A stretch of DNA of 39,075 nucleotides from Acidobacteriota bacterium (GTDB taxonomy: Bacteria > Acidobacteriota > Terriglobia > Acidiferrales > UBA7541). Position numbers and translations under genes: made by a program. Numbering within the stretch: position 1 is the first letter of the stretch; the number at the start of each line of letters is the position of its first letter. The notes under the pieces are model-generated. The model was given only the letters and a program-made list of their open reading frames with translations. It was not told the DNA's origin and did no database searches. Below, one piece after another: positions 1-39,075 of this stretch. The stretch is taken from contig JAKAOH010000011.1 in assembly GCA_021812285.1 (NCBI GenBank), forward strand, positions 1 through 39,075, written 5' to 3'.

Positions 1-430
1 ACTGCTCTTGCGACTTGGGTGGAATCGCAGCCCGCGCCTTCAGCTTGGCGAGATTTGCCGCCGCATTTGCGCCTGCCACCGGAACCAGGGTGATATTCAC
101 ATAAGTCATCTGGCCATTCAGCATCACCAGTTGGTCGATCGGCCGGAACCCTTCAACGCTGCCGGTGATATTGTAGTTTTGGCCGGCGATCGCGCCGGAA
201 AACGAGAACTCTCCGGAGGAGTCGGTCGTCGCCGACTGCACCGTTCCTCCCACCCCTTCCGGCTGCAACTGCAGGTAGACGAGCGGGACCGGATTGCCGT
301 TGGAAAGCGTCACTTGGCCCTGAACCGTCGCGGTGGTTTGGGGCGCGCCGTCCAATCTTGAGGACGCCTGCGCGTGCAGGCAAGTGGCGCTCAACAGGAT
401 AGCTGCAACAAGGATAAGATTGCGTTTCAT
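1..430 (-). CDS. Secreted carboxypeptidase-regulatory-like (Ig-like fold) domain protein, 3' end outside window
   Basis: Missed by the ORF track because it runs off the window edge. Reverse strand from ATG at 430 reads MKRNLILVAAILLSATCLHAQASSRLDGAPQTTATVQGQVTLSNGNPVPLVYLQLQPEGVGGTVQSATTDSSGEFSFSGAIAGQNYNITGSVEGFRPIDQ...: signal peptide plus GxVxLxxGxPVPxxxVxL..TDSSGEFSFSG pattern. Confidence 0.75.
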   Translation of the reverse strand, partial: MKRNLILVAAILLSATCLHAQASSRLDGAPQTTATVQGQVTLSNGNPVPLVYLQLQPEGVGGTVQSATTDSSGEFSFSGAIAGQNYNITGSVEGFRPIDQLVMLNGQMTYVNITLVPVAGANAAANLAKLKARAAIPPKSQEQ

Positions 431-689
431 AACTCCCTCCCACATCGCGCCGGAATCTTCCTTTTGGCCGTTCATGATTGAAATTCGACTCCTAAAAGGG
501 CGGTTGGGAACGCCCACGGATTGACGGCTCCGGAACTGAAGGCTTGCCGTGTCGTTGGGGCGCCGGCAAACAATCCTCCCGCGAGGCTGCGTTCCCTTGC
601 CCGGAGATGACCCAGCTGCTTGCATGAGCGCAACTTACGGGATGCCAGGCCAACATGCTTCGACAGTCATCGAAACGTGGATTCCGTCA

Positions 690-930
690 CAAACCCAGCC
701 TTCACCTCAGCATTGGGAGAAAAGGTCAAGACCACAGTCATCTGGGCGTGTCGTGCTCGTCCACGATGCCTGAAACCAGGGGTTGGCATCGAGGAAGCGC
801 ACGACAATATCTGGCTGGTCAGTTTTAGGGATGATGATCTGGGCTATTTCGATCTGGAGCGCGCGTGCTCGAACCGCTCGACAGCCGTTCGGACCCCAAG
901 TGTCGCCCATGTGACCGGTACATTCTGTTA
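690..930 (+). pseudogene. Degenerate remnant of an IS481-like transposase C-terminus
   Basis: One frame reads VGIEEAHDNIWLVSFRDDDLGYFDLER; the next frame continues RVLEPLDSRSDPK. Together these resemble the transposase C-terminal pattern (VGI.EV.D.IWLVSFMDYDLGYFDLETRVLEPLDNPFGPK) with a frameshift. No intact ORF. Confidence 0.5.
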
Positions 931-1044
931 TCCATGTCTCCGGGCTGGAAAATCTTCACCAACGCACCATCCACCGAGGTTTCCCGCCGCCGATAGCGCT
1001 TGACGATCGCCGTCTCGAACGGCAATTGAGCAGCTTCGGCACAT

Positions 1045-1689
1045 TCAGCGCGCGGCGAGCCTCCGCGTCATGTAGTGTTGCTCAGTGAGTCTCCAAGTCC
1101 TTCCTCCGTCGCGGGATTTCTCGTCGCGCCAGACAAACGAATTCTCTTTAATGTCATTGAAGGACCAGCGCATCAGCGCTCCATCCCGATCGTGGCCGTA
1201 GAGGATGATCCGATCGCCTACCTGTCCACCGGTGAGTTCGACGACAGTGTTCGTCGGAGGTTCGACATAGACCACGCGCCATTTCCCCGATTTCCTGTCG
1301 AAAAAGCGGATGGTTGTTCCCATCGTCCGTTCTTTGTGTTTTGCCGTCGGGTAAGCGATAAAAAGGTCCTGTATGGCGTACCCATCCATAACCCAGCCAA
1401 CGACCAGTTCGCCCTTGAAGTGAGTAACCTTTCCATCTTCGGCGATCTCGCCGTAATTAACGTTCCAAGTTCCCACGAAGCGCCCGAAGACTTTAGCCTG
1501 GTCGCCAAGCGAAGGCGCAGGGCCCATGGCCTGGAGAGTTCTAATCATGGCGAGCCGCGGGTCGAGCGCCTCGGTACCACGAATCACACCCGGCGCCACC
1601 GCGCTTCCGCTCATACGACTCAGCCAACAGAGGAGGCCCGCTGCCGTCGCAAGCAACACGGCCGCGCCAGCCAGAGTAAGTTTAGCCAT
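1045..1689 (-). CDS. Exported/anchored DUF1579-like (lipocalin-like) hypothetical protein
   Basis: 214-aa ORF with N-terminal hydrophobic segment and FVGTWNVNYGE...GWVMDGYAIQDLFI...MGTTIRFFDRKSGKWRVVYVEP pattern. Confidence 0.65.
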   Translation of the reverse strand: MAKLTLAGAAVLLATAAGLLCWLSRMSGSAVAPGVIRGTEALDPRLAMIRTLQAMGPAPSLGDQAKVFGRFVGTWNVNYGEIAEDGKVTHFKGELVVGWVMDGYAIQDLFIAYPTAKHKERTMGTTIRFFDRKSGKWRVVYVEPPTNTVVELTGGQVGDRIILYGHDRDGALMRWSFNDIKENSFVWRDEKSRDGGRTWRLTEQHYMTRRLAAR

Positions 1690-2001
1690 ACTGTTGTTTC
1701 CTCATGGCAACCGCCAATCCATGCCAACCGAACAGCGGGATCTTAGCCTGAACAAGGCAGCGAGGTATTTATTATTCTCCAAACAGCCACAATGGTTTCA
1801 AACACATGGCGCTATGCTCTGCTGGCCCCTTCCTGAGGCGCTAGCATTTTCTTGCTATTTTTTGAACGCGAATCGCTCGGAACGAAACAGGCAAAAAGCG
1901 GATCACAAGGGTAATTCTGCCGCGATGTTCTATCCGCCGGGGCAAAACAAGCTCGTACAGGTGCGGCGCGGCCGTTCTTTGATACGATTTCCGGTCGAAA
2001 C

Positions 2002-2859
2002 ATGAACCGAGTGGATGTCATTGCCGCGAGTGGTTCTATTCGGGTCGAACGTTTCGATCATCCCCAGGATTGCGCGCATCTAGATACCGACTCCGAAAAA
2101 ACCAACGACGTTTCCATCACCTTTGTTGAAGCAGGAACGTTCGGCATGTCACAGCGAAATGGTTCCTGGTTATTTCGAAAGTTCGACGTGCTCTTGTCCG
2201 TACCCGGCATCTCGCGGCGCTACGCCCACGACCGGGAATGCCCACAAGACAGATGTCTTTCGCTGGCGTTTGCCCCGGAAGTCATTGAAGATGCTCTTGG
2301 ACACCCGGTTGGGACTCCATTGATGCCGAAAATCAGCACTTGCGGCCGCACAAGAATTGCGCAGCATCTCCTGTCCAGGTCACTCGCAGCAAGCGATATG
2401 GTTGCAACTGAAACCGTTGCATTTCATTGCGTCCTCACGCTGATGAGAGGCATGTGGACTGCCGCTCAAGCAAGCAACACCGGACATGCAAAATCGATTG
2501 CGCGAGCGTGTGAATTCATGCTGGAACATTTTCATTGCGACCTTTCGTTGACGGCAATCGCACGGGAAGCCGGCATGAGTACATTTCATTTTGCGCGAAA
2601 TTTCTCGTCGATATTAGGCGAGTCGCCACACCAATACCTTCTCAAAGCCAGGCTTTTCAACGCGGCGAAGCGTTTACGAGCGGGCGCAACGGTAACAGAC
2701 GCCGCCGGAAATAGCGGGTTCGCAAGCCTGAGCCATTTTGGGCGTGTGTTTCACAGGCAGTTTGGCGCCAATCCCTCTAATTTCGTCCGAGTCAAACAGG
2801 CGCCGCGTTCCCGCCGTGACGGCCCCAGTTCCCAAGAGAAGGCCCATCGGATCATCTGA
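2002..2859 (+). CDS. AraC family transcriptional regulator
   Basis: 285 aa; C-terminal double HTH: LSLTAIAREAGMSTFHFARNFSSILGESPHQYLLKARLFNAAKRLRAGATVTDAAGNSGFASLSHFGRVFHRQFGANPSNF. Confidence 0.9.
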   Translation: MNRVDVIAASGSIRVERFDHPQDCAHLDTDSEKTNDVSITFVEAGTFGMSQRNGSWLFRKFDVLLSVPGISRRYAHDRECPQDRCLSLAFAPEVIEDALGHPVGTPLMPKISTCGRTRIAQHLLSRSLAASDMVATETVAFHCVLTLMRGMWTAAQASNTGHAKSIARACEFMLEHFHCDLSLTAIAREAGMSTFHFARNFSSILGESPHQYLLKARLFNAAKRLRAGATVTDAAGNSGFASLSHFGRVFHRQFGANPSNFVRVKQAPRSRRDGPSSQEKAHRII

Positions 2860-2883
2860 GGGCTGCTGGGACTTGTCGGCAGC

Positions 2884-3795
2884 TCAGAAAAGGCCCTCGA
2901 CGCTCAGGTATTGCCGACCACTGTCGGCGAGCACAGCCACGATCATTTTCCCCTTCATGTCCAATCGTTGGACAACCTGGAGCGCGGCATGGCAGACGGC
3001 ACCGGAGGAGATCCCAACCAGCAGGCCTTCCTCCCTCGCCAAGCGGCGGCACATCTCGAATGCCTGGGGCACGCTTACGAGGAGAATTTCATCGATGATC
3101 TTCCGATCGAGTGTCTCCGGGATGAAGCCCGGAGCAGTACCCATCATGAGGTGCGGCCGGAATATGCCTTGGGAGATAAAAGGAGATTCCTCGGGTTCGA
3201 TGCCGATCAGCCTTACGTCCGGCTTACGCTCCTTCAGGTATCGGCCTGCTCCGCAGAGCGTACCGCCCGTTCCCAGCCCGGCCATCAAAACGTCCACGCG
3301 GCCCTCGGAGTCGTCCCAAATCTCGGGACCTGTGCTGCGGTAATGCGCAGCGACATTTGAGGGGCTGGAATGCTGGCCGACATAGAAATAATCGGGATGT
3401 TGCTCGCGGATCTCTTGGAGCTTGGCCCTCGCTCCGGCCGTTCCTTTCGAAGCCGGCGTCAGGACCAGTTCGGCGCCGAAAGCGGTGAGCATACGGCGAC
3501 GCTCGATACTCTGAATCTCCGACATAACCAAAATGGCGCGGTATCCCTTTACGGCGCCGATGTAGGCGACGGCCATTCCCGTATTGCCGCTGGTGCATTC
3601 GATCAGCGTGCTGCCGGGTTTCAGCCGGCCATCAGCCTCGGCATCTTCGATGATTTGAAGAACCGCCCGGTCCTTGACACTTAGCGGATTTGCGAACTCG
3701 CACTTGCCGTAGATCTCCGCATCAGGTGCAATTTTTCTCAACCGCACGAGCGGTGTTCGTCCGATCAGCTCGAGCACATTGCGACGAAAATTCAT
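2884..3795 (-). CDS. cysM: Cysteine synthase family protein (PLP-dependent O-acetylserine sulfhydrylase-like)
   Basis: NVLELIGRTPLVRL, SVKDRA (PLP lysine), TSGNTGMAVA, GTGGTLCGAGRYLKERKP, GISSGA motifs. Internal ATG at 3795 preceded by GGAG. Confidence 0.88.
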   Translation of the reverse strand: MNFRRNVLELIGRTPLVRLRKIAPDAEIYGKCEFANPLSVKDRAVLQIIEDAEADGRLKPGSTLIECTSGNTGMAVAYIGAVKGYRAILVMSEIQSIERRRMLTAFGAELVLTPASKGTAGARAKLQEIREQHPDYFYVGQHSSPSNVAAHYRSTGPEIWDDSEGRVDVLMAGLGTGGTLCGAGRYLKERKPDVRLIGIEPEESPFISQGIFRPHLMMGTAPGFIPETLDRKIIDEILLVSVPQAFEMCRRLAREEGLLVGISSGAVCHAALQVVQRLDMKGKMIVAVLADSGRQYLSVEGLF

Positions 3796-4084
3796 ATGAA
3801 CTCCGTTTGGGCGCACCGTCTCGGCGGGCCGACGGAGCCTTGTGTGCGTTCGACCGGAGACCGTAGCGAATAAGAGGAACTTGTGGGCAAACTGGGTATC
3901 GTAATAGAAAGACGGTTGCGATCGCCAGCGCTTCTGGACTTTCTATTGGCAGCCGCAGATGAGGCGTTGAGGGTCGAGGCACTCCAGCCTGACGCAGCCG
4001 CTGTTGCAATCGAGACCTTGACTGACCCGGTCCGCTCGGTTGCTTCATGCCCCGCCCTTTGCCGGATATCGAACCATATCGGTT

Positions 4085-5149
4085 TCACCACGTCCGAACC
4101 AGAGGAATGCTCGTTTGAAGGGAGTCCAACTGTGCCAGGTCCAGACTTGCCTTCCATTCCAATATGCGGGGTGGCAGCTTCCGGGTTTCGAGCCGCTGCA
4201 ACGCGTCTCGGGCCGCGTCCGGACAGATCAAAACATCGAGCCCGGCAAGAAACCGCCTTAAGCTTCGCTCGTCGCCGTCGTTATAGCAGAACGTCTTGAG
4301 GTTGAGGCCATGAGCGTGCGCTTCCGCCGAGATGACATCTTCGACCTCGGAAACCCCTTCGAACCGTGAGATCAGGCCTACCCGGCCTTCGTTCGGTGCC
4401 TCCCGTAATGCCTTTCTAAGCCCGGTGAGCACGTCCACGACAACCGACCGGACCTGCACATCCCGGTGGTGCAGACCTTTTCGAACTTCCGGATAGTGAA
4501 AATATGTGGTCAGAACCAACCGACAAGTCTCCGGTAGCGCCGATCGCTTCCGAATGACCGACAGAAGAACCGGCATAACTTTCATCTGCCACCGATTTGC
4601 AATCTGCTGCGCAAATTCGTTGCTTTGATAGGGATTGCATTCGACGAATGCCACAAGTGGAAAGCGCTGTTCGAACGCCTGGACCTGACTTTGCAGAAAT
4701 CGACTGAACGTTCGCGGCGAAACGCCGAGGTCAACCGCCTTGCGCAAGGTACGCTCGATGAGCTCGGACAATCCGGCGGCCTCGGTCATCGCATCCGACG
4801 CGGCGGAAACGAATACGCCCCGGCCTTGGGCGAGGTCGAGCAGGCCCACAGTTCCCAAGTTCTGATAAACCTGATGAACGGTGTTGCGATTCACCCCCAG
4901 CCGACTGGCCAGCTCGTTGATCGATGGCAGCGGGTCGCCCGCTTTCAATTCTCCAGTCGCGATGCCGTACCGGATCTGCGCCTGAATCTGCGCCTGAATT
5001 GGCAATGCGGACCGCCGATTCACATGAAGGCCCGGCAGAAATCGGTTCGCCGGGACGGAGGACTCACCCTGACAGGCAGGTTGCGGAGGCTGGCGCCCAT
5101 CTAAATCAACCATACGAGATGACTGGGCTCGCTTACGGGCATTTGACAT
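4085..5149 (-). CDS. GntR family transcriptional regulator with C-terminal sensor-like domain
   Basis: ORF extends to 5233; MSNARKR start at 5149 seems likely. ALPIQAQIQAQIRYGIATGELKAGDPLPSINELASRLGVNRNTVHQVYQNLGTVGLLDLAQGRGVFV is a GntR winged HTH. Confidence 0.85.
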   Translation of the reverse strand: MSNARKRAQSSRMVDLDGRQPPQPACQGESSVPANRFLPGLHVNRRSALPIQAQIQAQIRYGIATGELKAGDPLPSINELASRLGVNRNTVHQVYQNLGTVGLLDLAQGRGVFVSAASDAMTEAAGLSELIERTLRKAVDLGVSPRTFSRFLQSQVQAFEQRFPLVAFVECNPYQSNEFAQQIANRWQMKVMPVLLSVIRKRSALPETCRLVLTTYFHYPEVRKGLHHRDVQVRSVVVDVLTGLRKALREAPNEGRVGLISRFEGVSEVEDVISAEAHAHGLNLKTFCYNDGDERSLRRFLAGLDVLICPDAARDALQRLETRKLPPRILEWKASLDLAQLDSLQTSIPLVRTW

Positions 5150-5261
5150 AACTTGCAAGCGCTCCACCCTCGGGATGTCCCTACCGCGATCATCACAGAT
5201 CCGAGAAGCGGTCTGCGAAGATTGACCATTCATTCTAGCGGTCGGGCACGGAGAAAGCTGC

Positions 5262-5290
5262 TTGACAAACGGCTTTTAGCACACTATAAA
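5262..5290 (+). promoter_or_regulatory. Sigma70-type promoter: TTGACA - 17 bp - TATAAA
   Basis: TTGACA 5262-5267, spacer 5268-5284 (17 bp), TATAAA 5285-5290. Confidence 0.75.
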
Positions 5291-5302
5291 CACCCGGTCA
5301 AG

Positions 5303-5322
5303 TGTCCTATGACAGTAGGACA
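5303..5322. promoter_or_regulatory. Palindromic operator candidate TGTCCTA-tgacag-TAGGACA
   Basis: Perfect 7-bp arms with 6-bp spacer, just downstream of the -10 box and next to the divergent GntR gene. Confidence 0.6.
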
Positions 5323-6250
5323 GCAATTCGACAGTGGGAGCTGGCTCTCGTCAGTGCTGAACTTCGAAGCGTCGTCGTTCCAGCCGGGAAACGATCTCCC
5401 GTATATTCTCTTCCTGCCTTCCTATGCGGCGATCGCCTGGTATCACCACGTCCTCTCGCCCGAACCCCCCAACCTGTCCGACTTTCTCAAGCAAGTCGAG
5501 CATTATGTCTTTTATACTTACGCCCCGGCTCTTCTCGAAGCCGATCGCCCGAGCGAACAGGAAAAGCGAAAAATCGCCGTTCGGCTGGCCGCCTACACGG
5601 GGCTGAGCGCCGGGTACTGGCGCAGGGCGAACCTAAGGGTGAATGCGGTGGAATTCGAGAAGGCGCTGCTGGCCGGCAAGGGACTGGTGACCGGGCGGCT
5701 CGACGCGCGCTACCTCAATTACGCCCTCAACAGAACACTTTCCATCAGGGAGCATCCGGTGATGTCGAGCGCCATTCACGGCGCCTTCACCGCGGCAATC
5801 AACAGCTACCTCTACCGCAACATCCATTACACCAGCCGGCGCCCTTACGTGATCGGCAACTCCGAGGCCGCTCGAGCCTGGGACTGGAAGCACCAATCGC
5901 CGTTCCGCAACTTCGGCGCCCGACCCGGTTTCACCAACGTTGTGCCCGACCTGCGCCGAGCGATGATCACCAATCCTTACCTGCAGCTTATGGTCAATGA
6001 AGGCTACTACGACCTCGGCACTCCCTTTTTCGCTACCGAATACACCATTGCCGAACTCGATCTGCCGCAGCCATTGCGCTCCCACGTCCATATCTATCAC
6101 TACTTCGTTGGCCACATGTTGTATCTGAACGAGCAGTCGCTCGCCGAACTTCACCGAAATCTCGACGAATTCATTGGCTCGGCAACCGGCCGCGCCAGCT
6201 CCCCGGGAGCAGCTGGCCGGCGTTCGCGCAAGAGCGCAGCTCGTGACTAA
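5309..6250 (+). pseudogene. N-terminally truncated S10 serine carboxypeptidase-like protein
   Basis: SSVLNFEASSFQPGNDLPYILFLPSYAAIAWYHHVLSP...LAAYTGLSAGYW...LVTGRLDARY...FNP-like C-terminal half of bacterial S10 peptidases. The upstream GESYGG nucleophile region is absent. The frame is open from 5153. Confidence 0.65.
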
Positions 6251-6406
6251 AACCCGCGTGAGGCGCCTGACCGGGGATTTTCCCTCCGCCTTTCCTGCCC
6301 GGGCCTGAGGCAGGGAAGTCGGTCAAGCTGGCAGCCGAAACACGGATGGCGCGGGATTCGCGCTGCGAGAGCTGAGCTGGGTGATTTCATCAAGGGGGAC
6401 TGGGAC

Positions 6407-8302
6407 ATGACAGCAAGGTGGCGGATTGGGTATGTCGTCCTGGCGGTCCTGCTGCTCGCATCGCGAGCGGCGGCAAGCCCGCAAAACCCTCCGCGGATCA
6501 CGCTGACCGTGGACACAAGGCAGGCGCCTGAGGGAATCGTTCACACCTACATGGCGATTCCGGTGAAGCCGGGGCCCTTGACGCTGTACTACCCGAAATG
6601 GCCCCCGGGAGAGTTTCAGCCGGACCGGCCAATCGCCAACATCGCCGGTCTGAAGTTTACAGCCAACGGCAAGAGAATCCCGTGGACGCGAGACCTGCTG
6701 GACGTTTACACGTTTCACGTCGATGTGCCCGAAGGAGCGCGCCTTCTCGATGTAAGTTTCGAATATCTCGAGCCGCAGGATCGGCAGCCCTATCTGATGG
6801 GTCTGTCCGCTACCGACAAGCTGGTCGATATCGAATGGAATCAGAACCTGCTCTACCTCGCGGGAGTGCCCGCTCAAGACCAAATCTTCGATGCCACGCT
6901 TGTACTTCCATCGGGCTGGAAATTCGGCACGCCATTGCCGGTGAAAAATCAGCGTGATGATCAGGTCACTTTCAAGCCGGTGCCGTTGAACCGACTGGTG
7001 GACTCGCCGGTCATTGCCGGCGAGTATTATCGCGAAATCGATCTGACGCCTCCGGGCGAACCAATCCACCACGAGATCGACATCGTCGCCGACAGCGCCG
7101 AGGCGCTCGACATGAACCCGCAAGTGAGGAAAGGGCTGACGAATCTCGTGGCCGAATCGGGAAAGCTGTTCGGGTCGAGGCACTATCGCGACTACCACTT
7201 CCTGCTGACGCTCAGCGACTACATGCCCCATTTCGGGCTGGAACACCATGAATGTAACGACAGCCGCCTGCCCGAGTGGACGCTGCTCAGGCCGAACGCG
7301 GCCTACCTCGTGGGCGGCATTTTGTCGCACGAGTTTGTCCATTCCTGGAACGGAAAGTTCCGTCGTCCGGTGGGTCTCAACCCTCCCTATTACCAGGCGC
7401 GGGAAGAAACCAACCTGATCTGGGTCTACGAGGGGTTGACCGATTACTTGGGTCACGTTCTGGCCACTCGCAGCGGCCTGTGGACACGGAAAGAACTCCG
7501 CCAGTTCTACGCTTCGATTGGCGCGGAACTAGGTCCTGGCCGGCCGGGACGGACCTGGCGCCCGTTGCAGGATACTGCGAATGCCGTGCCGGGAATGATC
7601 GGTCTGGGCGGCAGGTGGATCAATTGGATTCGTGGCCGCGACTATTACAGCGAAGGCGACCTAATTTGGCTCCAAGTCGCCACGATCATCGCCCGCCAAA
7701 GCCATGGGAAGAAGTCGTTCGACGACTTCTGCAAACTGTTCTACGGCGGGCCGAATGAAGGGCCGCAACTGAAGCGGTATTCGTTTAACGACCTGGTGGC
7801 AGCGCTCAATCACGTCGTGCCGTACGACTGGGCCCGGTTCTTCCAGGAACGGCTGAATTCCACTTCGCCGGAAGCCCCGCTGAGCGGGGTAGAGGCAAGC
7901 GGGTGGCGGTTGGTCTTCAACAATCACCCGCCGGCGGCCGGCCTGGCGCAATTCCGCCGCGGCGTAAACGCGGCGTATTCCATCGGGCTGATCGTCGGAA
8001 ATGACGGCATCGTAATGGATTCCATTTGGAATGGGCCGGCCTTCAAAGCCGGGATAACGCCGGGAATGAAGCTGGCCGGAGTGGACGGTCGCGTCTACAC
8101 GCCGGAACGGCTCGAAGACGCCATCCGGGGCAGCAGCAAGCGTAGCGAACCGATCCGGTTGCTTGTAGTGAACTACGATTACTACAAGACGTGCACGATT
8201 ATCTATCGCGGCGGGGCGAGGTATCCGCATCTGGTGCGCGAAGTCGGCGTACCCGATACTCTCGATTCCCAGATTCTGAGGCCGCGCGCGCCGCAGGAGT
8301 AG
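6407..8302 (+). CDS. M61 family (glycyl aminopeptidase-like) metallopeptidase with PDZ domain
   Basis: 631 aa; signal peptide; HEFVHSWNGKFRRP zinc motif followed by WVYEGLTDYLG; C-terminal PDZ-like AYSIGLIVGNDGIVMDSIWNGPAFKAGITPGMKLAGVDGR. Confidence 0.9.
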   Translation: MTARWRIGYVVLAVLLLASRAAASPQNPPRITLTVDTRQAPEGIVHTYMAIPVKPGPLTLYYPKWPPGEFQPDRPIANIAGLKFTANGKRIPWTRDLLDVYTFHVDVPEGARLLDVSFEYLEPQDRQPYLMGLSATDKLVDIEWNQNLLYLAGVPAQDQIFDATLVLPSGWKFGTPLPVKNQRDDQVTFKPVPLNRLVDSPVIAGEYYREIDLTPPGEPIHHEIDIVADSAEALDMNPQVRKGLTNLVAESGKLFGSRHYRDYHFLLTLSDYMPHFGLEHHECNDSRLPEWTLLRPNAAYLVGGILSHEFVHSWNGKFRRPVGLNPPYYQAREETNLIWVYEGLTDYLGHVLATRSGLWTRKELRQFYASIGAELGPGRPGRTWRPLQDTANAVPGMIGLGGRWINWIRGRDYYSEGDLIWLQVATIIARQSHGKKSFDDFCKLFYGGPNEGPQLKRYSFNDLVAALNHVVPYDWARFFQERLNSTSPEAPLSGVEASGWRLVFNNHPPAAGLAQFRRGVNAAYSIGLIVGNDGIVMDSIWNGPAFKAGITPGMKLAGVDGRVYTPERLEDAIRGSSKRSEPIRLLVVNYDYYKTCTIIYRGGARYPHLVREVGVPDTLDSQILRPRAPQE

Positions 8303-8464
8303 AGGGCGGCCGCCGCGATTGCAAGGCGAGCAGCGATTGTTCCCGCGCGCCTACGTCACGGTCTGGTCCGGAGCAGGCGCGAGTAGCTAGCCGGAACACC
8401 CGGCACCCATCCTCCTGGCAGTGCACGATGTTCGAAAGGCAAGGAAGGGGATTCCCCGAAGTCC

Positions 8465-9757
8465 ATGTCCACGGACCAGACGCAGAGGGGGCTGGTGGCG
8501 GCGCTCGGGCGCTGGGACTTGACGGCGCTTGTGGTGAACACGGTGATCGGCGGTGGTATTTTCGGGTTACCGATGCTGGTCACCGTGCTGTTGGGAGCCT
8601 CCAGCCCGCTCGGCTATCTCATCGCCGCCGCCGGCATCGGCGTGATCGTCCTCTGCTTCGCGGAGGTGAGCGCGCAATTCCGCTCGGCCGGCGGGCCCTA
8701 CCTCTACGCGCGCGAAGCCTTCGGCCCATTCGTCGGCTTGCAGGTGGGCTGGGTCACATGGCTGATGCGCGTCTCGGCGGCCGGTGCGAGCGCGAACCTC
8801 TTCGTGATGTACCTGGGAGCGATCTGGGCGCCGGCGCGGACGACGGAGGTGCACTGGGTGGTGATTACCGCGCTGTTCGCCTTGCTCGCGGTGATCAATA
8901 TCCGCGGCGTGCATCAGGGCGCGGCGGCGAGCAACCTCTTCGCCGCCGCAAAACTCGTGCCGCTGCTGATCTTCGTCGGTGTCGGCGCGTTCTTCATCCG
9001 GGAAGGGACCTTCGCGTCATGGTCCTTGGTCGGCCATGGCGGCTGGTTCCAGGCGGTTCTCCTATTGATCTTCGCCTACGGCGGATTCGACAACGCGATG
9101 TTCCCGGCGAGCGAGATGCGCGATCCCCGGCGCGACGCGCCGTTCGCCCTGCTGGTGGGAATGGGGATCGTGACGGTGGTCTATCTGCTGATCCAGATCG
9201 TTTTCCAGGGTACCGTAGCCGCCGGAACCGCCGCTGGCCGGTCGCTCGCGACGGCAGCGGGGCATTTCATGGGTACGCCGGGAGCATGGCTGCTGGCGGT
9301 TGGCGCGATGGTTTCGGTATGGGGGTGGTTTGCGGCGACGATGCTCGGCACGCCTCGGCTCACGTTCGCACTGGGCGAGCGCGGCGATTTCCCAAAGTTT
9401 TTCAGTGCGGTGCATTCGCGCTTCCACACGCCTTACATCTCCATTTTGTTCTACGCCGGGCTCGGCTGGGCGCTGGCACTCTCGGGAAATTTCGAGTGGA
9501 ACGCCAGTCTCTCGGTGGTGGCACGGCTGCTCACTTACGGCGTCACTTGCGGCGCCCTGCTGGTTTTCCGGCGACGCGACCCCGAGGCCCAGGTTTTCCG
9601 CGTGCCGGGCAGATACCTGATTCCGGGGCTCGGCATCGCGTTCTGTATAGTGCTGCTGACGCGGATGAACCAGCTGGATTTCCTTATTCTGGCGGCAACG
9701 ATTCTGCTGGCGACGCTGACGTGGCTCTGGTCGCGCCGGCGCGTTGCGGCGTCGTGA
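8465..9757 (+). CDS. APC family amino acid permease
   Basis: 430 aa, many hydrophobic helices; NTVIGGGIFGLP near N-terminus and GGFDNAMFPASEMRDPRRDAPFALL. Confidence 0.88.
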   Translation: MSTDQTQRGLVAALGRWDLTALVVNTVIGGGIFGLPMLVTVLLGASSPLGYLIAAAGIGVIVLCFAEVSAQFRSAGGPYLYAREAFGPFVGLQVGWVTWLMRVSAAGASANLFVMYLGAIWAPARTTEVHWVVITALFALLAVINIRGVHQGAAASNLFAAAKLVPLLIFVGVGAFFIREGTFASWSLVGHGGWFQAVLLLIFAYGGFDNAMFPASEMRDPRRDAPFALLVGMGIVTVVYLLIQIVFQGTVAAGTAAGRSLATAAGHFMGTPGAWLLAVGAMVSVWGWFAATMLGTPRLTFALGERGDFPKFFSAVHSRFHTPYISILFYAGLGWALALSGNFEWNASLSVVARLLTYGVTCGALLVFRRRDPEAQVFRVPGRYLIPGLGIAFCIVLLTRMNQLDFLILAATILLATLTWLWSRRRVAAS

Positions 9758-9927
9758 GGGCTTACCCGAAACGGTTCGGACCACCCTCTGGTTTTCCGGC
9801 CGGGCCGGAGGACGATTCAGAGTTCGCTGGAAGAAATGGCATGCCGCAGCAACCTTCGCATCTGACTAACCGGGCCAGAATCGTGACCGCTTTCCTTTGG
9901 CAGGACTTCTTTCCGTGGAGGTATCCC

Positions 9928-12900
9928 GTGTCAAAATCGCGCATACATCGCAGTGCATTCCTAGCGCTCCTGATTTCCTCGTTCACTGCTTTCTCTGTTT
10001 TCGGCGCCGCAAAGCAAAGCGTTTCCACGCCAAATACGCCGGACATCTTTGCGGGACTGAAATTCCGCGACCTTGGCCCGGCGGTTGCCGGGGGCCGGGT
10101 GACCGCCGTTGCGGGCGTTGCCGGCGATTCGAATGTGTATTACGTGGGAGCGGCCGGCGGCGGCATCTTCAAGACGTCAGACGGCGGTGTCACGTGGAAA
10201 GCCATTTTTCAGCACGAAGGCAGTTCCTCGATTGGCGCTGTCGCGGTTGCTCCTTCCAATCCGAACTTCGTTTGGGTGGGTACCGGCGAGTCGAATGTCC
10301 GCAACGACGTGATCGACGGCGATGGCGTGTATTTCTCCTCCAATGCCGGTCGTTCCTGGCAATTCATGGGTTTGGCGGATACCGAACATATCAGTTCCAT
10401 TGTCATTGATCCGGCCAACCCCGATATCGTCTTCGTTGGGGCGCTGGGGCACGTCTGGGGCCCGAACGCCGAGCGCGGCGTGTTTCGCACGACCGACGGC
10501 GGGAAGAGGTGGAAAAAGGTCCTCTTCGTGAACGACTCGACCGGCGTCGCCGATCTCGCCATGACGCCGGGAAACCCCCAAGTACTCTTCGCGGCGATGT
10601 GGCAGTTCCAGCGCTCTCCCTGGGATATGGTGAACGGCGGGCCGGACAGCGGCATCTATCGTTCGACCGACGGCGGCAACTCCTGGAAGAAGCTCGCCAA
10701 AGGTTTGCCGCGAGGCCCGCTGGGACGAATCGCCCTCGCCATTGCTCCCAGCAATTCCGAACACATCTACGCGCTGATCGCCGCCAGGCACGGCATGCTC
10801 TGGCAATCGCTCAATCGGGGCGATTCGTGGACTCCGGTGAACGACAGCCATGCTCTCGACGTCCGACCTCCCTACTTTTCCAAGCTCGTGGTTTCCCCCG
10901 ACGATCAAAACAAAGTCTTCTTTTGCTCTTTCAGCTTGATGGAGTCGGATAACGGGGGAAAGACGGCGTATCCCATCGGCCGCGGCGTGCATGCCGACCA
11001 TCACGCCCTCTGGATTGACCCGGCCAACCCCGATCGCATGATTCAGGGAACCGATGGCGGCGCCTACCTTTCCACCGACGCAGGAAAGCACTGGCGGTTC
11101 CTCGACGGCATGCCCATTGAACAGTTCTATCAGATCGCCGTGAATGACCGCCGTCCCTACGCGGTCTGCGGAGGCTTGCAGGATAATAACGGCTGGTGCG
11201 GTCTTTCCTCAGACCTGGGCCGGGGCCGCGTCATGGGAGCCAGTTGGTATACCGTGGTCGGCGGGGACGGGCAGTATGTTGTGCCCGCACCGAGCGATCC
11301 CCAAATCGTTTACGCGGATTCTCAGGGTGGTTACATCACGCGCGTCGATATGCGAAATCATTTGTCCCGTTCCATTCGCCCCTACCTGGAAGGCCCCACT
11401 GCCGTGAAGACCTCCGCACTGAAGTACCGCTTCAATTGGACCGCACCCATCGCCGTTTCCCGAACCGACCCGAACGAGGTGTACCTCGGTGGCAATGTGG
11501 TTTTCCGATCCACCAACGGCGGAAGAACCTGGGCGCCGATCAGCGGCGATTTGACACGCAACGACAAGAGCAAACAACCTTTCCCCGGCGGGCCGGTGAG
11601 TCACGGCAGCGCCCGCGCCGAGACGTATGACACGATTTTGGCCATTACGATTGCCCCAACCGATCCACGGGTCATCTGGGTCGGAACCGACGACGGTCTG
11701 GTCCAAGTGACGCGCGACGGCGGAAAAACCTGGACCAACGTTACCCAGAACATTCCCGGCGCACCCCAATGGGCGCGCGTCTATCAGGTGGGCGTTTCCC
11801 CGTGGAACGCTGGGACAGCCTATGTGGCCTTCGACGCGCACGAAATGAACGACTCCCATGTCTATGTCTTCCGCACCGGGGATTACGGGAAAACCTGGCG
11901 GAAGATCACCGAGGGCCTGCCGGATGATTCCCCCGCCCATGTGGTCCGGGAGGATCCCAACCGGCGTGGTCTGCTCGTGCTCGGAACCGACACGGGCCTC
12001 TATTACTCGCTCGATCGCGGCGACCGCTGGTACCCGCTCAAGTCCAATTTCCCTACCGCGCCCGTTTTCGATCTTACGTTCGTGAAGTCAACCCACGATC
12101 TGGTCGTGGCCACGCACGGAAGAGGCGTCATGATCCTTGACGACATTCGGCCACTCGAAAAGCTGACGCCTCAGGTCGAAGCCAGCCAATTCCATCTGTT
12201 TGCCCCCGGTCCAGGAGTGGTGTTCCACACGTGGAAGAGCATCGAGGGCCGCTACGGCTACTCGGCACCGAATGCGCCCGAAGGCGTCGTCATCGACTAC
12301 TATTTGAAGTCCGCGATTCACTCGACGGTGAAAGAGATAAGACAACACAGGAGCCCTGTAAGAATCGTCGTCACCGGCGCGCATGGGAACCCCGTGGCGA
12401 CCGATTACGGTCCGTCGAAGGCGGGCGTCGACCGCTTCGTCTGGAACATGCGTTACGATGGCCCGGTCAGACTGAAATTTCTGCCCGGGCCCCGCGTTGA
12501 GTTCCCGGGCCGGAATTCAGGTCCGCGGGTTGCGCCCGGGACGTACCAAATCTCCGTCACGGTGAATGGGAAGACGCAAGCAAGGCAGGTTACCGTATTT
12601 CCCGATCCCAATCTACGCATCAATCCCGCCGACTTTCGCGCCCAGACCCAAGCGGCGCTCGAAGCGAGGAATGAACTGAGCGCGCTCAATGAAATGTTGA
12701 ATCGCATTGCAGAGATAGACAGGCAACTGACCGATTTTCATTCCAGCATTGACACCAGTAACGATAAACGGCTGAGGAACAAGTTCGAGCCCGTGATCGC
12801 CCGGGGCCAGCGACTCCACAAGAAGCTTAACCAGTTCAGAGACCAGGTGTTTAATCCTCGCATCCAGCGCAACGCCCCGGAAGACAGCCTTCACTATCTT

Positions 12901-13149
12901 GCCCGTTTGCACAGCCAACTCGCCAAACTCACTGGCGAGATCGCTCGCCCCTATGGCGAGGCGCCCAACGCACTATTGCGCAAGGCAATGGCGCGCGTCT
13001 TCGGTGAAACCGATAGACGGATCAAGGAATTCAACGAGCTTGTAAAAACGGACGTCGCCGGGTACAACAAGGCGGCGGAACAACTGGGAGCGCCGACAAT
13101 CTTCACTGGCGGGTCGGTCGTCATCGCATCGGCGAGTGGGATTGATTGA
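9928..13149 (+). CDS. VPS10/sortilin-like BNR (Asp-box) repeat protein, exported
   Basis: GTG start at 9928 with GGAGG at 9917-9921 and signal peptide VSKSRIHRSAFLALLISSFTAFSVFGA. Repeated SxDGGxxW motifs (KTSDGGVTW, RTTDGGKRW, RSTDGGNSW, STDAGKHW, RSTNGGRTW, RDGGKTW, RTGDYGKTW). Confidence 0.88.
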   Translation: MSKSRIHRSAFLALLISSFTAFSVFGAAKQSVSTPNTPDIFAGLKFRDLGPAVAGGRVTAVAGVAGDSNVYYVGAAGGGIFKTSDGGVTWKAIFQHEGSSSIGAVAVAPSNPNFVWVGTGESNVRNDVIDGDGVYFSSNAGRSWQFMGLADTEHISSIVIDPANPDIVFVGALGHVWGPNAERGVFRTTDGGKRWKKVLFVNDSTGVADLAMTPGNPQVLFAAMWQFQRSPWDMVNGGPDSGIYRSTDGGNSWKKLAKGLPRGPLGRIALAIAPSNSEHIYALIAARHGMLWQSLNRGDSWTPVNDSHALDVRPPYFSKLVVSPDDQNKVFFCSFSLMESDNGGKTAYPIGRGVHADHHALWIDPANPDRMIQGTDGGAYLSTDAGKHWRFLDGMPIEQFYQIAVNDRRPYAVCGGLQDNNGWCGLSSDLGRGRVMGASWYTVVGGDGQYVVPAPSDPQIVYADSQGGYITRVDMRNHLSRSIRPYLEGPTAVKTSALKYRFNWTAPIAVSRTDPNEVYLGGNVVFRSTNGGRTWAPISGDLTRNDKSKQPFPGGPVSHGSARAETYDTILAITIAPTDPRVIWVGTDDGLVQVTRDGGKTWTNVTQNIPGAPQWARVYQVGVSPWNAGTAYVAFDAHEMNDSHVYVFRTGDYGKTWRKITEGLPDDSPAHVVREDPNRRGLLVLGTDTGLYYSLDRGDRWYPLKSNFPTAPVFDLTFVKSTHDLVVATHGRGVMILDDIRPLEKLTPQVEASQFHLFAPGPGVVFHTWKSIEGRYGYSAPNAPEGVVIDYYLKSAIHSTVKEIRQHRSPVRIVVTGAHGNPVATDYGPSKAGVDRFVWNMRYDGPVRLKFLPGPRVEFPGRNSGPRVAPGTYQISVTVNGKTQARQVTVFPDPNLRINPADFRAQTQAALEARNELSALNEMLNRIAEIDRQLTDFHSSIDTSNDKRLRNKFEPVIARGQRLHKKLNQFRDQVFNPRIQRNAPEDSLHYLARLHSQLAKLTGEIARPYGEAPNALLRKAMARVFGETDRRIKEFNELVKTDVAGYNKAAEQLGAPTIFTGGSVVIASASGID

Positions 13150-13165
13150 GTGTTCCATAATACGG

Positions 13166-13455
13166 TTACATAGAAGAGAGCTTTGCCTGCTGCCAGAAGG
13201 CGATGATCGGAGCCGGCCTCCGGCGCATCCGAGCGACCGCCTTGCCAGCCGAGTAGCTCAACTGCGCGAAGTCCCGGGGCAGAAGTTCGGCAGCTGGTGC
13301 TGTTTCCAGTGCGACCACAGTGACTCGACCGGATTCAGTTCCGACGCGCAGGCGGGCAGAAACTCCACCCAGAACCGTCCCTTCTGTTGCCGAATAAACT
13401 CCCAGAGCGTGCCGCTCCATTGCGATGGCAGGCCGTCCCAGACTTGGCAAGTTCT
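13166..13455 (-). pseudogene. IS630-family transposase C-terminal remnant, frameshifted
   Basis: Minus strand reads VWDGLPSQWSGTLWEFIRQQKGRFWVEFLPACASELNPVESLWSHWKQHQLPNFCPGT then, after a frameshift, PRDFAQLSYSAGKAVARMRRRPAPIIAFWQQAKL. ELNPVExLW is the IS630 DDE signature. Confidence 0.78.
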
Positions 13456-13666
13456 TCGTCAGTGAACATCAGATATCTTCCGTGAATTTTGGCGCACTTT
13501 GAGGGCGGCTGCCTTTCTACGTCCTGGCTAGGATTTGGCACTGAAAGAGCTGAACGGACCGCGAGGGCTGGCGTGCTGGTTCAACGACGAGGATTTGCCT
13601 ATCTACAAAATCATCTACAGTGGTGTAGATAAAAAAACCGGGGGCCGACGTAAGTTTTTTAGAATG

Positions 13667-13713
13667 ATGGTCGGGGCGAGTGGATTTGAACCACCGACCT
13701 CCTGGTCCCGAAC
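13667..13713 (-). repeat. Island attachment repeat (att): 47-bp copy of the tRNA-Pro 3' part
   Basis: ATGGTCGGGGCGAGTGGATTTGAACCACCGACCTCCTGGTCCCGAAC, identical to 29109-29155. Confidence 0.92.
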
Positions 13714-14039
13714 TAGAATGGCCAAAATGCTAAATGCTTTCTTTGGTGTCGCTTAGGACCCGAAAAGGCCTTCCAAACCTTCCTCATTTGTCCGTAGTTG
13801 TCCGCAAAATCGTGATCCGCTTTCTGGAACGTCACTTCGCCTAAAGTGCAGGCACCCGAGCCTAGTCGGCCCGTTGATTCGCCACCTCCAGGTTATGGGT
13901 TAAATGGGCCAAAATCTGTAAGCTATGGCCCGTCCTGCCCTTACAAAAAACTATAGGCACACAACAACGCCCCTTCTGACGGATTTTGTTCCCTTAGCGT
14001 TCCCAAGCTTTGACCATTGGTTTCACAATCACGCAATTG

Positions 14040-14107
14040 GCACGACTTCCCTATGATAGCGTCGTGCAGTTCCACGTATAATGTGGTCCGCACTTTAGGA
14101 TTTAGGA
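14040..14107 (+). promoter_or_regulatory. Candidate promoter/operator region of the 453-aa/NMNAT/Dcd operon
   Basis: IR GCACGAC (14040-14046) / GTCGTGC (14061-14067); TATAAT 14077-14082 inside CCAC-gtataat-GTGG; tandem heptamer TTTAGGATTTAGGA 14094-14107. Confidence 0.45.
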
Positions 14108-14172
14108 AGGGTAGGCGAATGTGGAACGTTTTCTCACCTAGCGTTTGATTACCGGGCGAACGGCGGACTCCT

Positions 14173-15534
14173 ATGCCTAGTCACGATTCCAACCCCACTT
14201 CTGGTCACTCCTACCTTGCCGCGCTTGATCCTTGGCGTCGTTCAACAGTCCGGGAAGTCGAACGCCTCTTGAAAATATCTTCCCTCACTGCAAGACGGAT
14301 CATAATCTCTGATAACCAAGCCCTGAATAACCGGGGTTTGCATCGTTTGCTTCACAGGCCGGATGTGCTTGAGTTTCTTCGTCGTCCAGACGGCGACGGA
14401 GCGCCCCTATTGGCCATCGCCTTGCGTGAGGGCACACTTCATTTTGTAGAGGTCGCTCAGCGTCTTGTCCTCCGTAGAGACCGTCCGGCAATCTTTCCAT
14501 GGATGAGCGTGGCGCAACAGGCTCAGCTCGACACCGCTTACGGTCATGGCCGCTCCTCGACGGTCGGGCCGTTGTTTGACATTGCGGGGCAAACATTCCG
14601 CGATCACATCGAGCGCCTTGAGACGCTGCGAACGTCGACCCCTGCAACCACTGTACGCTGGAGCGGCCTGGAAACTGGTTACGTCGGTGCCACTACCACA
14701 GCTCTACGGCGTTTTCGCCACACACTTGAGCGAGACTCTATTTCTGCATTACCCCGTGACAAAGTGCTTGCGCTCTGTGACAGTCTACTCGAACAGGTTG
14801 AGCAAGGGTCCGACGTCAATCGCTCCGATCTCTATCGCACAATTTCTCTCTCGGGCTTAGACAAAGCTACACAGTTTGCAATTCGCCTGAAATGCTTGGA
14901 CGAACCTTATCACGAGAACTTTGCGGCGGCAACACGCAGTCATAGCATCACCGGTACCGAATACAGAGAGGCAGAGGTAGCGCGTTTACTAGAGACTATT
15001 TCAGCAAGACTGCTCCAGTTGCGCCCGGTTGACGTTTTCGGAATTGACGAATTTCCCCTACTGCTGGATGAGGTGCCATTTTCTCGTATCTCCTCTATTC
15101 GGGGCTCTCCAGCATTCCTGGACCTTCTCGACAAATTGGCAGTCCCACAAGAGGATCACAAAAGAGTGCGCGTGATATTAGACCTTCTGAATTTCATATC
15201 AGCCGAGTTGGCCAAAGAGCCCAAAGGTCTCAGAAAACTCATCAGTCTTCGACTGCATGTCTTCTCACCGCCGCGAGAATTAATGGATGAATTACGCGCC
15301 GCTGGGCTCTCTCTTAGCGACCTTGTTGCTGCCGCATCTACGACCGCTGGCTTTGTGGTGGGAGAGGCTGTTGGCCAACTCGTGGGAGTTTTCGGGGTGG
15401 GTGGCGTGCTCGGAACTGGAGCCACAATAGTAGTCGAGCAGATCGCCCGAAGGGCATATGAAAAACCCAAGAAGCAGCAGGAGTTTCAACAGGTTCTACA
15501 ATTGATCCTTGCGGCAACTCACACGGACACATGA
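14173..15534 (+). CDS. Uncharacterised 453-aa protein with N-terminal HTH-like segment and C-terminal Gly-rich hydrophobic segment
   Basis: STVREVERLLKISSLTARRIIIS near the N-terminus; TTAGFVVGEAVGQLVGVFGVGGVLGTGATIVVEQI near the C-terminus. No family recognised. Confidence 0.75.
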   Translation: MPSHDSNPTSGHSYLAALDPWRRSTVREVERLLKISSLTARRIIISDNQALNNRGLHRLLHRPDVLEFLRRPDGDGAPLLAIALREGTLHFVEVAQRLVLRRDRPAIFPWMSVAQQAQLDTAYGHGRSSTVGPLFDIAGQTFRDHIERLETLRTSTPATTVRWSGLETGYVGATTTALRRFRHTLERDSISALPRDKVLALCDSLLEQVEQGSDVNRSDLYRTISLSGLDKATQFAIRLKCLDEPYHENFAAATRSHSITGTEYREAEVARLLETISARLLQLRPVDVFGIDEFPLLLDEVPFSRISSIRGSPAFLDLLDKLAVPQEDHKRVRVILDLLNFISAELAKEPKGLRKLISLRLHVFSPPRELMDELRAAGLSLSDLVAAASTTAGFVVGEAVGQLVGVFGVGGVLGTGATIVVEQIARRAYEKPKKQQEFQQVLQLILAATHTDT

Positions 15535-15571
15535 ATGTCACATTTAATACTGGAGGTAAGACCTACGCGCA

Positions 15572-16111
15572 ATGGTTGATCATCTGGGAATGGTTCATGG
15601 CCGGTTTCAGCCAGTCCACAATGAACATCTTCTGTACATTCTGAGAGGCCTCAGCCGCTGCTCTAGGCTAGTGATTGGGATTACAAACCCTGATGCCTCC
15701 GAATACAAAGCCAGCTCGCTGAGTCCACACCGACACAACGAGGAGGCAAATCCCTACACCTATTTTCAGCGAATGGAAATGATTCGAGAGTGCTTAGTCG
15801 ATGAGCATATCGATCTCGCTCGCATATCACTCATACCGTTTCATCTGTTTGCCCCCGACAAATGGCACTACTATTTGCCTCCGCCCGAAGCGGTGGTTCA
15901 ATACGTCAGGGCCTTCTCCTCCTGGGAAGATGAGAAGATTGCGTTATTTCAGAAATACGGGTATCGCGTGGAGGTTCTTGACAGACGGATGACAAAAACG
16001 GTTGAAGGCACACAGGTGCGCACGATCATGCGCGAGGGAGGCAACTGGAGACAACTTGTACCTCCTGGAACCGCGCGCGTCATCGATAAGGTGAACACTG
16101 GGGACCTATGA
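15572..16111 (+). CDS. NMNAT-like nucleotidyltransferase (cytidylyltransferase fold, NadM/NadR-like)
   Basis: GRFQPVHNEHLLYILRGLSRCSRLVIGITNP (HxGH-type motif as HNEH) and C-terminal VEGTQVRTIMREGGNWRQLVP (GTxVR motif). Confidence 0.8.
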   Translation: MVDHLGMVHGRFQPVHNEHLLYILRGLSRCSRLVIGITNPDASEYKASSLSPHRHNEEANPYTYFQRMEMIRECLVDEHIDLARISLIPFHLFAPDKWHYYLPPPEAVVQYVRAFSSWEDEKIALFQKYGYRVEVLDRRMTKTVEGTQVRTIMREGGNWRQLVPPGTARVIDKVNTGDL

Positions 16112-16698
16112 GGAAGACCATGGACAACTCCGGTGGCGCTATTCTTTCGAACCAACAAATCATCCAGTCGGTGCAGAACAAGGAAATAATTATCGAGCCG
16201 TTCGACATACGCCTGGTTAGGGGCGCAAGCATATGCCTGCGCCTCGGTTATGAAAGCATGCGAATGGAGTGTACCGGGACGGTGGACGTCCGTCTTGAAG
16301 CTTCCTATCCCCTATACAAGAAGATTGAAGTTGACGCCAGGACAGGGCTAGAAATCCCCGCAAAGAGACTGGTACTAGCTAGCACATACGAGAAAATTGC
16401 ATTACCCAGGGATGTAGTGGGTTGGCTGTCAAACCTTTCGGGTCTCGCACGGCTTGGACTTCAAGTTGTATTATCGCACCTTGTCTCTCCTGGGTATGGA
16501 GAGCACGGCTCGACATCGCTCACACTTGAGCTATTCAACACACTCGACGTCCCAATCAAACTGTATTCTGAAATGCGTATCTGTCATCTGACGTTCTTAC
16601 ATTTACAAGAGCCAGCGACCACCAGTTATGATTCTCAGGTGGGAACCTACGCTCGCCAGGCTGGACCACGCGGCTCACGCTTTTACACTGATTTCTAA
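16108..16698 (+). CDS. dCTP deaminase-like protein (dUTPase/Dcd fold)
   Basis: VVGWLSNLSGLARLGLQVVLSHLVSPGYGEHGSTSLTLELFNTLDVPIKLYSEMRICHLTF aligns by eye with E. coli Dcd RSSLARLGL...[32 protein letters not shown], including the catalytic Glu. ATGA overlap with the preceding gene. Confidence 0.8.
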   Translation: MRKTMDNSGGAILSNQQIIQSVQNKEIIIEPFDIRLVRGASICLRLGYESMRMECTGTVDVRLEASYPLYKKIEVDARTGLEIPAKRLVLASTYEKIALPRDVVGWLSNLSGLARLGLQVVLSHLVSPGYGEHGSTSLTLELFNTLDVPIKLYSEMRICHLTFLHLQEPATTSYDSQVGTYARQAGPRGSRFYTDF

Positions 16699-16722
16699 AT
16701 TGAATTGCAATTTGCGTTTTTT
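16697..16722 (+). terminator. Weak intrinsic-terminator-like hairpin plus T-tract
   Basis: AAATTG-AATTG-CAATTT stem-loop, then GCGTTTTTT, overlapping the dcd-like stop codon. Confidence 0.4.
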
Positions 16723-16725
16723 GCA

Positions 16726-18030
16726 CTATTCGTTGATTCCGGCGACGAGCTTGGCAACAACGTCAGGGATGCCCTTGCGAGAATCAGCCGCAACCTTGTC
16801 GGCCAGCGTGAGCGAGTATTTTCGGACATCTGCCACCGTCACATTATGCCAAACGGGCAAAATCACCTTCCTGCCATCGATTTCCTTGGCGGTAAGACCG
16901 TCAAGCTCCTTTTGCGGCCACTCCTTTCGGAAGAAAGCCGGGCTCAGCACGACGATTCCAAACCGAGAGTTGCCAAGACCACGGTCAATAGCGCGCCGCA
17001 AACTGTCGCCCACCCTTAGGGTGAACTCGTCGTACCACACCTTCAGACCCGCTTGGCGCAATGCCTCGACCAGTGGACGAACGAAGTCGTCTTTGTCCTC
17101 GCTTGCGTGGCAGATGAATGCGTCCCATTCTTGAGGGCCAACGCGATCCTCTCGCAGCGATTCTCCAACGTTCACGGAAAGCGGCTCGGCTTCGAAGTTC
17201 GCCGATTGTGCCAGCAGGGCGTCGCCCGCAGAAGCGTACTGCTGGCCGGAATCCAGGACCAGCATTTTCTGGGCCTCCAGAATCTGTGCGGACTGGATCA
17301 GCGATGACGTAGTTACGCCGAGGTAGTCTGCGTCCCAATCGTCTGCGATCCACACTTTCGTCCGCTTGTCTCCCTGCCGGAAACCCATCCAATACACCTT
17401 GCCCGAAATGAAACGGTCTATTCGCTTCTCCGGAGTGTCGGGTCGAACGCGTACATCAAGCGACAATTCCTTACGGGTTGCGGGGAGATTGGCCATTGGA
17501 ACGAAGTCCAATTCCCCTCCGTCCACGGCACGCCTGACAGTGCTAATGATGTACACTTCCAGGCGAAATGGGTTTTTCTCAAGGCCGATATCGTAATCAG
17601 CAAAAGTGATTGTCATGGTGCATCTGGCCATCGTGCCTGCTCTCCGGAGATTCCACACGGACACGGGCAGGTAGGTCGCCGCTCGATTGGCGAAGGGACG
17701 CATTGGCCAATCGATCTCGACGCGAATTGGAACACCTGCCGTACAGAAGAAACTCACGGGGTCTGCATTCGCCATCCTCCCCGCCCAAGACCGAGCATAC
17801 GCGGCTGCTGACGGTACGTATCCTGGTGTGCTCGGCAAGTCGGCCAGAAAATCCTCGGAAAGAACAATCGTTGAATTCTTCGATCCTGAACCTCGCTCTG
17901 GCCCGATGCGGATGAAGAATGAGCGAATGTCGTTAAACCGACGGGCCTCCCTCATTTCGAGGCTTCCAGTCCTGTGCAGAATCTCATTGAAAAGCTGCAA
18001 ACCCGCGTCAAGTTTCGTATCGCTTGGCAC
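16726..18030 (-). CDS. TIR-domain protein with uncharacterised N-terminal domain
   Basis: C-terminal WDAFICHASEDKDDFVRPLVEALRQAGLKVWYDEFTLRVGDSLRRAIDRGLGNSRFGIVVLSPAFFRKEWPQKELDGL is a bacterial TIR pattern. Confidence 0.88.
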   Translation of the reverse strand: MPSDTKLDAGLQLFNEILHRTGSLEMREARRFNDIRSFFIRIGPERGSGSKNSTIVLSEDFLADLPSTPGYVPSAAAYARSWAGRMANADPVSFFCTAGVPIRVEIDWPMRPFANRAATYLPVSVWNLRRAGTMARCTMTITFADYDIGLEKNPFRLEVYIISTVRRAVDGGELDFVPMANLPATRKELSLDVRVRPDTPEKRIDRFISGKVYWMGFRQGDKRTKVWIADDWDADYLGVTTSSLIQSAQILEAQKMLVLDSGQQYASAGDALLAQSANFEAEPLSVNVGESLREDRVGPQEWDAFICHASEDKDDFVRPLVEALRQAGLKVWYDEFTLRVGDSLRRAIDRGLGNSRFGIVVLSPAFFRKEWPQKELDGLTAKEIDGRKVILPVWHNVTVADVRKYSLTLADKVAADSRKGIPDVVAKLVAGINE

Positions 18031-18375
18031 GTGGCCCCCTTCTGTGGCTCGCCCGCAAACGCGCGGGATTCCATTAAAGGCAGTCCTGAGATTCTACCGC
18101 TCAGCGTGGCCCACCAGCGAGGCGGCCTTTCGCAAAGCCAGCGGGTCTCTTAGCAGAGCACAGCCGCTGAACGAAACCGATACGCCCCGTCGGCAGAATG
18201 GTAGAATCGCGGCGAGATTTCCGAACCACACGGGGAGTGGACGGGATGGCGGGACACAAGAACAGACCGAAGGACGCGAAGGGCAAAATCGCAGAACGTG
18301 ATCGACTGCCCAGTGCGGCCCGACGTAGCTGTGCACACACAATTCCTGAGGAACTCTCTCAATCGCGCAAAAAAC

Positions 18376-20736
18376 ATGCCTTCACTGACCGAAGCTGACA
18401 CTTGCCGAAAGTACGTCCTCCCGAAGCTCTACGCTTCCGGCTGGTCCGACGACCACATCAACGAACAGCGGACATTCACGGATGGCCGCATCGTTGTGGC
18501 TGGCAACCGCACGATCCGCCGGAAACAAAAGCGCGCTGATTACCTGCTGCGCTACCGGCCTGATTTCGCAATTGCAATCGTTGAAGCGAAAGCCGATTAC
18601 AAGAAAGCCGCTGACGGCCTGGGCCAGGCAATGGAGTATGCACAAATCCTTGGGCTGAAATTCGCCTATTCCACCAACGGCCACGGGATCGTCGAACATG
18701 ATTTCACAACCGGTCTCGAAAGCACTCTCGAAACGTTTCCCTCGCCGGATGAACTCTGGCAGCGGCTCAAGCACGGAGAGGACATCCCAAGCCAGATCGT
18801 CGAGCGCCTTCTCACTCCTTCCTATCGCCTCCCCGGCAAACCACAGCGCTACTACCAGGAGATCGCTATCAATACCGCAGTCCGCGCTATTCTCCAGGGG
18901 CAGAAGCGGGTTCTTCTGACGCTGGCCACGGGTACGGGCAAAACCGTCGTTGCATTTCACATTTGCTTCAAACTGTGGAACACGAAATGGAATCGTGAGG
19001 GTGCGCCCGGACGCCGCCCACGCATGCTCTACCTCGCTGATCGCAATATCCTTGTGGACGATCCGAAGGACAAAATCTTTACGCCTTTCGGCGACGCCAG
19101 GCACAAGATTGAGCGCGAAGCCATAATGAGCCGAGAAATGTACTTCTCCACGTATCAAGCCATCGCTAAGGACGAACGCCGTCCCGGCCTTTATCGCGAA
19201 TACCCGAAGGATTTCTTCGATCTCATCGTAGTGGACGAGTGTCACAGGGGAAGCGCCAAAGACGATTCCAATTGGCGGGAAATCCTCGAATATTTTGAAC
19301 CTGCCTTCCAGCTCGGCATGACCGCGACCCCCAAGCGCGAAGAGAACCGCGACACGTATCTATACTTTGGCAATCCGCTTTACACCTACAGTTTGCGTCA
19401 GGGGATCGAGGACGGTTTCCTTGCTCCATATCGGGTCCACCGTATTGTCACCAGCGCTGATTCGATGGGCTGGAGACCAAATCGAGGTCAAGTGGATCGC
19501 CTTGGACGCGAGATTCCCGACGAGGAATACACCACGAAAGATTTCGAGCGGAAGGTTGCTCTTCTCCCTCGCACCGAAACCATTGCCCGCAATCTCACCG
19601 ACTTCCTGAAAACAAACGGGAGGCTCGACAAAACAATCGTGTTTTGCGTTGACCAAGAACACGCAGAAGACATGCGTTTTGCCCTCAACAATCTCAACGC
19701 GGATTTGACCCAGCAGTACCCGGACTACGTTGTGCGCGTTACGGCAGATGAAGGCAGGACCGGGCGCGGCCATTTGGACCGCTTCATGGAACTTGAAACC
19801 ACGACTCCAACGATTGTGACAACATCGCAGCTCTTGACGACCGGAGTGGACGTTCAAACCTGCAAGAACATCATCATCGCCCGCACCATCAATTCGATGA
19901 CCGAATTCAAGCAGATCATCGGACGCGGAACCCGCGTTAAGGATGATTACGGCAAGCTCTATTTCAACATCCTCGATTACACCGGAAGCGCAACGCGCCT
20001 CTTCGCCGACCCTGATTTTGATGGTGAACCCGCATTCGCGACCGTCGAGGAAATGAACGCGGAGGGGAACAACGTCAAGGCTGAGATCGAGAAATCGGAG
20101 GAAGTGATCACCGACCCCTTGCCCCCGCAAATCCTCGAACCCGGAGGCAGGAAGAGCGGCGAGCCGCGCAAATACTACGTGGACCAGGGCTCCATCGAAA
20201 TCGTTGCCCACTTCGTTTCCGAGCTGGACGCCGACGGCAGGCAGCTTCGAGTTGTTCGCTTCACCGATTACACAGGGGAAAAAGTGCGAAGCATGTGTCC
20301 CTCCGCAGCGGAACTCCGGTCAAAATGGTCCAACGCCGATCAGCGAGCGGAAATCATTCAGGCTTTGGAGGAACGCGGCATCACTCTGGAGGAGTTGATC
20401 CAGGCGTCGAACCAGCCGGACGCTGATCCATTCGACCTCCTCTGTCAAGTTGCCTATAGTGCGCCGGTGAGAACGCGGAGAGAGAGAGCCGAGCGCCTTC
20501 GGAAGGACCAAAGGGCCTTTTTCGAGAAATATTCCGAAAAAGCGCGGCAGGTTTTACAAGACATCCTGGATAAATATGTAGACTATGGCACGGCACAGTT
20601 TGCGATCCCGGAAATCCTAAAAGTGCCGCCGATTTCCGAACGTGGGACAGTGATGGATATTTCGCAAATGTTTGGCGGCGCGGAACGATTGCGTACGGCC
20701 GTCAATGAATTGCAAGCACTTCTATATGCGTCTTGA
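18376..20736 (+). CDS. hsdR: Type I restriction-modification endonuclease subunit R (EcoEI-like)
   Basis: N-terminal nuclease-like ADYLLRYRPDFAIAIVEAKADYKKAADGLGQAMEYA; Walker A LATGTGKTVVA; VVDECHRG; helicase IGRGTR. ORF open from 18298; ATG at 18376 preferred. Confidence 0.88.
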   Translation: MPSLTEADTCRKYVLPKLYASGWSDDHINEQRTFTDGRIVVAGNRTIRRKQKRADYLLRYRPDFAIAIVEAKADYKKAADGLGQAMEYAQILGLKFAYSTNGHGIVEHDFTTGLESTLETFPSPDELWQRLKHGEDIPSQIVERLLTPSYRLPGKPQRYYQEIAINTAVRAILQGQKRVLLTLATGTGKTVVAFHICFKLWNTKWNREGAPGRRPRMLYLADRNILVDDPKDKIFTPFGDARHKIEREAIMSREMYFSTYQAIAKDERRPGLYREYPKDFFDLIVVDECHRGSAKDDSNWREILEYFEPAFQLGMTATPKREENRDTYLYFGNPLYTYSLRQGIEDGFLAPYRVHRIVTSADSMGWRPNRGQVDRLGREIPDEEYTTKDFERKVALLPRTETIARNLTDFLKTNGRLDKTIVFCVDQEHAEDMRFALNNLNADLTQQYPDYVVRVTADEGRTGRGHLDRFMELETTTPTIVTTSQLLTTGVDVQTCKNIIIARTINSMTEFKQIIGRGTRVKDDYGKLYFNILDYTGSATRLFADPDFDGEPAFATVEEMNAEGNNVKAEIEKSEEVITDPLPPQILEPGGRKSGEPRKYYVDQGSIEIVAHFVSELDADGRQLRVVRFTDYTGEKVRSMCPSAAELRSKWSNADQRAEIIQALEERGITLEELIQASNQPDADPFDLLCQVAYSAPVRTRRERAERLRKDQRAFFEKYSEKARQVLQDILDKYVDYGTAQFAIPEILKVPPISERGTVMDISQMFGGAERLRTAVNELQALLYAS

Positions 20737-20753
20737 AGACCGGAGCTGCCGCA

Positions 20754-21335
20754 ATGCCAGCCAATTTTAGTCTCGACGAGCCATACTTCCGAATCCGCCT
20801 GGTGGGGACCGAGAAATCTTTTCCTTCCCTTTTGGACATCTCAAGCTTCCTCTACGATCTGAATCTTCTCTATGAAATATCTCGCTTGGCTACTGACCCC
20901 AAGTATAGAGATTTTGCATTCTCAAGATATGTTTTCTATCGTAGTGGCCGCCCAATGGACAGCGGTGACAGACTCTACGTTCAGTCGCTTTCACATGACT
21001 CACCTATCGCAATCGTCCTAGTTGCCACCATTGTGGCTACCGGAATTGCGGCTATTTGGGGAATCGTTCAGATTGGCGACAAATTGGTCAATGCTCCCCT
21101 AAATCGTCGCAAGCTCAAGGCCGAGGTTGAAAAGCTAGAGCGCGAGAATCGAAATGCGGCCTTATCACACGAGTTGCTGCCTCAGGGCGAGGAAGATTTC
21201 AGGAGAACGCTTCGGATTCGCGAAGCGGAGCATTTTTACGATAACGTTGCAGGACGGCTTGAGCGGTCTTCAGTTCAGATAAAAGAGCTGGAAATTGAAG
21301 TCGTCAAGCCCAATCCAAAAAAGGACACCGAATGA
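20754..21335 (+). CDS. Uncharacterised protein with one predicted TM helix and C-terminal coiled coil, within the R-M operon
   Basis: ATG 20754 with GGAG 8 nt upstream (ORF frame open from TTG 20733). SPIAIVLVATIVATGIAAIWGIVQI hydrophobic helix, then KLKAEVEKLEREN coiled coil. Confidence 0.75.
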   Translation: MPANFSLDEPYFRIRLVGTEKSFPSLLDISSFLYDLNLLYEISRLATDPKYRDFAFSRYVFYRSGRPMDSGDRLYVQSLSHDSPIAIVLVATIVATGIAAIWGIVQIGDKLVNAPLNRRKLKAEVEKLERENRNAALSHELLPQGEEDFRRTLRIREAEHFYDNVAGRLERSSVQIKELEIEVVKPNPKKDTE

Positions 21336-21354
21336 AGGTCGCGTAGAAAACGCA

Positions 21355-22923
21355 ATGGCCAGACAGAAAACAGCAAAGAAGGAACTTCATCAATCCACCG
21401 CACAGCAGCTCGCCTCGATTGTCAAATCGTGCCGCGACATTATGCGCAAGGATAAGGGCCTCAGCGGCGATCTCGACCGTTTGCCGATGCTCACATGGAT
21501 CATGTTCCTCAAGTTCCTGGACGACATGGAAAGTGTGCGAGCTGAGGAGGCCAAACTTGCCGGCAAGCGTTTCCGTCCTGCCGTCGAAACGCCCTACCGC
21601 TGGCGCGATTGGGCAGCGAACCCGCAGGGATTTACTGGACCGGAGCTACTGGCCTTCATCAATCAAGACGAAGCCGTCCGCCCGGACGGCAAACGTGGAG
21701 ACGGCCTTTTTGCCTATTTGCGCTCTCTTCGCAGTGCAAACGGTGACCGCCGCGACGTGATCGCCAAGGTTTTTCAGGGCACGTTCAACCGAATGACCAA
21801 CGGCTACCTTCTCCGGGACGTGGTCAACAAGGTTAACGAAATCCACTTCACGTCGAAGGATGAAATTCACACGCTTGGTGCACTCTACGAATCCATGCTC
21901 CGGGAGATGCGTGATGCCGCAGGCGATTCGGGCGAATTTTACACCCCCCGTCCCGTTGTTAAGTTCATCGTTTCCGCCATCAATCCTCGCCTTGGCGAGA
22001 CCGTTCTCGACCCAGCCGCAGGCACGGGCGGCTTCCTCGTCGAGGCGTTTACACATCTACAAAAGCAATGCAAAAAGACGGAAGACTTCAATCGCCTTCA
22101 AAGGGGCACTCTCTTCGGAATCGAGCCGAAGCCGCTTCCCTACCTGTTGTGCCAGATGAATCTCCTGCTTCACGGCCTTGAGTCGCCCGCAATTGACCCA
22201 GAAAATGCTTTGCGCTTTCCGCTGCGCGAGGTCGGTGATAAGGATCGAGTTGACATCATAATGACGAACCCGCCATTCGGAGGCGAAGAGGAGCGCGGAA
22301 TTCTTTCCAATTTTCCCGAGGACAAAAAAACGGCGGAAACTGCCCTGCTTTTCCTCCAACTCATCATGCGTAAGCTTCGCCGCCCTGTCGGAGGTACAAA
22401 TCCTGGGCGCTGCGGAATGGTCGTTCCCAACGGGACACTGTTCGGCGACGGCGTTTGTGCTCGGATAAAGGAAGACCTCCTCAAGGAGTTCAATCTCCAC
22501 ACAATCGTCCGGCTGCCGAACGGTGTGTTTGCTCCGTATACGAGTATCCCGACAAATCTGCTGTTTTTTGATCGTTCCGGGCCAACGGAGGAAATCTGGT
22601 TTTATGAGCAGCCTCTGCCAGAGGGACGTAAGACCTACACGAAAACGCAGCCCATGCGCTTTGAGGAATTTACAACTTGTCTGACTTGGTGGACCACACG
22701 CGAGGAGAATGACCGCGCATGGAAAGTCAAGGCTTCTGACATTCTTAAATACAACAGTGAGGGCAATCTTGTTTCAGTAAACCTCGACATCAAGAATCCT
22801 AACGCTAAAGAAAATCTAGAGCAGATGCCACCTGAGAACATTGTCGATGACATCCTTGCTAAGGAAAAGAAGATTCGAGACATCGTATTGGAAATCAAGA
22901 GCGCGTTGACGGTGGCTGAGTGA
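21355..22923 (+). CDS. hsdM: Type I R-M methyltransferase subunit (N6-adenine)
   Basis: ESMLREMRDAAGDSGEFYTPRPVVKFIV, LDPAAGTGGFLVEAF, IIMTNPPFGGEEE. Confidence 0.93.
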   Translation: MARQKTAKKELHQSTAQQLASIVKSCRDIMRKDKGLSGDLDRLPMLTWIMFLKFLDDMESVRAEEAKLAGKRFRPAVETPYRWRDWAANPQGFTGPELLAFINQDEAVRPDGKRGDGLFAYLRSLRSANGDRRDVIAKVFQGTFNRMTNGYLLRDVVNKVNEIHFTSKDEIHTLGALYESMLREMRDAAGDSGEFYTPRPVVKFIVSAINPRLGETVLDPAAGTGGFLVEAFTHLQKQCKKTEDFNRLQRGTLFGIEPKPLPYLLCQMNLLLHGLESPAIDPENALRFPLREVGDKDRVDIIMTNPPFGGEEERGILSNFPEDKKTAETALLFLQLIMRKLRRPVGGTNPGRCGMVVPNGTLFGDGVCARIKEDLLKEFNLHTIVRLPNGVFAPYTSIPTNLLFFDRSGPTEEIWFYEQPLPEGRKTYTKTQPMRFEEFTTCLTWWTTREENDRAWKVKASDILKYNSEGNLVSVNLDIKNPNAKENLEQMPPENIVDDILAKEKKIRDIVLEIKSALTVAE

Positions 22924-24119
22924 ACCCTGATTGGAAGCTGACGAGGCTAGGAGATGTGCTTCGGAGCGTGTCCCGCCCCGTGTCCGTCAGCCCAGAAAAC
23001 AGGTATCCTCTGGTGGGTGCGCACTGGTACGCGAAGGGCCTCTATGTCAAGGAAGAAAAGGGCGGCAGTGAAATACAGGCCAGAACGCTCTTCCAAGTTA
23101 GGGAAGGCGATTTCGTGTATAACCGCCTATTCGCGTGGAAAGGTTCGTTCGCGGTTGCTACGAAAGAAGTGGACAGCTGCTTCGTTTCGAGTGAGTTCCC
23201 CTGTTTTACCCCTCTGGATACCATTGACCCACACTTCCTCTGGTTCTACTTCTCTCGCTCTAGCGTCTGGAACGAAGCTCTAGGCCTCAGCAGCGGCAGC
23301 ACACCTACAAGTCGGAACAGGTTGAAGGAGGAACAATTCCTGAATATGGAAGTCCCTTTACCTCCTCTCGACGAGCAACACCACATTGTTGCCCGCATTG
23401 AGGAGTTGGCCTGGAAACTAGAAACGACCAGGAGCCTCCAACTGGAGTCTTCCGCGAAAAGCAATCTCTTAATGGACGCAATCATCAGCCAAGCATTTGA
23501 ACAATTCACCCAAAGATTTGGCGTTGTGCCTATCATTAATTTTGCGGATGTCAAGGGCGGGAAGAGACTTCCTCGGGGCGAGTCGTTGTCTGATGACCCC
23601 ACCCCATTTCCTTATATCCGCGTTGCAGACATGCAAAATCATTCTGTTGTTCTGTCTGGAATCAAGTACGTACCTTCGCATATCCATCCTGCGATTCAAC
23701 GGTATACGATAAGTTGCGAAGATGTGTACATCACAATTGCCGGTACAATTGGATATCCCGGACTTGTCCCAAGACAACTGGATGGTGCTAATCTGACAGA
23801 AAATGCTGCAAAACTGGTGCTTCGTGACAAAGCACAGGTTGACAGGCGGTTTGTTGTTTACATGCTGAGGTCTCACCAAGTCCAGGGAGAGTTCAGCGGA
23901 AAGAGGACCGTGGCCGCTCAACCCAAGTTAGCACTTCACAGGATCGCCACGACCGCTTTGCCTCTACCATTGATCGTTGAGCAGAAGCGCATTGCTGGCT
24001 ATCTCGACGACCTCCAAGAGAAAATCGGGACGCTGAAGGTACGGCAATCCCAGATGACATCGGAACTCGACGCCCTCATGCCCTCTGTCCTGGCCAAAGC
24101 CTTCCGGGGCGAGCTCTAG
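22920..24119 (+). CDS. hsdS: Type I R-M specificity subunit
   Basis: Two TRD-type halves with conserved regions (PLPPLDEQHHIVARIEEL; LPLPLIVEQKRIAGYLDDLQEKI). Start GTG overlaps hsdM stop (GTGA). Confidence 0.9.
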   Translation: MNPDWKLTRLGDVLRSVSRPVSVSPENRYPLVGAHWYAKGLYVKEEKGGSEIQARTLFQVREGDFVYNRLFAWKGSFAVATKEVDSCFVSSEFPCFTPLDTIDPHFLWFYFSRSSVWNEALGLSSGSTPTSRNRLKEEQFLNMEVPLPPLDEQHHIVARIEELAWKLETTRSLQLESSAKSNLLMDAIISQAFEQFTQRFGVVPIINFADVKGGKRLPRGESLSDDPTPFPYIRVADMQNHSVVLSGIKYVPSHIHPAIQRYTISCEDVYITIAGTIGYPGLVPRQLDGANLTENAAKLVLRDKAQVDRRFVVYMLRSHQVQGEFSGKRTVAAQPKLALHRIATTALPLPLIVEQKRIAGYLDDLQEKIGTLKVRQSQMTSELDALMPSVLAKAFRGEL

Positions 24120-24203
24120 CTTCTACGCCTTGAGCCTTCTTGTGCCTCGCTCATTCGAGGTACTACTGGAAAGGCAAGTAGGCGCGGCGAAGCCAGTGGC
24201 GCA

Positions 24204-25208
24204 TCAGCGATTCGCCCACCACTTGGGAGGGTGACTTAGAAAGGAGTGAATACTTGTGTATTCCCAGTGCAGCGCCTCGGGAAACATCTCGCGCCACCTA
24301 TCGCGCGTCGCAGGCGATGGGTCGATAACGCAAAGTCTGATCTTCCGGCGGGAAATTCCCAGCGTGAATAGCTGTTGAGCCTTTACGTCGGTTGAAGGCA
24401 GGGAATATCCCCACACAACCAACGTGCCAGCCTTTTCAAGTCTTTCGAGGCAATCGCTCCAGAGTTTGCGCCATGGGCCTCGTTCTATGCGCTTGTCCCA
24501 GAATGGGAGAAAAATCGGAAACGTGCTGCCCGTTCCGCTGTGCCCCCTGTATCCAGGGGAGTCGTCAAAATCTTTCCAATCGCTAGGAAGCACCTGAAAT
24601 GTCTCATTCTTTTTCGGTAGATGCCAGTTCGAACTCCCGTGCAATTTCAAAACCGTGGGAAGCTTGTAATCCTTCGGCCTTTCCGCGAGGCCATAGACCC
24701 ACCTGCCGAAGGCCGAATGGCCCGCAAGCGCGATGGGGAGCATTGCTCTCTCGACAACCAAGTCGTAATTAAAGGAAATCACCGTGTCAGTGGCCCCCAG
24801 CGCGCTCAGGAGAGTGTTGTGATTCGTGCAAAACTCCTTGCCGTGTGCTGCGCGAAGAAGAGCTTCGATGCATCGCGCAAAATTCGCCACTATTTCGTCA
24901 TCTAAGGCACCCCAGCTTCGGGTCGCCTTTAGTTTCTCTGCGAGGTAAGCCCTGAGGTGGAGAGTGTAGAAAGACCTCTCCATCGAATGCCTATATTCAA
25001 GCGGCAAGGCCTCAATCTGCCTTTGCACGAAATGAACAGCCCTAGCATCCACTGGACGCGGTTCAAGACGATTTAAGAGATCAAAAAAATCCGAGTCTAG
25101 TGGTGAAGGCTGTTCTCTTTCATGCGCGTAGCTCACGCTCCGGCTGGCCCCAGCCCCCAGGACTAGGGCGTATGGGTTCCCGTCGTGAGCATTTTTCTTG
25201 CGCGTCAT
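24204..25208 (-). CDS. SIR2-like domain protein
   Basis: ALVLGAGASRSVSY, TVISFNYDLVVERA, LKLHGSSNW, LVVWGYSLPSTDVKAQQLF motifs. Confidence 0.85.
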   Translation of the reverse strand: MTRKKNAHDGNPYALVLGAGASRSVSYAHEREQPSPLDSDFFDLLNRLEPRPVDARAVHFVQRQIEALPLEYRHSMERSFYTLHLRAYLAEKLKATRSWGALDDEIVANFARCIEALLRAAHGKEFCTNHNTLLSALGATDTVISFNYDLVVERAMLPIALAGHSAFGRWVYGLAERPKDYKLPTVLKLHGSSNWHLPKKNETFQVLPSDWKDFDDSPGYRGHSGTGSTFPIFLPFWDKRIERGPWRKLWSDCLERLEKAGTLVVWGYSLPSTDVKAQQLFTLGISRRKIRLCVIDPSPATRDRWREMFPEALHWEYTSIHSFLSHPPKWWANR

Positions 25209-25339
25209 CGCCAGAGACTCGTGCCTCCCGTTCCGCTGTTTCCTAAGCCCGGCATCGAACCTCGTCCAGTGCGCGAAAGACCATTCTCCGAAGAGGCCGG
25301 AATATCTCCGAGGGGCGCTCGGTGGTTATGCCTATGGAT

Positions 25340-25453
25340 TCAGGCTGGCAGGGCACTTGCCGCGACGCTGGCCCCGGTGCCGGAAATTACATCGAACATC
25401 GAGACAGCAAACACTGATACGGCAGATACTGCGTGTTTCGTTTTTTTGGCCAT
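25340..25453 (-). CDS. Small 37-aa hydrophobic peptide
   Basis: MAKKTKHAVSAVSVFAVSMFDVISGTGASVAASALPA; strong SD AAGGAGGT a few nt upstream of the ATG at 25453. Confidence 0.45.
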   Translation of the reverse strand: MAKKTKHAVSAVSVFAVSMFDVISGTGASVAASALPA

Positions 25454-25477
25454 GGCGACCTCCTTCGTTACTCTCTG

Positions 25478-25515
25478 ACCTGATGAGATCAGGTACAACA
25501 GTCGTGAGACGACTG
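25478..25515. repeat. Two tandem perfect hairpins with 7-bp stems and identical 3-nt loops
   Basis: ACCTGAT-GAG-ATCAGGT (25478-25494) and CAGTCGT-GAG-ACGACTG (25499-25515). Confidence 0.85.
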
Positions 25516-25714
25516 CAATGAAAAAGGCACCGGGGCCAACGATCGCCCAAGGAATTGCACCTTGCCTGACCAGCCCAGCCAGCCTCAATCCATAGGCCTA
25601 AACAATCTACCACTCCCGCCTTCGCTCTTCTCAAATAACAAGCCAGAGGGATTGCACCGCCGGAAACTGCATCCAGCCGCGCACTAATCGGTCATGCCAG
25701 CATTTAGAAAGATA

Positions 25715-25736
25715 ACGTTACGTACATTACGTTACG
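25715..25736. repeat. Direct repeat ACGTTACG x2 (14-bp period)
   Basis: ACGTTACG 25715-25722 and 25729-25736, spacer tacatt. Confidence 0.6.
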
Positions 25737-25806
25737 GAGCCGAAATGCGGCAGCGCGAAAGGTCCGAAAGAATGGATTTTTCCGCACTGCCAATTCTGCT
25801 CCGCAA

Positions 25807-27063
25807 TCAAGTTCCCGCTGGCCCCTTCGACAGCATTTCGTGTTCATCCAGCATTCTTTCTTTTTCTGTCTTCTGACGTATGTGATTTCGCAGAAACGCC
25901 GATGTGATGGCGTAAGGCATAAAGTCCTCGCTGTGCTGGGCCGTCCAGCACTCCTCGATTGCCAAGCGGAGGTCGCGCCATCCTCGGCAGAAAGCGCCTC
26001 TGGCTCCGTCGTCCTTTTTAGGAAGACGGAGAATTTGCTCCCGAAAGAATTCGGTTGGCGCTATCTGAACTTCTTTGGGCCTGCGTCGCCAAATGCGGGA
26101 AATCACCTCGAAAACCCGGTAAGGCAACTGCACGAAATCAGAGCTTCTCTTCATTTTGGAGGTGCGGTCGCATGACTCGCGCCAACCCATATCGGGCAGG
26201 CCAGCCATTCCACGGGCCAACGGGAGCGGCTCGATTGCGTATCTGACTTCGCAAAGGAAATCGAGCAGTTGAGAGCAAAACCAATACGTCTCCTCGTTCT
26301 TGACCCTCTGATTTAGCTCTTTGGATTCCGCTTCCGCTCGGGCTAGTTTTTCGTCCAGGTCACGCAGGCGCTCCTTTTTCTCGTTGGCCTGTGCCTGGAT
26401 TATTTCTCTATCCTGTCCGCTCGCCTCTCCCAGAGCCCTTTCGGCTTCGGTGCAAGATTGCGCAAAGCCAAAGCGGCGATTCCGCATTTCTTGGATTTGA
26501 TGTGGCAGCTTCGCAGCCCTGATGCGGTCTGCTCGAAGCGTTTTCCTGTCTACCTCTTGCGGTGACCCGCGAAGGAAAACTTGAGCCAGATCGCGGCGGT
26601 TTCCTCCCTGGATGGGTTCGAACACCCTCCGCAAGTCTTCAATCGTGCCGCCTTTCCGGTTCCGAAACCCCAGCAAGTTGAAACCGATCTCCGGCCAGCA
26701 TTCCTCGAAGAAGGAAAGCCAGTGGTTGAGGCCGCTCAGCAGAAAACTGTCTCCGACCGTGGGCCGACCCCTCTTCGGCTTTGCGGGTTCGGACGGACCG
26801 GGCAGCCAAGTCGTCAAAGGAACAAAAGACAATCCCCCGCCCTGTTGAGTGTCTGAAGAGCGGTTGCCGCTGTGTTCCTGCGCAGCACGGCCCCTTTTTC
26901 GTGTACCCGAGGGACGCTTTTTTGAAAACCTGTCAAGGCCTTCTTTCGGCTTTTGGCGTGCCTTTTTGCGTTTTGGCATTTTCCTGGTGTTCCCTTGGGA
27001 AGCCCGCCTGAATTTTACGGCGGTTCCCGGTAAATCACCCGGATTTTTCCGGCGGTTGCTCAT
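25807..27063 (-). CDS. Uncharacterised 418-aa protein, very basic N-terminus plus coiled coil
   Basis: ORF runs to 27519, but the upstream part overlaps the oppositely oriented zinc-ribbon gene. Internal ATG at 27063 (MSNRRKNPGDL). Coiled coil REIIQAQANEKKERLRDLDEKLARAEAESKELNQRVKNEE. Confidence 0.65.
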   Translation of the reverse strand: MSNRRKNPGDLPGTAVKFRRASQGNTRKMPKRKKARQKPKEGLDRFSKKRPSGTRKRGRAAQEHSGNRSSDTQQGGGLSFVPLTTWLPGPSEPAKPKRGRPTVGDSFLLSGLNHWLSFFEECWPEIGFNLLGFRNRKGGTIEDLRRVFEPIQGGNRRDLAQVFLRGSPQEVDRKTLRADRIRAAKLPHQIQEMRNRRFGFAQSCTEAERALGEASGQDREIIQAQANEKKERLRDLDEKLARAEAESKELNQRVKNEETYWFCSQLLDFLCEVRYAIEPLPLARGMAGLPDMGWRESCDRTSKMKRSSDFVQLPYRVFEVISRIWRRRPKEVQIAPTEFFREQILRLPKKDDGARGAFCRGWRDLRLAIEECWTAQHSEDFMPYAITSAFLRNHIRQKTEKERMLDEHEMLSKGPAGT

Positions 27064-27183
27064 CCCGAAACCACCTTCTCTGGGCCGCCAAACCCGGATT
27101 GCACTAAGTGACCGCTTATCCTGTACTTGCCCGATATGCGGCCATTCGCAACTGAGGCTGCTGTAGGGGCAAGGGAGAAGGAT

Positions 27184-27546
27184 ATGCCAACGATAACCGA
27201 TCACAAGTTCCCCTGTCCGGTTTGCACGCGCTCGATTGAGGTGCGGGTGACGAAGAAAGGCAAACCGTACGTTACGTGCGATCCGTGCGGGGTCCAGATG
27301 TTCGTTCGCGGGCCTGCCGGAATTGCGGAGTTCGAGCGGCTGATCGAGCAGGGCAACCGGGACGGGCTGCCAGAGCGGCTGGCCGAGATGGAACGGCGCT
27401 ACCGGCTGACCTGCCCGGAATGCGGCAACAAATTCTGGGCCGAACCGGGGCTGATCAAGACGAGCGGCTTCGACGGAAGCCTGAAAGGATTTCGATGCCC
27501 GCAAAAGGGTTGCGGGCAAATCGTGCCATGGGGAGGCAAACGATGA
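27184..27546 (+). CDS. Zinc-ribbon protein
   Basis: CPVC...CDPC and CPEC...CPQKGC cysteine pairs; GGGAGAAGG upstream of ATG 27184. Confidence 0.75.
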   Translation: MPTITDHKFPCPVCTRSIEVRVTKKGKPYVTCDPCGVQMFVRGPAGIAEFERLIEQGNRDGLPERLAEMERRYRLTCPECGNKFWAEPGLIKTSGFDGSLKGFRCPQKGCGQIVPWGGKR

Positions 27547-27671
27547 GGATCACAGTGGTTGGGGCAGCGGCAATCGTCCTGGCGGTGATCGCAGCAGTGC
27601 TGCTGATCCGCCATTTGGACCAGAAGAACAAGCCCAATCCAGGGCTGAATCCCGGTCAAAACCCGGCATAA
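27543..27671 (+). CDS. Small single-TM protein (42 aa)
   Basis: MRITVVGAAAIVLAVIAAVLLIRHLDQKNKPNPGLNPGQNPA; ATGA overlap with the upstream zinc-ribbon gene. Confidence 0.55.
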   Translation: MRITVVGAAAIVLAVIAAVLLIRHLDQKNKPNPGLNPGQNPA

Positions 27672-27869
27672 ACGGAGGGCCTCGAATCGAGGCATTGCAG
27701 GCACTTGCTTCTGGAAAAGACAACTCGCGAGCCTTCGCCCGAGCAAAAGGCGGAACGGGCCACGGGGAATGGAGCGCCACAAGCGGCCCTTCTGCCCGCT
27801 GCTCTTCCAGACGCGCGCCGTGATACCATTCTGCCCGCGACACCAAAGAGAGCGAAGAGAGGCAAATGC

Positions 27870-29084
27870 ATGTCTCGTCGCTCTCAGGTGGGCAGCATCG
27901 AGAAAAGTGGCAAATGGTACGTAGTGCGGTTTTGGAAGGACGTTCCGGGGCAGGAGCAGCGGATACACGCCAGCGAGCGTATCTGTCCGGTCTCCGGTCC
28001 CGGCAGTCTGAACAGAACCGAACGTAGAAGACGGGCTCTTCAGATTGTGATGTCGAGTGGCGTGAACGATCCGCAGAAGTTCGCGGAAGCGACGGTCGGC
28101 ACCACATTCAGAGAGCAGTCGGAGCGATTCATGCAGCAAGCCGCAGAGCGGAAGAGGCGACCGATTAAGCCAAAAACGTTGCAGGAGTGGCGATACTGCG
28201 TGGACAAGTGGTTAAACCCGCATCTTGGCGAGATGCCCCTTGCGGATGTTCATAACGGCGCTCTCAAGGCGCTGGTAGCGAAGATGGACGCCGCTGGGCT
28301 GTCTCCCAAGAGCATTAACAACCATATCGGGCTGGCAAAACAGGTCGTGGGATCGGCTAAGGACGAGAACGGAGAGCCGCTGTTTCCCCGCAAGTGGGAC
28401 GCCGAGTTTATGGACTTGCCCACCGTAAGGAATCAGCGGAAGCCGAAATTTACGAGCGAGCAGGTGAGTTCACTACTGCGAAACGTCGTCGGCCAGAAAC
28501 GTGTGCTGTACGCGCTCCTGGCAGGAACGGGGTTACGCATTGGCGAGGCGCTCGGGCTTGAAATCGACAAGCACGTCTCGTCAGACTGCCGTGTCCTGCA
28601 TGTTCGCCAGTCCGTCTGGAACCGCAAACCCCAGGAACCGAAAACGGCGAATGCCATTCGCGAAGTGGACATCTGTCCCGCCCTGGCCACCATGCTCAAG
28701 GAATTCATCGGTGACCGTAAGAGCGGGTTCCTGTTTACGAGCGAAACCGGCCGTCCGCTGTCCGATACGAATGTGCTGCACCGCTCGCTTCACCCTGCCC
28801 TCAAAAAGCTGGGAATCGAGCAGTGCGGTTTCCACGCGTTTCGGCGGTTCCGGGCGACGTTCCTCAGCGGATGTCGGGTACCGGAGTCGTTGATACGATT
28901 CTGGCTCGGCCACGCCAGCAAGAACGTCACAGACGGGTATGTCCGGTGGGAACAAGAACCAGCGTATCGGCTATCGGTGGCTGATAGTGTTGGTCTCGGG
29001 TTCGAGCTTCCGCAGGCAGAGAGCCCAATTGTCCGTAATGTCCGTAGAAAATCGAGCAAAGCGGAAACTGTAGTGGCTGCATAA
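27870..29084 (+). CDS. int: Tyrosine recombinase / island integrase
   Basis: GTGLRIGEALGLE (Arg I), HAFRRFRATFL (HxxR), LGHASKNVTDGYV (Tyr). Adjacent to the tRNA-Pro att site. ATG 27870 after AGAGAGG. Confidence 0.92.
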   Translation: MSRRSQVGSIEKSGKWYVVRFWKDVPGQEQRIHASERICPVSGPGSLNRTERRRRALQIVMSSGVNDPQKFAEATVGTTFREQSERFMQQAAERKRRPIKPKTLQEWRYCVDKWLNPHLGEMPLADVHNGALKALVAKMDAAGLSPKSINNHIGLAKQVVGSAKDENGEPLFPRKWDAEFMDLPTVRNQRKPKFTSEQVSSLLRNVVGQKRVLYALLAGTGLRIGEALGLEIDKHVSSDCRVLHVRQSVWNRKPQEPKTANAIREVDICPALATMLKEFIGDRKSGFLFTSETGRPLSDTNVLHRSLHPALKKLGIEQCGFHAFRRFRATFLSGCRVPESLIRFWLGHASKNVTDGYVRWEQEPAYRLSVADSVGLGFELPQAESPIVRNVRRKSSKAETVVAA

Positions 29085-29108
29085 ACGATAGAGCGAGGAA
29101 GGTTTGGA

Positions 29109-29155
29109 ATGGTCGGGGCGAGTGGATTTGAACCACCGACCTCCTGGTCCCGAAC
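29109..29155 (-). repeat. Island attachment repeat within tRNA-Pro
   Basis: 47 bp identical to 13667-13713. Confidence 0.92.
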
Positions 29156-29187
29156 CAGGCGCTCTAGCCAGGCTGAGCCACGCCCCG
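29110..29187 (-). tRNA. tRNA-Pro(CGG), CCA encoded
   Basis: Minus strand CGGGGCGTGGCTCAGCCTGGCTAGAGCGCCTGGTTCGGGACCAGGAGGTCGGTGGTTCAAATCCACTCGCCCCGACCA; 7-bp acceptor stem, loop TTCGGGA (anticodon CGG), GGTTCAAATCC T-arm. Confidence 0.96.
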
Positions 29188-29432
29188 ACGAAAAAAAACA
29201 GGTGTTTTCGTTCGGCGGACAGCGGAAAGAAAAGCCGAAAAAACCACCGGAGGCTTGAATTTAACATACCGGTGAGCGGGCTGGCCAGTCGGCGAGAGGA
29301 TCGGACGCGCACCGCTTCGGCATAAAACGCGCTGGCGCAAAACGGCGTGGAAATTCCCTTCCGGACGAAGAATCGGCACCGGTGAAAGAGCGGATTTATA
29401 ATCGGAAAGCTCAGGCGGCCAGGAGGTCGGAA

Positions 29433-29627
29433 ATGCAACTCACGATTACGCAGGAAGAGGCGCAGGTTCTTTCCGATCTGCTGAACGCTTATTTGCCGGA
29501 ATTGCGCGAAGAGGCTTACAAAAGCGAGAATTTCGCTTTGCGCGAGCAATTGCAGCGCCGGGAAAACGCTTTGCACGCGCTGCTCACGCGGCTCGGCGCG
29601 CTGCTCGGACAACCGCGTCCCTGCTGA
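29433..29627 (+). CDS. Small hypothetical protein
   Basis: MQLTITQEEAQVLSDLLNAYLPELREEAYKSENFALREQLQRRENALHALLTRLGALL; AGGAGG upstream. Confidence 0.6.
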   Translation: MQLTITQEEAQVLSDLLNAYLPELREEAYKSENFALREQLQRRENALHALLTRLGALLGQPRPC

Positions 29628-29725
29628 TCTGCGGAAACGAGCTACCAACGAGTGGGCAGCGGCACTGGCGCGCGACCGTTGCGTGGCGAATCGCGAAACA
29701 TCAGCGTTCCCGAACGAGAGGAGAC

Positions 29726-30733
29726 ATGCAGCGACCATCCCCGGAGGAAACCAAATTGCTGCTCTGCGTGCACCACGCGTTCACGCTCTGGCGGCTGCCG
29801 GGCGACCTGCCAGCGCGGATCCGGGAACGCTGGCCGCAAATGAACGTGGAGGCGCTGCCGGATTCGACGCGGCTGGGCGAGGAACTCGAGGACGCGGACA
29901 TTTACGTAGGGTTCTGGGCGCGGCCGGAACTTTTCCGCCGGGCGCGCAAGCTGCGTTGGGTGCACGCGACGGCGGCGGGCGTGAGCCAATTGCTGCACGC
30001 GGAATTCGTGGCGAGCGACGTGGTGCTGACGAACGCGCGCGGCGTGAACGCCGAACCGATCGGCGACCACACGATGGGCATGATCCTGGCTTTCGTGCGG
30101 CATTTGCCCAGCGCATGGCGACACCAGAAGGAACATCGGTGGGCGCAACAGGAAATCTGGGACGAACGGCCGCGGCCGATGGAACTGTGCGGGCAAACGT
30201 TGGTGCTGGTGGGACTGGGCGCGGTGGGCGGAGCAATCGCCAGGCGAGCGCGAGGATTCGGCATGCGAATTCTGGCGGTGACGCGCTCGGGCCGCGACGC
30301 AAAGGGGCTCGCGGACGAAACCTTCCCGGCAGACCGGCTGGATGAAGCGATCGGGCAGGCGGATTTCGTGGTGCTGGCCGCTCCCGATACTTCGGAGACA
30401 AAACATTTGATAGATGAACGGCGGCTGCGGCGGATGAAGCGGACGGCGTATCTGTTGAACGTGTCGCGCGGAGCGCTGGTGGACGAAACCGCGCTCGCGC
30501 AAGCGCTCGGCGAACACCGGATCGCGGGCACCGCGCTCGACGTGGCCGAACGCGAGCCACTGGACGCCGAAAGCCCGCTGTGGGAGATGGAAAACGTCCT
30601 CATCACGCCGCACATCGCGAACGCCAGCGAGCGACTGTGGGAACGGCAGGCGGCGATTCTACTGGAAAATCTGGAGCGATGGTTCGCCGGCAGAGAGCTT
30701 TTGAACGTGGTGGACAAGCAGCGCGGATATTGA
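29726..30733 (+). CDS. D-2-hydroxyacid dehydrogenase family protein
   Basis: LVLVGLGAVGGAIARRARGFGMRILAVTRSG Rossmann; LNVSRGALVDETAL; TALDVAEREPLDAESPLWEMENVLITPHIA. Confidence 0.93.
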   Translation: MQRPSPEETKLLLCVHHAFTLWRLPGDLPARIRERWPQMNVEALPDSTRLGEELEDADIYVGFWARPELFRRARKLRWVHATAAGVSQLLHAEFVASDVVLTNARGVNAEPIGDHTMGMILAFVRHLPSAWRHQKEHRWAQQEIWDERPRPMELCGQTLVLVGLGAVGGAIARRARGFGMRILAVTRSGRDAKGLADETFPADRLDEAIGQADFVVLAAPDTSETKHLIDERRLRRMKRTAYLLNVSRGALVDETALAQALGEHRIAGTALDVAEREPLDAESPLWEMENVLITPHIANASERLWERQAAILLENLERWFAGRELLNVVDKQRGY

Positions 30734-30782
30734 ATTCCGGCGCGGCACGCGCGCCGGAAAAACGCGAAAGTTCCCGAGAAAC

Positions 30783-31925
30783 CTACCTCTTTTTCTTTTT
30801 TCTCTGGTCGGAAGCGCCGGCAGGTTTCGGGGCCATGTAACCCTCGCGGGCATAGATGTGATACTTCACTTTTTTATTGTGCTGATTGACGATGACGAGC
30901 GGCTTGCCGTCGGGCGCAACCAGCTGAACCTTGAGCTTGTGGTATTTGCCGTCGTTGGGATGATCGGAAGGCGTGTAAGCAATGCTGTACTGATCGCGGA
31001 GCGACTGGGCCACCTGCTCGAAAATGCCGGGCATTTCGCCATCGAAACGCGGGAACCACGCGCGGCCACCGGTGTAACGGGCGAACGCGCCCATCTGATT
31101 TTCGGCTTGCAGGAAATTCAAGCGCTGCATATTGCCGAGCAAGCCGCGCGCCTCGGCCCAGAGGTAAATGGGCTGGTCCACACCGACGGAAAAGATGGTG
31201 ACGTCAGTTTCCTTAAGGCGGTTGAGCACCTGGTCGAGATTGTGATGGCTGAAGGTGTTCAGGCCGGAAGCGATCAAGAGAATCGCCTTTTTGCCCTTGA
31301 CGTTTTCCAACCGATTGAGCGTGTAGAGGACCGCGTCGTAGAGGTCGGCTTCGCTGAAGCCGGGATAGACGAGCGACTGCAGGGCGTCACGAACGTCCAT
31401 TTTGTTGCGGGTGAAATCCACAAGAATGTGCGGGCGCAGATCGAACGTGACCAGCGCGACCCAATCCTGCGGCTTCAATTGATTCAGAAATTCGTAGGCC
31501 CAGCTTTCGCCGGTGTAGGCGAACCAACCGTAGTAAAGCTGGCTGAATTCCATGAGGACAACGATGGTAATCGGAGCGTCGGAGGGCGCGAAATTGGAGA
31601 TGGTTTGGGGAACGCCGTCATCGAGGATGCGGAAATTCTGCTGCTTCAGGCCGGGAATCGGATTGCCGTTGTCGTCGGTGACGACGACGTCCACCGTCAC
31701 AATGTTGCGCTGCACTTTCACGGTGTATTGCGGCGGCTGCTCCTGCTGTTGGGGCGGCGGAGGGGGCGCCTGCGTCTGCGGAGGCGCTGTTTGCGGAGGC
31801 GTCTGGGAAGGCGGGGTGATCGGACCGGGACGTCCTTGCGCGAAAGCGGCGCCGGCGCCCGCGGCGAACAGAAGGGTTGCAACGGTCAGCGTGGCAAATG
31901 CATGCGTGAGTCTGGCCTTCCCCAT
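30783..31925 (-). CDS. VWA-domain protein (acidobacterial VWFA-related type), exported
   Basis: Signal peptide MGKARLTHAFATLTVATLLFAAGAGAAFAQG, Pro/Gln-rich linker, QRNIVTVDVVVTDDNGNPIPGLKQQNFRILDDGVPQTISNF. Confidence 0.85.
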   Translation of the reverse strand: MGKARLTHAFATLTVATLLFAAGAGAAFAQGRPGPITPPSQTPPQTAPPQTQAPPPPPQQQEQPPQYTVKVQRNIVTVDVVVTDDNGNPIPGLKQQNFRILDDGVPQTISNFAPSDAPITIVVLMEFSQLYYGWFAYTGESWAYEFLNQLKPQDWVALVTFDLRPHILVDFTRNKMDVRDALQSLVYPGFSEADLYDAVLYTLNRLENVKGKKAILLIASGLNTFSHHNLDQVLNRLKETDVTIFSVGVDQPIYLWAEARGLLGNMQRLNFLQAENQMGAFARYTGGRAWFPRFDGEMPGIFEQVAQSLRDQYSIAYTPSDHPNDGKYHKLKVQLVAPDGKPLVIVNQHNKKVKYHIYAREGYMAPKPAGASDQRKKKKR

Positions 31926-32074
31926 GGGTCCTCGCCTTTCTCCAAAGCAGGATGCCGACAACTTCGGACGAGCGTCCCACCACGACCTCGGCTCGCTCAA
32001 CAAAACGATTCTCTCACGCGGCGGCGGGCTTTGGCCACGCATTTAGGGCGGCGCGGAGGATGCGAAAGCGGCGG

Positions 32075-32851
32075 TCAGTTGACCCAGTCGTCGGGACGCG
32101 AAGGTGGCTTATCGCGATGGCGGCGGACGTAGTCGTCGTAGCGGCGGCGATTGCGTTGCACTTTCCAGTCCGAGTAACGATTGCGAGCCCGGTAGAGCAT
32201 CGAACTGCGCCGCAGGTAGAACCAGCCGACGAAAATCGCCGAAAGATGGGTGAGGTGGGCGACGTGGTCGTTGGCTCCGCCCATGGTTCCGATGAATTCG
32301 ATCGCGCCCATCAGGATGGCGTAAAAGCGCATGGGAATGGAGATAGGCAAGGGGAACAGCCAGACCTGGCGATCGGGAAACAGCAGCGCGGCAGCGGTGA
32401 TCACGCCGAAAACAGAGCCGGAAGCGCCGATCGTCGGAATTACGGCCGTGCCCATGCCGTGCGGATCCATCAGAATTTTCACGAGGACCGTCACCAGGCC
32501 GGCTCCGACGCCGGTGAGGAAATAATAGAAATAGAAGCGGCGCTTGCCCCATTGGCGTTCGAGGTCGCAACCGAACATCCAGAGGAACAACATGTTCCAG
32601 AACAGATGCCAGAAGCCGCCGTGGAGAAAAAGGTAGGTGAACGGCTGCCAGAGCCAACCGTGGATGAACGCCCACGGCACCAGGCCAAACCACTGGAAGA
32701 TTGCGTATTCGGCGCCGGGCCCGCCGACGTAGCGAATCAGGAGCTCGACCACGAGCACGGCGCTATTGGCGATCAGCAGCGTGGTGACGCCGGGCGTGAT
32801 CCACTGACGCCAGTTGAACGGATAGTTCCTGTAACGATACGACGTTGCCAT
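32075..32851 (-). CDS. Rhomboid family intramembrane serine protease
   Basis: FLHGGFWHLFWNMLFLWMFG and GASGSVFGVITAAALLFP; later H in GGANDHVAHLTHLSAIFVGW. Confidence 0.9.
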   Translation of the reverse strand: MATSYRYRNYPFNWRQWITPGVTTLLIANSAVLVVELLIRYVGGPGAEYAIFQWFGLVPWAFIHGWLWQPFTYLFLHGGFWHLFWNMLFLWMFGCDLERQWGKRRFYFYYFLTGVGAGLVTVLVKILMDPHGMGTAVIPTIGASGSVFGVITAAALLFPDRQVWLFPLPISIPMRFYAILMGAIEFIGTMGGANDHVAHLTHLSAIFVGWFYLRRSSMLYRARNRYSDWKVQRNRRRYDDYVRRHRDKPPSRPDDWVN

Positions 32852-32963
32852 GGCTTAGAAAGAGTCTAGAAACAGCCTGCGCGGAAGTCAAAACGCGCGA
32901 GGGTGCCTGTCGGCAATCGGGCATCCCCGCGCGGAAACCTGGCGAAGAACGTGGACGGCGCAA

Positions 32964-35144
32964 TCAGTTCATTTTCTTGCGGCCGAACGCGAATTGCGCG
33001 GCGAGCAGCAGGAAGAACATGACCAGAGCGAACCAGGGGCTGGCGGAAAGCGAGGGCAAGAGTTTCGGGCCGACATCAAAAGTGACGGGCCGCCAGATGT
33101 GATAGCGGAATTCGGGATCTTCGAGCAGCGCCACGACGATGCCGAACAGGCCGAAAATTCCGCCGCCGGCGATGAGTCCGCTGGCGAAAAGCGAGCCGGA
33201 ATTGATTTCGCTCTCGGAACCGCTTTCGGGCTTGCGGCCGCGCTCAGCCAGCCATCGGACGGCGCCGCCGGCGAAAATCGTCGCGGTGGTGGCAATGGAA
33301 AGATAGGAGCCGACGGCGAAAGGCAGCGAGCGAATGCCGAGAAGCTCGACGACAACCACCAGGAAGACGCCGAGCAGGACGAGCCGCCAAGGAAGACGAC
33401 GGGCGAGGATGCCGTTGATCACGGTCGCCATGAGGCGAGCCTGGGGCGCGGCGGCTTTTTCACTGCCGATGCCCTGGATCCACTGGATTTCGATTTTGCG
33501 CGCGGCGGGGTCGTAAAGGTACTTGCCGTCGGGGATGACGGGCGAGCCGAGGGCGTTGAGCAGGACGTAGGATTTGTGATTGAAATCGTAGCTCTGCTTT
33601 TCGACCGAGACGCCGGAGGGAAGCTGCTGGAGATCGATGGCCATTTCCATCGGCTTGTATTGTGCCAAGCCCACGTTCATCAATTTGAGCGTTCCGCCGA
33701 CGGCGATGACGGAAGCCATCACGCCGATCATCAGAGCCACTTGCTGCTTCCACGGAGTGGCGCCGACCAGAAAGCCGGTTTTTAAATCCTGGGATGTGCC
33801 GCCGGCGTTGGCCGCGGCGATGCAAACCACGCCGCCAATGGTGAGCGCCAAAGCGGCGTAGTTCTGCTTCGTCCATCCGGCCATGAGGAAGACGGCGCAG
33901 GTGGCCATGAGCGTGGCAATGGCCATACCGCTGATTGGATTCGAACTGCTGCCGATCAGGCCGACGATGCGCGAGCTGACCGTGACGAACAGGAAACCAA
34001 AGACGACGACGAAGACGGCGGCGAGCAGGTTCGCGCCGAGGGTGGTCTCCGCGCCGGGAATCGGACGGAACGTAAGGAGAACCCACATCATCACCACCAC
34101 CGCGAGCGAACCGAAAATCACGATTTTCATCGAGAGATCGCGCTCGGTGCGACTGGAGACGACAGGCGTTCCTTCGCGGCCCGCGCGAACGTTTTTCAAT
34201 CCGGCGCGAAGCGCGGCCACGATCGTCGGCATCGTTCGGGCGAGCGTAATCACGCCGGCCGCGGCCACCGCGCCGGCGCCCATCGGGCGGATGTAACTGG
34301 CCCAAAGCTGGCCGGGAGTCATCTGCGGAATGGGAACGGTGCTGGGATAAAGCGCGAGGTGGGGCGCGAGCGAGCCAAAAAAGCGAATCGCCGGCATCAT
34401 CACGAGCCAGGAAAAAACGCCGCCGGCCAACAGAAAACCAGCAATCCGCGGACCGATGATGTAGCCGACGCCGATGTACTCCGGCGTGATATTCGCCTGG
34501 AAGGAAGCGCCGGGCAGCCATTTGGGATCGTAACGCGGCGTGTCGGGCCAGAAGCCGAACGTTTCCATGAGCAGCGCGTAGGCTCCGCCGAGGCCCAGCC
34601 CCCAAAACACCTTGCTGGCGAAGGAGCCGCCGCGGTCGCCGGCGACGAGCACATCGGCGCAGGCCGTGCCTTCGGGATAGGTCAGATTGCCGTGCTCCTT
34701 GACGATCAGCTGGCGGCGCAGCGGAATCATCATCAGCACGCCCAGCCAGCCGCCGACGAGCGAAAGAAAGAAAACACCCCAGTATTCGAGCGGATAGCCG
34801 AGGAAAATCAGCGCCGGGAGGGTAAAGATCACGCCGCCGGCGATCGATTCACCGGCCGAGCCGGTGGTCTGAACGATGTTGTTTTCGAGAACGGTGGATT
34901 TGCCGAACGCGCGGAGAATGCTGATGGAAAGCACCGCGATCGGGATGGAAGCGGAGACGGTGAGGCCGGCGCGCAAACCGACGTAGACCGTCACCGCGCC
35001 GAAAAACAATCCGGCGAAAATCCCCAGGATGATCGCTCGCCAGCTGAATTCAGCGACTTTCGCTTCCGCCGGCAGGTAGGTGCGGAATTCGCCCAGCGGC
35101 GCCGTGGAGCTCCAACCGCGAGTTGCCAATGCCGCCTCCTTCAT
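32964..35144 (-). CDS. OPT family oligopeptide transporter
   Basis: FAGLFFGAVTVYVGLRAGLTVSASIPIAVLSISILRAFGKSTVLENNIVQTTGSAGESIAGGVIFTLPAL; many TM segments. Start ATG 35144 preferred over 35321. Confidence 0.9.
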   Translation of the reverse strand: MKEAALATRGWSSTAPLGEFRTYLPAEAKVAEFSWRAIILGIFAGLFFGAVTVYVGLRAGLTVSASIPIAVLSISILRAFGKSTVLENNIVQTTGSAGESIAGGVIFTLPALIFLGYPLEYWGVFFLSLVGGWLGVLMMIPLRRQLIVKEHGNLTYPEGTACADVLVAGDRGGSFASKVFWGLGLGGAYALLMETFGFWPDTPRYDPKWLPGASFQANITPEYIGVGYIIGPRIAGFLLAGGVFSWLVMMPAIRFFGSLAPHLALYPSTVPIPQMTPGQLWASYIRPMGAGAVAAAGVITLARTMPTIVAALRAGLKNVRAGREGTPVVSSRTERDLSMKIVIFGSLAVVVMMWVLLTFRPIPGAETTLGANLLAAVFVVVFGFLFVTVSSRIVGLIGSSSNPISGMAIATLMATCAVFLMAGWTKQNYAALALTIGGVVCIAAANAGGTSQDLKTGFLVGATPWKQQVALMIGVMASVIAVGGTLKLMNVGLAQYKPMEMAIDLQQLPSGVSVEKQSYDFNHKSYVLLNALGSPVIPDGKYLYDPAARKIEIQWIQGIGSEKAAAPQARLMATVINGILARRLPWRLVLLGVFLVVVVELLGIRSLPFAVGSYLSIATTATIFAGGAVRWLAERGRKPESGSESEINSGSLFASGLIAGGGIFGLFGIVVALLEDPEFRYHIWRPVTFDVGPKLLPSLSASPWFALVMFFLLLAAQFAFGRKKMN

Positions 35145-35265
35145 CCCCACGCTTGAGGATCGGAAAGCGAACGGGGAAGGTAGCATCAACGGGCGGGCAA
35201 GGCAAGAGCGGAACGCAGGAAACGAAACGGGACCGTCGCTGCGCCGCAGAAGAGCAGCTTTGGGG

Positions 35266-35724
35266 CTAAGAAGAGGGTTTCTCGAGGCGCTGGCGGACGC
35301 GGTCGCTGAGCAGCTTGCCATCGATCGCCTTGCTTTCGAGGCGCGCGCGAGCGGCCTTGATGACGGCTCCCATTTGCTTGGGAGAGACAGCGGCGGTTTC
35401 GGCGATGGCGGCTTCGATCGCGGCGTTCAGTTCGGTGTCCGTGGGAGCGGCGGGAAGATAGGCATCGAGAACGGCAATTTCGCGGGTTTCGCGATCGGCC
35501 AAATCCTGACGGCCACCCTGGGTGAACTGGGCGATGGATTCGCGGCGCTGCTTGACGAGGGATTGGAGGACCTGGACGGATTCGGCGTCGTCGAGCGGGC
35601 GCGTTTTTTCGACTTCCTTGAGTTTCAAAGCGGTTTTGACCATGCGGAGGACGCTCGAGCGGAGGTCGTCGCGCGCCTTCATGGCTTCGATCAGGTCTTT
35701 CTGAATCTGCTCGGTCAACGTCAC
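35266..35724 (-). CDS. GatB/YqeY domain-containing protein
   Basis: MTLTEQIQKDLIEAMKARDDLRSSVLRMVKTALKLKEVEK...IAVLDAYLPAAPTDTEL...PKQMGAVIKAARARL. Confidence 0.92.
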   Translation of the reverse strand: MTLTEQIQKDLIEAMKARDDLRSSVLRMVKTALKLKEVEKTRPLDDAESVQVLQSLVKQRRESIAQFTQGGRQDLADRETREIAVLDAYLPAAPTDTELNAAIEAAIAETAAVSPKQMGAVIKAARARLESKAIDGKLLSDRVRQRLEKPSS

Positions 35725-35811
35725 GGGATTTTTCTCTCGCGGATCACTATAGCATAGCGGTGCCGACGGCCGACGCGGCGCGGGTGCAACGGCCGGGCGG
35801 AACGCGGTGGA

Positions 35812-37365
35812 CTAGCGAATTTTCACGCGCAGATCGCGACCAGTCATTTCCGTGGGTTCGGGGACGGCGGCGATGCCGAGGATGGTCGGAGCGACGTCGC
35901 GGAGCGAGCCATCGTTCCGCAAGCCGAACTCGGGATCGTCGCTTGCGAGGATGAACGGAACGGGATTGGTGGTGTGATAGGTGTGCGGCCCGCCGGTGGC
36001 GGGGTCAATCATCGTTTCGGCGTTGCCGTGGTCGGCGGTGATGATCCAGGCGCCTCGCTTGGGGCCGAGCGCCCGGCGAATCGAGCCGAGTCCGGCGTCG
36101 ACGGCTTGGACCGCTTTGATGGCCGCTTCGAGCTTGCCGGTGTGGCCGACCATATCGGCGTTGGCGAAGTTCATGATGATCGCGTCGAAATCGCCCTTTT
36201 CGATGGCGTTGACGACGGTTTCGGTGATGCCGGCGGCGTTCATTTCCGGCTGCAGATCGTAGGTGGGTACCTTGGGCGAGGGCACGAGGATACGCTCCTC
36301 GCCAGGGTACGGCTTTTCGATGCCGCCGTTGAAGAAGTAAGTGACGTGGGCGTATTTTTCCGTTTCAGCGACGCGAAGATTGCGGAAACCCATTTCGGCA
36401 AAGACTTGCGCGAGGATGTGCTCGAGCTTTTCCGGCGCGAGGACGTAGCGAAGCCACGGCCACGTTTTCTCGTATTGCGTCATGCCAGCGAGGAGCAGTC
36501 TTTGCGGGCGACGGGGGTCGGCGAATCCCTGGAAATCGGGCTCGACGAGCGCGCGGGTGAGCTGGCGGGCGCGATCGGCGCGGAAATTGAAGAAAATCAG
36601 CGCGTCTTCGTCGTGAACGCGCGCGACCGGTTCGTCCGAGGCGTCGGTGATGACGACGGGCTCGACAAATTCATCGGTTACGCCGCGCTCGTAGCTGGCG
36701 CGAATGGCGGCGACGGGATCGGGGGAGCGGTGCTGGGATTCGCCGTGGACGAGCGCCTTGTAGGCGAGTTCGATGCGGGGCCAGCGATTATCGCGATCCA
36801 TCGCGTAGTAGCGGCCGGCAATGGTGGCGATGCGGCCGACGGAATATTCGCGCAATTTCTGCTGGAGCTGGCGGAGAAAGTCCTGGCCGCTGGTGGGAGG
36901 AGTGTCGCGGCCGTCGGTAAAGCAGTGGAGGAAAACGCGTTCGACCTTGTGCTCGGCGGCCATGCGGAGCAGCGCGTAGAGATGCGTGATGTGGGAATGG
37001 ATGCCGCCGTCGCTCAAGAGCCCCATCAGATGGAGCTGATTCCGGCGGCCGCGCTCAATTGCCTCAACGAGCAGCGGATGGCGCTGAAATTCGCCGCTGG
37101 CGATCATCTGGTCCACGCGGGTGATGTCCATCTGGACGATGCGGCCGGCGCCGATATTCAAATGGCCGACCTCGCTATTGCCCATCTGGCCTTCGGGCAA
37201 ACCGACCGACGGGCCGGATGTCTGGACAAGCGCATGGGGGAATTTTTCGAGCAGGGCGTCGTAATTGGGTTTGCGAGCGAGTGCGATGGCGTTGCCTTCG
37301 CGCCGGGGCGAATAGCCCCAGCCATCGAGCACGGTGAGAACAATGGGTTTGGGTCGTTTTGCCAT
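35812..37365 (-). CDS. gpmI: 2,3-bisphosphoglycerate-independent phosphoglycerate mutase
   Basis: [60 protein letters not shown]. Confidence 0.96.
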
Positions 37366-37448
37366 GACTCCTCAGAATACACAGAATCGCGCGAGCGGGA
37401 AAACGCGCGGAGAAATTCAAAATTCCGCCGCGCCGAGGCAACGATCGC

Positions 37449-38084
37449 TCAGTCCCGAGTGGCGGAGCGAGGCTTGGCGCGCAGGACGTAGTGGTAAGGC
37501 AAGGACGGCAGCGATTGGGCCGTGAAACCCAGGCGCTCGAGCCGTTCGACGGCTTCCCGCGGGCTGTAGACGTGGTCGCGGGGAGGGCCAACGGGGCGGT
37601 CGGCTTCGGCGTTCCAATCAATGAAGAGAGCGAAGCCATTCGGAGCCACAAGGCCCGCGAGCGACGCGAGAGCGGCATCGCCGAGTTCGTGCAGTACATT
37701 CAGCGCGAGGACGCGGTCGGCGCGGCCGGCGAGGCAAGGCAGTTCATCGGGAAGAACGGCGCGGAGATTGGCGAGAGTGTGCGCCTGCGGCTTGGCGCGC
37801 AAGCGATCGAGCATGGCCGGCTGCTCATCGAGCGCGACGACGGAAACATCCGGGCGGGCTTGGGCGAGGCGAATCGCGAACGCGCCGGTGCCCGCGCCGA
37901 AGTCCACGAGGAAGGCGCCGGTGGGCAGATCGAGCAACGAGAGGATGGCGTCCGGCGGCAGGTATTCAAAACGCGAGGGATCATCGAGCTTGTCGGCGCG
38001 ATGGGCGTCGAATCGTTCGGGCTGTTTGGCTCCAGAACGCTGAGGATCGTCCACTTCTGAAACCGGTTTGCGCCGATCGGACAT
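37449..38084 (-). CDS. Class I SAM-dependent methyltransferase
   Basis: GAFLVDFGAGTGAFAIRLAQARPDVSVVALDEQPAML. Confidence 0.85.
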   Translation of the reverse strand: MSDRRKPVSEVDDPQRSGAKQPERFDAHRADKLDDPSRFEYLPPDAILSLLDLPTGAFLVDFGAGTGAFAIRLAQARPDVSVVALDEQPAMLDRLRAKPQAHTLANLRAVLPDELPCLAGRADRVLALNVLHELGDAALASLAGLVAPNGFALFIDWNAEADRPVGPPRDHVYSPREAVERLERLGFTAQSLPSLPYHYVLRAKPRSATRD

Positions 38085-38128
38085 TTCCGCTCCTTAAATC
38101 AATTGTTTCGCCGTCAGCGCGGCGACGG

Positions 38129-38629
38129 TTACGCCTTCGACGACGGACGCAGTTCCTCGATGCCCTTGACGGAAACTTCGACCGGGATTCCCTGCCGGAC
38201 GCTTTGGGTGACGATGCAATAATCCTCGAAAAGGTCGAGACAGCGCAGCGCTTTCTGCCTCTCCGCTTCGGAGAGCCGGGGATCGATATCGACGCGGACG
38301 CCGGCGATGCGCAAGCGGCCGCGATCGTTGCGGGCGGTGCGGACGGTGACTTTTGTCCGGATGGGGCCGACTTCGATGCGTCCCTTGCGGGCGCAGAAGA
38401 GCAGGCTGGCCGAGAGGCAATTGCCGATGGCGGCAGCGAGTATGCGCGAGGCGTTCGGACCGGTTTCCTTGCCGAGCGGAGGCGGCTCGTCCATGACGAG
38501 CGGGGCAAAACGATCGCGATCGAAACGGATGCGGAAGGCGTAGTCTTCGGTCTGCTCCATCTCGATGGTGAATCCGAGTTCCGCGGTTTCGCTCGAAGAG
38601 GCGTTGTTTTTGGAAGTTTCTGCGCTCAT
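38129..38629 (-). CDS. OsmC family protein
   Basis: MSAETSK start at 38629. ASRILAAAIGNCLSASLLFCARKGRIEVGPIRTKVTV and SEAERQKALRCLDLFEDYCIVTQSVRQGIPVEVSV (two conserved Cys). Confidence 0.85.
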   Translation of the reverse strand: MSAETSKNNASSSETAELGFTIEMEQTEDYAFRIRFDRDRFAPLVMDEPPPLGKETGPNASRILAAAIGNCLSASLLFCARKGRIEVGPIRTKVTVRTARNDRGRLRIAGVRVDIDPRLSEAERQKALRCLDLFEDYCIVTQSVRQGIPVEVSVKGIEELRPSSKA

Positions 38630-38959
38630 GACGTTCGGTTCCCTTCGAACCATCATGGGCCTTCCTCGGCGGGAAACACAAGCCGCGCACGGGCGCCGCA
38701 GGTCAAACAGAACGCCACGCACAACACGCTTCCAAGAAAAAATAGTCCAGGCTTTGCCGCAATTGGCGACGAGATGAACGTGTTCTCGAAAGATGATGTC
38801 GGAGCGCAGGATGTGAGTTGCGCCGGGGGCGGGACGCTCAAAGTCCGGCCGCAGCGCCCTCATGCCCAACGGAAGCAATCCTCCGGCAGAACGAGGACAA
38901 GCACACGAATAGCGCCATCCTTGCCCGCAACCGGCAGGGCGCGTCCGCGCGAGGACGAA

Positions 38960-39075
<116 letters not shown>

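Follow-up and report, generated by a model that had tools for sequence, protein, structure and literature searches.

Archaeal-type NMN adenylyltransferases (NMNATs; PDB 1ej2 and 1f9a, profiles TIGR01527 and NF002243) and dCTP deaminases of the Dcd family (TIGR02274; PDB 1xs1 and 2qxx) are the described enzymes closest to the products of two of the three genes considered here, which lie in a 39,075-nucleotide stretch of DNA from an Acidobacteriota bacterium (the window, analysed as a whole). A nucleotide deaminase in a defence setting is also the theme of the anti-phage dCTP deaminases, DcdV and its relatives, which have a zinc cytidine-deaminase fold and not the trimeric dUTPase-like fold of Dcd; none of our three genes has a PADLOC match. 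The NMNAT-like family to which the second gene belongs recurs in a cassette of HARE-HTH, TM-DUF5919, AIRS-like and NMNAT genes (with Dam in some cases), but the partners in the trio are different and the window NMNAT falls outside the clade of that cassette. The earlier note had not recognized the combination as a described system, and in agreement with this, it turned up in no search and in none of the searchable literature, an incomplete collection in which no paper joined Dcd, NMNAT and anti-phage defence, or HARE-HTH and NMNAT.

An integrated island with the trio as cargo at its attL end

The trio is carried, next to attL, by a genuinely mobile defence island integrated at a tRNA-Pro gene. 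The left end, attL (13667-13716), is a 50-bp copy of the tRNA-Pro 3' end, and its direct-repeat partner attR (29109-29158) forms the 3' terminus of the intact tRNA-Pro (CGG) itself (29110-29187, minus strand, located with ARAGORN), the two copies being 98% identical over 50 bp at a spacing of 15442. Adjoining the tRNA is the gene of a tyrosine integrase (27705-29084, plus strand, start codon uncertain; Pfam Phage_integrase, E 4e-17). In all three congeners compared, the tRNA-Pro is present once, its site is unoccupied by an island, the DNA on its right flank is related to that of the window (72-75% identical over roughly 1 kb), and the stretch examined beside it contained no integrase relative; one of the three, L158, has to the left of its tRNA-Pro a 1119-aa protein resembling the left neighbour in the window. 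Island G+C is lower than that of the right flank. The segment 13.67-29.16 kb is therefore a 15.4-kb integrated island, and it has what is expected of a tRNA-integrated genomic island: att repeats, one of them ending a tRNA gene, an integrase, and an empty site in relatives. The island ends, the integrase and the att repeats were absent from the earlier note. Partial extra att copies, as if from past integrations, were also seen beside the tRNA-Pro of one congener (L159:5239-5839).

Among the cargo, the trio comes first, starting about 0.46 kb in from attL. It is followed, outside the operon, by a TIR-domain gene (16726-18030, minus strand; Pfam TIR_2, and PADLOC PDC-S66 at E 2e-63 over its C-terminal part) and by a type I restriction-modification locus on the plus strand, comprising the restriction enzyme HsdR (18298-20736; PADLOC REase_I, E 1e-225), the methyltransferase HsdM (21295-22923; PADLOC MTase_I, E 8e-190) and the specificity subunit HsdS (22920-24119; Pfam Methylase_S). 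Beyond these lies a weak SIR2-like gene (24204-25208, minus strand; Pfam SIR2_2 at E 0.003, below cutoff, and PADLOC Aga_SIR2 at E 1e-4). This company of TIR, restriction-modification and weak SIR2-like genes bears out the defence-island setting. Between HsdR and HsdM, and overlapping each on one side, is a 200-aa protein without a family match (20733-21335, plus strand) that contains a hydrophobic segment; a 570-aa ORF near the integrase (25807-27519, minus strand) has no assigned function.

The three genes and their products

The trio consists of three intact plus-strand ORFs, coding for the 453-aa protein (14173-15534, from the ORF listing), a 179-aa NMNAT-like protein (gene 2; 15572-16111, supported by family profiles and PDB alignments) and a 196-aa Dcd-family protein (gene 3; 16108-16698, supported by family profiles), and all three have a higher G+C at the first than at the second codon position, as fits coding sequence. 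The 37-nt gap and the subsequent 4-nt ATGA overlap are present as the earlier note had described them. This spacing suggests coupled expression, and we infer from it that the trio is probably a single transcription unit. The expression signals proposed in that note did not withstand analysis: 3 promoter matches were found in the region vs. 2.3 expected in shuffled sequence (the best, at 14053-14082, is within chance level), and no terminator hairpin was found after gene 3, where the RNA fold z-score of +1.74 is weaker than in shuffles. The ends of gene 3 and of the convergent TIR gene are 27 nt apart.

The 453-aa protein is, by sequence comparison, an orphan in all collections searched. It had no family match above noise in Pfam, NCBIfam, PADLOC or PHROGs, no relatives among plasmids, phages and IMG/VR viral contigs or in 396 genomes of the phylum, and none in a pattern scan of 84,980 species, a type of scan that detects close relatives only; among the 89 family genomes scanned, the gene was not found in the other 88. 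Within the phylum, short and scattered matches at around E 1e-3 were attributed to chance. The AF2 model of the single sequence had a pLDDT of 37 and was discarded. A glycine-rich hydrophobic stretch near the C-terminus (residues about 391-424, with a hydropathy maximum of 2.01 at residues 403-421) may be compatible with membrane contact, and this single short stretch is what hints at the membrane-acting effector that had been proposed for this protein.

Both NMNAT-type motifs claimed for gene 2, GRFQPVHNEHL and GTxVR (here GTQVR), are indeed present. Similar in length to archaeal-type NMNATs, gene 2 aligns over its full length with the archaeal NMNAT structures (1ej2, 1f9a) and keeps the nucleotidyltransferase motifs GRxQPxHxxH and GTxxR. 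It matches NF002243 at E 5e-19, yet under the cutoff of that profile; in bits, it scores 68.6 and 53.4 against curated NCBIfam NMNAT cutoffs of 127 and 181.2, respectively. Where archaeal NMNATs have GSAQ, gene 2 has ITNPD and an insertion, a replacement found in its family as ITN(P)D. Judged by these motifs and profiles, gene 2 is an NMNAT-like nucleotidyltransferase of the adenylyltransferase/cytidyltransferase family, with NMN as one possible substrate.

The Dcd assignment of gene 3 held at the level of the family, with 127.8 bits against TIGR02274 (cutoff 92.8) and a match to Pfam DCD, but not at that of the canonical motif, in which [KR]S[ST] has become LSG. The catalytic residues S111, R115 and E138 (S111, R115 and E141 in its own numbering) are kept, as are the equivalents of Y171, Y179 and Q182. 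In contrast to ordinary Dcds, four pocket positions are substituted, with L, G, S and T in place of K/R110, S/T112, D/E128 and K178, respectively (L110, G112, S127 and T180 in its own numbering), and four residues are inserted before the catalytic strand. These four positions are conserved in 30/30 other distinct Dcds, a set drawn mostly from one bacterial class such that a wider one could hold similar variants; in PDB alignments, the Dcds of E. coli and M. tuberculosis carry the usual pocket residues. Several of the substituted positions presumably contact the triphosphate or the sugar. The host has a second Dcd elsewhere in its genome (C216), 27% identical to gene 3 and of a kind common to its relatives, and for this reason we regard the island Dcd as an accessory copy. 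With four conserved pocket positions lost, gene 3 probably does not carry out ordinary dCTP deamination; most simply, its residues suggest that it has changed substrate or serves in binding.

The NMNAT-like family and its gene neighbourhoods

The NMNAT-like family is rare and is used in several conserved gene neighbourhoods. Relatives were found in 5 of 297 genomes in the sample of the window's phylum (three of them weak and one the window itself) and, with the centre genome included in each case, in 4/251 genomes of Chloroflexota, 3/296 of Actinomycetota and 3/398 of Pseudomonadota; 16 plasmids carried relatives and phage records none. Among the 80 best-matching loci in the genome scan, about half belonged to this family, the rest being mostly archaeal NMNATs. 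Gene contexts follow the tree, in which the window NMNAT sits on a long branch, with its closest relative (L025, 50% identity) as a weakly supported sister (83/59).

Most bacterial relatives are found either beside a CDP-alcohol phosphatidyltransferase or between SelD-like and apgM-like genes (plus acyl-CoA dehydrogenase and CaiB-like genes in some). The latter arrangement, seen in L025, L027, L028, L044, L046, L141, L142 and others, is apparently an uncharacterised metabolic operon. The NMNATs of the HARE-HTH cassette group into a single clade of 9 rows (94/89). This cassette (L037, L040, L041, L052, L054, L055; related L057, L060, L105, L106) comprises a HARE-HTH protein, replaced at some loci by a shorter relative, a TM protein whose DUF5919 matches are weak and below the Pfam cutoff, often an AIRS/PurM-like protein, and the NMNAT-like enzyme, joined in Acidobacteria by a Dam-type methylase. 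It is conserved and conflict-like, and the parts tested had no PADLOC match. In a further context, the NMNAT-like gene is found with a PEP/pyruvate-dikinase-like gene and DHH, radical SAM or, in Treponema, viperin-family genes. On the Treponema saccharophilum plasmid pTS2 (L010:5983-10346), NMNAT-like, PEP/pyruvate-dikinase-like, cysteine desulfurase and viperin-family genes form a run on a single strand, and Rhodococcus plasmids (L011, L013) have a 483-552-aa protein without a Pfam match, together with NMNAT-like, PEP/pyruvate-dikinase-like and radical SAM or DHH phosphoesterase genes. In two Pseudomonadota genomes (L166:757-2028 and L167:1471-2739), the NMNAT-like domain is fused behind what by eye is a HAD-like domain and adjoins an Hsp70-like protein.

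The key prediction of the earlier note, that the 453-aa protein would recur beside NMNAT and Dcd genes, was not borne out, as no relative of this protein was detected anywhere searched; for the same reason, co-conservation is a limited test here. No Dcd neighbour was seen at about 50 loci of the NMNAT-like family or at about 45 archaeal NMNAT loci, and no 453-aa neighbour at any NMNAT locus recovered by partial sampling. NMNAT-Dcd pairs were likewise missing from the samples of the window's phylum, Chloroflexota, Actinomycetota and Pseudomonadota and, with either protein as query, from viral contigs, and the trio was in no other genome examined. The lack of a conserved neighbourhood, which the earlier note would have held against a system, was found in part, and this leaves room for a rare one. 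The genes and the island are real; the trio is a candidate, not an established, anti-virus system.

Possible roles of the trio

Our tentative preference, held at somewhat short of even odds, is for the trio as a predicted conflict module, directed at phage or at mobile elements of another kind and carried as island cargo. In its favour are the TIR, type I restriction-modification and SIR2-like neighbours, the lack of the 453-aa gene in the 88 further family genomes, an accessory Dcd with an altered pocket, and the use of the NMNAT family elsewhere in the HARE-HTH cassette and in the plasmid cluster with a viperin-family gene. Against it are the lack of the trio, or of the NMNAT-Dcd pair, in other genomes examined, the lack of a PADLOC match, and the weak grouping (83/59) of the window NMNAT with a metabolic-looking SelD-like/apgM-like context. 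That context is also what lends substance to a rather unlikely alternative, in which the trio would be a small nucleotide/cofactor operon for metabolism or salvage, unrelated to defence: most bacterial NMNAT relatives, the closest one (L025) included, sit in SelD-like/apgM-like or CDP-alcohol phosphatidyltransferase contexts, but none of the partner genes of these contexts lies beside the window NMNAT, the Dcd pocket is altered, an orphan 453-aa protein would be atypical of a pathway and defence genes make up much of the remaining island.

It is unlikely that the trio represents unrelated accessory genes that came together at the island end without a joint function. The missing co-conservation at about 50 NMNAT-family loci, the long branch of the NMNAT and the uniqueness of the 453-aa protein would all fit such a chance assembly, but the three intact ORFs, and the 4-nt overlap and 37-nt gap that suggest coupled expression, speak against it. 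We consider it improbable that the trio acts on NAD+ and dNTP pools, the original proposal, with NMNAT predicted to make or restore NAD+ (e.g., against the island's own TIR and SIR2-like proteins) and Dcd to deplete dCTP. The NMNAT catalytic motifs are kept and TIR and SIR2-like genes are on the same island, but NMNAT scores lie under the NCBIfam cutoffs, ITN(P)D and an insertion replace the archaeal GSAQ, and Dcd has lost conserved pocket positions; since the substrate-binding features of both enzymes differ from the canonical ones, pool control, though possible, is less likely.

Returning to a conflict module, we postulate that the NMNAT-like enzyme would join a nucleotide to a phosphorylated acceptor via its conserved HxxH and GTxxR motifs, that the divergent Dcd would bind or deaminate not free dCTP but another cytosine nucleotide, which might be what the NMNAT-like enzyme makes, and that the 453-aa protein might be a sensor or an effector. 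A more specific version, an immune module in which the NMNAT-like enzyme makes a nucleotide conjugate, the re-purposed Dcd senses or edits this conjugate and the orphan, possibly a membrane-active effector, is switched as a result, would be a long shot. Should the trio be a real defence system, it would add an immune system based on nucleotide chemistry and would show how re-tuning of a housekeeping dNTP enzyme can come about. Failing that, the comparison still shows that a little-studied NMNAT-like family is used again and again in several conserved gene clusters, of which one or more are conflict-like.
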